This document shows positions 1 through 64,000 of a stretch of DNA of 64,000 nucleotides, piece by piece. The position numbers and the translations under genes are program-made. The DNA is taken from the NCBI GenBank assembly GCA_018613055.1, contig JAGGQZ010000014.1:180993-244992 (forward strand), in the 5' to 3' direction. Every line of letters starts with the position of its first letter. Within the stretch, counting starts at the first letter, position 1. The stretch comes from Chryseobacterium sp. ISL-80. GTDB lineage: Bacteria; Bacillota; Bacilli; Bacillales; Cytobacillaceae. Below the pieces are notes generated by a model. That model had not been told where the DNA came from and did no database searches. It saw only the letters and a list, made by a program, of their open reading frames with translations.

Positions 1-100
1 TTTCGTCTGGGAGCACCAAACTTGTCCGAAGTCGACCCTGGTTTGGACAGCTTTTCGCTTAGGAGCACTAAACTTGTCCGAAGTCGCCACTGGTTCCTCC
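1..100. repeat. 52-bp hairpin repeat, edge copies
   Basis: Two copies of TTGTCCGAAGTCG start 52 bases apart (positions 22 and 74). Between them lies a GGACAG arm that can pair with TTGTCC. The design and period match the arrays at 26050-27043 and 41878-42360. The array probably continues to the left of the window. Confidence 0.7.
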
Positions 101-190
101 CCTTTCCAGCCCTATACAAAGGATTTATACCAGCTGTTCTAGAAAGTACATATAAGGGTCAAGCTTAAACATAGAAGGAGGATTTTTCAG

Positions 191-613
191 ATGTACGAAC
201 TGAAGACGAAAGAAAACGATAATAGTGTCATCAGCTTTATCGAGAGTGTCGACAACTTAAAAAAACGTGAGGATGCCTACAGGTTATTGGATATTTTTAC
301 CGAAACGACAGGGTACCCAGCAAAAATGTGGGGACCGAGCATCATTGGATTTGGCTCGTATCATTATAAATATGACTCCGGTCACGAAGGGGATGCCCCG
401 CTTGTCGGCTTTTCTCCGCGAAAAGCTAAGATCAGCTTGTATTTTGCCACTGGCGACACCGAAAGAGAGGCATTGTTGAAGGAGTTCGGCAAACACACCT
501 CAGGAAAAGCATGTGTGTACATAAACAAAGTAGATGATATTGATATTGAAGTATTGAAGGCTCTGATCAAGCAGTCTGTTTCCTTTTTACAAGAAAAATA
601 TCCACATACATAA
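191..613 (+). CDS. DUF1801 (YdhG-like) domain protein
   Basis: A 140-residue soluble protein of the DUF1801 family. These are small proteins of unsettled biochemical role, related to the YdhG fold. The family pattern is visible: an aromatic and glycine-rich stretch near residues 46-60 (WGPSIIGFGSYHYKY), a basic FSPRKAKISLYF segment near residues 74-85, and a lysine-rich GKACVYI strand near residue 105. The start is supported by GAAGGAGG about ten bases upstream. It stands alone, with no clear operon partner. Function is not predicted beyond the family. Confidence 0.8.
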   Translation: MYELKTKENDNSVISFIESVDNLKKREDAYRLLDIFTETTGYPAKMWGPSIIGFGSYHYKYDSGHEGDAPLVGFSPRKAKISLYFATGDTEREALLKEFGKHTSGKACVYINKVDDIDIEVLKALIKQSVSFLQEKYPHT

Positions 614-723
614 ACCATCATCCCCCTCCTGCAACACAACTGTAAATAACTGGTCTTTTTAAAGTCATATAAAACGGGAATTAAAAGGGTAAGCGGAGTT
701 ATTTGCAAATGGAGGGAACGAAG

Positions 724-1044
724 ATGAAAAAATCGACCAAAAATTTTGTACTGGCTTCCTTGCTCTCAGCAGGCGGCGCTGTACTTCTGACAGCTGCTTA
801 CCGCAAGAGCCAGCGGGACGTGATTCGTTTTCTTGAGGATACTGACATGAGGAACAGCGAGAAAATTGACCAGATGGAAAGTGTCGATGCGGGCATCGAT
901 CCTGCGGAAAGAGGGCTTACCCAGCTTGACTCCGCGATGCGTGCGGAGTGGCAGGCCAATGGTTTCCCACAGACCCATATGGAAATGGAAGAGTTAGAGA
1001 AGGAAACGGATGTTGAAAACAACACGAACTATGCACCGATGTAA
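724..1044 (+). CDS. small membrane-anchored hypothetical protein
   Basis: A 106-residue protein that I do not recognise. Residues about 7-26 form one hydrophobic segment after a lysine-rich N-terminus, so it is probably a single-pass membrane protein or an uncleaved signal anchor. The remainder is acidic and ends in a Glu/Asn-rich tail. The ATG at 724 is chosen because GGAGGG lies seven bases upstream; an in-frame TTG at 703 has no such site. A strong terminator follows directly, so it is probably a one-gene transcript. Confidence 0.6.
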   Translation: MKKSTKNFVLASLLSAGGAVLLTAAYRKSQRDVIRFLEDTDMRNSEKIDQMESVDAGIDPAERGLTQLDSAMRAEWQANGFPQTHMEMEELEKETDVENNTNYAPM

Positions 1045-1054
1045 TAAATATGGA

Positions 1055-1089
1055 AAGAACCTCACCATTGTCCGGTGAGGTTCTTTTTA
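1055..1089. terminator. bidirectional intrinsic terminator
   Basis: A 12-bp stem (AAGAACCTCACC with its complement), a 7-base loop and a T run on the plus side; the minus side has a T-rich tail too. It separates the convergent genes ending at 1044 and 1087. Confidence 0.85.
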
Positions 1090-2271
1090 TGCATCCAGCA
1101 CAACCTTGTTTTCTTTTTTACCATGTAAAAAGTAATAAAGGACAAATCCAACAAGAATCACTGGCACCATGGCAAGATACAAGCCGTTATACCCATATTT
1201 CGGAACCATGAATCCGAGCATGAATGGCCCGACTCCTATGCCCATGTCCATCGCGATGAAAAACGTTGAAGTTGCCAGTCCCATGCGGTGCGGCGGAGTC
1301 ATCTTGATGGCAACCGTCTGGGCGATGGATTGGAAGTTTCCATACCCCAAACCGATCAGCGCTGCCGCGGCAAGAAATAGTAGACTGGAACTGACCTGGC
1401 TCAGGGCATACATTCCGACCGCAAACACAATCAACGCGGGATATGCCACGCTGTTTGCGCCTCTGACATCCATCAGTTTGCCAGTGAACGGCCGGGAAAA
1501 TAATACCGCGAGTGCGTAAACGAAGAAGTACAAACTCCCCACCTCCGCAAGGCCAGTCTCCTTCGCATATGACGCGATAAAAGAGAGCGTTCCGGAATAC
1601 GCAAGCGCGATGATGAACATGACAATCGATACCGGAAGGGCATTTGGCTCAAAATAATTAGCAAGGCTGAATCTTCTGCTTTTCGTTTCGTCCGCCTGGT
1701 AGTCCACGACCGGTTCTTTGATCGTTAGGGCAATCGGCAAACACGCCGCACCGACAACCAGGGAGAAGATGAACATGCTCAGATAGCCAAACTCATTGAT
1801 CATCGCCAGGCCGATCAGCGGACCAATCGCCGTAGATAAAATCACACTCAAGCTAAAATAGCTGATCCCTTCCCCTTTCCTGCTGGCAGGAACTACCTGC
1901 GCCACAATCGTACCGGTTGCTGTTGAGGCAAACCCGATCCCAATTCCGTGCAAGAAACGGATGGCAAGCAGAAAATAGATATTAGAAGGAATGAGATAAA
2001 GAGCAGATATAAGAACAAAAAACAGAATTCCTCCAAGCAACATCTTTTTGCTGCCAATTCGTGCAATTTCTTTGCCGCCATACAATCTGGCAAAAAGAAC
2101 CCCGATGATGAAAATACTAGAGGCCAGTCCCGCCATGCTGCTGGACGCACCATAAGTATCGGTCGCGTACGAGGCCATCGTCACAATCAGCAAATACATC
2201 GACAGCATGATCACGAAGTTCACGACCGAGATCGAGATGAAATCCTTCGTCCATAATTTTTCTTTAGGCAT
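1087..2271 (-). CDS. MFS transporter
   Basis: A 394-residue major facilitator permease with about 12 hydrophobic segments. The loop after helix 2 reads ARLYGGKEIARIGSKKML, a degenerate form of the MFS motif A (GxxxDRxGRR). Such proteins are usually drug or metabolite exporters of the AraJ/YdhP kind; the substrate cannot be read from the sequence. The start at 2271 is preferred over an upstream in-frame codon at 2313 because GAGGAGG lies about eight bases before it. It is divergent from the degV-family gene. Confidence 0.8.
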   Translation of the reverse strand: MPKEKLWTKDFISISVVNFVIMLSMYLLIVTMASYATDTYGASSSMAGLASSIFIIGVLFARLYGGKEIARIGSKKMLLGGILFFVLISALYLIPSNIYFLLAIRFLHGIGIGFASTATGTIVAQVVPASRKGEGISYFSLSVILSTAIGPLIGLAMINEFGYLSMFIFSLVVGAACLPIALTIKEPVVDYQADETKSRRFSLANYFEPNALPVSIVMFIIALAYSGTLSFIASYAKETGLAEVGSLYFFVYALAVLFSRPFTGKLMDVRGANSVAYPALIVFAVGMYALSQVSSSLLFLAAAALIGLGYGNFQSIAQTVAIKMTPPHRMGLATSTFFIAMDMGIGVGPFMLGFMVPKYGYNGLYLAMVPVILVGFVLYYFLHGKKENKVVLDA

Positions 2272-2318
2272 CAAGCTTCCTCCTCGCTGTAATTTTTGAA
2301 TGCAATAAACCATTTTGC

Positions 2319-2328
2319 TTGATATAAT
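2319..2328 (+). promoter_or_regulatory. possible extended -10 promoter of the degV-family gene
   Basis: TTGATATAAT gives a TGn extension plus a perfect TATAAT hexamer about 120 bases before the start at 2450. No good -35 is seen at 17 bases, so this is tentative. Confidence 0.35.
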
Positions 2329-2449
2329 TATTTCGGAAAACGAATTAAATTATAACGCTTTAACATGGATGTGTCCAGAGCCATATGTACTTGCCTGCAT
2401 GCACCATGCACTTTTAAAAGACTATTTTATTAGAGGTGAAGTTTTCAAG

Positions 2450-3274
2450 ATGAAAATCATCACAGACAGCTCCGCTGATTTGCCTTCCGAGCTGATGGAG
2501 CGATATGACATAACCATTGTACCTTTAACCATTTCCATTAACGGCCAGGATTATTTGGAGAAAGAAGACCTGACACCACAGGAATTTTTTAATAAAATGT
2601 TTGCTGCTGACGAGCTGCCAAAGACGTCACAGCCCTCTCCCGCTGCCTTCGCGGATGCTTTCTCAAAATTCGCGCCAGATGATGAACTGCTGTGCCTGAC
2701 GATTTCCTCTGGATTAAGCCGCACCTATCAATCCGCCTGCATGGGCAGGGATTTATCGACCGCCCATATAACTGTGTTTGATACACTTGCCGGATCAATG
2801 GGACATGGATTGCAAATACTCCGGGCCGCTGAACTGGCTGAACAGGGTAATACCATGGGAGAAATCGTAGAAAACCTGACTGCCTACCGGGAAAATATGA
2901 ATATTCTTATTCTCCTGGATACGCTTGAGAATATCGTCAAAGGCGGGCGTTTGAGCAAATTCCAGGGTTCCCTTGCTAAGATCCTCAACATAAAAGTCAT
3001 TTTAGAAAGAGTCGACGGCGGCAAAGTGGAAATCCTCGAAAAAGTCCGCGGCAGGAAAAAGTTCGAAAGAAGAGTCCTTGAAATCATTCAGGAACGCGGG
3101 AATGATTTTACCGATGTAACCTTTGGCATCACCCATACCGGAAATGCATTCGACGCCGAAGCACTAAAGCAGGAAATCATCACCCTGTTATCACCCAAGG
3201 AAGTCCTGATCAGTTATATGGGAGCGACAATGGGTACATATGCCGGGAAGAATGGGATGATAATATCTTTTTAG
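2450..3274 (+). CDS. DegV family fatty-acid-binding protein (FakB-like)
   Basis: A 274-residue DegV/FakB protein. Family members bind a fatty acid and present it to the FakA kinase for incorporation into phospholipid. The N-terminal signature MKIITDSSADLP is present, as are the SSGLS loop near residue 90 and the GRLSKFQG region near residue 165. The start at 2450 is preferred over an in-frame codon at 2315 because AGAGGTGAA lies ten bases upstream and the DegV fold begins right there. No fakA lies nearby, which is usual because fakB paralogues are scattered. Confidence 0.88.
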   Translation: MKIITDSSADLPSELMERYDITIVPLTISINGQDYLEKEDLTPQEFFNKMFAADELPKTSQPSPAAFADAFSKFAPDDELLCLTISSGLSRTYQSACMGRDLSTAHITVFDTLAGSMGHGLQILRAAELAEQGNTMGEIVENLTAYRENMNILILLDTLENIVKGGRLSKFQGSLAKILNIKVILERVDGGKVEILEKVRGRKKFERRVLEIIQERGNDFTDVTFGITHTGNAFDAEALKQEIITLLSPKEVLISYMGATMGTYAGKNGMIISF

Positions 3275-3374
3275 ACGGGATAAAATAAGAATACTTCAGA
3301 CATTTCCCCTACACGCCACAGTTTTGTTCCAATCATAAGTGGGTAGCTTTATTTATTATGAAAGGAGAGTACAT

Positions 3375-4103
3375 ATGTGGAATGCAGCACTTTGGGGGGC
3401 AGTGTCAGGATCTGCAGTATTGCTAGGTTCCCTGGCAGCAATGATTTTTTCCATTCCTAAAAAGGTCATTGGTTGGGTTATGGCCTTTGGCACAGGTGTC
3501 CTGATTGGCGCCGCTTCCTATGAACTGTTAGGAGATGCGGTTCAGGAAGGCGGAATTCTCGCAAGCAGCATCGGGTTTGTCGCAGGGGCTTCCATCTTCA
3601 CTCTGCTAGATATACTGGTATCCAGAAAAGGTGCATCCGACCGGAAACGTTCCGGCAAGCAGGCAGATGAAAATGCCGGAATTGCGATCTTCATAGGTAC
3701 CATAATGGATGCCATACCAGAGTCGATCATGATCGGTGCAAGCCTTCTTGAACAAAATACTGTCAGTTTCCTTCTCGTCATCGCCATTTTCGTCAGCAAC
3801 ATTCCTGAAGGACTATCCAGCACAGCAGGACTGAGGAAAAGCGGGTATTCACGCCTGAAAATTTCAGTAATGTGGATTTCCGTCCTGGTAATTGCCACTC
3901 TTTCTTCCTGGTCTGGCTACTTTTTTCTCCAGGATGCCTCGGAGGCTCTCATGGCCGGCATTTCAGGATTCGCCGGCGGTGGCATCATTGCCATGATCGC
4001 ATCCACAATGATGCCAGAAGCCTACGAAGAAAGCGGCCCCGTCACCGGCCTGATCACCGCACTGGGTTTGCTGGCTTCATTGGTCCTGCATCATCTGTCA
4101 TAA
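3375..4103 (+). CDS. ZIP family metal transporter
   Basis: A 242-residue membrane protein with about eight hydrophobic segments, matching ZIP divalent metal permeases. Two metal-site helices are visible: GTIMDAIPESIMIG near residue 108 and SNIPEGLSSTAGLRKSG near residue 138. The second corresponds to the usual HNxPEG motif with Ser in place of His, so metal preference may differ from zinc importers. The start at 3375 is backed by GGAGAG; an upstream in-frame codon at 3339 has none. It is monocistronic, ending in a hairpin. Confidence 0.82.
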   Translation: MWNAALWGAVSGSAVLLGSLAAMIFSIPKKVIGWVMAFGTGVLIGAASYELLGDAVQEGGILASSIGFVAGASIFTLLDILVSRKGASDRKRSGKQADENAGIAIFIGTIMDAIPESIMIGASLLEQNTVSFLLVIAIFVSNIPEGLSSTAGLRKSGYSRLKISVMWISVLVIATLSSWSGYFFLQDASEALMAGISGFAGGGIIAMIASTMMPEAYEESGPVTGLITALGLLASLVLHHLS

Positions 4104-4107
4104 ATTG

Positions 4108-4136
4108 TGCCGGGCGACAAGCCCGGTCTTTTTATT
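4108..4136 (+). terminator. intrinsic terminator after the ZIP gene
   Basis: CCGGGC stem, GACAA loop, GCCCGG, then a CTTTTT tail. Confidence 0.85.
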
Positions 4137-4176
4137 TGTAATTGTTCTTCTCCGGGTATGCTCTTTTATGGTCCCA

Positions 4177-4280
4177 TATTCTCCTTTTATGTGACCGTAC
4201 TCCCTCGATTCTCCCTTTCACGGGCACATATTCTCCTTTTATGTGACCGTACTCCCTCGGTTCTCTCTTTCACGGGCACA
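4177..4280. repeat. two direct copies of a 52-bp unit
   Basis: The segment beginning at 4177 (TATTCTCC...) is repeated almost exactly 52 bases later at 4229. Each unit has two related halves of about 26 bases (CTCCTTTTATGTGACCGTA and CTCCCTTTCACGGGCACAT). The length equals that of the hairpin arrays elsewhere, but the sequence differs. Confidence 0.75.
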
Positions 4281-4401
4281 TAGCATGCATTACCATCACC
4301 ATTTCCTCATATTTCTTCCAAGTCAAAAACCCATGAAACTTCCCGCTTGTTCAAAACGTAAATTCAACTAGGAAAAGGTGTTTCCAGAAAGGATGAAACA
4401 A

Positions 4402-4590
4402 GTGAACTATGCGAAAGAATGTCCGAAATGCGGTGGAATGGAGATTGGAAGAGGTAAACAAGATGGATATGCTGTTATACGTCCCGAGAACAAGGTAATG
4501 AGCTTAGGTTCTGAAGTGTTGCATATTATTTGTACAGACTGCGGTTTCATCATTGAGAGCTATGTCAAGAAGCCGGAAAAATTCAAATAA
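4402..4590 (+). CDS. small zinc-ribbon protein (TFIIIB-like annotation in Bacillus)
   Basis: A 62-residue protein with two CxxC pairs, CPKC near residue 6 and CTDC near residue 46, arranged as a zinc ribbon. It ends in SYVKKPEKFK, a tail shared by a Bacillus family often labelled 'transcription initiation factor TFIIIB' by zinc-ribbon similarity alone. The GTG at 4402 is chosen because AAAGGA lies eight bases upstream; GTG 4378 and ATG 4393 have badly spaced sites. True function unknown. Confidence 0.65.
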   Translation: MNYAKECPKCGGMEIGRGKQDGYAVIRPENKVMSLGSEVLHIICTDCGFIIESYVKKPEKFK

Positions 4591-4625
4591 AGGCTGCCAG
4601 CATCATACTGGCAGCCTTCACTCTT
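4591..4625. terminator. bidirectional terminator
   Basis: AGGCTGCCAG stem with a seven-base loop and a perfect complement. It lies between the convergent zinc-ribbon gene and putP. Confidence 0.85.
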
Positions 4626-6095
4626 TTATTCAGACATAATGTTTTCCATTTCATTAAATTCTTCTTTTACCGCTTTGCCTGGTCCTGTTGTTATTTTACT
4701 TACAACGATCACGGCAATCAGGCTCAGGAAGAATCCTGGGATCATTTCATACATGAACTCGGATAGTCCATCGATGCTGATCCAGATGATGACGGTTAGC
4801 GCACCGACAAGGATTCCGGAAAGCGCGCCCCATCGATTCATGTTCTTCCAGTATAGGCTCAGGAGCATAACTGGTCCAAATGCAGCGCCGAATCCAGCCC
4901 ATGCGTTACCGACCAATGAAAGTATTGTATCGTTTGGAGTGTATGAAAGCGCGATTCCGACTAATGCTACAAGCAGCACGGCTGCACGTCCAATAAATAC
5001 TAATTCCTTGTCCGATGCTTCGCGGCGGAAGAACGCTTTGTAAAAGTCCTCCGTCAGCGCACTTGATGTAACAAGTAGCTGAGAAGAAATCGTACTCATA
5101 ATCGCAGCTAAAATCGCAGCGAGCAAGAATCCCGTGATATATGGGTTGAACAGGATATTTGCGAACATGATAAATACTGTTTCAGGGTTATCAAGTGTCA
5201 CATTGTTTACCTGAACATAAGCAATACCTACAAGACCAACTGCCAAAGCACCAATAATCGATACGATCATCCAGCCCATTGCAATTCTGCGTGCAGGCTT
5301 AAGCTCTTCTACAGAATTGATTGCCATAAAGCGCACAATGATATGAGGCTGGCCGAAGTAACCAAGACCCCATGCTAATAGTGAAATGATCCCAAGGAAA
5401 GTCGTCCCCTTGAAAAGGTCCATCATCGTAGGATCAATTGCACTTACTGTCTCCATAACATTTGTTGGTCCCCCAAGTTCTGTGAAAGCAACCACAGGCA
5501 CCAGGACAAGCGCAAGGAACATGATGACACCTTGAACGAAGTCAGTCAAACTAACAGCAAGGAAGCCGCCGAATAGCGTATAAATGATGACAACACCAGC
5601 TGTCACGAACAAGCCCGTACGATAATCAAGCCCGAATGCCGACTCGAACAAAGTACCGCCCGAAACAAAACCCGCTGAGGTGTACAGCGTGAAGAAAATG
5701 ATAATAACAACTGCGGAGACAGAACGCAGAATTTTAGTTTGATCCGAAAAGCGGTTTTCAAGGAAATCGGGGATTGTAATTGAATCATTTGCCAACTCCG
5801 TATAAGTTCGAAGTCTTGGAGCTAAAATGAGGTAGTTCAAATAGGCACCAATCGATAGACCAATTGCGATCCATGCACTGGAAATACCCGAGGTGTACAT
5901 TGCCCCCGGCAAACCCATCATCATCCAGCCGCTCATATCAGAAGCACCTGCTGAAAGAGCTGTTACCGACGGTCCAAGACCTCGTCCGCCAAGCATATAG
6001 TCTGACAGATCAGACGTTTTGCGGTATGCATACAATCCAATCAGGATCATAGCGATAAAATAAATTGCTAAAGAAATAAATACTTCAAAAGACAC
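4626..6095 (-). CDS. putP: sodium/proline symporter (PutP/OpuE family)
   Basis: A 489-residue sodium:solute symporter with about 13 membrane segments. It takes up proline with Na+ for nutrition or as an osmoprotectant. Diagnostic segments are visible: SLSDYMLGGR-type YMLGGRGLGPSVTALSAGASDMSGWMMMGLPGA near residues 35-67 and GYFGQPHIIVRFMA near residue 252, both typical of PutP. The GTG at 6095 sits seven bases after GGAG, while TTG 6098 directly before it is only four bases away, so either could serve. Standing alone, it could be catabolic PutP or osmotic OpuE; no put catabolic genes are adjacent. Confidence 0.88.
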   Translation of the reverse strand: MSFEVFISLAIYFIAMILIGLYAYRKTSDLSDYMLGGRGLGPSVTALSAGASDMSGWMMMGLPGAMYTSGISSAWIAIGLSIGAYLNYLILAPRLRTYTELANDSITIPDFLENRFSDQTKILRSVSAVVIIIFFTLYTSAGFVSGGTLFESAFGLDYRTGLFVTAGVVIIYTLFGGFLAVSLTDFVQGVIMFLALVLVPVVAFTELGGPTNVMETVSAIDPTMMDLFKGTTFLGIISLLAWGLGYFGQPHIIVRFMAINSVEELKPARRIAMGWMIVSIIGALAVGLVGIAYVQVNNVTLDNPETVFIMFANILFNPYITGFLLAAILAAIMSTISSQLLVTSSALTEDFYKAFFRREASDKELVFIGRAAVLLVALVGIALSYTPNDTILSLVGNAWAGFGAAFGPVMLLSLYWKNMNRWGALSGILVGALTVIIWISIDGLSEFMYEMIPGFFLSLIAVIVVSKITTGPGKAVKEEFNEMENIMSE

Positions 6096-6335
6096 CAAAT
6101 CTCTCCTTTTCGTTTTCCCTAAACGAAATAATTAACATAGTGGTATTGTACTCAGGCATACAAAAAATTCAGCCGAACCACATAGAAAAATTCTTATGTT
6201 AATTATGCCGTCCAAGTTTTTCCTGCCCTCATGGGGCTTACGGTTATTTAACCTAACAAACATCCAAAATTGTTTCAAGGATGTTACACGTTACTGCGAA
6301 CAAGCAAAAACCGCGCCCTGACTAGTCTGTTAGTA

Positions 6336-6350
6336 ATGGTAACGCTTTCA
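6336..6350. promoter_or_regulatory. cre-like site upstream of putP
   Basis: ATGGTAACGCTTTCA matches the CcpA cre consensus WTGNAANCGNWNNCW at all but one fixed position. It lies about 240 bases upstream of putP, so a direct role is uncertain. Confidence 0.4.
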
Positions 6351-6427
6351 AAATTTATCGAAGTAAATATATTGTGAAAATTCAGAAATAGTTATATAGT
6401 GACTGAGCAAGCAGTTTTTAGCAAATT

Positions 6428-6456
6428 AAAACTCCCTGAAAGCAGGGAGTTTTGTT
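6428..6456 (-). terminator. terminator after the gene at 6525
   Basis: ACTCCCTG stem, a short AAAG loop, and T-rich flanks on both strands. Its position fits the end of the minus-strand gene at 6525-6830. Confidence 0.7.
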
Positions 6457-6524
6457 CATATTCCTAATTGAACGGTTAACTGTAATCATTGCATTTTCCA
6501 TCAAGACAGACCAACAAAAGGCTC

Positions 6525-6830
6525 TCAATGTGATGAATGACTAACAAGGTAAAACACCATCAACAAGCTGCTCACTCCAATCGCAACCAAACTAGCATAA
6601 AACACTTTTCTCCATATACCCCCGATGAAGTATACGTTCAGCAAAACATAATACATCAAGGCACTGCCGGCGATAAACAGCAAATATTCCTTGAGATAAC
6701 CGGCTGGCATTGGGTTAGTGACACTTGTCAGTGCCAGCCCTCCAAATATGAATAGACCGATTATATTCAATACCTTTTTCAAATCTGCGTCCAGGTCCTT
6801 CTCACCCGTTGCATTTAGCTGAGTTTTCAT
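6525..6830 (-). CDS. small membrane protein, unknown
   Basis: A 101-residue protein with three hydrophobic segments (about residues 22-40, 47-66 and 73-93) after a charged N-terminus. I do not recognise the family. The ATG at 6830 has GGTGGAG just upstream; an in-frame GTG at 6839 lies inside that site. It is divergent from the amidase gene. Confidence 0.6.
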   Translation of the reverse strand: MKTQLNATGEKDLDADLKKVLNIIGLFIFGGLALTSVTNPMPAGYLKEYLLFIAGSALMYYVLLNVYFIGGIWRKVFYASLVAIGVSSLLMVFYLVSHSSH

Positions 6831-6981
6831 CTTCTCCACCCCATTATTCAGACATACTTAGTTCTACGAGTTCAACCCTTAAATGTTCCCGTAAATATAG
6901 AAAAACCAAGACATGCACCCTGACCAATTCATTTCTCCCACATATCCTATAGGGAATGCCAATTAAAAAGGAGGAGGTTTG

Positions 6982-7800
6982 ATGAAACTATATTTAGATC
7001 CCGGCCATGGCGGCTCGGATCCTGGCGCGCAGGGAAATGGTCTCCGCGAAAAGGATTTGACCCTGGATATTGCGCTTAAACTCCGTTCGATACTGGAAAA
7101 TAACTATAAAAACATTGAAATCAAGATGAGCAGGACAGGCGATGTCACGAAAAGCCTGGCTCAGCGTACTGATGAAGCTAATTCCTGGGGTGCTGATTTT
7201 TACCTGTCGATCCACATCAATTCTGACAATGGTTCTGCCAGTGGATACGAGGATTATATCTATATCAACCTTTCAAATAATTCAGCAACCGCGAGATATC
7301 GGGACATCATCCACACTGAGGTGGTGAAGCTGAACAAACTCAATAACCGCGGCAAGAAGAAAGCTGATTTCCATGTACTACGGGAATCAACGATGGATGC
7401 GATGCTCTCAGAAAACGGCTTTATCGATAATGACCATGATGCCGCCCTTATGAAGCAGGAATCCTGGCGGCGCAGTGTTGCCCAGGGACACGCGAACGGC
7501 ATTGCGAAAGCATTCAATCTTACACCGAAGGAAAGCGCCGATCGCGGAGAACCAGCGGACGGCAGCGGACAATCCCTACACAAAGTGATCGCCGGATCTT
7601 TTAAGGATAGAGCAAATGCTGAGCAGCAAGCCGCAGACCTGAAAGCAAAAGGGTTTGAAAGCTTCATTACGACAGCGGAGATCTCCGGCGAGACCTGGTA
7701 CCGTGTACAAGCTGGTGCTTTTTCGAATCGTGAATCCGCTGAGGCTCGCGTCCGGGAAATAGAGGGCAAGGGAATCAATGCATTTATCACCACAGAGTAA
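6982..7800 (+). CDS. N-acetylmuramoyl-L-alanine amidase with C-terminal SPOR domain
   Basis: A 272-residue cell-wall hydrolase. Residues 1-175 are an Amidase_3 catalytic domain with the zinc ligands in DPGHGG (His 9), REKDLT (Glu 23) and SIHINS (His 76), and the catalytic Glu in SENGFI. Residues about 200-272 hold two SPOR-type repeats (VIAGSFKDRANAEQQAADL, then VQAGAFSNRESAEARVREI) that bind denuded glycan. There is no signal peptide, as in CwlC, the mother-cell lysis amidase of Bacillus. A sporulation role is inferred from that likeness. AGGAGGAGG lies just upstream of the ATG. Confidence 0.88.
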   Translation: MKLYLDPGHGGSDPGAQGNGLREKDLTLDIALKLRSILENNYKNIEIKMSRTGDVTKSLAQRTDEANSWGADFYLSIHINSDNGSASGYEDYIYINLSNNSATARYRDIIHTEVVKLNKLNNRGKKKADFHVLRESTMDAMLSENGFIDNDHDAALMKQESWRRSVAQGHANGIAKAFNLTPKESADRGEPADGSGQSLHKVIAGSFKDRANAEQQAADLKAKGFESFITTAEISGETWYRVQAGAFSNRESAEARVREIEGKGINAFITTE

Positions 7801-7810
7801 GACAGACAAA

Positions 7811-7845
7811 CAGCCGAATCCTGCCAAAGGATCCGGCTGTTTTTA
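7811..7845. terminator. terminator between the amidase and SDR genes
   Basis: CAGCCG...CGGCTG stem extended through an ATCCT/AGGAT pair with one mismatch, then TTTTT. Confidence 0.8.
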
Positions 7846-7875
7846 CTCCCGAAAAAATGCATCCTGTTCTCTGAC

Positions 7876-8661
7876 TTAAATCTCCATACTCCATCTCTCT
7901 TCTTGCGTCTTTTTCAGCTGCTTTTCCGTCTCCTCTGGATAGACTGTCCGGAATTTATGATGGTCGGCAGGAATGATCTCCACCATTTTTGCGATCATGT
8001 CTTCAGGGTCAAACTGATTCTTCAATCCTTCTTCCTGCTTTTCCATATCCTCTTTCCTGGTAAAATTCTTCTCCTCATCGTACCATTTCCACTTTTCCTC
8101 AGCTGCTCGCTTATTGAAGCCTGTTTCAAACGCTCCAGGGTTAATCGTCGCCACTTTTACATTGAACTCCGCAAGCTCTGCCTTCAATGTTTGCGCGATT
8201 CCTTCGATTGCATGCTTGGTAGCCGTGTACGGGCCGACATATGGCGTGGCCGAAATCCCAGCCATCGAGCTCATGAAAATAATCTTTCCGCTGCCTTTCT
8301 CCACCAGTTTTTGCGCTGCAATTTGCACCGTTTCAAGCGTAGCAAACACGTTCACTTCAAAAAGCGCCCGGATTCGGTCCATCGGCACCTCAGCCAGCGG
8401 CCCGCCCTCATTAATCGCTGCATTCGCGACAAACACATCAAAATCATATTCAAGGATCTGTTCACGATCCCGCTCATTGGTTATATCAAGCTTGAACACT
8501 TCCATATCAAGCCCAAGATCCTCCGCTTCCCTCATCAAATCTGTTTTCTGCGAAGTCAGCTCAGTCGTCGCAATCACACGGTGCCCCTTTTTCGCAAGCC
8601 CAATCGACGCCCCTCTTCCTAGCCCGCTCCCGGCACCCGTGATAAAAATCGTTTTCGCCAT
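7876..8661 (-). CDS. short-chain dehydrogenase/reductase (SDR)
   Basis: A 261-residue NAD(P)-dependent oxidoreductase. The Rossmann signature TGAGSGLGRG lies at residues 7-16, NAA near residue 83, and the catalytic triad Ser (SSMAG), Tyr-x-x-x-Lys (YTATK) near residue 150. The C-terminus is unusually Lys/Glu-rich. The substrate is unknown. The start at 8661 is fixed by GGAGG eight bases upstream and by the Rossmann fold starting there; the frame stays open to 8910 without a better site. Confidence 0.88.
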   Translation of the reverse strand: MAKTIFITGAGSGLGRGASIGLAKKGHRVIATTELTSQKTDLMREAEDLGLDMEVFKLDITNERDREQILEYDFDVFVANAAINEGGPLAEVPMDRIRALFEVNVFATLETVQIAAQKLVEKGSGKIIFMSSMAGISATPYVGPYTATKHAIEGIAQTLKAELAEFNVKVATINPGAFETGFNKRAAEEKWKWYDEEKNFTRKEDMEKQEEGLKNQFDPEDMIAKMVEIIPADHHKFRTVYPEETEKQLKKTQEERWSMEI

Positions 8662-8740
8662 GTCCGATTCCTCCAATCCTATCACTCTAATAGTTTCATC
8701 TTCCCACGAGAGTGTCCGATGAAACATAGAAGTCATCCAT

Positions 8741-8772
8741 ATAAAAAAGCCCAGAGCATTAACTCTGAGCCT
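8741..8772 (-). terminator. terminator of the deoxyribosyltransferase-GNAT gene
   Basis: On the minus strand, GCTCAGAG, a short loop, CTCTGGGC and TTTTTT. It overlaps the end of the gene at 8759. Confidence 0.75.
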
Positions 8773-9631
8773 GTTGCTGCTTGCAATCAATATAGTGACT
8801 TGAGTTTGGATACAGATCACTTTTAGAAAATCCAATAGAACAATAAAATAGATTACCTTGTTCCGTGTCAGTATGAAGCACGAGAATCTTAAAATGTTTT
8901 TCCGCTTCATCCATGATTCTTTTTACCAGAAGGCTTCCGATCCCGTGTCTCCTATACTCCTTCCTGACATAAAACCTTCTCAGCCTGCCAATTTCCTGTT
9001 CATTCGAAAACGGGTCTTGATTTAAGCCGCCAATCGCAACCAGAGTTCCTTCCTCACTGAAAACGCCAAACAAGCCTTCACCCGCAAGGCTGAACGTATT
9101 GCTGCCATTTTTATAGTCATTGATCAATCTTTTAACGAAACGAAAGCCCTCCTGCTTGCTTTCAGTGATCAGGTCATCCAGCTCCATATCCAGCAGGTTT
9201 TTTATTTGTTTTACCACATATTCGCCGATCATGTTCGCCTCTAGTTCCCTCTCCATGACCTCTTCTATTAATTCTTCCATACTACCGATACACTTATAAA
9301 CTTCAGGCAAATGATAGAACGTACTGGTTGTTTCGAAATGATCCACTTCGCCATTTGGTGTGTATAGATAGATTATCTTCCCAAGTCCAATTGCAATCCC
9401 CATTTCGATATGGCTGCCTTTTCCTGCTGGCAAAAGAACGATCACGACATCGGACTCCATGACGGCGGCCTTTTCTTTTTGCCCTATTTCTTTCAAGTCT
9501 TTAAAAGTGGATGCTCTTTCATTCCTCGTCCAATCATATGTCTGGATAAATCCTCTATCGACCAGCTGCTTGCTGACATACCGAACTGCCTCGATGTTCT
9601 TGAAGCTCGAGGCAACATAAAACTTTGCCAC
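8759..9631 (-). CDS. nucleoside 2-deoxyribosyltransferase-like domain fused to a GNAT acetyltransferase
   Basis: A 290-residue two-domain protein. Residues 1-125 resemble nucleoside 2-deoxyribosyltransferase/TIR-like folds: the KFYVASSFKN start, a YDWT motif at residue 32, a conserved SDVVIVLLPAGKGSHIEMG core at residues 60-78, and GKIIYLY. Residues about 140-290 are a GNAT domain with the acetyl-CoA loop RRHGIG near residue 231 and an YCSIGF segment near residue 269. A GTG start is preceded by AAGGGGGAAGG. The frame is continuous, so the fusion is real unless misassembled. It has its own terminator. Substrates unknown; nucleotide or modified-base detoxification is possible. Confidence 0.7.
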   Translation of the reverse strand: MAKFYVASSFKNIEAVRYVSKQLVDRGFIQTYDWTRNERASTFKDLKEIGQKEKAAVMESDVVIVLLPAGKGSHIEMGIAIGLGKIIYLYTPNGEVDHFETTSTFYHLPEVYKCIGSMEELIEEVMERELEANMIGEYVVKQIKNLLDMELDDLITESKQEGFRFVKRLINDYKNGSNTFSLAGEGLFGVFSEEGTLVAIGGLNQDPFSNEQEIGRLRRFYVRKEYRRHGIGSLLVKRIMDEAEKHFKILVLHTDTEQGNLFYCSIGFSKSDLYPNSSHYIDCKQQQAQS

Positions 9632-9644
9632 TTTCCTTCCCCCT

Positions 9645-9672
9645 TAAAAAAAACGCCTTCCTATAGGCATCC
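9645..9672 (-). terminator. weak terminator after rlaP
   Basis: On the minus strand, ATGCC, an 8-base loop, GGCGT and a run of eight T. It follows the stop at 9685. Confidence 0.55.
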
Positions 9673-9684
9673 TTCCTGAAAGAC

Positions 9685-10470
9685 TCACTCCCAAACTTCC
9701 TCCAGCGTATCCCTAAAAAGCTGATCAAGCTTTGGAGTGAAATCTGGCAAATCGATCTGAAGTGTTTTTGTATATTCTTTTAGCCGCGTGATTTCCTCGT
9801 TCAGGAATTCATTGATGACATCAATTTTCGGTTCATAGTCCAATTCATCCCCGCTGACCTTCCTTTTCAGCAAGGTATCAATCTCGCTCTTCAATTCCCC
9901 TTCAGGCAACAGGTCCTCGAGCAGTTTTGGAAATTCCAATGGCGGGAACTCGTTGTACTTTTCAATCCACCTGGCAGCCAGGACTGGCCTGAGGACGTAA
10001 AAATACTTTTTGATTTTCACTTGATCTCCCTGCAAATACTCCCTGAAATTATTGCTCGCCATATTTAAATAATGGTGAAGGCAGGAATTCGGGGCGAAAA
10101 TCTCTTTGCTTAGCTCCTTCATCTTGTCGACAGTCGAAAAAGCCTCATAGTATACGATTCCTGAACGCAGCCATTCCATTAACGGCGGATTCGATTTTCT
10201 GAATAACTTCAGAGCCTTGGTCAGTTCCCATCCGGTGATATCCAGCAAATCATTGATTGGCAGTTCGATCACATCTCTTTTATTGCCGATGCCCATCTGG
10301 TCAATCGTCAAATAGTCTTCTTTTTTATGAACATAGATGAAACGGACATCATAATCGCTATCCTTTGACGGAAATTCCCACGCCCTGCTGCCGGATTCAA
10401 CCGCATACAGAATTTTCACATTAAAATCTTCTTCTATTTTTGCAAGGGATTTTAAAATGGTCTCTTTCAA
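9685..10470 (-). CDS. nucleotidyltransferase of the YcgL/RlaP family
   Basis: A 261-residue predicted nucleotidyltransferase (COG3541). The catalytic motif GSRAWEFPSKDSDYDVRF near residues 27-44 gives the GS and DxD pattern of the polymerase-beta fold. Relatives named RlaP are associated with RNA repair operons, so RNA end modification is a reasonable but unproven guess. The TTG at 10470 has GGAGAG six bases upstream; an in-frame ATG at 10485 abuts the previous stop codon and lacks a site. It is the third gene of a minus-strand operon with the genes at 10486 and 10863. Confidence 0.78.
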   Translation of the reverse strand: MKETILKSLAKIEEDFNVKILYAVESGSRAWEFPSKDSDYDVRFIYVHKKEDYLTIDQMGIGNKRDVIELPINDLLDITGWELTKALKLFRKSNPPLMEWLRSGIVYYEAFSTVDKMKELSKEIFAPNSCLHHYLNMASNNFREYLQGDQVKIKKYFYVLRPVLAARWIEKYNEFPPLEFPKLLEDLLPEGELKSEIDTLLKRKVSGDELDYEPKIDVINEFLNEEITRLKEYTKTLQIDLPDFTPKLDQLFRDTLEEVWE

Positions 10471-10485
10471 AACGATTCTCTCCAT

Positions 10486-10842
10486 TCACTTTACTGATTT
10501 CACAGCCCATCTTACGGCCAAAGACAGATACAGAAGTGCGGCATACATAACCACGCTGATCATATAAAATACTGGACTATCATATTCTCTGTTAATTCCG
10601 TGCAGCCTGTCATACTCCTCAGCTGATAGAAAATATGATCTGATGCTCATTACAGTAAGCACTAACAGCAGGAATGCAAGAATAGCCTTTTTATGTAAAA
10701 TCACTCTCTTTAAACCCAGCCTGAAGGCTTTAGGAAAAGTCATCTTACTCTCCAACCTAAACCGTTCGTTAAAAGGCGTCAAAAAATAGACTATCAGCCC
10801 GCCCCAGACCATCGCAAAGACCGCTATTGCTGTGAATTCCAT
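10486..10842 (-). CDS. small membrane protein in the rlaP operon
   Basis: A 118-residue protein with hydrophobic segments at about residues 3-22, 52-68 and 90-112. I do not recognise it. GAGGGA lies six bases before the ATG. Its TGA directly abuts an ATG at the 5' end of the nucleotidyltransferase frame, so the two are probably translated in a coupled way. Confidence 0.65.
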   Translation of the reverse strand: MEFTAIAVFAMVWGGLIVYFLTPFNERFRLESKMTFPKAFRLGLKRVILHKKAILAFLLLVLTVMSIRSYFLSAEEYDRLHGINREYDSPVFYMISVVMYAALLYLSLAVRWAVKSVK

Positions 10843-10862
10843 TCAGATCCCTCACTCGTCCC

Positions 10863-11042
10863 CTAATTCAATAAAATGAAATTCCCACGAAACTCTCTCT
10901 CATTGACCGAAATCCTCGTCGTCAAATCTTTCGTGCGCAGCACATACTCTTTGACACCGATGAATTCGGAATCGGCAATCAAATAGAATTGCGTTCCTTT
11001 TTTCAATCCCCTGAAATTCTTTTTCAGCATATATCTCTTCAT
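10863..11042 (-). CDS. 59-residue hypothetical protein, first gene of the rlaP operon
   Basis: A short frame, MKRYMLKKNFRGLKKGTQFY at the N-terminus and ending NFILLN. AGGAG lies eight bases before the ATG and the stop is 20 bases before the next gene, so coding is well supported. It is basic and has no cysteine or membrane segment. The pattern of beta-strand-like stretches (FYLIADSEFIGVKEYVL) suggests a small all-beta fold. Function unknown. Confidence 0.7.
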   Translation of the reverse strand: MKRYMLKKNFRGLKKGTQFYLIADSEFIGVKEYVLRTKDLTTRISVNEREFRGNFILLN

Positions 11043-11138
11043 TCTCGTTGCTCCTGTAGTTTCTCTTCGTTTATTTCAACAAAAACAAGCGTGAATCCTG
11101 CTGATTGACGCTTCTTCAGGTAATATTCACTTTCTCAA

Positions 11139-11170
11139 AAAGAAAAATGCTGCCAGGATTGGCAGCATTC
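11139..11170 (-). terminator. terminator of the gene at 11182
   Basis: On the minus strand, ATGCTGCC, AATCCT loop, GGCAGCAT and TTTTTC. Confidence 0.85.
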
Positions 11171-11181
11171 ATCCTATTCGG

Positions 11182-11391
11182 TCATCGCGAAGCTTTCGGC
11201 GGCTGGCACACTTCACATTTGCGCTGATGATTATCCTTGAACTTCTTGAATGTTTTTTCGAAGTTGTTGCCGCATTCGCATTTAAAAAGTAGTTTTTGCG
11301 AAAAACCATGGTATTCAGTCGTCAAAAGCTTACTCTCCGAATTTTTCTCCACAAACTCCTTAATCTTATCGATCGTCCATCGCTTGTTCAT
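11182..11391 (-). CDS. small Cys-rich (zinc-binding) hypothetical protein
   Basis: A 69-residue basic protein. CECG near residue 38 and CEVC near residue 59 form two cysteine pairs likely to hold one zinc. The N-terminal half looks like the zinc-finger lead-in seen in some phage and HNH-associated proteins, but no nuclease domain follows. GGAGGT lies seven bases before the start. It is a single gene with its own terminator. Function unknown. Confidence 0.65.
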   Translation of the reverse strand: MNKRWTIDKIKEFVEKNSESKLLTTEYHGFSQKLLFKCECGNNFEKTFKKFKDNHQRKCEVCQPPKASR

Positions 11392-11480
11392 CTTTCTACC
11401 TCCATATTTGAATCGCCAGGCGGAGGCTTATCAAGCATCCGTGCAATTTTGGGTAAAATTCATATAAACCTAAGTTCCTC

Positions 11481-11489
11481 ATTATAACA
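11481..11489 (-). promoter_or_regulatory. possible -10 promoter element for the Cys-rich gene
   Basis: The minus strand reads TGTTATAAT, with a consensus -10 hexamer, about 90 bases before the start at 11391. No clear -35 is seen. Confidence 0.35.
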
Positions 11490-11517
11490 TGTGCAGACAG
11501 ACAATTATATAAACGGA

Positions 11518-11694
11518 TTATCCCTTATGATTCTTTTCAAGCAGTTCAATGATTCGATCCAGTTTTTGTTCTATTCTCTCCTGCTTGTCAGGCCCCTTGC
11601 CTACAAGTGACCGGACTGCATAGAAAACCGCAGCGAACAATCCGATTAAAAAAATAAAAAATATAAGCTGGAATAACAGATCCCCCATATTCAT
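11518..11694 (-). CDS. DUF4083-like small membrane protein
   Basis: A 58-residue protein: one membrane helix (residues about 5-27), then a basic linker and a C-terminal coiled-coil-like IEQKLDRIIELLEKN. This matches the short DUF4083 proteins of Bacillus. The ATG at 11694 follows AAGGGTGGG; the frame is open to 11766 without a better start. Role unknown. Confidence 0.65.
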   Translation of the reverse strand: MNMGDLLFQLIFFIFLIGLFAAVFYAVRSLVGKGPDKQERIEQKLDRIIELLEKNHKG

Positions 11695-11843
11695 CGTAAC
11701 CCACCCTTTTTTGTTCAATTGTACTATACTTTGTTGCTTCTCAGTTTTGTTTTGGATTCCGTTCACGAGAAGAGCCTAATTCATTTACATTCCTCCCCTG
11801 CTGGATTTACTATTAAACTAGATTCTGGACAGGGGTGGTAATT

Positions 11844-12920
11844 TTGGAAAAGTTTAGAGTAGGAATCATTGGAACAGGTTTTGGCGCCAAAGTCCATGCG
11901 CCAATGATGGATCATCATGAAGGCTTCGAGGTTGCGGCTTTATCTAGTGTATCGAGGGGCAATATTGAGGAAGCACGGAAAGCCAGCGGAATTGAAAATA
12001 TTTATACCGATTGGCGCCAGATGCTTAAACAGGAGACACTCGATGTAGTGGTTGTCGCTTCTGCAGTCCATTTGCATAAGGAAATGGTTGAAGCTGCTTT
12101 CAAAAAAGGCGTCCATGTCGTGTGTGAAAAGCCAATGGCTCTGGATGTTGCCGAAACAGAAGAAATGATTACGGAGCGAGACAAGGCGGGGAAACTCGGG
12201 CTGATCAACCATGAATTCCGCTTCCTGCCGGCTCGTACAAAGGTAAAAGAAATCCTGGAGAGCGGAAAACTCGGGAATGTTTTACATGTTCGTTACCTGT
12301 GCTCTTTTGCAAGCTATACGGGCCTGATTTCAAAACCCCGCGGATGGCTGGGACAGCAAGAAAAAGGCGGCGGCATGCTTGGAGCGATCGGCTCCCATAT
12401 GACAGATTCCCTTCAATGGTGGCTGGACAGCACCTTTAAAGAAGTGTTTGCGCAGCTTCCAACCCATGTTCCCACACAGACGGATGATAACGGGAATACA
12501 GAACACCGGACTGCCGACGATGCTTTCCAAATCATCGGTTCTCTGGAAAACGGCGCGACAGTAACGCTGGAACTCATTTCTGCGGCGCGCAAAACCGAGA
12601 ACACATGGCGTCTTGAACTATTCGGTACGGAAGGTACACTTGTGATGCTGGATGACAATAAGGTCTTGCTCTCCGCCGGAGATTCTCCACTAGAAGAAGT
12701 TGAGCTAGTGCAGGATATAGAAGCTCCTTCAGGTATGCCAGAGGTGGCAGCGCGTTACTATAACGGCTTCCAAAGAGCGTTGGATGCGCTTCATGAAACG
12801 CTGGTTTCCGGAGAGAAGCACCCCTATCTCGCAGATTTCGAGCATGGACATTCTACCCAAAAAGTATTGGACGCAGTCAGGGCCTCTGCTCGCGAAGGCA
12901 GGAAAGCAGAAGTGAAATAA
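11844..12920 (+). CDS. Gfo/Idh/MocA family oxidoreductase
   Basis: A 358-residue NAD(P)-dependent sugar or inositol-type dehydrogenase. The N-terminal Rossmann motif GIIGTGFGAKVHAPM lies at residues 7-21 and the active-site CEKPMALD near residue 92; a C-terminal alpha/beta domain follows. The TTG at 11844 sits six bases after AGGGGTGG and is preferred to GTG 11835. Substrate unknown. A second family member is at 50107, in the sugar locus. Confidence 0.85.
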   Translation: MEKFRVGIIGTGFGAKVHAPMMDHHEGFEVAALSSVSRGNIEEARKASGIENIYTDWRQMLKQETLDVVVVASAVHLHKEMVEAAFKKGVHVVCEKPMALDVAETEEMITERDKAGKLGLINHEFRFLPARTKVKEILESGKLGNVLHVRYLCSFASYTGLISKPRGWLGQQEKGGGMLGAIGSHMTDSLQWWLDSTFKEVFAQLPTHVPTQTDDNGNTEHRTADDAFQIIGSLENGATVTLELISAARKTENTWRLELFGTEGTLVMLDDNKVLLSAGDSPLEEVELVQDIEAPSGMPEVAARYYNGFQRALDALHETLVSGEKHPYLADFEHGHSTQKVLDAVRASAREGRKAEVK

Positions 12921-12979
12921 ACAATTCCAAATTGGCATTACGACCATAGGATTGGGAGGAAAAGGCTGCTACCAAAATA

Positions 12980-12999
12980 TTAATCAAACGTTTGATTAA
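12980..12999. promoter_or_regulatory. perfect 20-bp palindrome, operator-like
   Basis: TTAATCAAACGTTTGATTAA is a perfect palindrome centred on AACGTT. It sits 60 bases after the oxidoreductase stop and before its terminator, with no gene starting nearby. The size and ACGT centre resemble TetR-family operators. Confidence 0.55.
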
Positions 13000-13035
13000 A
13001 AATGCCTAACTCCCTATGCCACATATTTTTACAAA

Positions 13036-13077
13036 TTCAAGCATGAGTCCATTTCGAACGGACTCATGCATTTTTTA
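13036..13077 (+). terminator. intrinsic terminator downstream of the oxidoreductase
   Basis: GCATGAGTCC stem, nine-base loop, perfect complement and TTTTTT. Confidence 0.88.
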
Positions 13078-13081
13078 TCCC

Positions 13082-13105
13082 CCAAAAAACTAATCCAGGA
13101 TTAGG
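13082..13105 (-). terminator. short terminator of the gene at 13115
   Basis: On the minus strand, CTAATC, CTG loop, GATTAG and TTTTTT. Confidence 0.65.
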
Positions 13106-13114
13106 CTTGTCATT

Positions 13115-13291
13115 CTACAGGTCACGAAGCATGGTATTCAATGCACTTAATTCCTCTTCAATCGCGGCAAGACGCTTTTCCAGCGGATGGAGATTGCCTT
13201 TTACAGATTCCAATTTTTCGAGATTATGCTGGAGCTGCAGATACTCATCCTTCAGTTCGACGATTTTATATTCAATTTCTTTTTTATCCAT
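13115..13291 (-). CDS. small coiled-coil protein, SE1832-like
   Basis: A 58-residue, highly charged helical protein (MDKKEIEYKIVELKDEY start, KRLAAIEEELSALN near the end) with heptad-like leucines. It resembles the SE1832 family of Firmicutes. The ATG at 13291 lies seven bases after AGGGGG; longer in-frame starts have no site. Role unknown. Confidence 0.6.
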   Translation of the reverse strand: MDKKEIEYKIVELKDEYLQLQHNLEKLESVKGNLHPLEKRLAAIEEELSALNTMLRDL

Positions 13292-13354
13292 TTCCATTCC
13301 CCCTGCTTTGGCGTTTTCTTCTATAGAATAGCATTCCGCAAGCATTTGGGCACA

Positions 13355-13385
13355 CAAAAAGGCGTACAGCTTTGTACGCCTTTCC
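13355..13385 (-). terminator. terminator of yuzA
   Basis: AAGGCGTAC stem, six-base loop, GTACGCCTT and TTT on the minus strand. Confidence 0.85.
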
Positions 13386-13391
13386 ATCTGA

Positions 13392-13589
13392 TTATTTATT
13401 CACTTTTGATAAAAGCGTGATGCTGTAGATGGCTGCGAGACCAACAAGGATGTAGACTACCTTCGCGATTGGACTGTCCATGCCGCCGAAGATTCCACCG
13501 ACTAGATCCCATTCAAATAATCCAACTAATAGCCAATTCAAACCGCCGACAATAAGCAATACTAATGATAACAGATTTAAAGTTTTCAA
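13392..13589 (-). CDS. yuzA: DUF378 membrane protein (YuzA-like)
   Basis: A 65-residue membrane protein with two helices. The DUF378 signature GGLNWLLVGLF lies at residues 15-25 and VYILVGLAAIY near residue 45. A TTG start follows AGGGG. The role of DUF378 proteins is not known. The gene is divergent from the CarH-like regulator, and its promoter (TTGTAT-17-TATACA) lies within the regulator's probable operator array, so light- or B12-responsive control is likely. Confidence 0.82.
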   Translation of the reverse strand: MKTLNLLSLVLLIVGGLNWLLVGLFEWDLVGGIFGGMDSPIAKVVYILVGLAAIYSITLLSKVNK

Positions 13590-13614
13590 GTTAACACCCC
13601 TAATGTATAATTTT

Positions 13615-13643
13615 TGTATAACCTTTCGAAATTAATTATACAA
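13615..13643 (-). promoter_or_regulatory. predicted yuzA promoter
   Basis: On the minus strand, -35 TTGTAT (13638-13643) and -10 TATACA (13615-13620) with a 17-bp spacer. Both hexamers coincide with operator half-sites. Confidence 0.6.
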
Positions 13644-13689
13644 AACCTATACAAATAAAGCAAACATTTTATACAATATTTTCAGAAAG

Positions 13690-13718
13690 TTGATTTAACA
13701 GCATTTAGGCTGTGTAAT
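13690..13718 (+). promoter_or_regulatory. predicted promoter of the carH-like gene
   Basis: -35 TTGATT (13690-13695), a 17-bp spacer and -10 TGTAAT (13713-13718). The -10 overlaps the operator pair at 13711/13722, which fits autorepression. A TATAAT at 13735 is an alternative -10. Confidence 0.5.
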
Positions 13719-13760
13719 TTTTGTATAACTTATCTATAATGAGGAGTGGAGGTGAAAAGT

Positions 13761-14633
13761 TTGTATAGCATTAAACAGGTTTCTGAACGATTGGATATTC
13801 CTGCCGTCACGATCAGGGCGTGGGAAAACCGCTACAATGTCGTCACGCCCAAAAGGACCGAGGGCGGCCACCGATTATATAGCGAGAAAGATGTGGAAAC
13901 ACTCAAATGGATCAAGAAACAGGTGCATGAAAAAGACATGAAAATCAGTGACGCAGTCCGGCTTTTGCAGGAAGCTGCCCCCGCACCTGCCACACCTCCA
14001 TCTGAAAATAGTAAATTCAGCGAGTTGAAGGATCAGCTCTACCATGCCCTTGTCAATCTAGATTCCCAGAAAGCGAATCAACATACGGACCTCGCTTTTT
14101 CTTTATATGACTATGAAGAGGTATTCCAGCATATCCTGGTTCACGTTTTGTATAAGGTCGGGGATGAATGGGAGAAAGGCGTCATCAGTGTTGCTCAGGA
14201 GCATTTCGCTTCGCAGTTCATCCTTAACCGCTGCAGCCAATTTTTGCGGGTCCTCCCTGTTAACCCGGCACTCCCAAAAGTGCTGGCCTTTTGTCCAGAG
14301 GGGGAACATCACCAAATCGGACTGATGGTCTTCAGCTTATTTTTGAAAAAGAAAGGCCATGACGTCATTTACTTGGGCCCGAATACCCCTCTTGAGGGAT
14401 TATCCGATTTGATCAAAATGAAAGACATCAGCGTCGTTGCCATTTCGATGACCAACCCGGACCCGATTGGCAAGGTAGAGGATTGGATTCGTTCTAGTCT
14501 TAAAATGGATTCATCCCTGAAGTTCATCGTTGGCGGAAGCTGCGTCAAAGACTGTCCAAAGCTAGAATCCAAATCGGTCACGTACTCGCTCGGTTCCGAC
14601 TGGGATGAATGGTATGCCTCGTATTTGAGATGA
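13761..14633 (+). CDS. litR: MerR-type regulator with B12-binding domains (CarH/LitR photoreceptor)
   Basis: A 290-residue regulator. Residues 1-70 are a MerR DNA-binding domain (YSIKQVSERLDIPAVTIRAW). Residues about 90-165 are a methionine-synthase-like cap with the Wx9EH motif (Trp137, Glu147, His148). Residues about 170-290 are a B12-binding domain with ExHxxG (Glu182, His184, Gly187). In Thermus CarH the matching Trp131, Glu141, His142 and His177 hold adenosylcobalamin, and light breaks the repressing tetramer. All are present here, so light sensing is strongly suggested. The TTG at 13761 follows GGAGGTG. Divergent from yuzA; no carotenoid genes lie in view. Confidence 0.85.
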   Translation: MYSIKQVSERLDIPAVTIRAWENRYNVVTPKRTEGGHRLYSEKDVETLKWIKKQVHEKDMKISDAVRLLQEAAPAPATPPSENSKFSELKDQLYHALVNLDSQKANQHTDLAFSLYDYEEVFQHILVHVLYKVGDEWEKGVISVAQEHFASQFILNRCSQFLRVLPVNPALPKVLAFCPEGEHHQIGLMVFSLFLKKKGHDVIYLGPNTPLEGLSDLIKMKDISVVAISMTNPDPIGKVEDWIRSSLKMDSSLKFIVGGSCVKDCPKLESKSVTYSLGSDWDEWYASYLR

Positions 14634-14742
14634 TCTAACGGGTTATCTTTTGAGGTGCAAACATTGCTAATCACATCTGACCCTAATATCAATGAAATTC
14701 TAAATGGAATTCTCTGAGTAAATAACATTAATTAACGCAAAG

Positions 14743-14768
14743 AAGGGATAGCTTAATGACTATCCCTT
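14743..14768. terminator. hairpin between the carH-like and DUF2975 genes
   Basis: AAGGGATA stem with a perfect complement and a ten-base loop. The T tracts are weak on both strands, so termination is uncertain. Confidence 0.4.
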
Positions 14769-14833
14769 AAATTCTCTATTGACTCCCGTTAAATAAATTT
14801 GTTGTCTGTTTTTTCATTTGTAATACCTCTTTT

Positions 14834-15307
14834 TTATTTTTCATCCAGGAAACTTTTTAATGGCTTTTGAAGTACGTCCACAACAGCTATGATAATGCTT
14901 GTTGCTAAAATACTAATCAGACTTACCGATATAGGACCTGCTGAATCATCTCCTGAGATACTAGAAATCACCTTTAAGCTTATTATCATTAACATAATGA
15001 AGAAAATGGCTGTAAAAGCACATTTTTTTATAACCTTTAAAGATTTAAGAGATGACTCCGAGAAAGCATTGTTCCTTTCGATAAAGGTTAATAGTTTATA
15101 TACTTGAAACAACGCAAAAGAAAATGCAATACAGATTCCATACACACATACTAAAAGTGGGAATATCGAGTAATCCCCACCTGGATGTGCTTTTATATCT
15201 CTAATGGTTAACATAGGCATCCAATAAATACACAAAGTAAGCACTGCAAATCCAACCAGAAAAATAATTACCTTTAAGAAAATGGCTGAACCTCTTTTAC
15301 CATTCAT
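14834..15307 (-). CDS. DUF2975 membrane protein
   Basis: A 157-residue protein with four hydrophobic segments (about residues 10-32, 48-70, 95-115 and 125-145). The layout and the NxxFSESSLKSLKVIKK loop fit DUF2975 (B. subtilis YoaS). In that family a small Cro-like regulator (YozG type) usually follows; here only a 13-codon frame with its own binding site is found downstream (14776-14817). GAGGTG lies six bases before the ATG. Confidence 0.7.
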   Translation of the reverse strand: MNGKRGSAIFLKVIIFLVGFAVLTLCIYWMPMLTIRDIKAHPGGDYSIFPLLVCVYGICIAFSFALFQVYKLLTFIERNNAFSESSLKSLKVIKKCAFTAIFFIMLMIISLKVISSISGDDSAGPISVSLISILATSIIIAVVDVLQKPLKSFLDEK

Positions 15308-15644
15308 TTAATGCACCTCATTCATTTAAATGTTAACGTGATTTTAGCACTATATTTATTGATTTACAATAAATTAATATTGTTTTTAATTATATTATTA
15401 TTGTTATTTATTTATCCTTTTTAGTTAAGAAAAGGATTAATGCAATAATTATAATGGATGGAATAAACTAAACCTTTTGGCTCCAAATCCTTGCGAGTCA
15501 CCAAACTTCAGTTCTTATTTTCACACCTGTTTTAGCACTTAAATTCGTATGCCTCCAATTGAAATTTCAATCTTACGTGTTGGCATGCGGAATTAAATAC
15601 ATACGGATTATGGATTAATATTGGCTATAATACTGGTATAACAA
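15308..15644. other. gene-free AT-rich stretch
   Basis: I find no convincing gene here. The only structure seen is a 14-bp palindrome ATTGAAATTTCAAT near 15559 and a TATAAT near 15625 that would run into the terminator at 15645. Confidence 0.5.
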
Positions 15645-15692
15645 CAAAAAAAGACATACGAAATTATTGACGATTTCGTGTGTCTTTTTTAG
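15645..15692. terminator. strong bidirectional hairpin
   Basis: AAGACATACGAAAT pairs with ATTTCGTGTGTCTT around an eight-base loop, with A and T runs outside. No gene ends within 150 bases on either strand, so it is an orphan, possibly the end of a small RNA. Confidence 0.65.
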
Positions 15693-15789
15693 TGTTTTTT
15701 AATTGTTGGTACTCCAAAAGTGAACCACTTAGAATATATATCGCACTGCATGATAGTGAACTAGGGCTGTTAGTTTCTCGATCCTGATG

Positions 15790-15831
15790 ACGGACACTTT
15801 TCCACCATTTCCTCGGGTTTCTGTCCGTCGT
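15790..15831. repeat. solitary degenerate 52-bp-family hairpin
   Basis: CGGACACTTTTCC and TTTCTGTCCG form arms about 25 bases apart, as in the array at 41878-42360. Only one copy is seen. Confidence 0.45.
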
Positions 15832-15855
15832 AACCATAAAGCACATCAACTCAAC

Positions 15856-17316
15856 TCAAGTTCCGCAAAACGTCCGATATGGCCCAGCAGATGGTGGTGC
15901 GGGCTGGCAGAATTCCTCTTGCTCCGGTGAATGCTCATATGGGTTTGCCAGGATTTCAAGCAATTTCAGCATGACGCTCATGTCACCTTTTACCGCGGCA
16001 TCCAGTGCTTCCTCTACCCTGTGATTACGCGGGATGACTGCTGGATTGTTATTGCGCATCAGTTCATGGACATCTTCTTTTGATTGCTCCTGGCGTCCGA
16101 GCCTTTCCTGCCATTTTTTATGCCACTGGGTAAATTCGTCTGCTTTAAACAACTCGGATCCTTCAAGCTTCTCGAAAGTCAGAGCCTTGAATGTATTCGT
16201 ATAGTCAGCTCCATTCTTATTCATGAGGTTAAGGAGACCGGAAATTAGTTCTTTATCTTCTTTTTCCTCATGAAAAAGCCCTAGCTTCAACCTCATACCT
16301 GCCAGGAACTCCGTTTCAAAAGCTCCTGGATATTCAGAGAGAGCTGCCTCCGCCAGGCTTACGGCTTCATCTTCATCCTCATGAAGCAATGGCAATAAAG
16401 CCTCTGCAAACCGAGAAAGATTCCAGCCGCCAATATACGGCTGATTTCCATAGGCATAGCGTCCTTCCCGATCAATCGAACTGAAGACAGTTGCCGGGTC
16501 ATAGGTGTCCATAAAGGCACATGGACCGTAGTCGATCGTCTCGCCGCTGATTGTCATATTATCCGTGTTCATGACTCCGTGGATAAAACCGACATGCTGC
16601 CATCTCGCAATCAGGGCTGCCTGTTTGTGTATCACTTTTTTCAAGAATGAGAGGTATATGTCCTCCTCTCCTTGAAGTTCAGGATAGTGGCGCTTGATTG
16701 TATAATCAGCCAGCTCCCGGAGGTCTTCTTTCTTTCCCCAGTTGGCAGCGAATTGGAACGTCCCCACCCTGAGATGGCTTGCGGCCACACGGGTTAAAAC
16801 CGCTCCGGTCTGCATCGTTTCCCGGATGATTTCCTCTCCCGTCGCAGCCACGGCCAGGCTTCTAGTTGTCGGGATTCCTAAACCTGCCATCGCTTCACTG
16901 ATGATGAACTCGCGCAGCATTGGCCCTAGTCCTGCCCGGCCATCTCCGCCTCGGGAATATGGCGTCCGGCCTGAGCCCTTCAGCTGGATGTCAAACCTGT
17001 TGCCATCAGGGGTGATCTGCTCACCAAGCAGCACAGCCCGGCCATCCCCCAGCATCGTGAAATGCCCAAACTGGTGTCCCGCATATGCCTGGGCAAGGGG
17101 AGTACCTCCTTCTGGGACCTCATTCCCGCCAAATACCGCGGCTCCTTCTTCGCTTTGAAGCACCTCGCTGTTCAATCCCAGTTCTTCCGCCAGTGACTCA
17201 TTGAAAATCACCACTTCCGGCGCTTTCACTGGAGTCGGTGTTTGCAGTGTATAAAATAGATTCGGCAGCCGCGAATAGCTGTTATCCATTTTCCAGCCAG
17301 CATTGTTGTCCGTCAT
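15856..17316 (-). CDS. selO: protein adenylyltransferase SelO (YdiU)
   Basis: A 486-residue pseudokinase-fold enzyme that transfers AMP from ATP to Ser, Thr or Tyr of target proteins, linked to redox homeostasis. Family blocks are clear: [17 protein letters not shown] near residues 77-93, [18 protein letters not shown] near residues 110-127, GVMNTDNM near residue 245 and DYGPCAFMD near residue 262. It ends in YRTFCGT; bacterial SelO has no selenocysteine and none is needed here. AGGAGG lies eight bases before the ATG. It is monocistronic. Confidence 0.92.
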
Positions 17317-17457
17317 TGGATTACCTCCTTTTTTTATACTGTTTTAGCTTTAATATACCCTCGCCCGAAAAAGGAAAGCGGTGTTTTGGCGTAAAGGAAT
17401 ATATAACCAGTACGTTCCATATATTTATTTTACCATCCTCAAGGGAGTGATGATCAT

Positions 17458-18072
17458 ATGGCAGCTTCATCAAACTGCAGGGAAAGCCAGCTTCGCTTTT
17501 CCGCTACCGCAGCGGTTATTGGTGGTTTTCTTATGGGTGCTAACTGGATTTGGCAAGGCTATCTTGACTTGACCGCTGGCGCTGACGCAATCCTTCATGA
17601 TACCAATCACATCGCCTATTATTTGAATAACCTCATGTTACTGTTATCCTCCTGGTTTCTATTGCATGGCCTGTTCGCCTTCAGATACCAGAACCCTTCT
17701 GCGGGAGGCTGGGTATGGAAGATTGGCTTCTTTCTAACTGCGCTAGGACTTGGCTTGTTTGGGATCGGCACAGCCGGATTTCTGTTCCATGGTTTGATTG
17801 GCTTCGGATCTTTAATCGACATCATCAACATCAGTACCGGAATTGGAAGTCTTGCCATCCATCTCGGAGCACTGCCACTAGGGTTCACCATCCTTCACCA
17901 CACCAGCACACCTCGATACAGCTCCCTACTCTTCATCCTTCAAACACCCATTGTGATTGTTTACCTTTTCGGAATCATGGCTATCAACCCACTGCTCGCT
18001 GGCATCCTGATTGGCGGGATGTATGGGGGCGCCTGGGTGATTATTGGATTTTATTTACGGAGATATGCTTAA
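17458..18072 (+). CDS. polytopic membrane protein, unknown
   Basis: A 204-residue hydrophobic protein with about six to seven membrane segments and short loops. I do not recognise a family. AGGGAG precedes the ATG. It is divergent from selO and convergent with wrbA. Confidence 0.65.
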   Translation: MAASSNCRESQLRFSATAAVIGGFLMGANWIWQGYLDLTAGADAILHDTNHIAYYLNNLMLLLSSWFLLHGLFAFRYQNPSAGGWVWKIGFFLTALGLGLFGIGTAGFLFHGLIGFGSLIDIINISTGIGSLAIHLGALPLGFTILHHTSTPRYSSLLFILQTPIVIVYLFGIMAINPLLAGILIGGMYGGAWVIIGFYLRRYA

Positions 18073-18094
18073 AAGGTTGAATGGACTTCATTGA

Positions 18095-18128
18095 AAAAAG
18101 CCTAACTCCCGGAGGAATTAGGCTTTTG
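18095..18128. terminator. bidirectional terminator
   Basis: AAGCCTAA and TTAGGCTT with an inner CTCC/GGAG pair, flanked by A and T runs, between convergent genes. Confidence 0.8.
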
Positions 18129-18135
18129 CTATTGC

Positions 18136-18741
18136 TTATTGATTCCCGTTCTTTACCCATCCGGCTACGGTCACAGTGCGTTTTGCCTGGTATTTTACCG
18201 CTGCTTCTACATCCTCGACCATATTGCCGTCCTGGTCGACGGTGACGCTTGTGCCGTATGGGTTACCGCCAGCTCCGAAAGTGACTGGATCGGTATAGCC
18301 AGGTGCTGCCACGATGGCGCCCCAGTGGTACATCGTTGTGTAAAGTGACAGAATGGTAGCCTCTTGTCCGCCATGCGGGTTCTGCGCAGAGGACATCGCG
18401 CTTACGACTTTGTTCACGAGCTTGCCCTGTGCCCACAGACCGCCTGTCGTATCAAGGAATTGTTTCATTTGCGATGGCATGTTCCCGAATCGTGTCGGGA
18501 CACTGAAGATGATGGCATCGGCCCACTCAAGATCATCCGGCGTCACTTCAGGGATATCCTTTGTTGCCTCAACAGTCGCTTTCCATGCTTCATTGCCTTC
18601 GATTGCTGACTCAGGAGCTAATTCTTTCACCTTAAAAACTTTTACTTCAGCTCCTGCTTCTTTCGCGCCTTCCGCAGCCCATTTGGATAGCTGCACATTC
18701 GTTCCGCCCATGCTGTAAAAAATCACTGCTAATTTCACCAT
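18136..18741 (-). CDS. wrbA: NAD(P)H:quinone oxidoreductase, WrbA type
   Basis: A 201-residue flavodoxin-like enzyme that reduces quinones by two electrons and so avoids semiquinone radicals. The FMN-binding stretch YSMGGTN lies at residues 9-15, and the PTRFGNMPSQMKQFLD signature of WrbA is near residues 81-96. GGAGG precedes the ATG. It lies 56 bases after the MhqO-like dioxygenase with no terminator seen between them, so both are probably one quinone-responsive operon. Confidence 0.9.
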   Translation of the reverse strand: MVKLAVIFYSMGGTNVQLSKWAAEGAKEAGAEVKVFKVKELAPESAIEGNEAWKATVEATKDIPEVTPDDLEWADAIIFSVPTRFGNMPSQMKQFLDTTGGLWAQGKLVNKVVSAMSSAQNPHGGQEATILSLYTTMYHWGAIVAAPGYTDPVTFGAGGNPYGTSVTVDQDGNMVEDVEAAVKYQAKRTVTVAGWVKNGNQ

Positions 18742-18797
18742 TTTATCTGCCTCCTTTTGTAGTATGTTTCCACAAAGGTCCAGTCTGCAAACTCGGC

Positions 18798-19781
18798 TTA
18801 CAGGTATTCTTTTTCGATATTGCGCGTGCTGCGGACCGTATCAATCGGCCGCACGAAGTCCTCGATCTGCTCCCGCTTTGGTTCAAGGAACGGCGGAAGG
18901 GACAATTTTTCACCAAGCGTTTCATATGGTTCATCACCCATGAATCCCGGTCCATCAGTTGCCCATTCGAATAAAATTCCAGGTGCCACTCGTGCATAGA
19001 GGGATTCAAAGAAGAATCGGTCGACATATCCTGATGTGCCAAAACCGGCTGCATTCATATGATCGATCCACTCATAAAGAACCGATGTGTCAGCAACACG
19101 GAATGCTGCATGGTGCACAGTCCCGAATCCCTGGCGCCCAGCCGGCAGCACTTTATTGTCCTCAACGATGACCTGCGCGCCGTTCCCGCCTTCGCCCATT
19201 TCAAATAGGTGCAGGGAACCCTCTTTTCCGATTTCACGCATATGCATCACTTTTTCCAGTACTTCTTTAAAATAATCGAAACGTGAAATGCGGACATGAA
19301 TCTGCCCCAGACCGGTAATCGCGTACTCCAGCGGTACAGGCCCATTTTGCCATGGCGTACCCGATGCCACCCCTTCATTTTGCTCATCAGATACCAGCAT
19401 ATATTGCTGATCGTCAAAGTCGACGAATGAAATTGTCTTCTTGCCGAATAACTCCCTGATGCCAGTATGTTTGACTTCGTACTTATCAAAGCGTTTGACC
19501 CAGTAGTCCAGCGCGGCATCTGTCGGCACCCGGAACCCGGTTTTGTAAATCTCGTCTGTTCCATGTGACCCTTTAGGAATCCCAGGGAAATCAAAGAATG
19601 TCATATCCGTGCCCGCAGACCCTTTATCATCCGCAAAAAATAAATGATATGTCCGGATATCATCCTGGTTGACCGTTTTCTTCACAAGTCTCATTCCGAG
19701 TACATAGGTGAAAAACTCGTAGTTCTTTTCAGCGCTGCTCGTGATCGCTGTTACATGATGTATTCCTCTTAATTCGTTCAT
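18798..19781 (-). CDS. mhqO: ring-cleaving dioxygenase, MhqO/MhqA-like (glyoxalase fold)
   Basis: A 327-residue extradiol-type dioxygenase with two glyoxalase/VOC halves. His residues in GIHHVTAI (residues 6-13) and GTVHHAAFRV (near residue 220), with Glu in LFEWATDG near 274, fit the metal site. In B. subtilis, MhqO and MhqA act on catechol and quinone stress under the MarR-type repressor MhqR. Two MhqR-box-like palindromes lie upstream, strongly supporting the same control. AGGAG precedes the ATG. Operon with wrbA is likely. Confidence 0.85.
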   Translation of the reverse strand: MNELRGIHHVTAITSSAEKNYEFFTYVLGMRLVKKTVNQDDIRTYHLFFADDKGSAGTDMTFFDFPGIPKGSHGTDEIYKTGFRVPTDAALDYWVKRFDKYEVKHTGIRELFGKKTISFVDFDDQQYMLVSDEQNEGVASGTPWQNGPVPLEYAITGLGQIHVRISRFDYFKEVLEKVMHMREIGKEGSLHLFEMGEGGNGAQVIVEDNKVLPAGRQGFGTVHHAAFRVADTSVLYEWIDHMNAAGFGTSGYVDRFFFESLYARVAPGILFEWATDGPGFMGDEPYETLGEKLSLPPFLEPKREQIEDFVRPIDTVRSTRNIEKEYL

Positions 19782-19794
19782 GGTCTCTCTCCTT

Positions 19795-19812
19795 TATCTT
19801 GAAATCGAGATA
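19795..19812. promoter_or_regulatory. MhqR-box-like operator, proximal
   Basis: TATCTTGAAATCGAGATA is a near-perfect palindrome fitting the published MhqR box form tATCTcgaAtTCgAGATa. It lies 14 bases before the dioxygenase start, close to its binding site. Confidence 0.75.
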
Positions 19813-19870
19813 TAATCCCAAAAAAATATCTATCCTTACTATAACCTGTTTTCATCTCGAAAAAACAAAT

Positions 19871-19888
19871 TATCTTGAATTCGAGATA
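19871..19888. promoter_or_regulatory. MhqR-box-like operator, distal
   Basis: TATCTTGAATTCGAGATA, 76 bases from the proximal box. A TATAGT -10 candidate (minus strand, 19838-19843) lies between the two. Confidence 0.75.
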
Positions 19889-19935
19889 ATTTTATCACGT
19901 AGCAGCACAAAGTGCAAGAAAGAAGATTCCAAATC

Positions 19936-19963
19936 AAAAAAGCCCTTGGGACATCCCAAAGAC
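19936..19963 (-). terminator. terminator of the small GNAT gene
   Basis: On the minus strand, TTTGGGA/TCCCAAG with a two-base centre, extended outward, then TTTTTT. Confidence 0.7.
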
Positions 19964-20245
19964 TCAATTCTTTAAAACTCCGCTGTATTCAGGCTTCCTC
20001 TCCAGTTCTTTTTTCGCATAAGAACAAACAGGATCAATCTTCAAGCCCTCATTCTTCGCTTTTTCAGCAACATGGCGGACCAGATCTTCCGCTATGCCTT
20101 TGCCTCGATAGTCCGGATCTACTCCAGTGTGGTTGACCACGAGAAAATCATCGCCATCCCTCGTAAACGTGACTTCCCCAACCTCAAGCCCATCTGCATC
20201 CTTCGCGACAAAACGGCCGTCCTCTTCAGAAAATTCGAATGCCAT
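19964..20245 (-). CDS. small GNAT-like N-acetyltransferase (YjdJ/COG2388)
   Basis: A 93-residue minimal acetyltransferase. It has the VVNHTGVDPDYRGKGIAEDL block (residues 36-55), where the RGKGIA loop binds acetyl-CoA, and a DPVCSYAKKELERKPEY tail typical of COG2388, including the conserved Cys. GGAGGTG precedes the ATG. Substrate unknown. Confidence 0.85.
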   Translation of the reverse strand: MAFEFSEEDGRFVAKDADGLEVGEVTFTRDGDDFLVVNHTGVDPDYRGKGIAEDLVRHVAEKAKNEGLKIDPVCSYAKKELERKPEYSGVLKN

Positions 20246-20352
20246 CCTTACACCTCCGCAGTTTCATTCAAGATACCTAATTATACCCTCATAACCAGCA
20301 ATCATGCATATATCAAGCTTCAAGTCGGCAATCTAAGATAAAAACAGAACGG

Positions 20353-20952
20353 ATGATACCAGTGGAAAAAGTAAGGATAAGTGAGTTTGACAAGATCGTT
20401 GAGTTGGGGAAACAAGGTCAAAAGGCCTTGAACCAATATTGGCTGGACTACTCCCTTTACTCTTCCGTTGAATATTGGCTAATGGTCTTATTCCTAGTCG
20501 GCCCTCTCATTTTATTGTTTTTTAAAATCGATCGAACCAAAATTTTCAGGATCGCTTTTTACGGTTACAGTGTCCATGTAGTCTTTGGGTATGAAGATCT
20601 TTTTGGAAGGAATATGGGCTTCTGGAATTATCCCTTTCCTGTTCTCCCGGTGTTACCAGGAATCTCGCTCGACTCAAGTCTGATCCCTGTAGCTTTTATG
20701 CTCGTGTATCAATGGACTATCAACCATAAAAGGAACTATTATCTTTATGCAATCCTTACTGCAGTCATCCTTTCATTTATATTTAAGCCAATGCTAGTTG
20801 GGATGGGTCTTTTTAAAATGTATGGAAACACCCATTATGTCCACTTATTTTTGAGTTATTTATCTGTACTCATTTTGGCAAAATTAATGACAAATTTTTT
20901 TGTGTGGATGAGGTCACTGCCGAAAGCAGGACACGGCCGGAGTACCTCTTAA
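20353..20952 (+). CDS. CBO0543-like membrane protein
   Basis: A 199-residue protein with a short soluble N-terminus and five to six hydrophobic segments. Features such as FWNYPFPVLPVLPGISLDSSL resemble the CBO0543 family, multi-pass proteins of unknown role often found as several copies in spore-formers. No good binding site precedes ATG 20353 or GTG 20362, so the start is uncertain. Two further likely relatives follow within 1.2 kb. Confidence 0.6.
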   Translation: MIPVEKVRISEFDKIVELGKQGQKALNQYWLDYSLYSSVEYWLMVLFLVGPLILLFFKIDRTKIFRIAFYGYSVHVVFGYEDLFGRNMGFWNYPFPVLPVLPGISLDSSLIPVAFMLVYQWTINHKRNYYLYAILTAVILSFIFKPMLVGMGLFKMYGNTHYVHLFLSYLSVLILAKLMTNFFVWMRSLPKAGHGRSTS

Positions 20953-20959
20953 TCAGAAC

Positions 20960-20993
20960 TGAAAGAAGACCCGATTCCACATAGGGTTCGGGC
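20960..20993 (-). terminator. probable terminator of the gene at 20996
   Basis: CCCGA...TCGGG stem with inner pairs; T-rich on the minus side (TCTTCTTT). Confidence 0.45.
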
Positions 20994-20995
20994 CG

Positions 20996-21526
20996 TCATC
21001 GGAAAACAGTTCCAGGCACATCAAACTGATTCCATAAAAACAAAATAAACACCGCGGAGGCGATCCAGGCAAACAGAGGATTGTGAAAATGAAGCTTTAA
21101 AATAAGGAACATAACTGAATTGAACAGCGCAGACCACCACAGGTTCCAGCCATTGAAATATTTAATCAGATGAAAATGAATGTCTATCAGCTCATTCATA
21201 AAATAAACAATCACCCATGCCAGATAATAAAGGATTTTTTTTATGAGCCCATGCCTCGGAAAATGAGCCAAATAGGCCAGGCATGTTGCCGGATACTTGA
21301 TTGCCATGATCGAAAAAGAAATATGCGTATTCGTGATTCCAGCATGATCGTCCCCTGGTGAGGGAATATACTTCCACATTGGATAAAGATCGGATAATAA
21401 GTACATGTAGAGAAAATCGCCCAGGATAAAGAAGAGAACGGTTGGATAGTACTTTCTCCAGTTCTTCCAGTCTCCCCATTTCACTAATATGCCTGCCCAA
21501 ATGAGCCCATAAATTGTATTTACCAT
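20996..21526 (-). CDS. CBO0543 family membrane protein
   Basis: A 176-residue protein with about five membrane segments. The C-terminal block NLWWSALFNSVMFLILKLHFHNPLFAW, seen here in parts (WWSALFNSVMF then LKLHFHNPLFAW), is typical of CBO0543 proteins. AGAGG precedes the ATG by seven bases. Function unknown. Confidence 0.65.
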   Translation of the reverse strand: MVNTIYGLIWAGILVKWGDWKNWRKYYPTVLFFILGDFLYMYLLSDLYPMWKYIPSPGDDHAGITNTHISFSIMAIKYPATCLAYLAHFPRHGLIKKILYYLAWVIVYFMNELIDIHFHLIKYFNGWNLWWSALFNSVMFLILKLHFHNPLFAWIASAVFILFLWNQFDVPGTVFR

Positions 21527-21676
21527 AAATTCGCCTCTTTTTTACAAATAAAGGAAAGCGATTTTAGTATAACCAACAGGCCCGTTTGACAATCATCGAA
21601 TAATTAACGGGAAAGAAGACAAGATACAAAATAGTTGTGATCTGGTTGAACAAAAATCACTTTGGAGGTGACCGCT

Positions 21677-22165
21677 TTGAAGAGGAAAGCAGAACAGAAC
21701 ACACTTAGGGCCCTGTTGGCCATTGGCATCCTTGCTTTTTACAGGCTGATGCGAAAACCGCCTGTAAAAGACTGGCTGCTGATCTTCTTTTTAAAAAGCT
21801 ATATGGCTTCCATCCTTGATAACCTGCTCGTAAAAAAAGGCTACCTTAAGTATCCTGTATCCCTATTCAGGACCTTTGATATCAGTGTGATCTTCAGCTA
21901 TCTTATTTTTCCGGTTGTCTGTATATACTTTAATCAAGTCACCAGGCAAGCTGGTTTACTATCGATTTTACTAAAGGCCATTCTGTTCAGTGCACCGTCC
22001 GCCATGGTCGAGCATTGGCTCGAACGAAACACGAAGCTGATCAAATACAAGAGAAACTGGACGTCCTTCCATAGCTTCGCCTCCATCGCCTCAACCTTCC
22101 TCGCGGTCAGACTGATCATGGGAGGAATCCGGAAAATTGCCAGTAAGCAAGGATTGAAGATTTGA
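21677..22165 (+). CDS. CBO0543-like membrane protein
   Basis: A 162-residue protein with four hydrophobic segments. LLVKKGYLKYPVSLFRTF, then a LIKYKRNWTSFHSF segment near the end, resembles one branch of the CBO0543 group. The TTG at 21677 is chosen because GGAGGTG lies six bases upstream; TTG 21662 overlaps that site. Confidence 0.6.
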   Translation: MKRKAEQNTLRALLAIGILAFYRLMRKPPVKDWLLIFFLKSYMASILDNLLVKKGYLKYPVSLFRTFDISVIFSYLIFPVVCIYFNQVTRQAGLLSILLKAILFSAPSAMVEHWLERNTKLIKYKRNWTSFHSFASIASTFLAVRLIMGGIRKIASKQGLKI

Positions 22166-22244
22166 TGAAAAATTAATAAAATCCCGGGATTCTCTTAACA
22201 TTCATCCTTTAAACTCGAATCAAAGCGAGGAAGGAGATGAACGA

Positions 22245-22415
22245 ATGAGAGAAGTCCTGACTGCGAATGAAAAACAGAAATTGGCCGAACTTAAATTGAG
22301 GCTGCTTAATGCAAAGAATGATGAGGAAAGAGGTTCCTTACTCTCATCCATCGAACGACTGCTCAATAACGCAAAAAAGCGCCATAAACTCATGGCGACA
22401 TTGGATCGTCAATAA
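22245..22415 (+). CDS. 56-residue helical hypothetical protein
   Basis: A short frame beginning MREVLTANEKQKLAELKLRL and ending KLMATLDRQ. GGAGATG lies six bases before the ATG, and a strong terminator overlaps the stop. It is highly charged, with leucine spacing suggesting a helical hairpin or coiled coil. Family not recognised. Confidence 0.65.
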   Translation: MREVLTANEKQKLAELKLRLLNAKNDEERGSLLSSIERLLNNAKKRHKLMATLDRQ

Positions 22416-22441
22416 CAGTGGACTTCACTGTTATTTTTTTT
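22411..22441 (+). terminator. terminator of the 56-residue gene
   Basis: AATAACAGTG stem, GACTT loop, perfect complement and a T run of nine. Confidence 0.88.
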
Positions 22442-22509
22442 GCATTGTTTCTGTTAAATTCGGTCGTTCCAGGTTATAAAACAATCGGACTTAACTGAGC
22501 AAAACCATT

Positions 22510-22545
22510 AAAAAGAAGAACAGGGATGCCCCCATTCTTCTTTCA
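22510..22545 (-). terminator. terminator of pstS
   Basis: On the minus strand, GAAGAAtgGGG pairs with CCCtgTTCTTC around GCAT, then TTTTT. Confidence 0.65.
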
Positions 22546-22549
22546 GTAC

Positions 22550-23521
22550 TTATTTCAGTTCTTCCAGTTCAGACAATGTTCCCTGGATGTCTTCATCAGT
22601 CAATGGTGCGAAGCCAGTTTCCGATGCAACTTCCTGTGCGTTTTTCATCGTGTAGATTGCGTAGTCAAGTACTTGTGCATTTTCTTTTGCCTTGTTTACA
22701 TTCAGGTAGGTGAACACCGGGCGTGTGAATGGTCCGTAGTCTCCATCTTCCTTAATCGTTGATAGAGACGGTTCAACAGGACCGTTGCCGAAATCGACGT
22801 TCACTGCCGCCAATTTATCTTTGTTGTTCGCATAATAACCATAGCCGAAGAAGCCGATGCCGTTCTTATCCTTGGAAACAAGGTCAACCAGGGTAGAGTA
22901 ATCCTGCTGCAGGTTGATGCCTTCAACCAGGTCTTTTTCTTCTAAAATATTTTCAAACATGAATTCGTATGTTCCATGGTTTTCGTTCGGTCCATATGTG
23001 TTGATCTCTTCATCCGGAAAGTCAGGGCGTACATCAGACCATTTCTTCTTGCCGCCTTCAGCAAGGAAAATATCGATGACTTCTTCTTTCGTCAGTTCCT
23101 TCGCCCATTCATTGTCCTTATTGATGACAATCGTCAAGCCATCCAAAGCGACCTTCATTTCTTTTACATCAATGCCAAGCTCTTCAGCTTTTGCCTTTTC
23201 TTCGTCTTTGATCTGGCGAGATGCATCATTGTAGTCCGTACCGTTTTCAACGAGGAATTTCTTGAAACCAGCCGAAGTCCCGGAGCGGCTTACTTCCACA
23301 GAAACATCTTCCTGCTTGCCCATATAGTTCTCAGCCATTTTCGCCATGAACGGATAGACCGTACCAGAACCATCAATCACGACGCTGCCTTCAAGTTGAG
23401 TTTCATTTCCATTAGAACCATCCTTTGCTTCAGCGCTGCTTTCCCCATCAGAACAAGCTGTTCCGAAAGCCATTACACCAGCAAGCATTGTAAACATCGC
23501 TAACTTTTTAAAACTCTTCAT
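22550..23521 (-). CDS. pstS: phosphate-binding lipoprotein PstS
   Basis: A 323-residue substrate-binding lipoprotein that delivers phosphate to the PstCAB importer. The signal peptide ends in the lipobox FGTAC (Cys23). GSGTVYPF (residues 51-58) and SRSGTSAGFKKF (near residue 78) are the phosphate-binding loops. It ends in a terminator, so pstC, pstA and pstB do not follow. Upstream lies a train of PhoP-type TTnACA repeats. Confidence 0.9.
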   Translation of the reverse strand: MKSFKKLAMFTMLAGVMAFGTACSDGESSAEAKDGSNGNETQLEGSVVIDGSGTVYPFMAKMAENYMGKQEDVSVEVSRSGTSAGFKKFLVENGTDYNDASRQIKDEEKAKAEELGIDVKEMKVALDGLTIVINKDNEWAKELTKEEVIDIFLAEGGKKKWSDVRPDFPDEEINTYGPNENHGTYEFMFENILEEKDLVEGINLQQDYSTLVDLVSKDKNGIGFFGYGYYANNKDKLAAVNVDFGNGPVEPSLSTIKEDGDYGPFTRPVFTYLNVNKAKENAQVLDYAIYTMKNAQEVASETGFAPLTDEDIQGTLSELEELK

Positions 23522-23577
23522 TCCTTAATTCCCCCTAATATGATGTCCGTTGCTACAAGTACAAGATTACTAGAGAG

Positions 23578-23637
23578 TTATGAATGAGGTTTTAAGGAGT
23601 TGTAAATGTATTGAAAAGGATTGTTAAGTATTGTGAA
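23578..23637 (-). promoter_or_regulatory. PhoP (Pho) box upstream of pstS
   Basis: On the minus strand: TTCACA-N4-TTAACA-N4-TTTTCA-N5-TTTACA-N5-TTAAAA-N5-TTCATA. This fits tandem TT(A/T/C)ACA repeats with 4-6-base spacers. The first repeat lies within the last codons of the upstream GNAT gene. Confidence 0.75.
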
Positions 23638-24508
23638 GCTCTTTGATCATCCATACCTGTTCTTCCCATTGCTTGAATCCACTGGCACCTAATAGTTCCA
23701 ATAACTCGGTATCCTCCTCAGGCGTGTTGACCGTCGTCCTTTGGAACGCCAGATCGAGCGGCGCGAAAGAATGCTTCAGAAGCGTTTTCATCATATCAAC
23801 CCGGTCTTCGCGGCCTGATGCGACTTCCAGCTGCAGCAGCCCAATGTTTGCAACTTCTTCTTCTTTATAAAACTTTTTAAAAAGAGAGTAACCGACAACC
23901 TCATTCTGCTCATCACGCAGGATGACCGCATTTCCACCGTTGACATTGTCCTTATGATTTTGCCAGGAGGTTTTATGACGGTAAAAATGGACCTTTCCTA
24001 ATTCGGCTGGTGACGCTAGCTCGATATGATAATTGGCGGCGGTGTCAAAAGTACCTTCGGGAAATGGCTCATTGAACTGAAGGAATTTCAGCTTTTTCAC
24101 CAGCTTAAACCCGAGAGATTGATATAGTTGAATGGCACCTTCATTTCTGGAGATCGCTTCAAGAGTTGCATACTTCACCTGATTTTCCTTGTAGATATCC
24201 AGTGCAGCGTTCATCAGCTGCTTTCCGATTCCCTTTCCCCGCAGCTCCTTCGCGATCCCGGTCCCGCCATTCCAGGCAATCACTTCACCATTGATCTTTT
24301 TGATGCCGCTCAACACAATCCCGGCAGGCCTGCCTTCATAGTAAGCGATCAACGAGTGCTCCGGCGAAAGGCCATCAAGCCCAAAGCGGTTTGCAAATGT
24401 CTCTGTCGTTTTCGACTGATCGTAAAAATAACCCTCAAACCCTCGATTATAGGCTTCTACTCCATCTTTTAACGGACATTCACTCAGTCTTTTGATTTGA
24501 ACTTTCAT
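23624..24508 (-). CDS. GNAT family N-acetyltransferase
   Basis: A 294-residue acetyltransferase. The acetyl-CoA loop LRGKGIGKQLMNAAL lies near residues 89-103 and EGAIQLYQSLGF near residue 123. The C-terminal half (160-294) looks like a second, degenerate GNAT-like domain. AGGAG precedes the ATG. A 10-bp-arm inverted repeat lies just upstream, between this gene and the divergent selenoprotein candidate. Substrate unknown. Confidence 0.82.
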   Translation of the reverse strand: MKVQIKRLSECPLKDGVEAYNRGFEGYFYDQSKTTETFANRFGLDGLSPEHSLIAYYEGRPAGIVLSGIKKINGEVIAWNGGTGIAKELRGKGIGKQLMNAALDIYKENQVKYATLEAISRNEGAIQLYQSLGFKLVKKLKFLQFNEPFPEGTFDTAANYHIELASPAELGKVHFYRHKTSWQNHKDNVNGGNAVILRDEQNEVVGYSLFKKFYKEEEVANIGLLQLEVASGREDRVDMMKTLLKHSFAPLDLAFQRTTVNTPEEDTELLELLGASGFKQWEEQVWMIKELHNT

Positions 24509-24530
24509 GAAAATCTCTCCTTTTATTTTT

Positions 24531-24560
24531 TAAAATAAACCGACTGTTTAGTTTATTTTA
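24531..24560. promoter_or_regulatory. inverted repeat, operator-like
   Basis: TAAAATAAAC, ten bases, then GTTTATTTTA: perfect 10-bp arms. It lies about 22 bases before the GNAT start and 100 bases before the divergent selenoprotein candidate, so a repressor there could act on both. Confidence 0.55.
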
Positions 24561-24659
24561 TGCTTTATTTTCATAAAATTCCAAAAATATTTTTCGACAG
24601 CATCCAAACTTTTCATTACGAAGGGATTTCTATATGCTTTTACTAAAGGATGTGATTTG

Positions 24660-25208
24660 ATGAATTATGTACTGGAAACCACCAATACTGAGCAAACCAT
24701 CACATTAGAAGAAGCCATTCAAGGCCGGCCTACAATGGTCGTCTTCGTCCGCCACCTTGGCTGACCGATCTGCCGGGCATATCTCACGCAGTTGCGTGAG
24801 CGAATAAACGAAGTAGAATCAACAGGCTACCAGGTCATTGCCGTAGCCCCGTCCAAAGGAACTTTTATCAAACAGTTCGTTGACCAGTTCGGGCCATTTC
24901 CTTTCCCGATCCTCGGCGATCCTTCAAGAAAAGCGTACCGTGGCATGGGCCACAAGACGATGCCCAAATGGAAGCTGCTTGCGAAGGCCGGCGTAGGATT
25001 CGTAACTGGCCAGGTCAAAGACTTTATCCCTAAAAATGAAAAGCAGAAAGAATTTGTCATGAAATCGATGAAAACACAGGACGTCTACATTCAGGGGGGA
25101 ACATGGCTTTACTCAGCCGAAGGGAAACTCTTGTGGAAGCATATCGATGAATCACCAGAAGACCACGCAAAAATCGATGAAGTATTAAAGCAAATGAAAA
25201 AACGCTGA
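24660..25208 (+). CDS. peroxiredoxin-like protein with in-frame TGA (candidate selenoprotein, Sec35)
   Basis: Read through TGA 24762-24764, this is a 182-residue thioredoxin-fold peroxiredoxin-like protein. Residues 26-38 read MVVFVRHLG, then the TGA codon, then PIC. Homologues have RHLGCxxC, so the TGA replaces the first, peroxidatic-type Cys and leaves a U-x-x-C motif with Cys38. Later parts are intact: VIAVAPSKGTFIKQF, the YIQGGTWLYS strand and LWKHIDESPEDHA. A hairpin 18 bases after the TGA fits bacterial SECIS rules. The ATG at 24660 has AAGGATGTG nine bases upstream. Standard gene calls would begin inside, at 24792. Alternative: a nonsense mutation. Sec machinery genes are not in the window. 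Confidence 0.8.
24762..24800 (+). promoter_or_regulatory. TGA codon plus SECIS-like hairpin
   Basis: CTCACGC (24783-24789) and GCGTGAG (24794-24800) form a perfect 7-bp stem with loop AGTT. The loop G is 27 bases after the TGA. Bacterial SECIS models need an apical loop 16-37 bases away with G in its first two positions; both hold. Confidence 0.75.
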
Positions 25209-25235
25209 TCAGCCTGCTGCGATCAGCGTTTCTTC
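25199..25235. terminator. bidirectional terminator
   Basis: AACGCTGATC stem, ten-base loop, perfect complement. It overlaps the ends of both the selenoprotein candidate and the small minus-strand gene. Confidence 0.8.
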
Positions 25236-25330
25236 TCGTCTTTTTTATCAGTAGCTTGTTCAAATAGTTGAGAAAGATATCCCTTAAGCTCAAAACCTTC
25301 TTCATTCATAAACTCAGTAATTTGTTTCAT
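25223..25330 (-). CDS. 35-residue hypothetical microprotein
   Basis: A short frame, MKQITEFMNEEGFELKGYLS at the start and DKKDEKKR at the end. CGGAGGTAG lies eight bases before the ATG and the terminator overlaps the stop, so translation is plausible. It is amphipathic with a charged tail. It converges with the candidate selenoprotein. Function unknown. Confidence 0.55.
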   Translation of the reverse strand: MKQITEFMNEEGFELKGYLSQLFEQATDKKDEKKR

Positions 25331-25458
25331 TGTAATCTACCTCCGTTTTAATTTGTTGTTAGGAATAGTATTCCCACTCTAGCAAACTTTTAATCAGCCA
25401 AAGATTGGCAGTCTATTATTTTAGACGGATGATAGTTTGGAAAAGTTGCATAATTTTC

Positions 25459-25490
25459 AAAAAAAGAGGGCTGAATCATATGCCCTCGCA
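25459..25490 (-). terminator. terminator of tspO
   Basis: GAGGGC, ten-base loop, GCCCTC and seven T on the minus strand. It overlaps the last codons. Confidence 0.8.
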
Positions 25491-25976
25491 CTTATTCAAC
25501 TTCCACATGCTGTAATTAAGCTGCATCGCGTAGGACACCCAGGCAATATAAGGCAGCATCAACCGGCCAGCGATTTTATCCTTTTGATAGTATTGGTAGG
25601 TTGTCAAAGTAATCATACCGAGCAGCAATCCGATCTCCGAAAAAGCCGTCCCGCGCAGATTCCACTTGAAAAATAAGAAAGACCAGAGAAAGTTCAATCC
25701 GAGCTGGATATCATAAAGAGCCTCAGCCGTGGCAGTAGGATTCTTTTTCATCGAAACCCGGTAATTCGCAAGTCCCATCGTCGCGTACAATCCCGTCCAC
25801 ATAACCGGAAACACCCAAGACGGTGGCGCATAATCCGGCTGCTTCAGCTTCCTGTACTTCTCCTTCGCATTCCGCGTCGCCAGCATCCCCGTGACCATCC
25901 CGCCAACAACCGGAATCACTAACTCCTTCACCAATTTACCCTTGTCGACCCTTCCATTCACAGATAATACACTCAT
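25476..25976 (-). CDS. tspO: TspO/MBR family protein
   Basis: A 166-residue membrane protein with five helices and the Trp-rich TspO pattern: PDYAPPSWVFPVMWTGLYATMG near residues 47-68 (written in parts PPSWVFPVMWTGLY) and LGLNFLWSFLFF near residue 93. Bacterial TspO binds tetrapyrroles and can break down porphyrin in light. The ATG at 25976 follows AGGTGAG; GTG 25985 lies within that site. The N-terminus carries about 15 extra residues compared with short TspO forms. Confidence 0.85.
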   Translation of the reverse strand: MSVLSVNGRVDKGKLVKELVIPVVGGMVTGMLATRNAKEKYRKLKQPDYAPPSWVFPVMWTGLYATMGLANYRVSMKKNPTATAEALYDIQLGLNFLWSFLFFKWNLRGTAFSEIGLLLGMITLTTYQYYQKDKIAGRLMLPYIAWVSYAMQLNYSMWKLNKCEGI

Positions 25977-26049
25977 GTTTCTCACCTGCCTTTTTCTTAC
26001 TTTTACCTAATGCGTGAGAAAAAAACATTTGAGTGTGCAAAAATGGATT

Positions 26050-27043
26050 GGGTTCTGGTGACTATTTTGACAGCTTTTCTCTTTGAGAGCTTAAACCTGT
26101 CATAATCACGGCTTTATCTTGACAGCTTTTGTCCTTGGGACCCCAAACCTGTCATAATCACGGCTTTTTTTTGACAGCTTTTCTCCTTGGGACCCCAAAC
26201 CTGTCTTAATTACGGCTTTATTTTGACAGCTTTTCTCCTTGAGACCCCAAACCTGTCATAATCACGGCTTTTTTTTGACAGCTTTACTCCTTGGGACCTC
26301 AAACCTGTCATAATAACCACTTTATTTTGACAGCTTTTCTGTTTGAGACCTCAAACCTGTCATAATTACGGCTTTTTCTTGACAGCTTTACTGCTTGAGA
26401 CCTCAAACCTGTCATAATAACCGCTTTTTTTTGACAGCTTTTCCCCTTGGGACCCTAAAGCTGTCTTAATTACCGCTTTTTTTTGACAGCTTTTCAACTT
26501 GAGACCCTAAACCTGTCATAATAATTGCTTTATCTTGACAGCTTTACTACTTGAGACCTCAAACCTGTCATAATAACCACTTTATTTTGACAGCTTTTCT
26601 GTTTGAGACCTCAAACCTGTCATAATTACGGCTTTTTCTTGACAGCTTTACTGCTTGAGACCTCAAACCTGTCATAATTACCGCTTTTTCTTGACAGCTT
26701 TTCGCCTTGGGACCCAAAACCTGTCTTAATTACAGATTTATTTTGACAGCTTTTCCCCTCGAGACCTTAAACCTGTCTTAATTACCGCTTTATTTTGACA
26801 GCTTTGCGCTTGATACCCTTAAACCTGTCATAATTACGGCTTTATTTTGACAGCTTTTCTCCTTGGAACCCTAAACCTGTCATAATAACAGCTTTATTTT
26901 GACAGCTTTTCGCTTGCCGCCTCCAAACCTGTCCGAACCTCACCTTACTTCTGACCGCTTTTCTCCTCAAACTCCAGAACTTGTCCGAACTCGCGATTAC
27001 TTCCGCCAGCTTTTCTCCATCCACCCCCGAACCTGCCTAAAAA
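26050..27043. repeat. tandem array of 52-bp hairpin units (about 19 copies)
   Basis: GACAGC recurs at 26069, 26121, 26173 and on in exact 52-base steps to 26901, followed by two worn copies near 26953 and 27005. Each unit has TGACAG and CTGTCA outer arms and an inner stem that appears as TTGGG/CCCAA in some units and TTGAG/CTCAA in others. Units at 26281-26425 and 26541-26685 are nearly identical (offset 260, five units). No coding potential. Confidence 0.9.
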
Positions 27044-27078
27044 AACAAAAAAAGCGCCAGCCAAATTGGCTAGCACTT
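27040..27078 (-). terminator. terminator of the small operon at 27092-27703
   Basis: On the minus strand, GTGCTAGCCAA pairs with TTGGCTGGCGC with wobbles, then TTTTTTT. Confidence 0.75.
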
Positions 27079-27091
27079 TCTCTCACTCTTC

Positions 27092-27238
27092 CTATTTCAC
27101 AAACACATAAGGGTTTCCGCTGATCGATTTTCTTGCCTCTGCAGTAATAGAGACTCTTTCTCCCTGCGGCTGGGCAGCACTAGTAACCTGTTTTGTTTCT
27201 CCATTTCCATCATAGTAAACCGGCTTTACATGCATCAT
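27092..27238 (-). CDS. 48-residue hypothetical protein
   Basis: A short frame, MMHVKPVYYDGNGETKQVTS at the start and ending SGNPYVFVK. AGGGGGA precedes tandem ATG codons (27238 and 27235). It lies nine bases after the DUF2269-like gene and before a terminator, so it is the second gene of that operon. The family is not recognised; the sequence is beta-rich and soluble. Confidence 0.65.
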   Translation of the reverse strand: MMHVKPVYYDGNGETKQVTSAAQPQGERVSITAEARKSISGNPYVFVK

Positions 27239-27247
27239 AAATTCCCC

Positions 27248-27703
27248 CTAAAATGGTTTTGTTGACATGAGTACGATGAGCAGGACGGCTGCGACATGTG
27301 CGATGCCGTTGAGCTTTGCTGCTTTTTTATCCAGCTGATGATACTCGGCTGGCAGTTCGCCGTCACTGCTGTTCATGACAATAGCGACTTGCTTTTCGAT
27401 TGTTTTTGGCAGCATGGCTGCGACGACTGGCTGAATCAGAACGTATATAATCAAAGAACCGATGAACCACCCCTGCGACCACAAGGACGGATTGGCGATG
27501 GCCATCAGGATTCCGCTGGCTAACAAAGTAAGCGATCCGATCTTCACAAGCATCTCTATTTTTTTATTAATCTCGAAACATACTTTTGCGTTCGTTACTG
27601 ACTTAGCACCAAACTTGGCTACCACCGGCATTCCAAAGCTCGCTCCTAAACCAACAACGGCCGCGATGACATGGACTAAAACCAATCCTCCATACAATGT
27701 CAT
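27248..27703 (-). CDS. DUF2269-like membrane protein
   Basis: A 151-residue protein with four hydrophobic segments. The GGLVLVHVIAAVVGLGASFG start and VLIQPVVAAMLPKTI block resemble DUF2269 integral membrane proteins. The ATG at 27703 follows GGGGGAT; a codon at 27709 overlaps that site. Role unknown. Confidence 0.65.
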   Translation of the reverse strand: MTLYGGLVLVHVIAAVVGLGASFGMPVVAKFGAKSVTNAKVCFEINKKIEMLVKIGSLTLLASGILMAIANPSLWSQGWFIGSLIIYVLIQPVVAAMLPKTIEKQVAIVMNSSDGELPAEYHQLDKKAAKLNGIAHVAAVLLIVLMSTKPF

Positions 27704-27820
27704 GCACAATCCCCCTAGAACTTTTTACCTATATCCTTTATACCATATATATTCAATTAAAGGGTAGAAAATTCTTACTTTTCCAACTTATTTATAGTAC
27801 TTTCCACACTAACCACCTAT

Positions 27821-27857
27821 AAAAAAAGGAAGCATGAACGAATATCCATGCTTCCTC
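27821..27857 (-). terminator. terminator of the ABC-F gene
   Basis: GGAAGCATG and CATGCTTCC with a ten-base loop and seven T on the minus strand. Confidence 0.88.
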
Positions 27858-27861
27858 TCCA

Positions 27862-29760
27862 TTACTCCCCGGCACTCAGCCACATTTCCATCGCCAGCTC
27901 GAGTTCGTTATTCAATTGCTGCTTCCTGCTAAACAGCTGATCCAACTCCACATAATCCTGTTGAACACCCATCACCAGATCAAGCTCTGTAATTTCTTTT
28001 TCCAGGATTTCGATTTTCTTTAAAAGCTTTGAATCCGGCTCTGATTTCCCAGGCTCCGGCTCCTTCTCCTTCTTCTCCTTTAAAACCGGCACCGGCTCGA
28101 CCGCAGCTCTCTCCCTTTTATAATCATCATAATTCCCCTCATAGCTCTTCAAACCAAAGTCCTCCACCGCAATCACGCGTTCGCCGATTTTATTGATAAA
28201 ATAGCGGTCGTGTGAGATGAAGAATATCGTCCCTTTGAAATCCTCAAGAGCAGCCTCAAGGGTTTCAATCGAATCAATATCCAGATGGTTCGTCGGCTCA
28301 TCGAGAATCAGCAAATTGATATCCTGGAACATCAGCATTGCCAGCTTCAGCCTGATCCGCTCGCCCCCGGAGAGGAATTTCACCTTCTTAAAGACACTTT
28401 TTTTATAAAACATGAACTTCGCCAGGTACTCACGCGCTTTCCCCTCGACAATCGAGATATCCTCCCGGAAGCATTCAAGCACGGTCAGCTCTTCGTTCGC
28501 AAACACAATCTTCTGCGGAAGATAGGCGGCCAGCACATTCGCGCCCAATTCAACCACACCTGCATCAGGCTGTTCCTCACCAAGAAGCATTTTCAGGAAC
28601 GTCGTCTTGCCGCTGCCATTCGGACCAACAAGGCCGACCCGCTCACCATAATGAACCATCAAATCAGCGCCATCAAAAATGACCTTATCCTCATAGCGCT
28701 TAGAAACACCAACCGCCTTGATCGTTTCATTCCCGGACCTCATTGTTTCGTTAAAATGGAGCCTCATGTTCCGTCGCTCAAAAACCGGCTTATCGATGCG
28801 CTCTAGCTTATCGAGCTTCTTCTGGATGCTTGCCGCGCGCCTGAAAAATTTGTTATTGTCCGCCCTCAGCGCCCAGTCACGCAGGCTCGTCACCTGCTTC
28901 TCCATATTATTGACCTTTTTCTGCTGCTCGCGGAACTGCTCATATTGCACCCGCATATTTTCTTCCTTTTGGCTGATAAAACTTGAATAGTTTCCCCTGT
29001 AGCTAATGGTTTCCATATCTTCAATCTCGACGATTTTGTTCACGACATTATCAAGGAAATACCGGTCATGCGAGACAATCAGCACGATGCCCTTATAATT
29101 TTTCAAAAAGGCTTCGAGCCATTCGATCGATTCCATATCCAGATGGTTGGTCGGCTCATCGAGCAGCAGGATATCCGGCTGGTGGATCAGGATTTTCCCG
29201 AGGCCAACTGTCGTCTTCTCGCCGCCGCTCAGCAAATCAAAATCCCTCTGCAAAAAGTACTCGGTAAACTTAAGGCCGGTACAAACCTTGCTTAGCTTCT
29301 CCTCCTGTTCATACCCACCCTTTGTTTCATACAAATTCACCAGGTCACTATACTTATTCAACGCTTTTTCCAAAGCATCATCCTGTAAAATCTGCATCTG
29401 CGCTTCAAGCTCACGCATCTGTTTTTCCACTTCATGAACCTCTTCAAAAGCGAGATTCAAAACATCAATCACTTTTAAACCTGCAGGGTATGAAGGCATT
29501 TGCTCCAAGTAAGCGAACGATGCACCGCGCGGCCGGTGGATCAGCCCCTCATCATATCCCGGGCTCGAGGTCTGTGGATAGCCAGGATAGTAGTGCATTG
29601 GCTCGATTCCGGCAATCACCTTAAGAATTGTGCTTTTCCCGCTGCCGTTCGCCCCCACAATCCCGATTTTATCCCCTTCAAATGCCTCCAATGTAAAACT
29701 GTTCACGACCAGTGTCGCTTCCATATATTTTTTAATTCCATGCACTTTCAGTTCTAACAT
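27862..29760 (-). CDS. ABC-F family ATPase, probable ribosome protection factor
   Basis: A 632-residue protein with two ABC cassettes and no membrane domain. Walker A motifs GANGSGKST (near residue 36) and GPNGSGKTT (near 355); signatures LSGGEKT and LSGGERI; both Walker B strands read LLLDEPTNHLD or LILDEPTNHLD. An interdomain linker (about 245-310) carries the basic helix pair that reaches the ribosome, and a C-terminal coiled coil (about 565-625) follows. The start at 29760 has AAGGAA just upstream. A 367-base leader with a short peptide frame and a terminator suggests antibiotic-inducible control, as for VmlR and Vga-type resistance factors. Drug spectrum not predictable. Confidence 0.85.
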   Translation of the reverse strand: MLELKVHGIKKYMEATLVVNSFTLEAFEGDKIGIVGANGSGKSTILKVIAGIEPMHYYPGYPQTSSPGYDEGLIHRPRGASFAYLEQMPSYPAGLKVIDVLNLAFEEVHEVEKQMRELEAQMQILQDDALEKALNKYSDLVNLYETKGGYEQEEKLSKVCTGLKFTEYFLQRDFDLLSGGEKTTVGLGKILIHQPDILLLDEPTNHLDMESIEWLEAFLKNYKGIVLIVSHDRYFLDNVVNKIVEIEDMETISYRGNYSSFISQKEENMRVQYEQFREQQKKVNNMEKQVTSLRDWALRADNNKFFRRAASIQKKLDKLERIDKPVFERRNMRLHFNETMRSGNETIKAVGVSKRYEDKVIFDGADLMVHYGERVGLVGPNGSGKTTFLKMLLGEEQPDAGVVELGANVLAAYLPQKIVFANEELTVLECFREDISIVEGKAREYLAKFMFYKKSVFKKVKFLSGGERIRLKLAMLMFQDINLLILDEPTNHLDIDSIETLEAALEDFKGTIFFISHDRYFINKIGERVIAVEDFGLKSYEGNYDDYKRERAAVEPVPVLKEKKEKEPEPGKSEPDSKLLKKIEILEKEITELDLVMGVQQDYVELDQLFSRKQQLNNELELAMEMWLSAGE

Positions 29761-29873
29761 ATCTATTCCTTCTTTCATCCATAATGAAGCTACGCTTTTT
29801 ATGGACAGCACAAAGAAGAACTTATCTACTATTCATTTTTTGACTCTTTCCGACTCAGCTTTCCCGCTGCCAA

Positions 29874-29906
29874 AATAAAAAAGACTGCAGAAATCCCTAC
29901 AGTCTT
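29874..29906 (-). terminator. leader terminator (attenuator) of the ABC-F gene
   Basis: On the minus strand, AGACTGTAG, GGATTT loop, CTGCAGTCT (one G-U pair) and TTTTTTATTTT. It lies about 110 bases before the gene and about 220 bases after the predicted transcription start. Confidence 0.8.
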
Positions 29907-30077
29907 GAATCAACATCTTCAGCAGGCCAACATAAGCCATGCGAAAATATACATATCCCGATTCAGTAAAGTAAGTTTTCTTCTAATTGCCGATTTCCAT
30001 AAAGAGCATAACGAAATAAACCTATGCAAATAGGCTTTTTACACTCAATACAAAATCCTTATTAATAAAATTAATAA

Positions 30078-30101
30078 TTAGCAATTAGATGTTGGTTCCA
30101 T
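30078..30101 (-). CDS. leader peptide MEPTSNC of the ABC-F gene
   Basis: A seven-codon frame with GGAGGG upstream (11-base gap). Its TAA directly abuts an A/T hairpin (TTATTAAT/ATTAATAA). Short leader frames of this kind sense drug-stalled ribosomes and switch the downstream terminator. Confidence 0.6.
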   Translation of the reverse strand: MEPTSNC

Positions 30102-30133
30102 AAACTTACTTTCCCTCCTAAACCATTTGCTTT

Positions 30134-30162
30134 ATTATCTCAGCTTTACATTATTTTGTAAA
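30134..30162 (-). promoter_or_regulatory. promoter of the ABC-F leader
   Basis: On the minus strand, -35 TTTACA and -10 GATAAT with a 17-bp spacer, about 33 bases before the leader peptide. Confidence 0.7.
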
Positions 30163-30248
30163 TATAATTGGATATTTTTTCATGATTCTTCTTTTTCAGG
30201 ACAGGCATAGGATGGTAAAAACTTGTCCGTAAGAAAGGATTTCATGTC

Positions 30249-31169
30249 ATGATTCCGTTTCGAACCAAGCTTACTGCTTCATTTTATGCCTTACTATCAA
30301 TCAGCTTTTGGGGAGTTTCCTTTGTTTCTGCAAAAGCTGTTCTCGGAAAGCTTGACCCCTATTCCCTGTTGGTGCTTCGCTTTGGCATCGGCGCTTTGTT
30401 TCTGCTGATGGTTTTATTGCTCAACCGTTCACGGCTCCGTATTTCGATTGGCTACATCCCCCATCTGGTTGTCCTCGGTATCCTGGGTGTGTTCATTCAC
30501 CAGGTACTGCAGGCAACGTCCTTGTTGACGATCAATGCCTCTTCTGCCGGATGGCTGATTTCATTCTCGCCGATTTTCACCGTCCTTCTTTCGGTGCTTT
30601 TTTTGCATGAAAAGATGGATGTGAAAAAGGCAGTTGGTATGCTGGTCGCGATCACAGGTGTTTTTATCGTCACGACCACCCGAAGCGGCCATACCTTCGA
30701 ATTCGCCCTGAATATCGGCTTTATCCTGATGATCCTCAGCACGCTGAACTGGGCCGTTTATTCCATCCTTTTAAAAAAGCTGCAAATCCCCTATCCCGCT
30801 CACGTTGTTACATTTTATATGAGCTTGATCGGCTTTGTTCTCACGCTCCCTTTTATGATCCGGAACAGAGGCTGGGAGTCGCTCCCTCTGCTGACAAAGA
30901 CAGAATGGGTCCATCTTTTGTTCCTTGGGATATTCGTATCTGGAATCGGGTATTGGTATTGGGGAAAGGCGCTTGAGGTTCTGGATGCATCAAGGGTATC
31001 AATTTTCATCTACCTGGAACCGCTGGTCACCCTGATGGCGGCCATCATTCTTTTACATGAAAAATTCATCCTCATAAGTGCGGTCGGCGGACTCATAATT
31101 ATGATAGGAGTGGCCATTGTCAATGGCGGTCTTGCACGTTTAGTTGCAAGTGTCATTTTAAAAAAATGA
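30249..31169 (+). CDS. EamA/DMT family transporter
   Basis: A 306-residue permease with ten hydrophobic segments in two EamA repeats (about residues 10-140 and 150-290). Family cues: SFWGVSFVSAKAVL at the start, GWLISFSPIFTVLLSVLFLHEK closing the first half (seen as SPIFTVLLSVLFLHEK), and LEPLVTLMAAIILLHEKF in the second. Substrate unknown; relatives export amino acids or metabolites. AAGGA precedes the ATG. The next gene begins within 20 bases, so the two form an operon. Confidence 0.85.
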   Translation: MIPFRTKLTASFYALLSISFWGVSFVSAKAVLGKLDPYSLLVLRFGIGALFLLMVLLLNRSRLRISIGYIPHLVVLGILGVFIHQVLQATSLLTINASSAGWLISFSPIFTVLLSVLFLHEKMDVKKAVGMLVAITGVFIVTTTRSGHTFEFALNIGFILMILSTLNWAVYSILLKKLQIPYPAHVVTFYMSLIGFVLTLPFMIRNRGWESLPLLTKTEWVHLLFLGIFVSGIGYWYWGKALEVLDASRVSIFIYLEPLVTLMAAIILLHEKFILISAVGGLIIMIGVAIVNGGLARLVASVILKK

Positions 31170-31186
31170 AGAAGGTGGGAGTGCAC

Positions 31187-31747
31187 ATGACATTGAATCC
31201 TCAGGCAAGGAATGTGTTGGATACTCTAAAGAATCCTTCCAGGCAAGAGATGAAGGACGCGCTGGCTAAAATCAATATGACCGTTGAAGCGTTGGAGACT
31301 TTCCTTGAATCGCCATCCGGAAAGCCTTATTACCGCAAGCTTCTGTACAAAAGCGAGGATGTCGAGCTGCTGGTGATGAACTGGTCGGATTTAGAATGTG
31401 CCCCCCATGACCACGGCGATTCCCATGGATGGATCCACGTCCTGAACGGGACTTCCGTCAACTCCGTGTACGAGGTCAAGAACAGCAAGCTTCCAAAGGA
31501 GCTGTTCAAGGAGTACCATCATCAAGGACAGCTTTTTTTCGCACCTAAAAAAGGCGTCCATAAAATGCAGGGTGATGGTACAGAAGGACTGGTTACCCTT
31601 CATCTTTACTCACCGCCCATCAGCGGGATGAAAGTATACGACCTCGAAAAATGCGCAGCCTGTGTCGTTTCGGATGATTGCGGAGCATGGTGGCCAGATG
31701 AACAACGCCAGAAACTGAAAGAAATCAAGCTAAAAAAAGAAGCATGA
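31187..31747 (+). CDS. cysteine dioxygenase family protein
   Basis: A 186-residue cupin. The metal-binding HDHGDSHGW near residues 72-80 and a later His (GVHKMQGD near residue 124) fit the three-His iron site of thiol dioxygenases, which oxidise cysteine or a related thiol to the sulfinate. The Cys that forms the Cys-Tyr crosslink in some CDOs is not at its usual place, as in many bacterial forms. The C-terminus has a CAACVVSDDCGAWW cluster. The ATG at 31187 follows GGGAG; an in-frame ATG at 31166 overlaps the permease stop but has no site. Confidence 0.78.
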   Translation: MTLNPQARNVLDTLKNPSRQEMKDALAKINMTVEALETFLESPSGKPYYRKLLYKSEDVELLVMNWSDLECAPHDHGDSHGWIHVLNGTSVNSVYEVKNSKLPKELFKEYHHQGQLFFAPKKGVHKMQGDGTEGLVTLHLYSPPISGMKVYDLEKCAACVVSDDCGAWWPDEQRQKLKEIKLKKEA

Positions 31748-31776
31748 GGGCGCTGAAATCAAGCGTCCCCATGCTA
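31727..31776 (-). terminator. terminator of the DUF1456 gene
   Basis: On the minus strand, AGCATGGGGACGCT pairs with AGCGCCCTCATGCT around TGATTTC, with TCTTTTTTT after it. It overlaps the end of the dioxygenase gene. Confidence 0.75.
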
Positions 31777-31778
31777 TC

Positions 31779-32264
31779 CTATTCCCTGTACTTTAAGGTC
31801 AATCCTTTGAGGAAATTGCGGGCAAACTTATCGCCGCATTCACGGTAATTCTTGTGCCCTTCCTTCCGCAAAATCGCTCCCAGCTCCCCTTTGGAAACCC
31901 GGACACCGGCAAGGTCGAAAAGCTCCAGCATATCCTCGCTCGTGAGCGACAAAGCAATTTTCACCTTCTTCAACAGCTGATTGTTCACAGGCTCCCCGGT
32001 CACTGGCGGAGCACCCGTCTCCCCAGGCCGCTTCCCTCTTTTGAACGTCACCAGGCCATTCAAGAACTGCTCCATCATCGCATTGTTGACCCTTATGTAA
32101 TCCTCAGGCAGCTCATCGTACTCATCTTCATCCACTTTCTTCAGCATCAGCTGCACGTCTTCTTTCCTCATGTCCACGCCGCCAAGCCTGAACATCTCCG
32201 CCATATCGGTATCCTTGATATCCAGAGAATAGCGCAGACGAATCAATAGATCATTGTTAAGCAT
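31779..32264 (-). CDS. DUF1456 protein (YehS-like)
   Basis: A 161-residue protein with two DUF1456 repeats (about residues 3-70 and 95-160). Both carry the ANN-like start NNDLLIRLRYSLDIKDTDMAE / NNQLLKKVKIALSLTSEDML pattern and an LxxGV segment. The function of YehS is not known. GGAGG precedes the ATG. It is convergent with the dioxygenase gene. Confidence 0.82.
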   Translation of the reverse strand: MLNNDLLIRLRYSLDIKDTDMAEMFRLGGVDMRKEDVQLMLKKVDEDEYDELPEDYIRVNNAMMEQFLNGLVTFKRGKRPGETGAPPVTGEPVNNQLLKKVKIALSLTSEDMLELFDLAGVRVSKGELGAILRKEGHKNYRECGDKFARNFLKGLTLKYRE

Positions 32265-32398
32265 GAAAAAATCCTCCTATTGAAAGCCATACCCATAGTA
32301 TGGCCGTTTCACTATTGCAGTCTAACATTAAACAGGAAAAAAGCCTATTGTATTAGAATGATTTTAGCAAAGCGATTCCTTTTTTTCACCAGGCTGCC

Positions 32399-33436
32399 TT
32401 AAAGCTCATCAAATCCATTCTCATCGGATGTTTTCGTGTACTGTCTTGATTTTTGCTCAAAGAAGTCCGTTTTGCCAAGGTCGACTTCCTGATAGGCGAT
32501 GATCCATCTTAACGGATTCGTGCGATATCCTTCGAACGGAGCAGTAAAGCCCAGCTGTTCTGCCCGTTTGTTGGCCATGAATTTTATATAGGCCTCCACA
32601 TCTGACATCAGCAGGCCATCGATTTGGTTTCCGATTATATATTCAGCCCATTCAATCTCCAGTCGTGCTGCTTCCTGAAAGGCTGCGGTACCAAATTCCC
32701 TTAATGATTCTGTGTCATACTCGGGGTTTTCACGGAGTACCTCTTTGAAAATCTTCTCGAATAACCCTACATGCAGCTGTTCATCACGGTTGATGTAGTT
32801 AATCATCGTGCTGGTGCCGACCATTTTCTGATTCCGAGCCAGATTATAAAAGAAGGCGAAGCCCGAGTAGAAGAACAGGCCTTCAAGGATGACGTCATAA
32901 ACGATGGAATGCAACAGATTTTCGACATCGGGATTTTCGGCAAAGTCTTTATACCCGTCTGTTATAAACTCATTCCGCTTGCGCAGGATTGGTTCAGTCC
33001 GCCAGTAGTCGAACACTTCCTGCTGCTTCGATTTGGATACGATGCTTGACAGCACATAGCTGTAGGAATGATTGTGAATCACTTCCTGCTGCGCCAGGAT
33101 GATCATCAGAGCATTCAGGCTGGAGTCGGTTAAATAATCGGCCACCTTGCCGGCGTAGTCCGTTTGAATGCTGTCGAGCAGGGCCAAAAGCCCAATGATT
33201 TTTAAAAAGGCATCCTGTTCTTTTTCAGAAAGCATCGAAAATTGCTTGATATCCTTTGACATATTGATTTCAAAAGGGGTCCAGAAATTGCCCAGCATCC
33301 TCTTATATTTTGGATATGCCCACGGAAAGCGGACATCATCCCAATTCAGGATATTGGAACTTTGCCCATTTATAATCCCAGTCGAAGCATTTGGTGCACC
33401 GGCATCGACAAGTAATCTTTTCTTCAATAGTTTCAT
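32399..33436 (-). CDS. nrdB: class I ribonucleotide reductase small subunit
   Basis: A 345-residue di-metal radical subunit that forms deoxyribonucleotides with NrdA. Metal and radical residues are visible: LLDSIQTD near residue 87 (Asp), AQQEVIHNHSYSYVL near 115-129 (Glu, His, radical Tyr), and RDEQLHVGLF near 215 (Glu, His). The start at 33436 follows AAGGAAGGAA; the frame runs on to 33490 by chance within nrdA's end. It lies 19 bases after nrdA in the same operon under the cobalamin riboswitch and NrdR boxes. No nrdI is adjacent. Confidence 0.9.
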   Translation of the reverse strand: MKLLKKRLLVDAGAPNASTGIINGQSSNILNWDDVRFPWAYPKYKRMLGNFWTPFEINMSKDIKQFSMLSEKEQDAFLKIIGLLALLDSIQTDYAGKVADYLTDSSLNALMIILAQQEVIHNHSYSYVLSSIVSKSKQQEVFDYWRTEPILRKRNEFITDGYKDFAENPDVENLLHSIVYDVILEGLFFYSGFAFFYNLARNQKMVGTSTMINYINRDEQLHVGLFEKIFKEVLRENPEYDTESLREFGTAAFQEAARLEIEWAEYIIGNQIDGLLMSDVEAYIKFMANKRAEQLGFTAPFEGYRTNPLRWIIAYQEVDLGKTDFFEQKSRQYTKTSDENGFDEL

Positions 33437-33455
33437 CGTGTTCCTTCCTTTCCCC

Positions 33456-35678
33456 TTAACTATGGCAGCTTTCACATTCGTCCCAATCACCGCTCGATGT
33501 TGAGCGGACGTAATAAGTTGTTTTCAGGCCCGATTTCCAGGCATCCATATGCAGATCCAGCAGCGCTTTTGCCTTGATTGTATTTTTTACATAAAAGTTA
33601 AATGAAACGGATTGGTCGATATGGCGCTGGCGCCGCGCATTCTGCTTGATGCTCCAATGCTGGTCAACATTGTAGGCCGTCTTGTAAAACCACATCGTAT
33701 CAGGTGATAGATCAGGTGCAGTCACCGGAATCTTGTAATCTTTCTTTTCCTCGGAATATTCGAGCCTGAAAATCGGATCGATGCTTGCCGTTGAACCCGC
33801 AAGGATTGAGGTCGAGGAGTTAGGGGCTACCGCCATCAGATAACCGTTCCTGATGCCATGCTGCTTTACCTCTTCGGCTAGGGCCTCCCATCTTTCACCG
33901 TTGTACTGTCTCTTCTCGAAAAACTGTCCTGTCGACCAATCGGAATCTTCGAAATAAGGATATGCCCCTTTTTCTTTTGCCAGCTCAAGGCTTGCGCCAA
34001 TGGTTAAGCAGGCGATCTCTTCATAGAGAGCATCACAATATTCTACCGACTCTTCGCTTTCCCATTTGATTCCTTTCAGAGCCAGCAGATGGTGCCAGCC
34101 GAACGTTCCCAATCCGATTCCCCGATAATTCTTGTTGGTTATTTGTGCCTGCAGCACAGGGATTTCATTGATCTCGATGACGTTATCCAGCATCCGGACC
34201 TGGATATTGATCACTCTGTCAAGTACATCATCCATTACACTTTTCGCCAACGAAATGGAAGACAAGTTGCAGACGACAAAATCACCCGGCTTTTTATAAA
34301 TTAAAATCTTTCCGTCCTCAACTGTTTCTTCTTCAAGGAGGGTCGGGCTCATATTCTGGGTGATTTCCGTGCAAAGATTGCTGCAGTAAATCATCCCTTT
34401 ATGATGGTTGGCATTCAGCCTGTTGACCTGATCCCTGTAAAACATGTAAGGTGTACCGGTTTCAAGCTGAGAGATCATGATGGATTTAAAGATTTCAATC
34501 GCGGGAACGTGCTCACGCGACAAACCTGGATGATTGACGCAGGCCCAATATTTTTCCCTGAACGACCCAGCTCCCTTTTCCTCATCAAAATGATCTTCAA
34601 GCGAAAATCCCATTACGCTCCTTACTTCGTGTGGATCAAACAGATACCATTCACCCCGTTTTTCTACCTGTTCCATAAATAAATCCGGAATGCAGATGCC
34701 TGTGAATAAATCATGTGTCCTCTGTCGCTCATCTCCATTATTGAGTTTTGCATCAAGGAACGGGAAGATGTCTTTATGCCAGACATCGAGGTAAACAGCA
34801 ATCGCACCCTGCCGCTGCCCTAATTGATCGACCGAAACCGCGGTGTTATTCAGCTGCTTCATCCACGGGATCACACCGGAGCTGATTCCTTTGAAACCTT
34901 TGATATCACTGCCACGGCTTCTAATTTTGCCCAGATACACTCCAATGCCGCCGCCATTCTTGCTCAAGGTGGAGATATCTGTGTTGGAATCATAGATGCT
35001 TCTCAAATCGTCTGCTACCGTATCAATGAAGCAGCTCGATAACTGGCCATAGCTTTTACCCGCATTTGCAAGCGTCGGGGTCGCCACTGTCATATAAAGA
35101 TTTGAGAGCGCCCAGTAAGCTTCCTCTACCAATCCAAGCCGCTTTTCCACCGGTTCTTCAGCCAGCAGGGTCATTGCGATGATCATGAACCGCTCTTGGG
35201 GAAGCTCAGCAACCTGCCCACTCTGTGTCCGCGCAAGATACCTTTCCGCCATCGTGACAAGCCCTATGTAGGTAAAAAATTGGTCTCTCTCGGGATCAAT
35301 CACTTTTTCAAGATATTCGATTTCTTCCCGGGAATAGGAGATTACTAGACGACTGTCATATATCCCAATTTCTATTAATTTATTGATTAATTCGTAAAAA
35401 GAACCGTAACCAGCTGTATTTCTGAAGCTTTCACTAAGCTTGTACAATTTTTTCAAGTAAAAACGTGCAGCTGCGTACGTCCAGCCAGGTTCATTCCGGT
35501 CGATTCGTTCGACTGCTGTCAAAATCAGCATGTTTTCAATCTGGTCGTCTGACATATTCTTCGCCTCTAGAGCCCGAACCACTCGTTGTTTGAACGACTT
35601 AAAGTCCAGTTCAGGAAATGCCTGTTCAATATCCGTTATCAGTTTCGCTGTTTCCTCTTCCTTTACTTGAATACTCAT
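33456..35678 (-). CDS. nrdA: class I ribonucleotide reductase large subunit
   Basis: A 740-residue catalytic subunit. Catalytic cysteines are in QLSSCFIDT (near residue 215), NLCTEITQN (near 433) and VCNLSSIS (near 465); the C-terminal redox pair is CESC in the final six residues. No full ATP-cone is seen at the N-terminus, so overall activity control by dATP may be absent. GGAGGGG lies eight bases before the ATG. It lies 20 bases after the thioesterase gene, all in one transcript. Confidence 0.92.
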   Translation of the reverse strand: MSIQVKEEETAKLITDIEQAFPELDFKSFKQRVVRALEAKNMSDDQIENMLILTAVERIDRNEPGWTYAAARFYLKKLYKLSESFRNTAGYGSFYELINKLIEIGIYDSRLVISYSREEIEYLEKVIDPERDQFFTYIGLVTMAERYLARTQSGQVAELPQERFMIIAMTLLAEEPVEKRLGLVEEAYWALSNLYMTVATPTLANAGKSYGQLSSCFIDTVADDLRSIYDSNTDISTLSKNGGGIGVYLGKIRSRGSDIKGFKGISSGVIPWMKQLNNTAVSVDQLGQRQGAIAVYLDVWHKDIFPFLDAKLNNGDERQRTHDLFTGICIPDLFMEQVEKRGEWYLFDPHEVRSVMGFSLEDHFDEEKGAGSFREKYWACVNHPGLSREHVPAIEIFKSIMISQLETGTPYMFYRDQVNRLNANHHKGMIYCSNLCTEITQNMSPTLLEEETVEDGKILIYKKPGDFVVCNLSSISLAKSVMDDVLDRVINIQVRMLDNVIEINEIPVLQAQITNKNYRGIGLGTFGWHHLLALKGIKWESEESVEYCDALYEEIACLTIGASLELAKEKGAYPYFEDSDWSTGQFFEKRQYNGERWEALAEEVKQHGIRNGYLMAVAPNSSTSILAGSTASIDPIFRLEYSEEKKDYKIPVTAPDLSPDTMWFYKTAYNVDQHWSIKQNARRQRHIDQSVSFNFYVKNTIKAKALLDLHMDAWKSGLKTTYYVRSTSSGDWDECESCHS

Positions 35679-35698
35679 CGATTACCCCTCCACTTGTT

Positions 35699-36166
35699 TT
35701 ACTTTTGTCTCATTTCCAGCCTGCGCTGCCTTCTCATTTCAGCAGTGTTAAACAGCTCCCATTCCTCAATACTTTCCGGGACAATACCGGCGACCGGAAC
35801 AGGCACCCCTTGTTCATCCTTTGCCACCATGGTTAAAATCGAGGTGGTTGTCAAAGTCTTTTTGCATGTCTTCAAGTTCTCGCTTTCCACTTTCACGAAC
35901 ACTTCCATTGATGTCCTGCCTGTTGAAATCACCACGGCTTCCAGAGTTAAAATATCGCCTACTACTGCCGATGACAGGAAATTCACTGAGTCAATTGAAG
36001 CCGTGACAACTGCCATCCTGCTGTGCTTCATCGCTGCAATCGCCGCGATTTCATCAATATAGGACAACACGGTGCCGCCAAAAATCGTACCAAGATGATT
36101 CGTGTCCGGAGGCAAAACCAGCCGGTTCTGCAAAGTCCTTGACACATTTGTAGATAATCCTTCCAT
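35699..36166 (-). CDS. acyl-CoA thioesterase, hotdog fold (YkhA-like)
   Basis: A 155-residue hotdog thioesterase. NHLGTIFGGTVLSYIDEIAAIAA (residues 23-45; core FGGTVLSYIDE) carries the usual Asp of the family, and the Lys/Arg-rich tail RRQRRLEMRQK follows. These enzymes hydrolyse acyl-CoA thioesters. It is the first gene behind the B12 riboswitch and NrdR boxes, ahead of nrdAB, which is an unusual partner for ribonucleotide reduction. AGGAGG precedes the ATG. Confidence 0.85.
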   Translation of the reverse strand: MEGLSTNVSRTLQNRLVLPPDTNHLGTIFGGTVLSYIDEIAAIAAMKHSRMAVVTASIDSVNFLSSAVVGDILTLEAVVISTGRTSMEVFVKVESENLKTCKKTLTTTSILTMVAKDEQGVPVPVAGIVPESIEEWELFNTAEMRRQRRLEMRQK

Positions 36167-36202
36167 TCCTGACCTCCTGTTTGAAAAATGCTCCCTGAAA
36201 AT

Positions 36203-36231
36203 GAGAAAAACCCATCTCGAAAGATGGGTTT
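36203..36231 (-). terminator. riboswitch expression-platform terminator
   Basis: On the minus strand, AACCCATCT, short TTCG-like loop, AGATGGGTT and TTTCTC. It lies between the B12 aptamer and the first gene of the nrd operon. Confidence 0.8.
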
Positions 36232-36339
36232 AAGTAACGTTGATCAATTAACACCTCATATGTATCCGCAAAACAACACGAGCCTATCAATTTATCCCCG
36301 TAATACCTTCCCAATTCCCGAAGAAGATAACACGCATAA

Positions 36340-36505
36340 ATATGGCAGGTCTCCTGACTTGTGCTTCACCCTACTTTAAGGCCTTCCCATCCATTTTTTA
36401 GACAGTGGTTCTTCCTTATTTCGTCAGCACTTACAGTTGCGGGAACAGTTCTGGACTTTCACCAGATTCCCTATTAAGTCTTGTTCAGACACCATATTTA
36501 CCGGT
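36340..36505 (-). ncRNA. cobalamin (B12) riboswitch
   Basis: The minus strand holds the B12 box AAGTCAGGAGACCTGCC (36344-36360), the conserved CCCGCAACTGTAA (36431-36443) and GGGAATCTGGTGAAAGTCC (36453-36471), in the proper order and spacing. With the terminator at 36203 this should shut off the nrd operon when adenosylcobalamin is plentiful. Confidence 0.93.
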
Positions 36506-36507
36506 AA

Positions 36508-36523
36508 ATACAATATTTAGTTG
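36508..36523. promoter_or_regulatory. NrdR box, proximal
   Basis: ATACAATATTTAGTTG: the core CAATATTTAG differs from CWATATATWG at one place. It lies 31 bp from the second box. Confidence 0.65.
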
Positions 36524-36538
36524 TATTTTTTTAAAGAA

Positions 36539-36554
36539 ACACAATATATCGTGT
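36539..36554. promoter_or_regulatory. NrdR box, distal
   Basis: ACACAATATATCGTGT matches acaCwAtATaTwGtgt at 15 of 16 positions. The 31-bp spacing to the other box is the usual three-turn arrangement. Confidence 0.8.
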
Positions 36555-36621
36555 TATGAATTGATAGTAAATCATCTGCCTCGTAATTTCAACTAATTTC
36601 ATAAAGTACGAAATTATGGAT

Positions 36622-36735
36622 GTGGTCGATATATTGCGAAAAGTGGTCGATATATCTTTATATGTGGTCGATAAAATCAAAAATCCGCTGATATATCCTT
36701 AAATGTGGTCGATATAATTTATTTTTCGCCAATAA
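36622..36735. repeat. composite repeat of 21-bp units (copy A)
   Basis: GTGGTCGAT at 36622, 36643 and 36664, CCGCTGAT at 36685, GTGGTCGAT at 36705 and TCGCCAATA near 36726. The same order, including the odd fourth and last units, recurs at 43238-43355. Confidence 0.8.
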
Positions 36736-36907
36736 AGTAATAACCCCCTCGTATGGTGACACTCCTTGGAGTTGTTTGTAGTTTTCTATCCACCCTTATA
36801 TAGGGTATTTCCCCGGTTCCTTTTCAATCCACCAAGTCCTAACAAAACGCTTTGCATCAAGCTTTTATACCCCTATAAGCATTTTTATTATCCCTTAATT
36901 GCTTTCT

Positions 36908-36936
36908 TGTCAAAAAGTGTTCAAGACTTTTTGACA
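36908..36936. other. perfect 11-bp inverted repeat upstream of narK
   Basis: TGTCAAAAAGT, seven bases, ACTTTTTGACA. It could be an operator or a weak terminator; no T run follows outside the stem. Confidence 0.5.
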
Positions 36937-36958
36937 GAATTGTGATGGTGTCTCCAGA

Positions 36959-36974
36959 TGTGAGGTTCGTCACA
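36959..36974. promoter_or_regulatory. Fnr box of narK
   Basis: TGTGA-N6-TCACA, a perfect Fnr/Crp-type palindrome. Its centre lies 30 bases before TTTATT (36996-37001), the place expected of a -10 in an activated (-41.5) promoter. Confidence 0.78.
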
Positions 36975-37040
36975 ACTGATGTGTGATATAAATGGTTTAT
37001 TAATCTTGTAAACACTCATATCACGTATGGAGGAATTAAA

Positions 37041-38348
37041 ATGGCTCGCATAAATACATGGAACCCTGAAGACGATCGTTTCTGGCAATCTGAAGGAAAA
37101 AAGCATGCCCAACGTAACTTGTGGATTTCGGTACCTTCCTTGATGCTCGCATTCATTGTCTGGCAAATCTGGTCTGTGGTTGCAATTCGCCTTAATGATA
37201 TTGGTTTTAATTTTACGGATCAACAGCTTTTCGCATTGGCTGCCATGCCTGGTCTTGTTGGTGCCACTTTACGGTTTGTGTACACATTTGGAGTAGGAAT
37301 GATGGGGGGACGCAACTGGACAGTACTGACAACTGCCGTGCTCGCAATTCCGGCTGTCGGCATCGGCTTCGCGGTCCAGAATCCTGACACACCTTACTCA
37401 GTGATGCTTTTACTCGCTGCACTTTGCGGCCTGGGTGGCGGAAACTTTTCAAGTTCATCATCCAACATCAGCTTCTTTTTCCCGAAAAAAGCACGTGGAA
37501 CGGCGCTCGGCATCAACGGCGGTTTAGGCAACATGGGTGTATCGGTCGTCCAATTCGTAACACCATTAATCATTACAACTGGAACGTTCGCTTTCATCGC
37601 TGGCGATGGACAGAAATTGTCTAACGGCCAGGAAGTATGGCTCCAAAACGCAGCATTCATCTGGCTGATCCCAATCGCAATCGTCACAATCGCTGCATGG
37701 TTCGGCATGGATAACCTGCCTGGCACAAAGCAATCGTTCTCGGATCAATTCGTTATAGTAAAAAGAAAGCACACTTGGATCATGACATGGCTTTACGTGG
37801 CAACATTCGGATCTTTCATCGGTTACTCCGCGGCATTCCCGCTTTTATTGAAAACGCAGTTCCCTGAATATATCTCACTTGCCTTCCTTGGTGCCTTCCT
37901 TGCTGCCGGTGCCCGCCCTATTGGCGGATGGATGGCTGATAAAATGGGCGGAGCCAAGCTGACATCCATCGTTCTGGTAGTGATGATGGCTGGTGCTGGA
38001 AGCGTCATTTACTTCCTTGGCACGAAACAATTCGGCGGCTTCCTGGCATCATTCATGGTACTGTTCATCGCTTCTGGCATCGGTTCTGGTTCAACATTCC
38101 AGATGATTCCTGGAATCTTTGTTCCGAAAGAAGCGGCTCCAGTCCTCGGCTTTACGGCAGCATTCGCAGCATATGGATCCTTCCTAATTCCAAAGCTGTT
38201 CGGCTGGTCCGTGAAAATTTCCGGAGGTTATGCTCCTGCATTTTTCATCTTCATCGGCTTCTACGTGCTGTCCATTGTTCTGAACTGGTATTATTACCAG
38301 AGGAAAGAGTCTGTAGCAGTGTTTGAAGCAAAGAAGACAATAGCGTAA
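37041..38348 (+). CDS. narK: nitrate/nitrite transporter NarK
   Basis: A 435-residue MFS permease of the nitrate/nitrite porter group with about 12 helices. The nitrate signature stretches are clear: ALCGLGGGNFSSSSSNISFFFPKK (in parts GLGGGNFSSSSSNISF) and GINGGLGNMGVSVVQF near residue 154, plus a GSGSTFQMIP segment near residue 344. GGAGG precedes the ATG. The perfect Fnr box upstream suggests anaerobic induction for nitrate respiration, although no nitrate reductase genes lie in the window. Confidence 0.9.
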   Translation: MARINTWNPEDDRFWQSEGKKHAQRNLWISVPSLMLAFIVWQIWSVVAIRLNDIGFNFTDQQLFALAAMPGLVGATLRFVYTFGVGMMGGRNWTVLTTAVLAIPAVGIGFAVQNPDTPYSVMLLLAALCGLGGGNFSSSSSNISFFFPKKARGTALGINGGLGNMGVSVVQFVTPLIITTGTFAFIAGDGQKLSNGQEVWLQNAAFIWLIPIAIVTIAAWFGMDNLPGTKQSFSDQFVIVKRKHTWIMTWLYVATFGSFIGYSAAFPLLLKTQFPEYISLAFLGAFLAAGARPIGGWMADKMGGAKLTSIVLVVMMAGAGSVIYFLGTKQFGGFLASFMVLFIASGIGSGSTFQMIPGIFVPKEAAPVLGFTAAFAAYGSFLIPKLFGWSVKISGGYAPAFFIFIGFYVLSIVLNWYYYQRKESVAVFEAKKTIA

Positions 38349-38354
38349 GTTTGA

Positions 38355-38387
38355 AAGCCTCTCCGATTTAGCGGGGAGGCTTTTTAC
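38355..38387 (+). terminator. terminator of narK
   Basis: AAGCCTCTCC with GGGGAGGCTT and TTTTT. Confidence 0.85.
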
Positions 38388-38450
38388 CATATTTTATGTT
38401 TTAAAGCTAGAAAATTTAAGGGAGGCTTTTACCATATTTTATGTTTTAAA
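38374..38450. repeat. 46-bp-period direct duplication
   Basis: GGGAGGCTTTT(T)ACCATATTT and the following ATGTTTTAAA occur twice, from 38374 and 38420. The second copy repeats only the 3' arm of the narK terminator, so it looks like a local slip duplication. Confidence 0.7.
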
Positions 38451-38491
38451 TACGGGTTTTTTGGGTATATAGAACTATACAGACAGAGAGA

Positions 38492-38704
38492 ATGTTTATT
38501 TTTCCAAAGGGGGAGATAAAGCTGCTCACACTTTTTCTATTCCAACGGGAACTGAGTCAACTAAAAAATGACTATCAATCAAGTGCCGACACAGTCATCA
38601 AACAGCAAATTCTTAAGGACATTGCGCTGCTGACAGAGGCAATAAATGAAATGAAAGAGATGTTGGAAGCAAAACGCTCCATGCATTATGCCGATGATAT
38701 ATAG
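38492..38704 (+). CDS. small helical hypothetical protein
   Basis: A frame of up to 70 residues, with a charged coiled-coil-like region (FQRELSQLKNDY through EMKEMLEAK). Family not recognised. The ATG at 38492 has only GAGAGA upstream; a strong AAGGGGGAG at 38509-38517 sits six bases before an in-frame CTG (38522), so the real start may be that rarer codon. Confidence 0.5.
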   Translation: MFIFPKGEIKLLTLFLFQRELSQLKNDYQSSADTVIKQQILKDIALLTEAINEMKEMLEAKRSMHYADDI

Positions 38705-38747
38705 CAAAAAAACTTTGTGGTTCCTGTGACAAAAATTAATTATGTAA

Positions 38748-38785
38748 AACAATAGACCATCAATTTCGATGGTCTATTATTATTG
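38748..38785. terminator. bidirectional terminator
   Basis: AATAGACCATC stem with a six-base loop and perfect complement, AT-rich on both sides, between convergent genes. Confidence 0.82.
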
Positions 38786-38805
38786 TTAAGCATATGAGTT
38801 ACCTT

Positions 38806-39342
38806 TTAATTAGACTCTATCCGGTAATATCCTCTGCAAAAAACTGTATTCCTTGGTTTAATGGCAATGAGCACTGAATTAATGAGATCTGAGGAAGAAA
38901 TCAAGGTGTTGAACCAACCTACAAATAATAGAATTAATTTTATTTCCCCTAATACATAGAACGATATAATAACAGGAACAACTGATAATACAATAAAAGG
39001 CAAGCTCATAAAAAACCAGAATCTAACTTTGGAGAGGATTGCATTTGTATTTATCCAAAAAAATATCCCGCTAAAAGTGAGGCTAATATCACCTTTATTT
39101 CTTATGACCAAAAGGTGTAGACATTCATGAAGGATGAAGACGAAGATAGCAATTATGATGAGTAGAAATACATTTATATCAGAGAAACCAGTACTAAAGA
39201 CATTTTGTAACAGAAAAATAGTTACCATAAGCAGATATACGAACTTCATATAATGTTTTCGATACCAATTATTCTGTATGAAAGGAGTCCATTCTAAAAA
39301 ATCCATACTACTCGGCGGTAAGTGTCGAAACCAAATTATCAT
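38806..39342 (-). CDS. DUF3267 putative membrane metalloprotease
   Basis: A 178-residue protein with four to five membrane helices. HECLH (residues about 72-76, within FVFILHECLHLLVI) is an HExxH-type zinc site inside a helix, as in DUF3267/M50-like intramembrane peptidases. AAGGTG lies seven bases before the ATG. Substrate unknown. Confidence 0.72.
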   Translation of the reverse strand: MIIWFRHLPPSSMDFLEWTPFIQNNWYRKHYMKFVYLLMVTIFLLQNVFSTGFSDINVFLLIIIAIFVFILHECLHLLVIRNKGDISLTFSGIFFWINTNAILSKVRFWFFMSLPFIVLSVVPVIISFYVLGEIKLILLFVGWFNTLISSSDLINSVLIAIKPRNTVFCRGYYRIESN

Positions 39343-39443
39343 AGGCTTTCACCTTCTCAATTAAACTCAATCAGTTTCCAATAAGAAAAATTCAACATAA
39401 AGAGGCAGAAATCCTTTAAGCAAAACGCTTTTGAAAAATCAAG

Positions 39444-39472
39444 GACCAAATTGCCAGCATAGCAATTTGGTC
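39444..39472. terminator. 11-bp perfect hairpin after the EAL gene
   Basis: GACCAAATTGC, seven bases, GCAATTTGGTC. The T tract on the minus side is broken (TCCTTGATTTTT), so it may stabilise or terminate the EAL transcript. Confidence 0.5.
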
Positions 39473-39512
39473 TGCAAAACCCATTATTATTGGCATTTAT
39501 AGGCATCCGAGG

Positions 39513-40520
39513 TCATGTACGTTTTTTTCCTCCTTCAACCTGGCTGCCAATTGGCGCGGGTTTGCCAAAAAAGTACCCCTGGAACAGCTGATATCCTTTC
39601 TCTTTAAGCCATTCAAAATCTTCCGCAGATTCAATTCCCTCCGCAAGCGGTACAGAACCCAGCCTCTTCGCTTCAGTTAAAAATGCAGAAGCAGTCTGCT
39701 GCTTTTGAAGATCTGCAGCTACTCCCTGGACATACTTCATATCCAATTTCATATAATGCGGCTGCAGATCGGATAGCAGCTCCAAGGTGCTGTACCCTTC
39801 ACCAACATCATCAAGCGCGTAACGGAAACCCTTTTCTTTGTAAAAAGTGAGGATTCTTTTCAGGTGATCCGTATCCTCGACGTTTTCTGTTTCAACCACC
39901 TCAAACACAAGCCTGCCCGGGTCTACCCCCAGTCGGTCAGCCAGCATCGTGGTCGACTTAAGGCAGAATTCCGGGGAATAAATGGACGTCGGTATGAAAT
40001 TGATAAAAGCTTTCTTGTCAGTAAAAGAAGCTGCCCTGACAGCTGCCATTCGGCAAATCCGATCGAGGGCATATAACCGGTCGCGCTTTTTGGCTGCGCC
40101 GAAAATTTCACCAGGATAAATTACCGAACCATCCTCTCGGTAAAATCTAGCCAGCATTTCATGGGCATAAATTTCGCCTCCAGCGTCAACAATCGGTTGA
40201 GCATGGCAAGTAACCAGCTCTTTGCCGATGACCTCGTCAATCCACTCACTTTCGAGGATTTCTTCGACTTCCGCGAGAATTCTCCAATTTTCTTCATCCA
40301 GCCGAAAAAAGACCTTGCCCGGCTCCATATGATCATGGCAAAAATCAAGGAAATCCCTCATCCCTGCTTCACTAACAACCAGTGAACCGGCTTCCACCCG
40401 AACCAGCTCACCATTACGCTCCATGTGGCGAACCACTTCAGGATAAATGGACACATTCTGCTCCCCTTCTACCCTTATCTCAAACTGTAAATTTCCAACC
40501 ACGCATGCATTGCAACTCAT
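39513..40520 (-). CDS. EAL domain protein (c-di-GMP phosphodiesterase-like)
   Basis: A 335-residue protein. Residues about 100-325 form an EAL domain: HEMLARF (EAL position, Glu-Met-Leu), NFIPTSIY, EVVETENV, DDVGEGYS (for DDFGTGYS), YMKLD, AEGIE and QGYFFGKP. Most metal-binding acidic residues are retained, so hydrolysis of c-di-GMP is possible. The N-terminal 95 residues start MSCNACVVGN with a CxxC and are a separate small domain, probably sensory. No GGDEF domain. Start site is weak. Confidence 0.8.
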   Translation of the reverse strand: MSCNACVVGNLQFEIRVEGEQNVSIYPEVVRHMERNGELVRVEAGSLVVSEAGMRDFLDFCHDHMEPGKVFFRLDEENWRILAEVEEILESEWIDEVIGKELVTCHAQPIVDAGGEIYAHEMLARFYREDGSVIYPGEIFGAAKKRDRLYALDRICRMAAVRAASFTDKKAFINFIPTSIYSPEFCLKSTTMLADRLGVDPGRLVFEVVETENVEDTDHLKRILTFYKEKGFRYALDDVGEGYSTLELLSDLQPHYMKLDMKYVQGVAADLQKQQTASAFLTEAKRLGSVPLAEGIESAEDFEWLKEKGYQLFQGYFFGKPAPIGSQVEGGKKRT

Positions 40521-40661
40521 AGTATATAGCGCCCTCTCAAGTTAGTTATTTATTACTATATCACTGTGTTAATGATAGGTAAAATGAACCAAATGATATT
40601 TAAAAATATATAAATATGCTACAAGTGAATCGGCAGGATAGGATTTTGAATGCCTAATTGG

Positions 40662-40708
40662 CCAAAAAAAGAGCGCTTATCCGTTTTATCGGAAAAAACG
40701 CTCTTTCG
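40662..40708 (-). terminator. terminator of the amine oxidase
   Basis: AAGAGCG...CGCTCTT on the minus strand, with an inner CCG/CGG pair and seven T. Confidence 0.75.
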
Positions 40709-40723
40709 TTTTACAGTTCATCA

Positions 40724-41830
40724 TTATTGTTTGTGCTCCTCAACCAGCTTCATCACAGCAAAAGCCGCTCGCTCCGCGGAAAGCAGCGCTCCCTCCAGAT
40801 GCCCGCCATGTCCAGGCGCTGTCTCGGTACCTGCAAAAATAACCCTCTTATCCCACGAACTCGTTCCTGCCGGCAAGCCATAGTCCGGGAAACTGGTCAA
40901 CGGAGGAAGATCATCTTCCACTGCTGTTTCAGAATCGCCTGCCCAATCTTTATACAGGAAAGCTATCGGTTTTTCAGCGGATGGTCCAAAAAGCCGCGTC
41001 AATTGGTCAATGACAAGATGATGTAACTGTTCTTCACCAAGTTCTTGCCTTAATTTTGCTGGTAAGCCGAAAAAGCCAAAGAGTGCGCCGCACCCTGTGT
41101 CAGGCGATGCATCATGGATTTCCTGCAAAGGACCGGACCAGCTGGTGGCCTGGCCGGAAAGACCGTCTTCCCTCCAGAATGGACGGTCATAAATCGCAAC
41201 CGCTTTAGCCTGGCCTGCCATCCACGTCGGCTTGTCCTTCATGCTCGCCAAAATTCCATCGGGAAGAGAAGGTGAAAAGTCGATCCTTTCAGCGACAATC
41301 CGAGGCGGCAATGCCAGGATGACCGCTCGAGCACGAATGGTCTTCTTTTTCCCATCCAGTTCTTCTGCTTGGATTGTCACTTGATCATTGAGTTGGATTG
41401 CCGTAACACGTGTATTCAGCTCGATTGTGCCTGAAGGAAGTGTGGATGCGATAGCATCAATAAGCGACTGAATACCGCCATCAAGCCGCACAGACCTTTC
41501 AACAGCCCCTTCTGGCAAAACATGCCGCTGGATGGGACCGGTTTTCGATTGCTCGAAAAGTATTGCGCCCGAGGTATGCTGTTCCATAGTGGGCAACCCA
41601 AGTTCTTTGACCAAATTAGTGATGACAGGTTCATGATTCGGCCAGAACCACGTAGGACCCAGATCAAACCTCCCGAGCTCCGGCATGTCTTGGGCTGCCA
41701 TGCTCAAAACCCTGCCCCCAATTCGATCACGCGCCTCCAACACCCGGCAGCTGATTCCATTTGCCTGAAGCAAAGCAGCAGCACGTAGCCCAGCCAAACC
41801 AGCCCCGACAATGACAACCGGTTCCTTCAT
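40724..41830 (-). CDS. FAD-dependent amine oxidase family protein
   Basis: A 368-residue flavoprotein. The dinucleotide fold VVIVGAGLAGLRAA lies at residues 5-18, EARDRIGGRV near residue 35, and the C-terminal FAD motif FAGTETAPGHGGHLEGAL near residue 335. It oxidises an amine or related substrate, not identified. It is shorter than typical monoamine oxidases (about 450). GGAGGT lies just before the ATG at 41830; the frame runs on to 41845. Confidence 0.85.
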   Translation of the reverse strand: MKEPVVIVGAGLAGLRAAALLQANGISCRVLEARDRIGGRVLSMAAQDMPELGRFDLGPTWFWPNHEPVITNLVKELGLPTMEQHTSGAILFEQSKTGPIQRHVLPEGAVERSVRLDGGIQSLIDAIASTLPSGTIELNTRVTAIQLNDQVTIQAEELDGKKKTIRARAVILALPPRIVAERIDFSPSLPDGILASMKDKPTWMAGQAKAVAIYDRPFWREDGLSGQATSWSGPLQEIHDASPDTGCGALFGFFGLPAKLRQELGEEQLHHLVIDQLTRLFGPSAEKPIAFLYKDWAGDSETAVEDDLPPLTSFPDYGLPAGTSSWDKRVIFAGTETAPGHGGHLEGALLSAERAAFAVMKLVEEHKQ

Positions 41831-41877
41831 AGTTGTTACCTCCAATTATTCACACTTGCTCTGATTATGGTTCGGGT

Positions 41878-42360
41878 TCAGACATTTCTTCCGCTCTTCC
41901 CGATGATTTTGTCCGAAGTTGACCCGCGTTCGGACATTTCTACAGCTCTTGCCGCTGGTTTTGTCTGAAGTTGACCCGCGTTCGGACATTTCAGCGGCTC
42001 TTCCCGTTCGTTTTGTCCGAAGTCAGACCAGGTTCGGACATTTCTCCTGCTCTTCACGTTGATTTTGTCCGAAGTTAACCCAGCTTCAGACATTTCACCA
42101 GCTTTTCCCGTTGATTTTGTCCGAAGTTAACCCAGGTTCGGACATTTCACCAGCTTTTCACGTTGATTTTGTCTGAAGTTGACCCAGGTTCAGACATTTC
42201 ACCTGCTCTTTTCGATGATTTTGTCCGAAGTCGACCCAGGTTCAGACATTTCATCAGCTCTTCCCGTTGATTTTGTCCGAAGTAGCCCCTAGTTCGGACA
42301 TTTTTCCTGCTCTTACCGTTGATTTTGTCCGAAGTAGCCCCAAGTTCAAACATTTAGCCT
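41878..42360. repeat. second tandem array of 52-bp hairpin units (about nine copies)
   Basis: GACATT recurs at 41881, 41933, 41985, 42037 and on in exact 52-base steps to 42297, with a worn copy at 42349. Outer arms are CGGACA and TGTCCG. The layout and length match the 26050-27043 array, but the filling sequence differs. Short reading frames inside are chance products. Confidence 0.88.
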
Positions 42361-42415
42361 TGTCCGAAAACACCCCGAATCTTCCCCACAACAATCAGTC
42401 ACGAATTCTTCCCGC

Positions 42416-42976
42416 TTACACCTCAATCTGTTTAAGCACTTTAGCCGGGTTGCCGCCAACTACGACATTATCCGGGACATCCTTCGTCACGACTGCCCCA
42501 GATGCGATCACTACATTGTCTCCAACGGTCACTCCTGGATTTATGATGGCACTCCCGCCAATCCATACATTGTTTCCAATCGTGATTGGCTTCGCATATT
42601 CCTTGCCAGAGTTGCGTTCAGTCGGATGAAGCGGGTGTGTGGCCGTATAGATTTGCACGCCAGGTGCGAGCATACAATTATCGCCAATGCGAACTTCACT
42701 CACATCGAGGATGGTACAGTCGAAATTGGCATAGAAGTTCTCTCCAACATGAGTGTTATAGCCATAATCAAATCGGATATTCGGCTCCATAAAAACAGCG
42801 TCTCCTGTGGAACCTAGCAATTCCTTTAAAAGCTTTGTCCGCTTTTCACCTTCTGTTTCCAGTGTCTGATTATAGATCCTGACCTTGCGTCTGGCTTCCT
42901 CACGATCCTTTACCAATACTGTGTCAGCAGGGTTGTACATTTCCCCGGCAACCATTTTCTCTTTTTCCGTTTTCAT
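42416..42976 (-). CDS. maa: maltose O-acetyltransferase-like (left-handed beta-helix)
   Basis: A 186-residue acetyl-CoA-dependent sugar acetyltransferase. An N-terminal Mac domain ([11 protein letters not shown], residues 8-18) is followed by hexapeptide repeats ([19 protein letters not shown], then [20 protein letters not shown]), with the catalytic His in YTATHPLHP near residue 112. AAGG lies nine bases before the ATG. The frame runs on to 43078 through the next small gene by chance. Confidence 0.87.
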
Positions 42977-43010
42977 TTTATATGACCTTCTTTCACTTTT
43001 ATCTAATTGC

Positions 43011-43106
43011 CTATTTCCCACAGCATTTCTTGTACTTTTTCCCACTGCCACGTGGGCAGGGATTATGACGTCCAACATTCTGTCTGGTGCTAAACTGCAT
43101 ATTCAT
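43011..43106 (-). CDS. SEC-C motif microprotein (possibly degraded)
   Basis: A 31-residue frame starting [18 protein letters not shown] and ending [12 protein letters not shown]. This is the SEC-C zinc motif (usually [14 protein letters not shown]) at the C-terminus; Arg replaces the second Cys (CPRG). No clear binding site precedes the ATG, so it may be the relic of a longer gene. It lies 34 bases before maa. Confidence 0.5.
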
Positions 43107-43144
43107 GCTATGTAACGATGATTACAGGTTTTCTGCTTACACAG

Positions 43145-43175
43145 AAAAAGCGCACCTCAAATGATGTGCACTTTT
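43145..43175 (-). terminator. hairpin terminator downstream of sstT
   Basis: On the minus strand, AAGTGCAC, loop, GGTGCGCTT and TTTTTC. It lies beyond the repeat at 43238-43355. Confidence 0.6.
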
Positions 43176-43237
43176 ATCTTATCTTAATACAAGCTCCAAC
43201 TGGAAGCAAAGGGACTTCCCCTTGCCCACAAGTGGAT

Positions 43238-43355
43238 CTGGTCGATATTTTGCCAAAAGTGGTTGATATATCTTTAAATCTGGTCGATAAAATCGATAAT
43301 CCGCTGATATATCTGAGAATGTGGTTGATATATTTTCATTTTCGCCAATAAGTAA
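43238..43355. repeat. composite repeat of 21-bp units (copy B)
   Basis: CTGGTCGAT 43238, GTGGTTGAT 43259, CTGGTCGAT 43280, CCGCTGAT 43301, GTGGTTGAT 43321, TCGCCAATA near 43342. Same unit order and uneven steps as copy A at 36622. Confidence 0.8.
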
Positions 43356-43380
43356 AAAGCGTACCTGACATCCAGCCAAT

Positions 43381-44619
43381 TTATGAAGCTTTTTTGATGT
43401 CGATGACCTTTCCTTCCTGGCGCCATTTCTTGAATTCTACTGCAGCTGTGAATAGAACGTCTGTCGATGAGTTAAGCGCTGTTTCAAAAGAGTCCTGCAG
43501 AACGCCAATGATAAAACCTACTGCAACCACCTGCATCGCGACATCATTCGGAATGCCGAATAAGCTGGATGCAAGAGGAATCAGCAACAACGAACCGCCT
43601 GCAACTCCAGAGGCACCGGCAGCACTGATGGCGGCCATCACACTCAGAAGGATGGCAGTTGGAATATCCACCTGAATGTCAAGTGTATGGACTGCAGCAA
43701 GTGTCATGACGGAAATTGTCACAGCTGCTCCAGCCATATTAATCGTTGCGCCTAATGGAATCGAAACAGAATAGGAATCCTTATCAAGCCCTAATTCTTC
43801 ACAAATTTTAATATTCACAGGGATATTTGAAGCTGAACTTCTTGTAAAGAAGGCTGTGATCCCACTTTCCTTCAAGCATTTAAACACAAGTGGATATGGA
43901 TTTTGCCTGATCATCGTGAACACGATGAGCGGATTGACGACAAGGGCAACGACAAGCATGCAGCCAATCAGGACAGCAAGCAATTTACCATAGCCAAGCA
44001 AGGAGCTGAGACCGTTTGTCGTAATTGATTCAAACACTAGGCCCATGATGCCAAGCGGAGCAAATTTTATCACCCATGCGACGATTTTGGACATGGCATC
44101 AGCTAGATTCCCAATCACTGTTTTTGTTGAATCTGCTGCACTTTTCAGGGCAACACCAATCAGGACTGCCCAGGCTAAAATACCGATATAATTAGCATTT
44201 ATAATAGCGTTAACCGGATTATCTACAATGTTGAGCAATAAAGTTTTGAGAACCTCGACGACACTTCCTGGAGGCGTCATGCCTTCTGCGCCAGCGGTAA
44301 GCTTTAAGCTGACCGGGAACATAAAGCTGGCAAGAACGGCAATAAGTCCTGCAGCAAACGTTCCTAAAAGATAAAGAAAAATGATCGTTTTCATGTTTGT
44401 TTTCTGCCCGCGTCTATGCTGGGCAATCGCCGACATAACCAGGAATAATACCAAAACTGGAGCAACTGCTTTCAGGGCCCCTACAAATAATGACCCAAAA
44501 ATAGCAACCGGCTTTGCAGCTTCCGGAATCGTCAGTGCCAGGACCACACCAATTAATAGACCCGCAATGATCTGTTTTACCAGGCTTACTCGGTTCAACT
44601 TCTTCAGTAAATCGTTCAT
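43381..44619 (-). CDS. sstT: serine/threonine:sodium symporter SstT
   Basis: A 412-residue dicarboxylate/amino acid:cation symporter (DAACS) that brings in serine and threonine with Na+. Family blocks: [14 protein letters not shown] near residue 258 (the serine-rich hairpin), [14 protein letters not shown] near residue 290 and [17 protein letters not shown] near residue 335. The ATG at 44619 follows GGGGGAG by six bases; upstream in-frame codons (44625, 44634) overlap that site. Its mRNA leader of about 97 bases holds a hairpin. Confidence 0.88.
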
Positions 44620-44670
44620 CGTCATCTCCCCCACAAGTAAGTTCTCTTTTTGAATGCATAAGGCCAGTTA

Positions 44671-44691
44671 AGGACAATCACTTACTGTCCT
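44671..44691 (-). other. leader hairpin of sstT
   Basis: AGGACA and TGTCCT around nine bases, within the 5' leader, about 50 bases before the start codon. No known riboswitch matches. Confidence 0.4.
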
Positions 44692-44722
44692 CTTTAAAAA
44701 TACAACTGTCCGCGTACTAAGT

Positions 44723-44751
44723 ATTATAGAGGCTGAAATATTATATTACAA
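44723..44751 (-). promoter_or_regulatory. promoter of sstT
   Basis: On the minus strand, -35 TTGTAA and -10 TATAAT with a 17-bp spacer, about 100 bases before the gene. Confidence 0.7.
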
Positions 44752-44915
44752 TATAAAGATTTTAACATATAAAAATCTCAACTTTCTAAATACTCAATCA
44801 ATCATACCCTAACTATTAGCGGGTTGTTAATAGATAATTGTTCCCAGAAAATCAGGTTTCTTAACCATCGCGCTCATGCCATTTTAAATCTTCCACATGC
44901 TCCCCGATTCGAGCG

Positions 44916-44950
44916 CAGAAAAAATAGCAGACCATTTTACTGATCTGCCA
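44916..44950 (-). terminator. terminator of katG
   Basis: On the minus strand, GCAGATC, eight-base loop, GGTCTGC and TATTTTTT. Confidence 0.75.
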
Positions 44951-44962
44951 TCTGGTAAACTA

Positions 44963-47218
<2,256 letters not shown>

Positions 47219-47327
47219 TCAACATTAATAACTATGAAAGGGACAAGGGATTTAGTATCTATAATTGGAATCTTTTATGAATAGGGGCAGCTGAGGGGAT
47301 TGGGGAGTTGATTTAGATGAAAGACTA

Positions 47328-47657
47328 CTAACCAAAAAATACTTCCACGCTATCTTCTTTTTGTGCTGTTGCCAAGCAACTTTGGATAAACTTAAGGATT
47401 TGTTTTTGGTCCCAGGATGTACAATCACTTTCCGACGGCGAATCGCCCGTATTAAAAAACTTCTTGTAGTCGTTCATTGCCTGTTCTATTTGTTGTAACG
47501 AAAAAGTCGAGAACTTCCCTGATCCACTGACTCCAGCATAAAACTTCAGTTAGTCAAGTAAATTGTAAAGCAGCAGTGCATTACGATTCCCCATGCTAAA
47601 ACGTGCATAAGCAATTTCTTCCCTTGCTTTATTCAAACCGTATATATCATGACCCAT
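47328..47657 (-). pseudogene. small hypothetical gene broken by an in-frame TAA
   Basis: One frame reads MGHDIYGLNKAREEIAYAR from the ATG at 47657, with GGAGGG upstream. After LLLYNLLD it meets TAA (codon 36, 47550-47552), then continues without a shift as LKFYAGVSGSGKFSTFS through WDQKQILKFIQSCLATAQ to a stop at 47328. Composition is coding-like on both sides, so a nonsense mutation in a roughly 109-residue protein is likely. I recall Bacillus proteins of this type but have no function for them. Confidence 0.6.
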
Positions 47658-47763
47658 TCATAACCCTCCTTCAAAAATTAAAATGAAATGCTTAAGAAAC
47701 CTTAATGAAACTGATGTACAGCTACATGGCTAATCACTCCTTTCACGCTTGAAGGAAATTATT

Positions 47764-47862
47764 TTGAAATTAATGCGAGAGAGTAAGAGATATTCAAAAG
47801 ACGATCCGAGGGTTCATTCAAGAAGTATTCATGAAAGGTTAGAAATCAAAGATTTTAAATAA
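47764..47862 (+). CDS. possible 32-residue microprotein
   Basis: MKLMRESKRYSKDDPRVHSR then SIHERLEIKDFK, from TTG 47764 with GAAGGAA seven bases upstream. It is basic and soluble. Evidence is limited to the binding site and composition; it could be chance. Confidence 0.3.
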   Translation: MKLMRESKRYSKDDPRVHSRSIHERLEIKDFK

Positions 47863-48033
47863 GGAGAAAATGGAGAGCGGCAAACGAAGAAATTGTGAAA
47901 GAAAGCTGTCTGCCTTCAGAAAAAATAATACCACATTACGTATTATTTTAATTCAGTTTTTTTCAAATTTATCAACAATTATGTGAACGCTTTCTTTGTA
48001 TACGATCCTACAAGGGTTTAGTATGGTTATAAT

Positions 48034-48072
48034 TAAAAATCCCTCAAACTCACAGTCTGAGGGATTTTTTCT
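48034..48072. terminator. bidirectional terminator after the neutral protease
   Basis: AAATCCCTCA and TGAGGGATTT with an eleven-base loop and T runs on both strands. Confidence 0.85.
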
Positions 48073-48074
48073 AA

Positions 48075-49739
48075 TTAATAGATTCCGACTGCGTCGAATC
48101 CAGCGTTGGCTGCCGCTTCTTCCTCGCTGCCTTCACCATAAAGATCGATTGCAGACTGGACGACCGCCTGTCTTGCATCGCTAAAATCGGAATTCGAGGT
48201 TAAGTAAACTGTTAATGCGCGATAATAAATCTTCCCTAATTTTTCTCTTCCAAGGTCCTGCGCGATCAGGTATGCCGCATGGTTCGTAATCGAAGAGTTA
48301 ACATGGACTCCGCCGCCATCTACTGAAGTTGGCATATTATAAAACTCGTCCATGTGGTCTGGATAGACTCCGCCATTTGTGCTGTATGCCCTTCTTTGCT
48401 CGTTGCTCACGACAACACCGTTTGGATTGCTTAAGCTGCGCAACACAGTTGCTCCGCTAGCCTTAGCCTCCGGTGCCATAATATCCTCGCCCATTTCCCA
48501 ATCGCTGTCGTCAATAAGTGCACCAAAGACGTCAGCGAAGGACTCGTTCAGAGCACCTGATTGATTTCGATACACCAGATTTGCAGAATGAGTGATGACG
48601 CCATGAGTCATCTCATGAGCAGCAACATCAAGGCCTGCCGATAGTGAAATCATGAATTTGCCATCCCCATCACCATAGGTCATCCAGCGCCCATTCCAGG
48701 AAGCATTGTTATAATTGTTGCCATAGTGGACTCTCGATACAATCGCCATTCCTTCTCCGTCAAGGGAATTACGCCCATGTTCATTTAAATAATACTCGTA
48801 TACCTTTTCAGAATTATAATGTGCATCAACAGCCGCGCGGTCATAGTCACTAATAAAGGCTGCTGAATTCCCAACATAAACAGTATCGTTACTGAAGCTA
48901 TTATCATTTTTGGCATCATAGGTGACAATGCCTCCAAGATTCTCATGAGAGTAATCTGCCAGTGCAAATTTAGTTCCGGCATTTGGCTCTTTTACCTGCG
49001 TAATATGCAGCTCCCTGTGCTCGCCATGTACCCCTTTCCCTGCACCTTTTTGCGTTTGCTCATCAGCATGCATCAAGCCATTGTACTGATCGATTACCTC
49101 TCCCGTTTTTGCATCCACAAAAACGAACCAGTTGCCAGGCTCATCTCCCATGAAATTGACATTCACTTTGTAAGCTGTATAATTTTTTCCCTCAAAAGGC
49201 AGGACAACAAGCTCCGAAGTAGGCTCGTATGTCAGCTCCTCTGGTGCATTGACAGCAGCCAACGCCGCGCTCAAAGCTTCATCGCTGCTCAATGACGCAT
49301 TTGTGTCCACTGAATCCTCTGCAATTGTCTGATTGGTTCTTCCATTTACGGACACAATTTCATTATTCTTATTAAAATGGATAACAACTTCAGCCCCTTC
49401 AACTTTTACACCATTTACAGATTGGTTGAAACGAACGTGAGTCATGCCAAGTTCATCTTTTTGCGTGCTCTTTACCTTGAGGTTTTTGTCAGGATGAGGA
49501 ATTCCCGTTTTATCTTGGTTCATCTTCAGATAATTTAACGCTTCAGAAGCTGTGCTGGAAGAAAATTTTTCCGCATACCGCTCCTTCACAAATAAAGGAA
49601 CACTTGCTTTCTCATTCCATGCCTTGGAAGCTTGTCCACTGCTTGAATCAGCTGGCTGCGCGAACACACTGCTGACCGGGATCGAACCTACCAACATTGC
49701 CGACGACAGAACTACGGGTAAAATAAACTTCTTCTTCAA
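48075..49739 (-). CDS. npr: secreted neutral metalloprotease (bacillolysin, M4)
   Basis: A 554-residue preproenzyme. Signal peptide at residues 1-27 (KKKFILPVVLSSAMLVG, ending SVFA); FTP and PepSY propeptide to about residue 240; then the catalytic domain with HEMTH zinc ligands (near residue 375), third ligand Glu in GALNESFADVFG, and catalytic His in GGVHVNSSITNHAAY. It is shorter at no point, so probably active. The TTG at 49739 follows GGGAGG; the frame opens at 49766 but only the TTG gives a proper signal peptide. Monocistronic. Confidence 0.92.
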   Translation of the reverse strand: MKKKFILPVVLSSAMLVGSIPVSSVFAQPADSSSGQASKAWNEKASVPLFVKERYAEKFSSSTASEALNYLKMNQDKTGIPHPDKNLKVKSTQKDELGMTHVRFNQSVNGVKVEGAEVVIHFNKNNEIVSVNGRTNQTIAEDSVDTNASLSSDEALSAALAAVNAPEELTYEPTSELVVLPFEGKNYTAYKVNVNFMGDEPGNWFVFVDAKTGEVIDQYNGLMHADEQTQKGAGKGVHGEHRELHITQVKEPNAGTKFALADYSHENLGGIVTYDAKNDNSFSNDTVYVGNSAAFISDYDRAAVDAHYNSEKVYEYYLNEHGRNSLDGEGMAIVSRVHYGNNYNNASWNGRWMTYGDGDGKFMISLSAGLDVAAHEMTHGVITHSANLVYRNQSGALNESFADVFGALIDDSDWEMGEDIMAPEAKASGATVLRSLSNPNGVVVSNEQRRAYSTNGGVYPDHMDEFYNMPTSVDGGGVHVNSSITNHAAYLIAQDLGREKLGKIYYRALTVYLTSNSDFSDARQAVVQSAIDLYGEGSEEEAAANAGFDAVGIY

Positions 49740-49777
49740 AACTCCATTCCTCCCATCAATTTCCATTCAATGGGTCT

Positions 49778-49783
49778 ATTATA
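49778..49783 (-). promoter_or_regulatory. -10 element of the protease gene
   Basis: TATAAT on the minus strand, about 40 bases before the start. No strong -35 is seen, as is usual for transition-phase activated protease genes. Confidence 0.4.
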
Positions 49784-50029
49784 TATTTCTATGCACGAAA
49801 TATCATGAATAATTAGAATTATTTGAATAAATTAAATAACCGGATAAAATATCCTAAATATTCAAGTTCGGAACGGGCCTTATCCTTCTATTTACCTTTA
49901 TTGGCCAGGGCTTTTGAATGATTACTTTTACCCTAAAGCCTTTTTGAGGGTTCTCCTTACAATATGCCTGTTTTTCTAGTTTTCTACTGTTTCGAAAGTG
50001 AAAACATAAATGAGAGACTGATAATTTTT

Positions 50030-50066
50030 TCAAAAAAAAATACGGAACCAGTTCACCTGATTCCGC
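50030..50066 (-). terminator. terminator of the sugar regulatory operon
   Basis: On the minus strand, CGGAATCAG, GTGAA, CTGGTTCCG and nine T after a short AT step. Confidence 0.85.
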
Positions 50067-50106
50067 CTGTGACGCCTTTATAAAATGGTTTATCGTTTTA
50101 TTCGAT

Positions 50107-51126
50107 TTACCCGTTCAACCATTCTTCTTTTTTTATCAATCTTCCTTCTTCTGAAGATTTTAGTGCCAGTTCAATTAACTTGGTCACTCTAAGTGCTTCT
50201 TCTAATGAAACGACAGGCTCCCTTCTTGCTAAGCTGTCTGCAAGTAATGAAAAGAAATGGTCGTATCCTCCTGATTCTATCATGACCTCTGCCGTATCTT
50301 CACAATAGATTGTACCCACTTCTTTTTCTTTTCCTTGATAGAAAGTACCATCTGCCAATTGAGGTTCCTGCTTGTCCAGTCCGTATTTTACGAAACTGCC
50401 TTTTGACCCATGTAGTTCAAAACGCGGATAGGCAGAATTAACAAATGAACTTGCGCGTAAATATACTCGTTTTTTTCCATAATGCAAAACGACGAGAAAG
50501 CCATCATCCGTTCGGCCATTTTCCCGTTGAGCCATTATTTCTGCATATAATGCATCTGGTTGACCGAATAAAACAAGTGCCTGATCAAGTAAGTGGGAAC
50601 CTAAATCGTATAGGACGCCGGATCCTGCTCCGGGTTGCTCTCTCCAGCGATTTTGAACATGGGGTCTGAATCGATCAAACCGCGATTCAAGGACTTGCCA
50701 GTCTCCCAGCATTTCTTCTTTCAGAAGTTTTTGTATGGTTAAAAAGTCTCCATCCCAACGGCGGTTTTGGTGCACAGTCACGACAGACTCACTAGCTTGT
50801 TTAAGCTGTATGAGTTCTCTTCCTTCTTCTACTGTTAAAAACGCCGGCTTTTCAACCAGCACATCTTTTCCTGCAAGAATACATTGTTTTAACATGTCAT
50901 AGTGCATGTCAGATGGTGTGGTAATGATATACAAAGTTGCCTCACTTTTTGAAAGTGCCTCTTCTACTGTTTCATACACCGGTACATTGCATACATCACT
51001 ATGGTCTTTGGATGTTCCTGACCTTGAAATAATCCCGACCACCTCATATTTATCAGAATGTACCAGGTGCGGTAAATGGAACACCTTTGCAGCAAAACCA
51101 AACCCAACAATTATCGTTTTTATCAT
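50107..51126 (-). CDS. Gfo/Idh/MocA family oxidoreductase (YvaA/IolW-like)
   Basis: A 339-residue NAD(P)-dependent dehydrogenase. Rossmann motif VGFGFAAKVFHLP at residues 8-20, EKPAFLTVEEG near residue 93, and DLGSHLLDQALVLFG near residue 174 in the substrate domain. It resembles YvaA/IolW scyllo-inositol dehydrogenases. It is the last gene of the minus-strand sensor operon, 29 bases after the sugar-binding lipoprotein, so it probably handles a sugar or sugar acid taken up by this system. Confidence 0.85.
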   Translation of the reverse strand: MIKTIIVGFGFAAKVFHLPHLVHSDKYEVVGIISRSGTSKDHSDVCNVPVYETVEEALSKSEATLYIITTPSDMHYDMLKQCILAGKDVLVEKPAFLTVEEGRELIQLKQASESVVTVHQNRRWDGDFLTIQKLLKEEMLGDWQVLESRFDRFRPHVQNRWREQPGAGSGVLYDLGSHLLDQALVLFGQPDALYAEIMAQRENGRTDDGFLVVLHYGKKRVYLRASSFVNSAYPRFELHGSKGSFVKYGLDKQEPQLADGTFYQGKEKEVGTIYCEDTAEVMIESGGYDHFFSLLADSLARREPVVSLEEALRVTKLIELALKSSEEGRLIKKEEWLNG

Positions 51127-51155
51127 GTAAGAACCTCCACTAATTTCTTAGGCTG

Positions 51156-52241
51156 TTATTCCTCAGTCATTCCGTATACCTCATCTCGCTTATGAAACCC
51201 ATCGGCAATAATAGTATCATCTATATTATCTTTATCCACTGCAATGGGTGAAAGGAGGAGGGATGGTATCTCCAATTTTCCGTTATTCATTTTTCTATTC
51301 GTTGCAACCGTTTCTCCGCCCGCCATTTTGATAGCTGCTCTTGCTGCTTCGTATGCTAATGTTTTAATCGGTTTATAAATAGTCATTGTTTGAGTCCCTT
51401 GCACAATATGCTGAGCGGCCGCTAAGTCTGCATCCTGTCCGGCAACTGGAATTTCCCCTTCAAGTCCCTGCGCTTCAAGGGCTTTTATGACCCCGCCTGC
51501 TGTCGCATCGTTTGCAGCAATAACAGCATCTATCTCATTATTATTTATCTCCAGGGCGGCTTCCATATTGGCAAAAGCATTTTCTGGCGTCCAATTTTCA
51601 GTCCATTGGTCATACACAACCTGTATATCCCCCCTATCTATGAAGGGCTGGAGGACATTGAAAACTCCCTTTTTCAATAAATGGGCATTATTGTCTGTGT
51701 TTGCCCCCCCAATATATACATACTTCCCTTTTGGAACTAATTTTGTTATTGCCTGAGCTTGAAGTTCCCCAACTAACTCATTGTCAAAAGAAATGTATAA
51801 ATCAACAGATGAATTTTTCACTAAACGATCATAAGATATAACTTTAATGCCCGAAGAATGGGCTTTATTCACGATGGTTGCTACCGCCTCAGCGTTATGC
51901 GGAACAATTACGAGCAAGTCCACTCCCTCGCTGATTAACGTTTCTGCCTGCACAATTTGCAAGGTATCGTCACCCTTTGCTTCACGAATCACAACTTCCG
52001 CTCCTAATGACTCGACCGCTTCTTTAAAAAAGTCTCTATCCCTTGGCCAGCGCTCCTCTTCTAAGGTGTCCATCGAAAAACCAATTTTAAGCTTTTTATC
52101 AAAATCAGTAACAACACTTTCATACTCTGGTTCTTTGTTCTCTTTAAGCTTTGGAGTGACCCCCTCTTCGCATGCCGCCAATAATATCAGAAGGAAGATA
52201 AGATTCAATAAACCAACTTTCCTTAACTTTGTTATCACCAT
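51156..52241 (-). CDS. sugar-binding lipoprotein (ChvE/XylF-like)
   Basis: A 361-residue periplasmic-binding-protein-fold lipoprotein. The signal peptide ends LLAAC (Cys24 or nearby). Sugar-binding features: GFSMDTLEEERWPRD near residue 55, VPHNAEA, ISYDRL, GANTDNNAHLL and AGQDADLAAA, the pattern of ChvE and XylF. GGGAGGGG precedes the ATG at 52241. It is the second such protein here (see 59386) but lies with the sensor genes, so it may feed the sensor or share the importer. Confidence 0.85.
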   Translation of the reverse strand: MVITKLRKVGLLNLIFLLILLAACEEGVTPKLKENKEPEYESVVTDFDKKLKIGFSMDTLEEERWPRDRDFFKEAVESLGAEVVIREAKGDDTLQIVQAETLISEGVDLLVIVPHNAEAVATIVNKAHSSGIKVISYDRLVKNSSVDLYISFDNELVGELQAQAITKLVPKGKYVYIGGANTDNNAHLLKKGVFNVLQPFIDRGDIQVVYDQWTENWTPENAFANMEAALEINNNEIDAVIAANDATAGGVIKALEAQGLEGEIPVAGQDADLAAAQHIVQGTQTMTIYKPIKTLAYEAARAAIKMAGGETVATNRKMNNGKLEIPSLLLSPIAVDKDNIDDTIIADGFHKRDEVYGMTEE

Positions 52242-52315
52242 TTCCCCTCCCTTCCCTGTGGAACTTCTGTTTCCGTTTTGCATTATTCTAATAGTTTGCA
52301 TTTTTAGGAAAGAGA

Positions 52316-53854
52316 CTAATCTTTTATTCCAAGCAGTGTTTTCCGATATTCTCTCGGCGTAACATTGCACATCTTTTTAAATACTTTGCTAAAATAATTT
52401 GGTTCATGATAGCCAACTTCAATTGTAATCTCCTTGATACTCTTCTCCGGTTCTGCCAACATTTTCTTTGCTTTTTCAATACGGCACTCTGTTAAAAAGT
52501 CAATGTAGTTAATTCCAAGTTTTTCTTTAAACATTTTACTTATATAAATAGGACTTAAACCTACTTTATTACTAAGCGTTTCTAATGAAATATTCTGTTG
52601 GGAATTTTCCATGATATATTGTTTAATCCGATAGATTGTGTCCGCTTCTAAACTAATATAATGCTTATCATAAGATTCTTTTATATTCATCAGAAGATTA
52701 GCTGTTTCAGAACGTAATTGACGGTAATTTTGCGTTTGATAATGGTAAATTGGGGTTGCTGCCTCAATCCCCTGGTCGCTTATAATCGACCAGATGGACC
52801 ATAGTGATTCTAATACGAATTGTTGTGCTTGCTGGATTTCTATCCCTTCCATCTCGTAGGCTTGAATAAGATGGCTAAGATTCGATTTTATTTGATCCCA
52901 CTGGCCTAGCCGTACCTGGTCGGTTAGATCCTTTTTCAAGTATTTTGCCTGCTGCCAACTGCCTGTTTCATTCAAAACAGGTATATCATGATAAAACCGG
53001 TATTTGACCGGAAGTGTCTTATTGCTCGAAGCAATGATTGCCTCCTGATAAGATTGACGGATTTTCTCCAATGAGTTGCATTCATTACCTATCCCAATGA
53101 ACCAGCCAGCTTTCTGCTCCTTGTTTACTTCAAATAAAATATCTCTTGCAAGAGCAGTCGCTTGTGACCGATAAGGCTGGCCGTTTCTGAAGATAATAAT
53201 CGGCAGCTGCCCATCGTAGAGAGCACCCATCCATCCGCTTCTCGTTATCCTGACTTTCTCTTTAATGCGAGAATAAAGATGTTCCATTCCATCCGGTACA
53301 ACCACATTCATGACAAATACCTGACTTGTTGATTGAATATCAAGCATCTCCATTAGCATGTTTAAGTGTACCTCGTGCACATGATCAAATAGCAGCTGCG
53401 TTACAACATCTGTTTCAACGAGAGCTAATGTTTTTTGTACCATTTCTCGCTGCATGCTGCTTTCTGCTTGCAGCTCCCTCTCGGATTCTATTTCTTTCAA
53501 AACCTTTCCAACCGTTGCTCTAATCTCACTCACCTTACTCGGCTTTAAGATATAATCTTTTGCTCCAAGCTTTAAGGCTGATTGCACATAATTAAACGTA
53601 TCAAATGCTGTTACCATTATGAATTTAACATAAGGAAAATCAGCAAGAATCTGTTCTACGGCTTCCAGGCCGTTCATACCAGGCATTTGGATATCCATTA
53701 ACACTAGATCTGGTCTAAAGCTTGCAGCTAATTCTACCGCTCTATTCCCATTATTGGCTTGTTCAACAATTAGGTCGGGGAATGCCCTGTTTAAAATAGC
53801 TTCCATCCCTTCCCGTTCTATTTGTTCGTCATCCACAATTAAAAGTTTAATCAT
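52316..53854 (-). CDS. YesN-type response regulator (REC + AraC)
   Basis: A 512-residue regulator. Receiver domain at residues 1-120 (VDDEQIEREG acidic pocket, phospho-Asp in LVLMDIQMPGMNG near residue 54, Lys in LKPSKVSEI near residue 104), a long middle region, and an AraC helix-turn-helix pair at about 405-505 (NKVGLSPIYISKMFKEKLG). It overlaps the kinase gene by eight bases, so the pair is co-translated. Likely target: the mmsAB/chvE sugar operon just upstream. Confidence 0.9.
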   Translation of the reverse strand: MIKLLIVDDEQIEREGMEAILNRAFPDLIVEQANNGNRAVELAASFRPDLVLMDIQMPGMNGLEAVEQILADFPYVKFIMVTAFDTFNYVQSALKLGAKDYILKPSKVSEIRATVGKVLKEIESERELQAESSMQREMVQKTLALVETDVVTQLLFDHVHEVHLNMLMEMLDIQSTSQVFVMNVVVPDGMEHLYSRIKEKVRITRSGWMGALYDGQLPIIIFRNGQPYRSQATALARDILFEVNKEQKAGWFIGIGNECNSLEKIRQSYQEAIIASSNKTLPVKYRFYHDIPVLNETGSWQQAKYLKKDLTDQVRLGQWDQIKSNLSHLIQAYEMEGIEIQQAQQFVLESLWSIWSIISDQGIEAATPIYHYQTQNYRQLRSETANLLMNIKESYDKHYISLEADTIYRIKQYIMENSQQNISLETLSNKVGLSPIYISKMFKEKLGINYIDFLTECRIEKAKKMLAEPEKSIKEITIEVGYHEPNYFSKVFKKMCNVTPREYRKTLLGIKD

Positions 53855-55286
53855 GTAACTCGCCTCTTTGTTTCGGAATTTTTAATAGAACGGTCGTGCC
53901 GCTGCCCACTGAGCTTTCAATATGTATGACGTCATCTCTCTCATAAAAAAGACGCAGACGCTTAACAACATTACTGAAACCTATTCCTGTAGAATGTCCT
54001 GCTGATTGTACTTGACGTTCCAATAAAATTTGAGTAATGATTTCATCAGGCATGCCTATTCCGTCATCTATAATTCGAACTAGGACATATTCAATCATAT
54101 CTTTCACTTGAATTGTGATGACACCACCGTTAATATTGGGCTCTATTGCATGAATGACAGCGTTCTCAATAATTGGCTGCAGGGTGAGTGCGGGAATAGC
54201 AACATGTAAGCATGAGTCATCAATATCCAATTGCAGTTGAAGTCTATCCGTAAACCGTGCCTTTTGAATTTGCATGTATTGATTGACAACAATCAATTCG
54301 TCCCTTAATGTAACGGACCGGTCAATTTGCTTTAAATTGTAACGTAAAAGGTCTGCCACGCTGACGAGCAAATCACTTATTTCTTCAGACCCTTCTAAAT
54401 ATGCTTTTTTCGAAAGCGTATTAAGGGTATTAAACAGGAAATGCGGATTCATCTGGCTTTGCAGACTGCGGAAATGACTTTCCTGCAGTAAAATTTTGTT
54501 TTGCTGCAGCTCGTGTTCCAGCTTTGCTTTTTCCTTTATCTGCTGGATTAAATTATTTATATTCGTTCGCATATGATCAAATGTTTTAGCAAGAAAGGCA
54601 ATTTCATCATTCGATTTGACTGTTATTTCATCATCGAATTTCCCTTTCGCTAATTCACTTGCAGCCTTTGTTAATTGTTGGACTGGATGCGTGATGCTTA
54701 AGGAAAACCAATAAGTAGCCAATAATAGCAACAAGGATGTTAATAAAACCATCCATATCGCAAGTTTCACCAATTCAATGGATTGCTCCATAATGCCGCG
54801 ATAAAATGGCTCATGTGTTTTGAGTTCCATATCGATTAAGGTAAGCGTCATATCGGAAATATAGTTACTAATACGGGTAATTTCTGCAAGGTCCTTTACG
54901 GCTGCCTCGGAATCTCGTTCAAGTCCCAGTAATCTGTCTGTTGTTTCAATTAAGCTGCCCATTAAATTTATGTAATTTGTTAATGTAAAATCATTTACTT
55001 CATTTCTTACCTTAAATACTTCATATCTAGCAGATTCCAGTACCTTTTTGCTGTTCTCTAACTTTTTTAAGTTTTCTGGTGTCGATTGGTTCATATAGTT
55101 ATTCAAGTCTGTGATGACTTGATTACTGGACCTCGAAACATCACTTAATATTAAGTATCGGTTTAAGATGTCATTATATTTTACTTGTGTTTTATAATTA
55201 TAGAATGTCAGAGCAATCCAAATAATGGACATAATGATAATGACTATAGTGGTGAATGATAATATTTTCTTTCTAATGCTATTCAT
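53847..55286 (-). CDS. YesM/LytS-type sensor histidine kinase
   Basis: A 479-residue membrane kinase: helix at about 8-28, extracellular domain to about 172, second helix about 173-198, HAMP to about 250, then the His_kinase domain with phosphoacceptor SQMNPHFLFNTLNTL (near residue 280), N box PIIENAVIHAIEP, DDGIGMP and a GIGFSNVVKRL G box. It overlaps the sugar-binding gene by eight bases. Its input is probably the anchored binding protein at 55279, as in XylFII-LytS-YesN systems. Confidence 0.9.
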   Translation of the reverse strand: MNSIRKKILSFTTIVIIIMSIIWIALTFYNYKTQVKYNDILNRYLILSDVSRSSNQVITDLNNYMNQSTPENLKKLENSKKVLESARYEVFKVRNEVNDFTLTNYINLMGSLIETTDRLLGLERDSEAAVKDLAEITRISNYISDMTLTLIDMELKTHEPFYRGIMEQSIELVKLAIWMVLLTSLLLLLATYWFSLSITHPVQQLTKAASELAKGKFDDEITVKSNDEIAFLAKTFDHMRTNINNLIQQIKEKAKLEHELQQNKILLQESHFRSLQSQMNPHFLFNTLNTLSKKAYLEGSEEISDLLVSVADLLRYNLKQIDRSVTLRDELIVVNQYMQIQKARFTDRLQLQLDIDDSCLHVAIPALTLQPIIENAVIHAIEPNINGGVITIQVKDMIEYVLVRIIDDGIGMPDEIITQILLERQVQSAGHSTGIGFSNVVKRLRLFYERDDVIHIESSVGSGTTVLLKIPKQRGELHD

Positions 55287-56256
55287 TTCTGTTGTCCTTC
55301 AATATGCGTATGTTTGTAAAGTAACCATTAATATCAAGTGGGACCGTTTCTCCATTCAGCCATTTAACAATTTGCTGGACACTGACTTCCCCCATTGTTT
55401 CGGGATCTTGCTCAACGACTCCGTCAATCTTACCTTCCTCAAAGAGAGGTAAAGATTCTGGTCCATCATCAAAGGTATAGATAAAATACGGTTCAACCTG
55501 TGAGCGTTTCCCTATTTCCTGTACCATTGGACCAATCATCTTAGCGTTTACCGCGATAAATCCATTAACATCCGGTATTTGATTTAACTGGTCCCTCATC
55601 GTCGTAATGACTTGATCTTTTGACTCTCCTGTTTCGGCATATTGTATCTTAATATTTGGATACACTTTCAAAGTGGCATAGATACCCTTTAATCTCTCAT
55701 TCTGGTAATACTCTTTCTGTTCGTCAGAAAGCAGCACAACCTTCCCTTCCGTTCCCATATCATTCAACAACTGTCTTGCTATTAAACCTCCCGCACGGAA
55801 TTGATCGGAACCAACGTAGGTTCTTCTTAAGCTTTCCTTCATTGGCACATCATTCGCTACTGTGATAATCGGAATTCCATTAAACGCGGCCTTTACTTTT
55901 GTAAGTTCTTTAAACTCGTCTGTATCAAGTCCTTGAATGATGATTCCATCCACTTTGGAATGGATAGCCAGTTCTAACTTTTTTAAAAATTGTTCTGAAT
56001 TATTGCTATAGCTTCCCCAAATTTCAAGGCTGGCTCCTTCTTTCACAGCCTGTCTCGATGCTCCCATGCCAACCTTATTCCAAAACGTTGTGTCCATGTC
56101 TCTCGTGATAAGAACTAAGCGATAGCGAGAGTCTGTTTGATTTTTTGCTTTAGGTAAAGCTATGTCATTACTAAAAACAATGTTGGCTGATACAAAAATG
56201 AGATAACAAAGGGAGGCAAATACAAGACCCAATATGGCATATGTATACTTTTTCAT
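55279..56256 (-). CDS. membrane-anchored sugar-binding sensor protein (XylFII-like)
   Basis: A 325-residue periplasmic-binding-protein fold. An N-terminal hydrophobic segment (residues 6-29) lacks a lipobox and looks like a signal anchor. The fold core is clear (LVLITRDMDTTFWNKVGMG, VDGIIIQGLDTDEF, YTFDDGPESLPL). In Clostridium, XylFII of this kind binds sugar and then docks on the LytS kinase; gene order here (binding protein, kinase, regulator) is the same. First gene of the operon running to 50107. Ligand not determined. Confidence 0.82.
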   Translation of the reverse strand: MKKYTYAILGLVFASLCYLIFVSANIVFSNDIALPKAKNQTDSRYRLVLITRDMDTTFWNKVGMGASRQAVKEGASLEIWGSYSNNSEQFLKKLELAIHSKVDGIIIQGLDTDEFKELTKVKAAFNGIPIITVANDVPMKESLRRTYVGSDQFRAGGLIARQLLNDMGTEGKVVLLSDEQKEYYQNERLKGIYATLKVYPNIKIQYAETGESKDQVITTMRDQLNQIPDVNGFIAVNAKMIGPMVQEIGKRSQVEPYFIYTFDDGPESLPLFEEGKIDGVVEQDPETMGEVSVQQIVKWLNGETVPLDINGYFTNIRILKDNRNE

Positions 56257-56431
56257 ATTTGCTTCCTCCCTTTTTCTTTCCTTAACTGTTTGATGTTATG
56301 TAACTTGATTCTATCAGCCTGGCTTTTAAACTGCATTATAAATAAAGCTGTTTTCGTGAAGATTGTTGTTAAAATTCTAAAGCCGATTTTAACGTGATCA
56401 TAAGCCATTTGTAGTTCGGAATTAAGTGTGC

Positions 56432-56528
56432 TGGCTCTTTTCTCTAAATTAGTTTTATTTTGTGAAGAAATATATGTCTTTCAATCAAATTTTGTAGCCA
56501 AAAACAACAAAGTTTGAGAAAAGAGCCA
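56432..56528. mobile_element. possible MITE-like element (13-bp terminal inverted repeats)
   Basis: TGGCTCTTTTCTC (56432-56444) and GAGAAAAGAGCCA (56516-56528) enclose 71 AT-rich bases. GGCTCTT ends recall ISL3-family elements. I find no 8-bp target duplication, so this is tentative. Confidence 0.4.
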
Positions 56529-56545
56529 TAATTAATGGCAATTAT

Positions 56546-56583
56546 GCAAAAAAAGGCTTCCCCAATGATCTTGGTGAAAGCCC
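56546..56583 (-). terminator. terminator of the sugar ABC operon
   Basis: On the minus strand, GGCTTTCACCAA pairs imperfectly with TTGGGGAAGCC around GATCA, then TTTTTTT. Confidence 0.82.
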
Positions 56584-56597
56584 GCTAGAAGAGGCAA

Positions 56598-57773
56598 TTA
56601 GTTTCCTTTTCTTCTTGTCATAACGTCAAAGATTACCGCTAATGCTAAAACGCCGCCTTTAATCATATATTGATAGGAAATCCCTACACCGAGCAAGTTC
56701 ATCCCACTCGTTAAGGATGCCATTACGATTGCTCCGATAATCGCCCCTGTTACTTTACCTACACCGCCTGCTGCAGATACACCACCAACGTATGCAGCTG
56801 CGATGGCATCAAGTTCGAACAGGGTTCCAGCAGTTGTCGTTGCTGACTGAAGGCGAGAGGTAAATAGAATGCCTGATAAAGCTGATAGCAAACCCATTGA
56901 ACCGAATACAATGTACGTAATCTTATTTACGTTAATCCCGCTTAAATGGGCTGCTTCTGGATTACTGCCGACTGCATAAATATGCCTTCCCATTACTGTC
57001 TTCGTTGTCAAGAAATGATAGATAAGCACAACTAATAAGATAATCATTACTGTCCAGGAGAAGCCGTTATATCCAGCTAAGATCCAAGTGATTGCAGCGA
57101 TGATAGCTGAAACGAACACAAGTTGCAGGATGAAAATCTGCTTGGAAACTACTTCGAAATTATACTTAATTTTGTTTCGGCGATTGGATACTGCACTAAA
57201 ATTGTAAAATAAGATTCCCAGTACACCAATTGATAAAGATAATAAATGTAACCCACTAATCTGCATAATAGATGGGATGTATCCATTTCCAATTGCATTA
57301 AAAGCATCATTTTGAACGATAATGGTTCCAGACTTTTCTGTTACTTGCAGAATCGCACCGCGGTAAATCAACCAGCCTGCCAGTGTTGCTACAAAGGCAG
57401 GAATCCCTACTTTTGCAACAAGGAAGCCTGTAAACAAACCGGCAATCGTTCCAAGCACCAAAATGACAGGAATAACAATATAAACAGGTAAGCCATGCTG
57501 CATTAGAAGAATGGCCGCAATTGCTCCCAGGAAACCTGCTAAGAATCCGATCGATAAGTCAATATGCCGAATGACAATGACCAGCATAACACCGACAGCC
57601 AGAACCGCAATATAACCCGCGGAGTCTAGTAAGTTACTAATATTGCGAGAAGAAATAAACAAGCCATCCGTTAAAATGGTAAAGATGAGAAAGATGACAA
57701 ATAAAGCAATGTACATCCCGTAATCACGAATATTTTTACTGATTAACGTTTTAACGTCATTTATTAAAGTCAT
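56598..57773 (-). CDS. mmsB: monosaccharide ABC transporter permease (MmsB/XylH-like)
   Basis: A 391-residue permease with about ten to eleven membrane segments. It has the sugar-permease pattern VMLVIVIRHIDLSIGFLAGF near residue 62 (core IRHIDLSIG), GIPAFVATLAGWLIYRG near residue 122, and the EAA-like AVGSNPEAAHLSGINV near residue 270. It pairs with the ATPase at 57786 (12-base gap). Length fits MmsB/GguB and XylH. The likely substrates are xylose, arabinose, glucose or galactose. Confidence 0.88.
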   Translation of the reverse strand: MTLINDVKTLISKNIRDYGMYIALFVIFLIFTILTDGLFISSRNISNLLDSAGYIAVLAVGVMLVIVIRHIDLSIGFLAGFLGAIAAILLMQHGLPVYIVIPVILVLGTIAGLFTGFLVAKVGIPAFVATLAGWLIYRGAILQVTEKSGTIIVQNDAFNAIGNGYIPSIMQISGLHLLSLSIGVLGILFYNFSAVSNRRNKIKYNFEVVSKQIFILQLVFVSAIIAAITWILAGYNGFSWTVMIILLVVLIYHFLTTKTVMGRHIYAVGSNPEAAHLSGINVNKITYIVFGSMGLLSALSGILFTSRLQSATTTAGTLFELDAIAAAYVGGVSAAGGVGKVTGAIIGAIVMASLTSGMNLLGVGISYQYMIKGGVLALAVIFDVMTRRKGN

Positions 57774-57785
57774 TGGTTTAGCCTC

Positions 57786-59306
57786 CTATTGTGTTGCAAG
57801 TTGCATTATTTTTTCCTGATCGGCTATTTCTATTGGCAATTCGCCTTTGATTTCACCTTCGGCCATGACATAGACTCTGTCACTCATTCCCAATACTTCG
57901 CCAAGCTCAGAAGAAATCATGATAATACTCATTCCCTCTTCAATCAGCTTGTTCATCACCGTGTAAATCTCAAATTTTGCGCCTACGTCAATACCTCGGG
58001 TAGGCTCATCTAATATTAGGAGTTTAGGGCCAACAAACAGCCACTTGCCTAACGAAACTTTTTGCTGGTTACCGCCACTTAGTTTGCCAACAAGCTGTTC
58101 TAAAGAAGCAGCTTTGATATGCAATGAAGATTTATAGCTATCTGCGACTTTAATCTCTTCATTGTCGTTAATGACTCCGTTGGCAGAAATCCCTTGTAAA
58201 TTCGCGGCAGAAATATTGCTTTTAATATCTTGCAGTAAAAACAACCCATCCCCTTTGCGATCCTCCGTAACATACGCAATTCCAGCCTTTATTGCCTCAC
58301 TGGTATGTTTCAATGCTTTTGGCATTCCATCCAACAGCAAGTCACCTTGCAGCTTATAAGCTTTCGCGTTACCAAAGATACTAAGGGCTAGTTCCGTTCG
58401 GCCAGAGCCCATTAAGCCTGCCAAACCAATGATTTCACCTTTTTTAACGTTTAGGTTTGCATTTTTCACAACATGTCTGCCAAGCTTTTGGTCATATGCA
58501 GACCAATTCTTTAACTCAAGCACTTTTTCTCCATTTGATTTCTTAGGGCGTTTCGGATAAATATCTTGAATTTCACGTCCAACCATATTTTTTATTATCG
58601 TATTTTCTGTTATCTCCCCCTTGGACGCATCCAGGGTTGTAATTGTTTGTCCATCACGAAGCACGGTTGCACTATCTGCTATTGCAATAACTTCCTTCAA
58701 TTTATGGGAAATCATAATGCAGGTAATTCCTTGTTTTCTGAGTTCGTCAAGCAATTTTAATAGATTTTCACTGTCGTCCTCATTTAAAGCTGCAGTCGGT
58801 TCATCGAGAATGAGAAGCTTTACATCTTTGCTTAACGCTTTGGCAATTTCTATTAACTGACGTTTCCCTACTCCTAAGTCTTTAACAAGTGTCTCCGGGT
58901 TAATGTCGAGGTTAACTTTTCCAAGCAGTTTTTTCGCTTCAACAATCGTCTCATTCCAGTCAATAAAAGCTCCTTGCTTGATTTCATTGCCAGCAAATAT
59001 ATTTTCATAAACTGTGAGATCAGGAAACAAAGCTAGCTCCTGGTAAATGATAACGATACCTGCATTTACACTATCGTTAATCTTATTAAATTGCTGTACC
59101 TTACCTTCGTAAACAATATCCCCATCATAAGTCCCGTAAGGATAAACCCCGCTCAGCACTTTCATCAGAGTGGATTTTCCAGCCCCATTTTCTCCAACTA
59201 AGCAGTGAATTTCACCTTTCTTCACTTTGAAATTGACATTGTCGAGCGCCTTAACTCCTGTAAATTCCTTTGAAATCTGCTTCATCTCCAGAATATATTC
59301 GCTCAT
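57786..59306 (-). CDS. mmsA: monosaccharide ABC transporter ATPase (MmsA/XylG-like)
   Basis: A 506-residue protein with two fused ABC cassettes. Walker A GENGAGKST in the first half (near residue 38) and the degenerate GLMGSGRTE in the second; signature LGVGKRQ and LSGGNQQKV; Walker B LLILDEPTAAL and LLILDEPTRGID. This is the standard form for CUT2 sugar importers. The start at 59306 follows GGAGGG by seven bases; codons at 59312 and 59321 overlap that site. Confidence 0.9.
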   Translation of the reverse strand: MSEYILEMKQISKEFTGVKALDNVNFKVKKGEIHCLVGENGAGKSTLMKVLSGVYPYGTYDGDIVYEGKVQQFNKINDSVNAGIVIIYQELALFPDLTVYENIFAGNEIKQGAFIDWNETIVEAKKLLGKVNLDINPETLVKDLGVGKRQLIEIAKALSKDVKLLILDEPTAALNEDDSENLLKLLDELRKQGITCIMISHKLKEVIAIADSATVLRDGQTITTLDASKGEITENTIIKNMVGREIQDIYPKRPKKSNGEKVLELKNWSAYDQKLGRHVVKNANLNVKKGEIIGLAGLMGSGRTELALSIFGNAKAYKLQGDLLLDGMPKALKHTSEAIKAGIAYVTEDRKGDGLFLLQDIKSNISAANLQGISANGVINDNEEIKVADSYKSSLHIKAASLEQLVGKLSGGNQQKVSLGKWLFVGPKLLILDEPTRGIDVGAKFEIYTVMNKLIEEGMSIIMISSELGEVLGMSDRVYVMAEGEIKGELPIEIADQEKIMQLATQ

Positions 59307-59340
59307 CCTCATTCCCTCCAACCAAAACAGCTATAATAAC

Positions 59341-59375
59341 TGCGTGATCGTAGTCTAATTGAATACGATCACGCA
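59341..59375. terminator. intercistronic hairpin after chvE
   Basis: TGCGTGATCG, fifteen-base loop and perfect complement. On the operon strand no strong T run follows, so it probably stabilises the binding-protein mRNA and partly lowers read-through into the ATPase gene. Confidence 0.6.
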
Positions 59376-59385
59376 ATTTTAATTT

Positions 59386-60495
59386 TTAAAGTCCTTTAAA
59401 CTCACTAGCTTCATAGTATTCTGAATCAATTAGCTCTTTTTTAACATTCTCTTCGTCTACGACAATAACGTCTGTTTGTTTCGCTTTCACATCCACTTTT
59501 CCATTGTTGTAAGAACCAGTTGTCTCTGGTTTTTTATCATCCAGGATGTCGATTGCCATATCAATTGCGTCTGCAACCAGTGTTCTTACATCTTTAAATA
59601 CCGTCATAGATTGCTTGCCATCAATGATGTATTGAATTGAAGCTTTTTCAGCATCCTGGCCTGTTACGACGAAGCTAGAAATGTCAGAGTCTGTTCCGAA
59701 AACATCTGCAATGGATCGAGCTGTTCCATCGTTTGGAGCTAAAACAGCTACATCACCTTTTAAATTCGCAGCAGCTGCTGTTAAGTGTGTTTGTGCTTTA
59801 TTTTTCGCTTCGTTAGGATCCCAGTTTGTTGTTACCTGACCCAGAATTTTTCCTAACTCATCACGAGTAAGCTCTTGCTTATCTTTTAATGCTTCTGCTT
59901 CTGTAGAGTTAGCGATCACAAAAGTACCGTCCGCAATCTTCGGCTGAAGAACTTTCCAAGCACCTTCAAAGAATAAAAATGCATTGTTATCAGAAGAAGC
60001 ACCTGCATATAGGTATAATGGGACGTTCGTGCCTTTTACATTGTCAATTAAGTATTGACCTTGAGCAGCACCTACTGCCAGACTATCAAACGTTACATAA
60101 TAATCGACTGCATCTGTTTCTGTAATTAAACGGTCATAAGCGATAACGGTTACTCCTTCTTTTTTCGCTGCTTCGACCGCAGAACCAGCTGCTGCGCCAT
60201 CGTGAGGAGCAATGATTAATACTTCGATCCCTTTGTTAAGCAAGGTTTCAACGTTTTCTTTTTCCTTCGCAGAAGAACCCTGGCTGAATAAAATTTCAGT
60301 TGTGTAATCAGAATCTGCTAATGCATCTTTAAAGCGCTGCTCATCCTGCACCCATCTAGGCTCATCCTTCGTTGGAAGAACAATTCCTACACTCACTTTA
60401 CTGCTTCCGCCAGTTTTCCCGCTGCATGCTCCCAGCATCCCAGTCAACACTGTCATAACGATTAAAACAGAAAATAATTTCCAAACTTTTTTCAC
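59386..60495 (-). CDS. chvE: monosaccharide-binding lipoprotein (ChvE-like)
   Basis: A 369-residue lipoprotein. Signal peptide ends MLGAC (Cys24). The sugar site pattern is that of ChvE: GIVLPTKDEPRW near residue 38, APHDGAAAGSAV, IAYDRLITETDAVDYYVTFD, GASSDNNAFLFFEG and GQDAEKASIQYI. It is the first gene of the importer operon (chvE-mmsA-mmsB), with a perfect cre site 67 bases upstream for catabolite repression. The gene begins behind AAAGGGGG. Confidence 0.9.
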   Translation of the reverse strand: MKKVWKLFSVLIVMTVLTGMLGACSGKTGGSSKVSVGIVLPTKDEPRWVQDEQRFKDALADSDYTTEILFSQGSSAKEKENVETLLNKGIEVLIIAPHDGAAAGSAVEAAKKEGVTVIAYDRLITETDAVDYYVTFDSLAVGAAQGQYLIDNVKGTNVPLYLYAGASSDNNAFLFFEGAWKVLQPKIADGTFVIANSTEAEALKDKQELTRDELGKILGQVTTNWDPNEAKNKAQTHLTAAAANLKGDVAVLAPNDGTARSIADVFGTDSDISSFVVTGQDAEKASIQYIIDGKQSMTVFKDVRTLVADAIDMAIDILDDKKPETTGSYNNGKVDVKAKQTDVIVVDEENVKKELIDSEYYEASEFKGL

Positions 60496-60561
60496 TAATA
60501 TTTCCCCCTTTAAAGATGAAATTAATTTGCTACAACTCCATCTTATAGCGGACCAATCACT

Positions 60562-60576
60562 TTGAAAGCGTTAACA
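60562..60576. promoter_or_regulatory. cre site of the sugar importer operon
   Basis: TTGAAAGCGTTAACA fits WTGNAANCGNWNNCW at every fixed position. It lies 67 bases before chvE. Confidence 0.8.
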
Positions 60577-60703
60577 TATAGTAATCTTTTATTATCTTCT
60601 GTACTTTTTTATCTTTTCTGAAAAAGGTGCACAGTCCCCAGTCTTGTACTAAGCCTTGTCTTAAGTTCAAGACTCAGGTAAACAAGGGTAGTTAGCAATT
60701 CAC

Positions 60704-60790
60704 AAAAAAAGAACCTGTGGTACCGGATTCCGTCAATAATGTCCTGCCTATTCATTTTAGGAAGCAATTGGACGTACCACCTTGCTCCCC
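60704..60790 (-). other. T-box-like 3' fragment with terminator, orphan
   Basis: The minus strand reads CAAGGTGGTACGTCC, like the T-box core AGGTGGTAC, and about 50 bases later GTACCAC pairs with it, followed by TTCTTTTTTT. There is no room for a stem I before the divergent gene at 60871. Either a worn T-box relic or a chance terminator. Confidence 0.35.
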
Positions 60791-60870
60791 CAATGTAAAA
60801 CCATCCTGAACATCTGCCCAGAATGTTTCATATTATATATTATGAAAAATGAACAGTTAGGAGTAATGGT

Positions 60871-61413
60871 ATGCCAAATGAAATTGATAAACAGACAATT
60901 GAAGTGGTGAATGTAACCAGTCCAGCCTTAAATTCAAGGCGCGGGAAATACTTTATCGGCAAAAGCGGATTACTGAATTTCGGGGGCGGATATTACGCGT
61001 GGGGCGGAATCGTCAATCCTGCTGATTCTGGGGTCAATGTGTATATCGATATTTTTACGATCACAAACTTTTCAAACCAAAATTTCATCAGTGAAATCTG
61101 GTTAAACGCTGTTCCGCCTAGAAATGCAGCGGTCTCGTCCCATGTAACTCCAACCAATCAGGCAATTTCACCTTCTCCACTTCCAAAGGCAATCTTGAAA
61201 TATGCTGGATATTCTGCTGAGCCCATGGCCAAAGGTGTGAATATATTCGATCGAATTGTTTCTCAAAATTCCACCCTTGTCAGCGATTCACACAACGGTT
61301 CCATCATTATTGGTCCCGGAGACTCATTCTCCATCCTTCTAAGGCCGCCGGGTTATCAATACATCTCAGGGACAATCGTTTTGACCTGGTGGGAGGAAGC
61401 CGCCAATGCATGA
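60871..61413 (+). CDS. DUF6143-like protein
   Basis: A 180-residue soluble protein. FGGGYYAWGGIVNPADSGVN near residues 37-56 and the closing TWWEEA are shared with the next gene and fit DUF6143 of Bacillus. No signal peptide or membrane segment. The start has a weak binding site (TTAGGAG, about eight bases). Role unknown; this family is beta-rich and may be a surface or spore-coat component, which is a guess. Confidence 0.65.
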   Translation: MPNEIDKQTIEVVNVTSPALNSRRGKYFIGKSGLLNFGGGYYAWGGIVNPADSGVNVYIDIFTITNFSNQNFISEIWLNAVPPRNAAVSSHVTPTNQAISPSPLPKAILKYAGYSAEPMAKGVNIFDRIVSQNSTLVSDSHNGSIIIGPGDSFSILLRPPGYQYISGTIVLTWWEEAANA

Positions 61414-61975
61414 GCAGGAGATGACTGGCATGAACTTCAAGTCGATGGACAGCGAGAAACACCTCAATGAGGTCACCGTACTGCCCGAAAATGTATATCA
61501 CTCCTATCTCGGTGAATACTTTCTCGGTCAAACAGATCTCATATCCTTCGGTGGTGGTTACAACGGATGGGGCGGACTGGTCAACCCGGCAGACTCCAAT
61601 GTGAATCTATTCTTGAACGCCTATACCATCAGCAACTATTCCAATGAGCCATTAACCACTGAAGCCTGGATTGGCAGCATCCTTCCCGGAAACGGAAAAA
61701 CATCTCCGCATTTCGCTGCCGGGAACCAAGCCTTAAATCCCCCGCCAATACCCAAAGTTCATATTAAAAGCGCCAGCTTCATTTCAGGAAAGCCAACCAG
61801 GGGTACTAATGCCTTTGTACGAAGGGTTGAGCCAATTACAACCCTTACAAAACATGACTTTCAAGGTATGTTTATCGTCCCTCCAGGAAGTTCTATTTCC
61901 TTATTCTTTCGATCCCCCGGAAAAAGGCAGGTACATGCAAGAGTCGCCTTTGGATGGTGGGAGGAAAAAGCATAA
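61406..61975 (+). CDS. DUF6143-like protein, tandem paralogue
   Basis: A 189-residue paralogue of the previous gene, with FGGGYNGWGGLVNPADSNVN near residue 50 and a final GWWEEKA. It overlaps the first gene by eight bases; the TGGTGGGAGGAA that encodes the WWEE end of the first gene serves as its ribosome binding site, so translation is coupled. ATG 61430 is an alternative start after CAGGAG. The same GGGAGG stands at the end of this gene, but no third copy follows. Confidence 0.65.
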   Translation: MHEQEMTGMNFKSMDSEKHLNEVTVLPENVYHSYLGEYFLGQTDLISFGGGYNGWGGLVNPADSNVNLFLNAYTISNYSNEPLTTEAWIGSILPGNGKTSPHFAAGNQALNPPPIPKVHIKSASFISGKPTRGTNAFVRRVEPITTLTKHDFQGMFIVPPGSSISLFFRSPGKRQVHARVAFGWWEEKA

Positions 61976-62029
61976 AGCTAAAGGTGTTCGGAGCATGGGG
62001 GGGCTGGATGCTTTTGCTAGAAAACAAAC

Positions 62030-62069
62030 TGAAGAGCCTCATCCTTCAAAAAGGAAAAGGCTCTTTTCC
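62030..62069 (+). terminator. terminator of the DUF6143 pair
   Basis: AAGAGCCT and AGGCTCTT with an inner CCTT/AAGG pair, then TTTT. Confidence 0.78.
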
Positions 62070-62094
62070 ATGCTTGAACTGTATTGGGCGAAAA

Positions 62095-62132
62095 GCAAAA
62101 AGAAACGGAACCAGGATCACCTGATTCCGTTA
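62095..62132 (-). terminator. terminator of the dus gene
   Basis: On the minus strand, AACGGAATCAGG, TGATC, CTGGTTCCGTT and TCTTTTT. Nearly the same stem as the one at 50030. Confidence 0.85.
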
Positions 62133-62158
62133 GCACATCGTGGTATTTGTTCCCTCAT

Positions 62159-63127
62159 TTAATCCAGATTTTTTGCCGCAAACTCGCCAAGCAATTCCCG
62201 CACTTCAGCTGTTGACTTCGTGTTCATTAATTGATTTCTTAATGCACTTGCCCCTTTAAATCCTTTGACATAAATCTTGAAAAAGCGGTGAAGAGCTGTG
62301 AACGGACGTAGTTCTAAATGGGAGTATTTATCATGAAGATCCATATGCAGATTTAGAAGATCAAGCAATTCCTCACTGCTATGCTCCTTCTTCTCCTTTT
62401 CAAAGGCAAATGGATTATGGAAAATGCCACGGCCGATCATAACACCATCAACACCATATTGCTCGACCAGCTTCAAGCCAGTTTGGCGATCGGGAATATC
62501 CCCATTGATCGTCAAAAGCGTATCCGGGGCCACCTCGTCACGAAGTTTCTTAATTTCCGGAATCAGTTCCCAATGTGCATCCACTTTACTCATCTCATCC
62601 CTTGTACGCAGATGAATGGAAAGATTGACGATGTCCTGTTCCAATATGTGTTTCAGCCAGCTCTTCCACTCGTCTAATTCTGAGAAACCAAGCCTTGTCT
62701 TAACGCTTACCGGCAATCCACCCGCTTTAGCCGCCTGGATTAGTTCAGCTGCCAGTTCGGGACGACGGATCAGACCGCTTCCCTTTCCATTCTGTACCAC
62801 ATTTGGTACGGGACAGCCCATATTGATATCCAGACCCTTAAAGCCCATTTCCGCCATGCCAATGCTCATTTTCCGGAAATATTCAGGCTTGTCCCCCCAG
62901 ATATGAGCGACAATCGGCTGTTCATCCTCTGTAAAGGTCAAACGCCCCTGCACACTTTTGATGCCATCCGGGTGACAATAACTATCACTGTTTGTAAACT
63001 CGGTAAAAAACACATCCGGTCTTGCTGCTTCACTCACTACATGACGAAAAACAACATCCGTCACTTCTTCCATTGGTGCCAGTATAAAAAATGGCCGTGG
63101 TAAATCACGCCAGAAATTTTCTTTCAT
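62159..63127 (-). CDS. dus: tRNA-dihydrouridine synthase
   Basis: A 322-residue FMN enzyme that reduces uridine to dihydrouridine in t[15 protein letters not shown] near residue 17, [18 protein letters not shown] near residues 102-119 (with catalytic Cys), KTRLGF near residue 143 and GDIPD plus [13 protein letters not shown] near residue 230 are typical of Dus. It resembles B. subtilis YfjN. GAGGG precedes the ATG at nearly eleven bases. Monocistronic. Confidence 0.92.
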
Positions 63128-63410
63128 AATCGTTCAGTCCCTCTCATCATGGGATACCAGAGCTTACCCTGATCCCAAAATTAAAAAGCAGAATGCTCCT
63201 GCTCCTTTTACACTTATACCATGCTTAAGCACTTTTTATCAAACTGATTGAAATGGTAATTTTAACTTTCCACCACTTAGCATTCCACTGGGCTACTTAA
63301 AATAAAGTATTTGCCTGATGGCCTATATTCCACATCCTGATCCGAGGAGGTTTCACATCTTTATCACTTTACATAAAATGTGAAGAATATCTTTTACAGG
63401 AGGGAAATCC

Positions 63411-64000
63411 ATGCCCACCATCAGTCTCTGCATGATTGTTAAAAACGAAGAAGAAGTATTGGAAAACTGCCTCAAGAGTGTACAGGGTATCTGTGATGAA
63501 ATCGTCATAGTGGATACCGGGTCGACTGATCGGACAAAGGAAATAGCCAGGCAGTACACGGATAAGGTACTTGATTTCGAGTGGATTGATGACTTTTCCG
63601 CTGCCCGTAATTTTGCCTTCAGCAACGCCACGATGGAGTATATCCTTTGGCTCGATGCGGACGATATTTTGCTGCCGGCTGACCAGCAAAAGTTCAAAAA
63701 GCTGAAAAACTCCCTGAATTCGAATGTTGATGCTGTCTCGATGATCTACGTCATCCTCAGAGATGAATTTGAGAATCCGACCTTCCATTACAGAAGAAAC
63801 CGCCTGGTGAAGAGGAGCAACAACTTCAAATGGATCGGACCTGTCCATGAATATCTTGATGTGAGCGGCAATATTATATCCTCTGATATATCCGTCGAGC
63901 ATAAAAAGAATGAAAAGCAATCGACCGGCCAGTCATCTGACAGGAATTTAAGAATTTATGAAAAGAGGATTAAAAGAGGAGATGACTTCACCCCCAGAGA
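63411..64000 (+). CDS. family-2 glycosyltransferase, truncated by the window edge
   Basis: The first 196 residues of a GT-A glycosyltransferase: SLCMIVKNEEEVLENCLKSV at the start, IVDTGSTDRT near residue 41 and the DxD-like LWLDADDI near residue 82. Such proteins (often with C-terminal TPR repeats) add sugars to peptides or surface polymers. AGGAGGG lies just before the ATG. No stop codon by position 64000. Confidence 0.85.
   Translation, partial: MPTISLCMIVKNEEEVLENCLKSVQGICDEIVIVDTGSTDRTKEIARQYTDKVLDFEWIDDFSAARNFAFSNATMEYILWLDADDILLPADQQKFKKLKNSLNSNVDAVSMIYVILRDEFENPTFHYRRNRLVKRSNNFKWIGPVHEYLDVSGNIISSDISVEHKKNEKQSTGQSSDRNLRIYEKRIKRGDDFTPR

Follow-up and report, generated by a model that had tools for sequence, protein, structure and literature searches.

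Prx-like selenoproteins with a UxxC or UxxU motif (PF00578) are already catalogued in the accessible portions of PMC9312934 and PMC13188914, as is an AhpC/TSA_2 type (cd02970/PF13911) with a UxxS motif (PMC13188914, PMC9312934), and the distinction between TxxU and UxxC proteins is drawn in the available text of PMC1914089. As far as those portions go, the holders are Deltaproteobacteria, a distant member of the Clostridia, and marine metagenomes (PMC9312934, PMC13188914, PMC1794560, PMC2398784), 2,740 Cys homologues are given for Prx-like 1 (PMC2398784), and a total of three selenoproteins is listed for the Bacillales (PMC1794560). The names Bacilli, Bacillales, Bacillota, and Bacillus did not turn up in term look-ups in the available text of PMC13188914.

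The gene described here (Table 1) lies in a 64-kb stretch of DNA, hereafter the window. With a probability of about 0.94, it is a real selenoprotein gene, in which UGA 24762 is decoded as selenocysteine (Sec) via a downstream hairpin to give a Prx-like product of 182 residues. The preliminary description had proposed it as a candidate selenoprotein, and that reading is supported by the Sec machinery of the genome, the conserved TGA, and the covarying hairpin; the computed support as a whole comprises a frame open but for the TGA, the genes for Sec insertion, UGA and hairpin conservation, selection on the protein on either side of the UGA, and the predicted fold. Judged from the accessible descriptions, the protein has in common with the Prx-like UxxC selenoproteins an AhpC/TSA-type domain and Sec in the first place of UxxC, but it belongs to a Bacilli clade in which no Cys orthologue was found, whereas theirs have many Cys homologues; one catalogued UxxC member is WP_010940744.1. 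The best Pfam match is shared with the AhpC/TSA_2 (PF13911) selenoprotein, whose motif is given there as UxxS and is UxxC here.

Table 1. Coordinates of the Prx-like selenoprotein gene and its parts in the window.
Feature	Position	Strand	Basis
Prx-like selenoprotein gene, 182 aa, Sec at residue 35	24660..25208	+	Frame, orthologues, dN/dS
Sec codon 35, in-frame TGA, motif RHLG-U-P-I-C (UxxC)	24762..24764	+	Frame and alignment
Cys38 codon TGC, presumed to resolve Sec35	24771..24773	+	Invariant in 24-row alignment
Shine-Dalgarno-like segment aaaggatg, 5' of ATG 24660	24645..24652	+	Sequence; function inferred
Bacterial SECIS-type hairpin within coding sequence	24783..24800	+	Fold, covariation, frozen synonymous sites
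Terminator-like inverted repeat over last codons and stop codon	25196..25235	.	Terminator scan

The frame opened by ATG 24660 contains no in-frame stop besides the TGA at 24762-24764 until the terminal codon at 25206-25208, which is likewise TGA; the preliminary description had the same frame open save at 24762, and the reading frame bears this out. Its prediction that an automated start at 24792 would lose the active site also proved right, as a mechanical ORF caller puts the start at TTG 24792 and yields a product of 138 aa. Several orthologues have the leader aaaaggagg where the window gene has aaaggatg. The inverted repeat at the 3' end was scored in a 16-pair version on the minus strand and in a 5-pair version (25215-25228) on the plus strand; the terminator scan gave two terminator-like sites, against a shuffle mean of 0.9, and the promoter scan gave two hits against a shuffle mean of 1.6, no more than in shuffles. 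The sole Rfam match, to SR1, was dismissed, since it scored 15.5 bits where the gathering score is 45.

The hairpin consists of a 7-bp stem, CTCACGC (24783-24789) paired with GCGTGAG (24794-24800), and the loop AGTT (24790-24793). The stem begins after 18 intervening bases from the TGA, and the loop G at 24791 occupies the second loop place, 27 bases past the last base of the TGA; the perfect stem, loop, and spacing claimed at the outset agree with these coordinates. When SECIS-type hairpins were defined by a perfect stem of at least 7 bp, a loop of 3-8 bases with G among the first two, and a loop position 16-37 nt past the TGA, 17 of the 2,627 TGA trinucleotides on both strands of the 64-kb window were followed by one, and TGA 24762 was the only such case among the 12 TGAs flanked in frame by open stretches of no fewer than 30 and no fewer than 100 codons. 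Folding energy was unexceptional for the 51-nt segment (z -1.39) and the 42-nt segment (z -1.62), 16 of 200 shuffles being equally good for each, and lower for the 24-nt hairpin core (z -3.17; 1 of 200 shuffles). Folding energy alone, flanks included, is thus poor support for a SECIS hairpin.

The hairpin was compared in 56 distinct sequences, 54 of them Bacilli orthologues and two (loci L150 and L151) belonging to other Bacillota. Standard pairs fill 98.7% of its pair cells, and pairing falls to 15-63% when the alignment is slid out of register. Two-sided changes were found at three of the seven pairs (22 cells), a result reached in none of 500 shuffles; by hand count, 3 of the 22 double-changed cells fall in the L150 and L151 rows, outside the Bacilli. 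Further pair types numbered 6 (shuffle mean 5.1); this value was equalled or exceeded in 61 of 500 shuffles and is not beyond chance. Column 25/36 varies among A-U, G-U, and G-C, and column 24/37 among C-G, U-G, and U-A, with G-C in L150 and L151; at column 26/35, locus L138 has changed from C-G to U-A, by which its protein becomes M-Q-L-H. The SECIS-type hairpin is thereby retained through compensatory change.

The same segment bears on the protein. dS in codons 42-47, which make up the hairpin, is 0.18 compared with 1.04 in codons 48-182, and Leu45 is encoded by TTG in all 62 distinct genes, although TTG accounts for 14% of their other Leu codons. Because these synonymous sites are frozen and TTG is fixed, the RNA hairpin seems to dictate the protein stretch L-x-Q-L-R. 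The loop AGTT was present in 74 of 74 matches to a pattern search that required U and L-x-Q-L-R/H, omitted L134, and included L150 and L151 from outside the Bacilli. Most of the distant Sec-bearing relatives in other classes retain a GCAGTTGC-type top together with Q-L-R or Q-L-H, one exception being L163 with R-L-R, and the Cys-bearing distant relatives inspected are without Q-L-R. In two other Bacillota, at L150/L159 (genome G1290) and L151/L160 (G1161), two Prx-like genes that each carry a TGA lie next to each other, and their hairpins have GCAGTTGCG tops.

A second TGA-bearing Prx-like family, with the motif GTW-U-PNCR, has a different hairpin and Q-L-N. It was encountered at L036:1417-2751 (G009), whose 444-aa product comprises an AhpC-TSA domain (108.6 bits) fused to an MCP signalling domain (91 bits); a Cys form of the same make-up is encoded at L178:1453-2796 (G666), these two loci being the ones covered by the domain scan of the family. 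The frames at L031-L035 and L037-L039 span 453-461 aa with one TGA each, and in 7 of 10 distinct sequences the TGA is followed by a predicted hairpin that has a perfect 7-bp stem and a loop of 3 bases. L036 is a candidate Sec-containing redox chemoreceptor; no such gene was found in the window's genome. Fusions of Prx-like selenoproteins to other domains appear in the accessible text of PMC2398784, and none to an MCP domain in that of PMC13188914 or in the reachable part of the literature searched.

The window's genome, a 4.75-Mb assembly, is equipped for Sec insertion. It contains a tRNA-Sec gene (60.6 bits, above the Rfam cut-off; anticodon tca by ARAGORN), selA (562.9 bits), selB (372.5 bits), and, adjoining selA, a SelD-like frame recognised by eye, in which the protein's own Cys position is TGA (GUGCK). 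The absence of Sec machinery, which the preliminary description had named as grounds against its proposal, is accordingly not what this genome presents. Two formate dehydrogenase genes of the same genome, scoring above their family cut-off, contain one TGA each (NRT-U-HAPS). In the order sample, tRNA-Sec was found in all 71 genomes with a match to the gene compared with 179 of 397 overall (Fisher p 2e-29, kinship uncorrected); no gene copy, Cys forms included, was detected at E <= 1e-15 in genomes without a tRNA-Sec match, in a tRNA search run with stricter filters by which weak matches can be lost. Against the reading stands one genus member, G010: it has the gene, and neither tRNA-Sec nor a selB above the cut-off was found in its assembly, which is 66% complete. 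Conversely, 108 of the 179 tRNA-Sec genomes of the order have no match to the gene, and 5 of the 21 genus members have no intact copy, so the gene is evidently optional. Two tRNA-Sec matches above the cut-off occur within one genome in G006 (L060 and L061), G241, G262, and G324.

Low-level read-through of UGA is known in Bacillus, and a near-cognate tRNA, for Trp or another amino acid, might read UGA 24762 through without Sec. We regard this as highly improbable given the company of tRNA-Sec in all 71 order genomes with a match, a hairpin whose spacing and loop G fit those of bacterial SECIS elements, and the finding that the distant relatives inspected have Cys and not Trp at the aligned position.

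The genus, family, order, and class samples overlap, and their copies read indirectly rest on a count of one in-frame TGA; on this basis, TGA is present in 16 of 16 full-length copies in the genus (21 genomes), in 50 of the 51 family genomes with matches (193 searched), in 70 of 71 in the order (397), and in 12 of 12 in the class (398). In the phylum, 11 of 398 genomes match at E <= 1e-8, all distantly except the genus's two. Of the 104 loci read directly, 101 carry TGA at this position, and Cys occurs in none of them. The named holders, whose loci overlap the genus and family sets, are Mesobacillus selenatarsenatis, M. boroniphilus, M. subterraneus, Cytobacillus firmus, and C. oceanisediminis, together with members of Pseudalkalibacillus, Pontibacillus, and Alkalihalobacillus. 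The search for a Cys orthologue came up empty both at E <= 1e-15 in the order sample and at 1e-12 in the class sample; Cys at the aligned site was seen in distant Prx-like proteins only. The initial statement that the TGA replaces the first Cys of RHLGCxxC in relatives needs correction, as close relatives with RHxGxxxC have TGA, not Cys, at that place, and the hoped-for alternation of TGA with TGC or TGT was not seen in an orthologue group that is TGA only.

Since the TGA is conserved in orthologues across the Bacilli, a sequencing error at 24762 is very unlikely. Together with a pseudogene carrying a premature stop, it makes up an explanation of practically negligible weight: gene remnants do exist elsewhere, through deletion (G006, G007) or decay (G363, G117), but the identical TGA turns up in a large number of independently sequenced genomes and genera, and purifying selection is strong. 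Among the 16 genus members, dN/dS is 0.18 before the TGA and 0.066 after it, and these low values on either side indicate that both halves are probably translated as protein. Were UGA 24762 an ordinary stop, it would end a 34-residue peptide and a second protein would start at TTG 24792. A 138-aa ORF does begin there, and the stretch after the TGA is the more conserved part, but the selection on the first 34 codons, with R31, H32, and G34 invariant in the 24-row alignment (as is Cys38), makes this highly improbable, as do the position of TTG 24792 inside the loop and stem of a covarying hairpin and the occurrence of the gene, in the order sample, only alongside tRNA-Sec.

The exceptions to conservation take several forms. 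Locus L134 (G509) has kept the TGA and stem, with UxxY in place of UxxC and the loop AGGT; Tyr at the position of Cys38 implies that the resolving Cys is not universal, and either a thiol from elsewhere could resolve or this copy could be decaying. Within the genus, G006 and G007 retain a C-terminal piece only and G012, G014, and G017 have no orthologue; all five have tRNA-Sec. At L131 (G007) and L132 (G006), both flanks show 91-93% identity and the stretch matching window positions 24614-25078 is absent, from which it is apparent that the gene is gone via internal deletion with tRNA-Sec retained. The family exception, G117, looks broken and lacks the TGA-bearing part; in the order, G363 has a TGA copy that is decayed farther on, and the G007 remnant is the 71st match. 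In the cases inspected, missing copies thus appear to be due to deletion or decay, and no conversion to Cys was found.

In the tree, the Bacilli orthologues form a clade with a support of 100/100 and a stem branch of 2.28; the outgroup of 22 rows was picked from loci at hand, and three of these rows have long branches of uncertain placement. The genes on either side of the window gene encode a GNAT acetyltransferase and a TspO/MBR protein and lie on the minus strand, and no operon partner in the window or at 14 named loci hints at a substrate. Of the 14 largest neighbour clusters listed, none is common to Mesobacillus-type and Cytobacillus-type loci. Searches of mobile elements yielded one weak plasmid match (Thermomicrobium, 40% of the query), no phage match, and six pattern matches in viral contigs, none of which was confirmed. 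Repeats of a unit like tttgacagcttttctccttgggaccccaaacctgtcataatcacggc occupy window positions 26060-26200.

With the Sec position entered as C, the best Pfam match of the protein is PF13911 (55.6 bits, cut-off 27), followed by PF00578 (51.4 bits), also above its cut-off; the protein thus has both the AhpC-TSA type domain and the UxxC motif by which Prx-like UxxC selenoproteins are defined. It differs from the classical TxxC/TxxU peroxiredoxins in that RHLG-U-P-I-C has Sec first and Cys last. The NF040769 profile (SelL-related redox protein) matches all 24 rows of the orthologue alignment (best E 1.6e-34), but the window protein scores 97.8 bits against the curated cut-off of 120, and none of 141 Bacilli genomes exceeds it. 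SelL itself carries UxxU. Because mechanical calling drops the active site and this cut-off is not reached, the selenoprotein can be missed.

The protein is predicted to have a Prx/thioredoxin-type fold. The best match in the sequence profile search is human prostamide/PGF synthase (E 4.6e-9), and the predicted fold is matched best by Foldseek with human PGF synthase (PRXL2B; PDB 9us9/9usa; E 5.8e-10, TM 0.70); the fold also resembles Bcp-type peroxiredoxins, and ResA-like proteins are among the matches of both searches. C44/C47 of the human enzyme, a eukaryotic protein with Cys for Sec and 16-20% identity in structural alignments, align with U35/C38 in the sequence profile, in agreement with the fold and CxxC pair placement of the PRXL2 or prostamide/PGF synthase type. 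A CxxC-type motif that begins with Sec, the prostamide/PGF synthase at the top of both searches, and the ResA-like matches all favour a selenoprotein whose main role is other than peroxide reduction, i.e. a thiol:disulfide oxidoreductase or a PRXL2-type endoperoxide reductase; we consider such a role a serious prospect that falls clearly short of an even chance.

For the selenoprotein reading, the following course may be proposed. The hairpin at 24783-24800 would hold SelB with Sec-tRNA-Sec, so that selenocysteine would be inserted when the ribosome reaches UGA 24762 and translation would continue to the 182-residue Prx-like protein. Sec35, as a selenolate, would probably attack a peroxide or a disulfide and then be linked to Cys38 in a selenenylsulfide, from which thioredoxin or a thiol of its kind might reset it. 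The sequence is compatible with a peroxide, a disulfide, or an endoperoxide as the substrate.

The protein GrdA (glycine reductase selenoprotein A) is unrelated to the Prx-like selenoprotein. In the accessible text of PMC1794560, it represents the one selenoprotein family without a known Cys homologue in 2006, and the likeness to the present family lies in this feature. The reachable part of the literature searched, most subscription papers being beyond it, holds no account of a Bacilli Prx-like family or of a Sec chemoreceptor. What looks new here is a Bacilli clade that is apparently Sec-only and lost rather than turned to Cys. A Bacilli-wide, Sec-obligate family of Prx-like selenoenzymes, in which Cys never replaces Sec, the gene is deleted instead, and the hairpin fixes L-x-Q-L-R, is a tentative extension that we place just under an even chance.

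The gene represents a selenoprotein prone to being overlooked; of the 397 genomes sampled from the order, 71 gave a match, one of them a remnant and one decayed. If the family is indeed Sec-obligate, it would be one of a handful of selenoprotein families that lack a Cys form, with a chemistry impossible for Cys. Orthologues that are Sec-only in the samples, and that disappear instead of changing to Cys, may provide a natural test of the advantage of selenium over sulfur.
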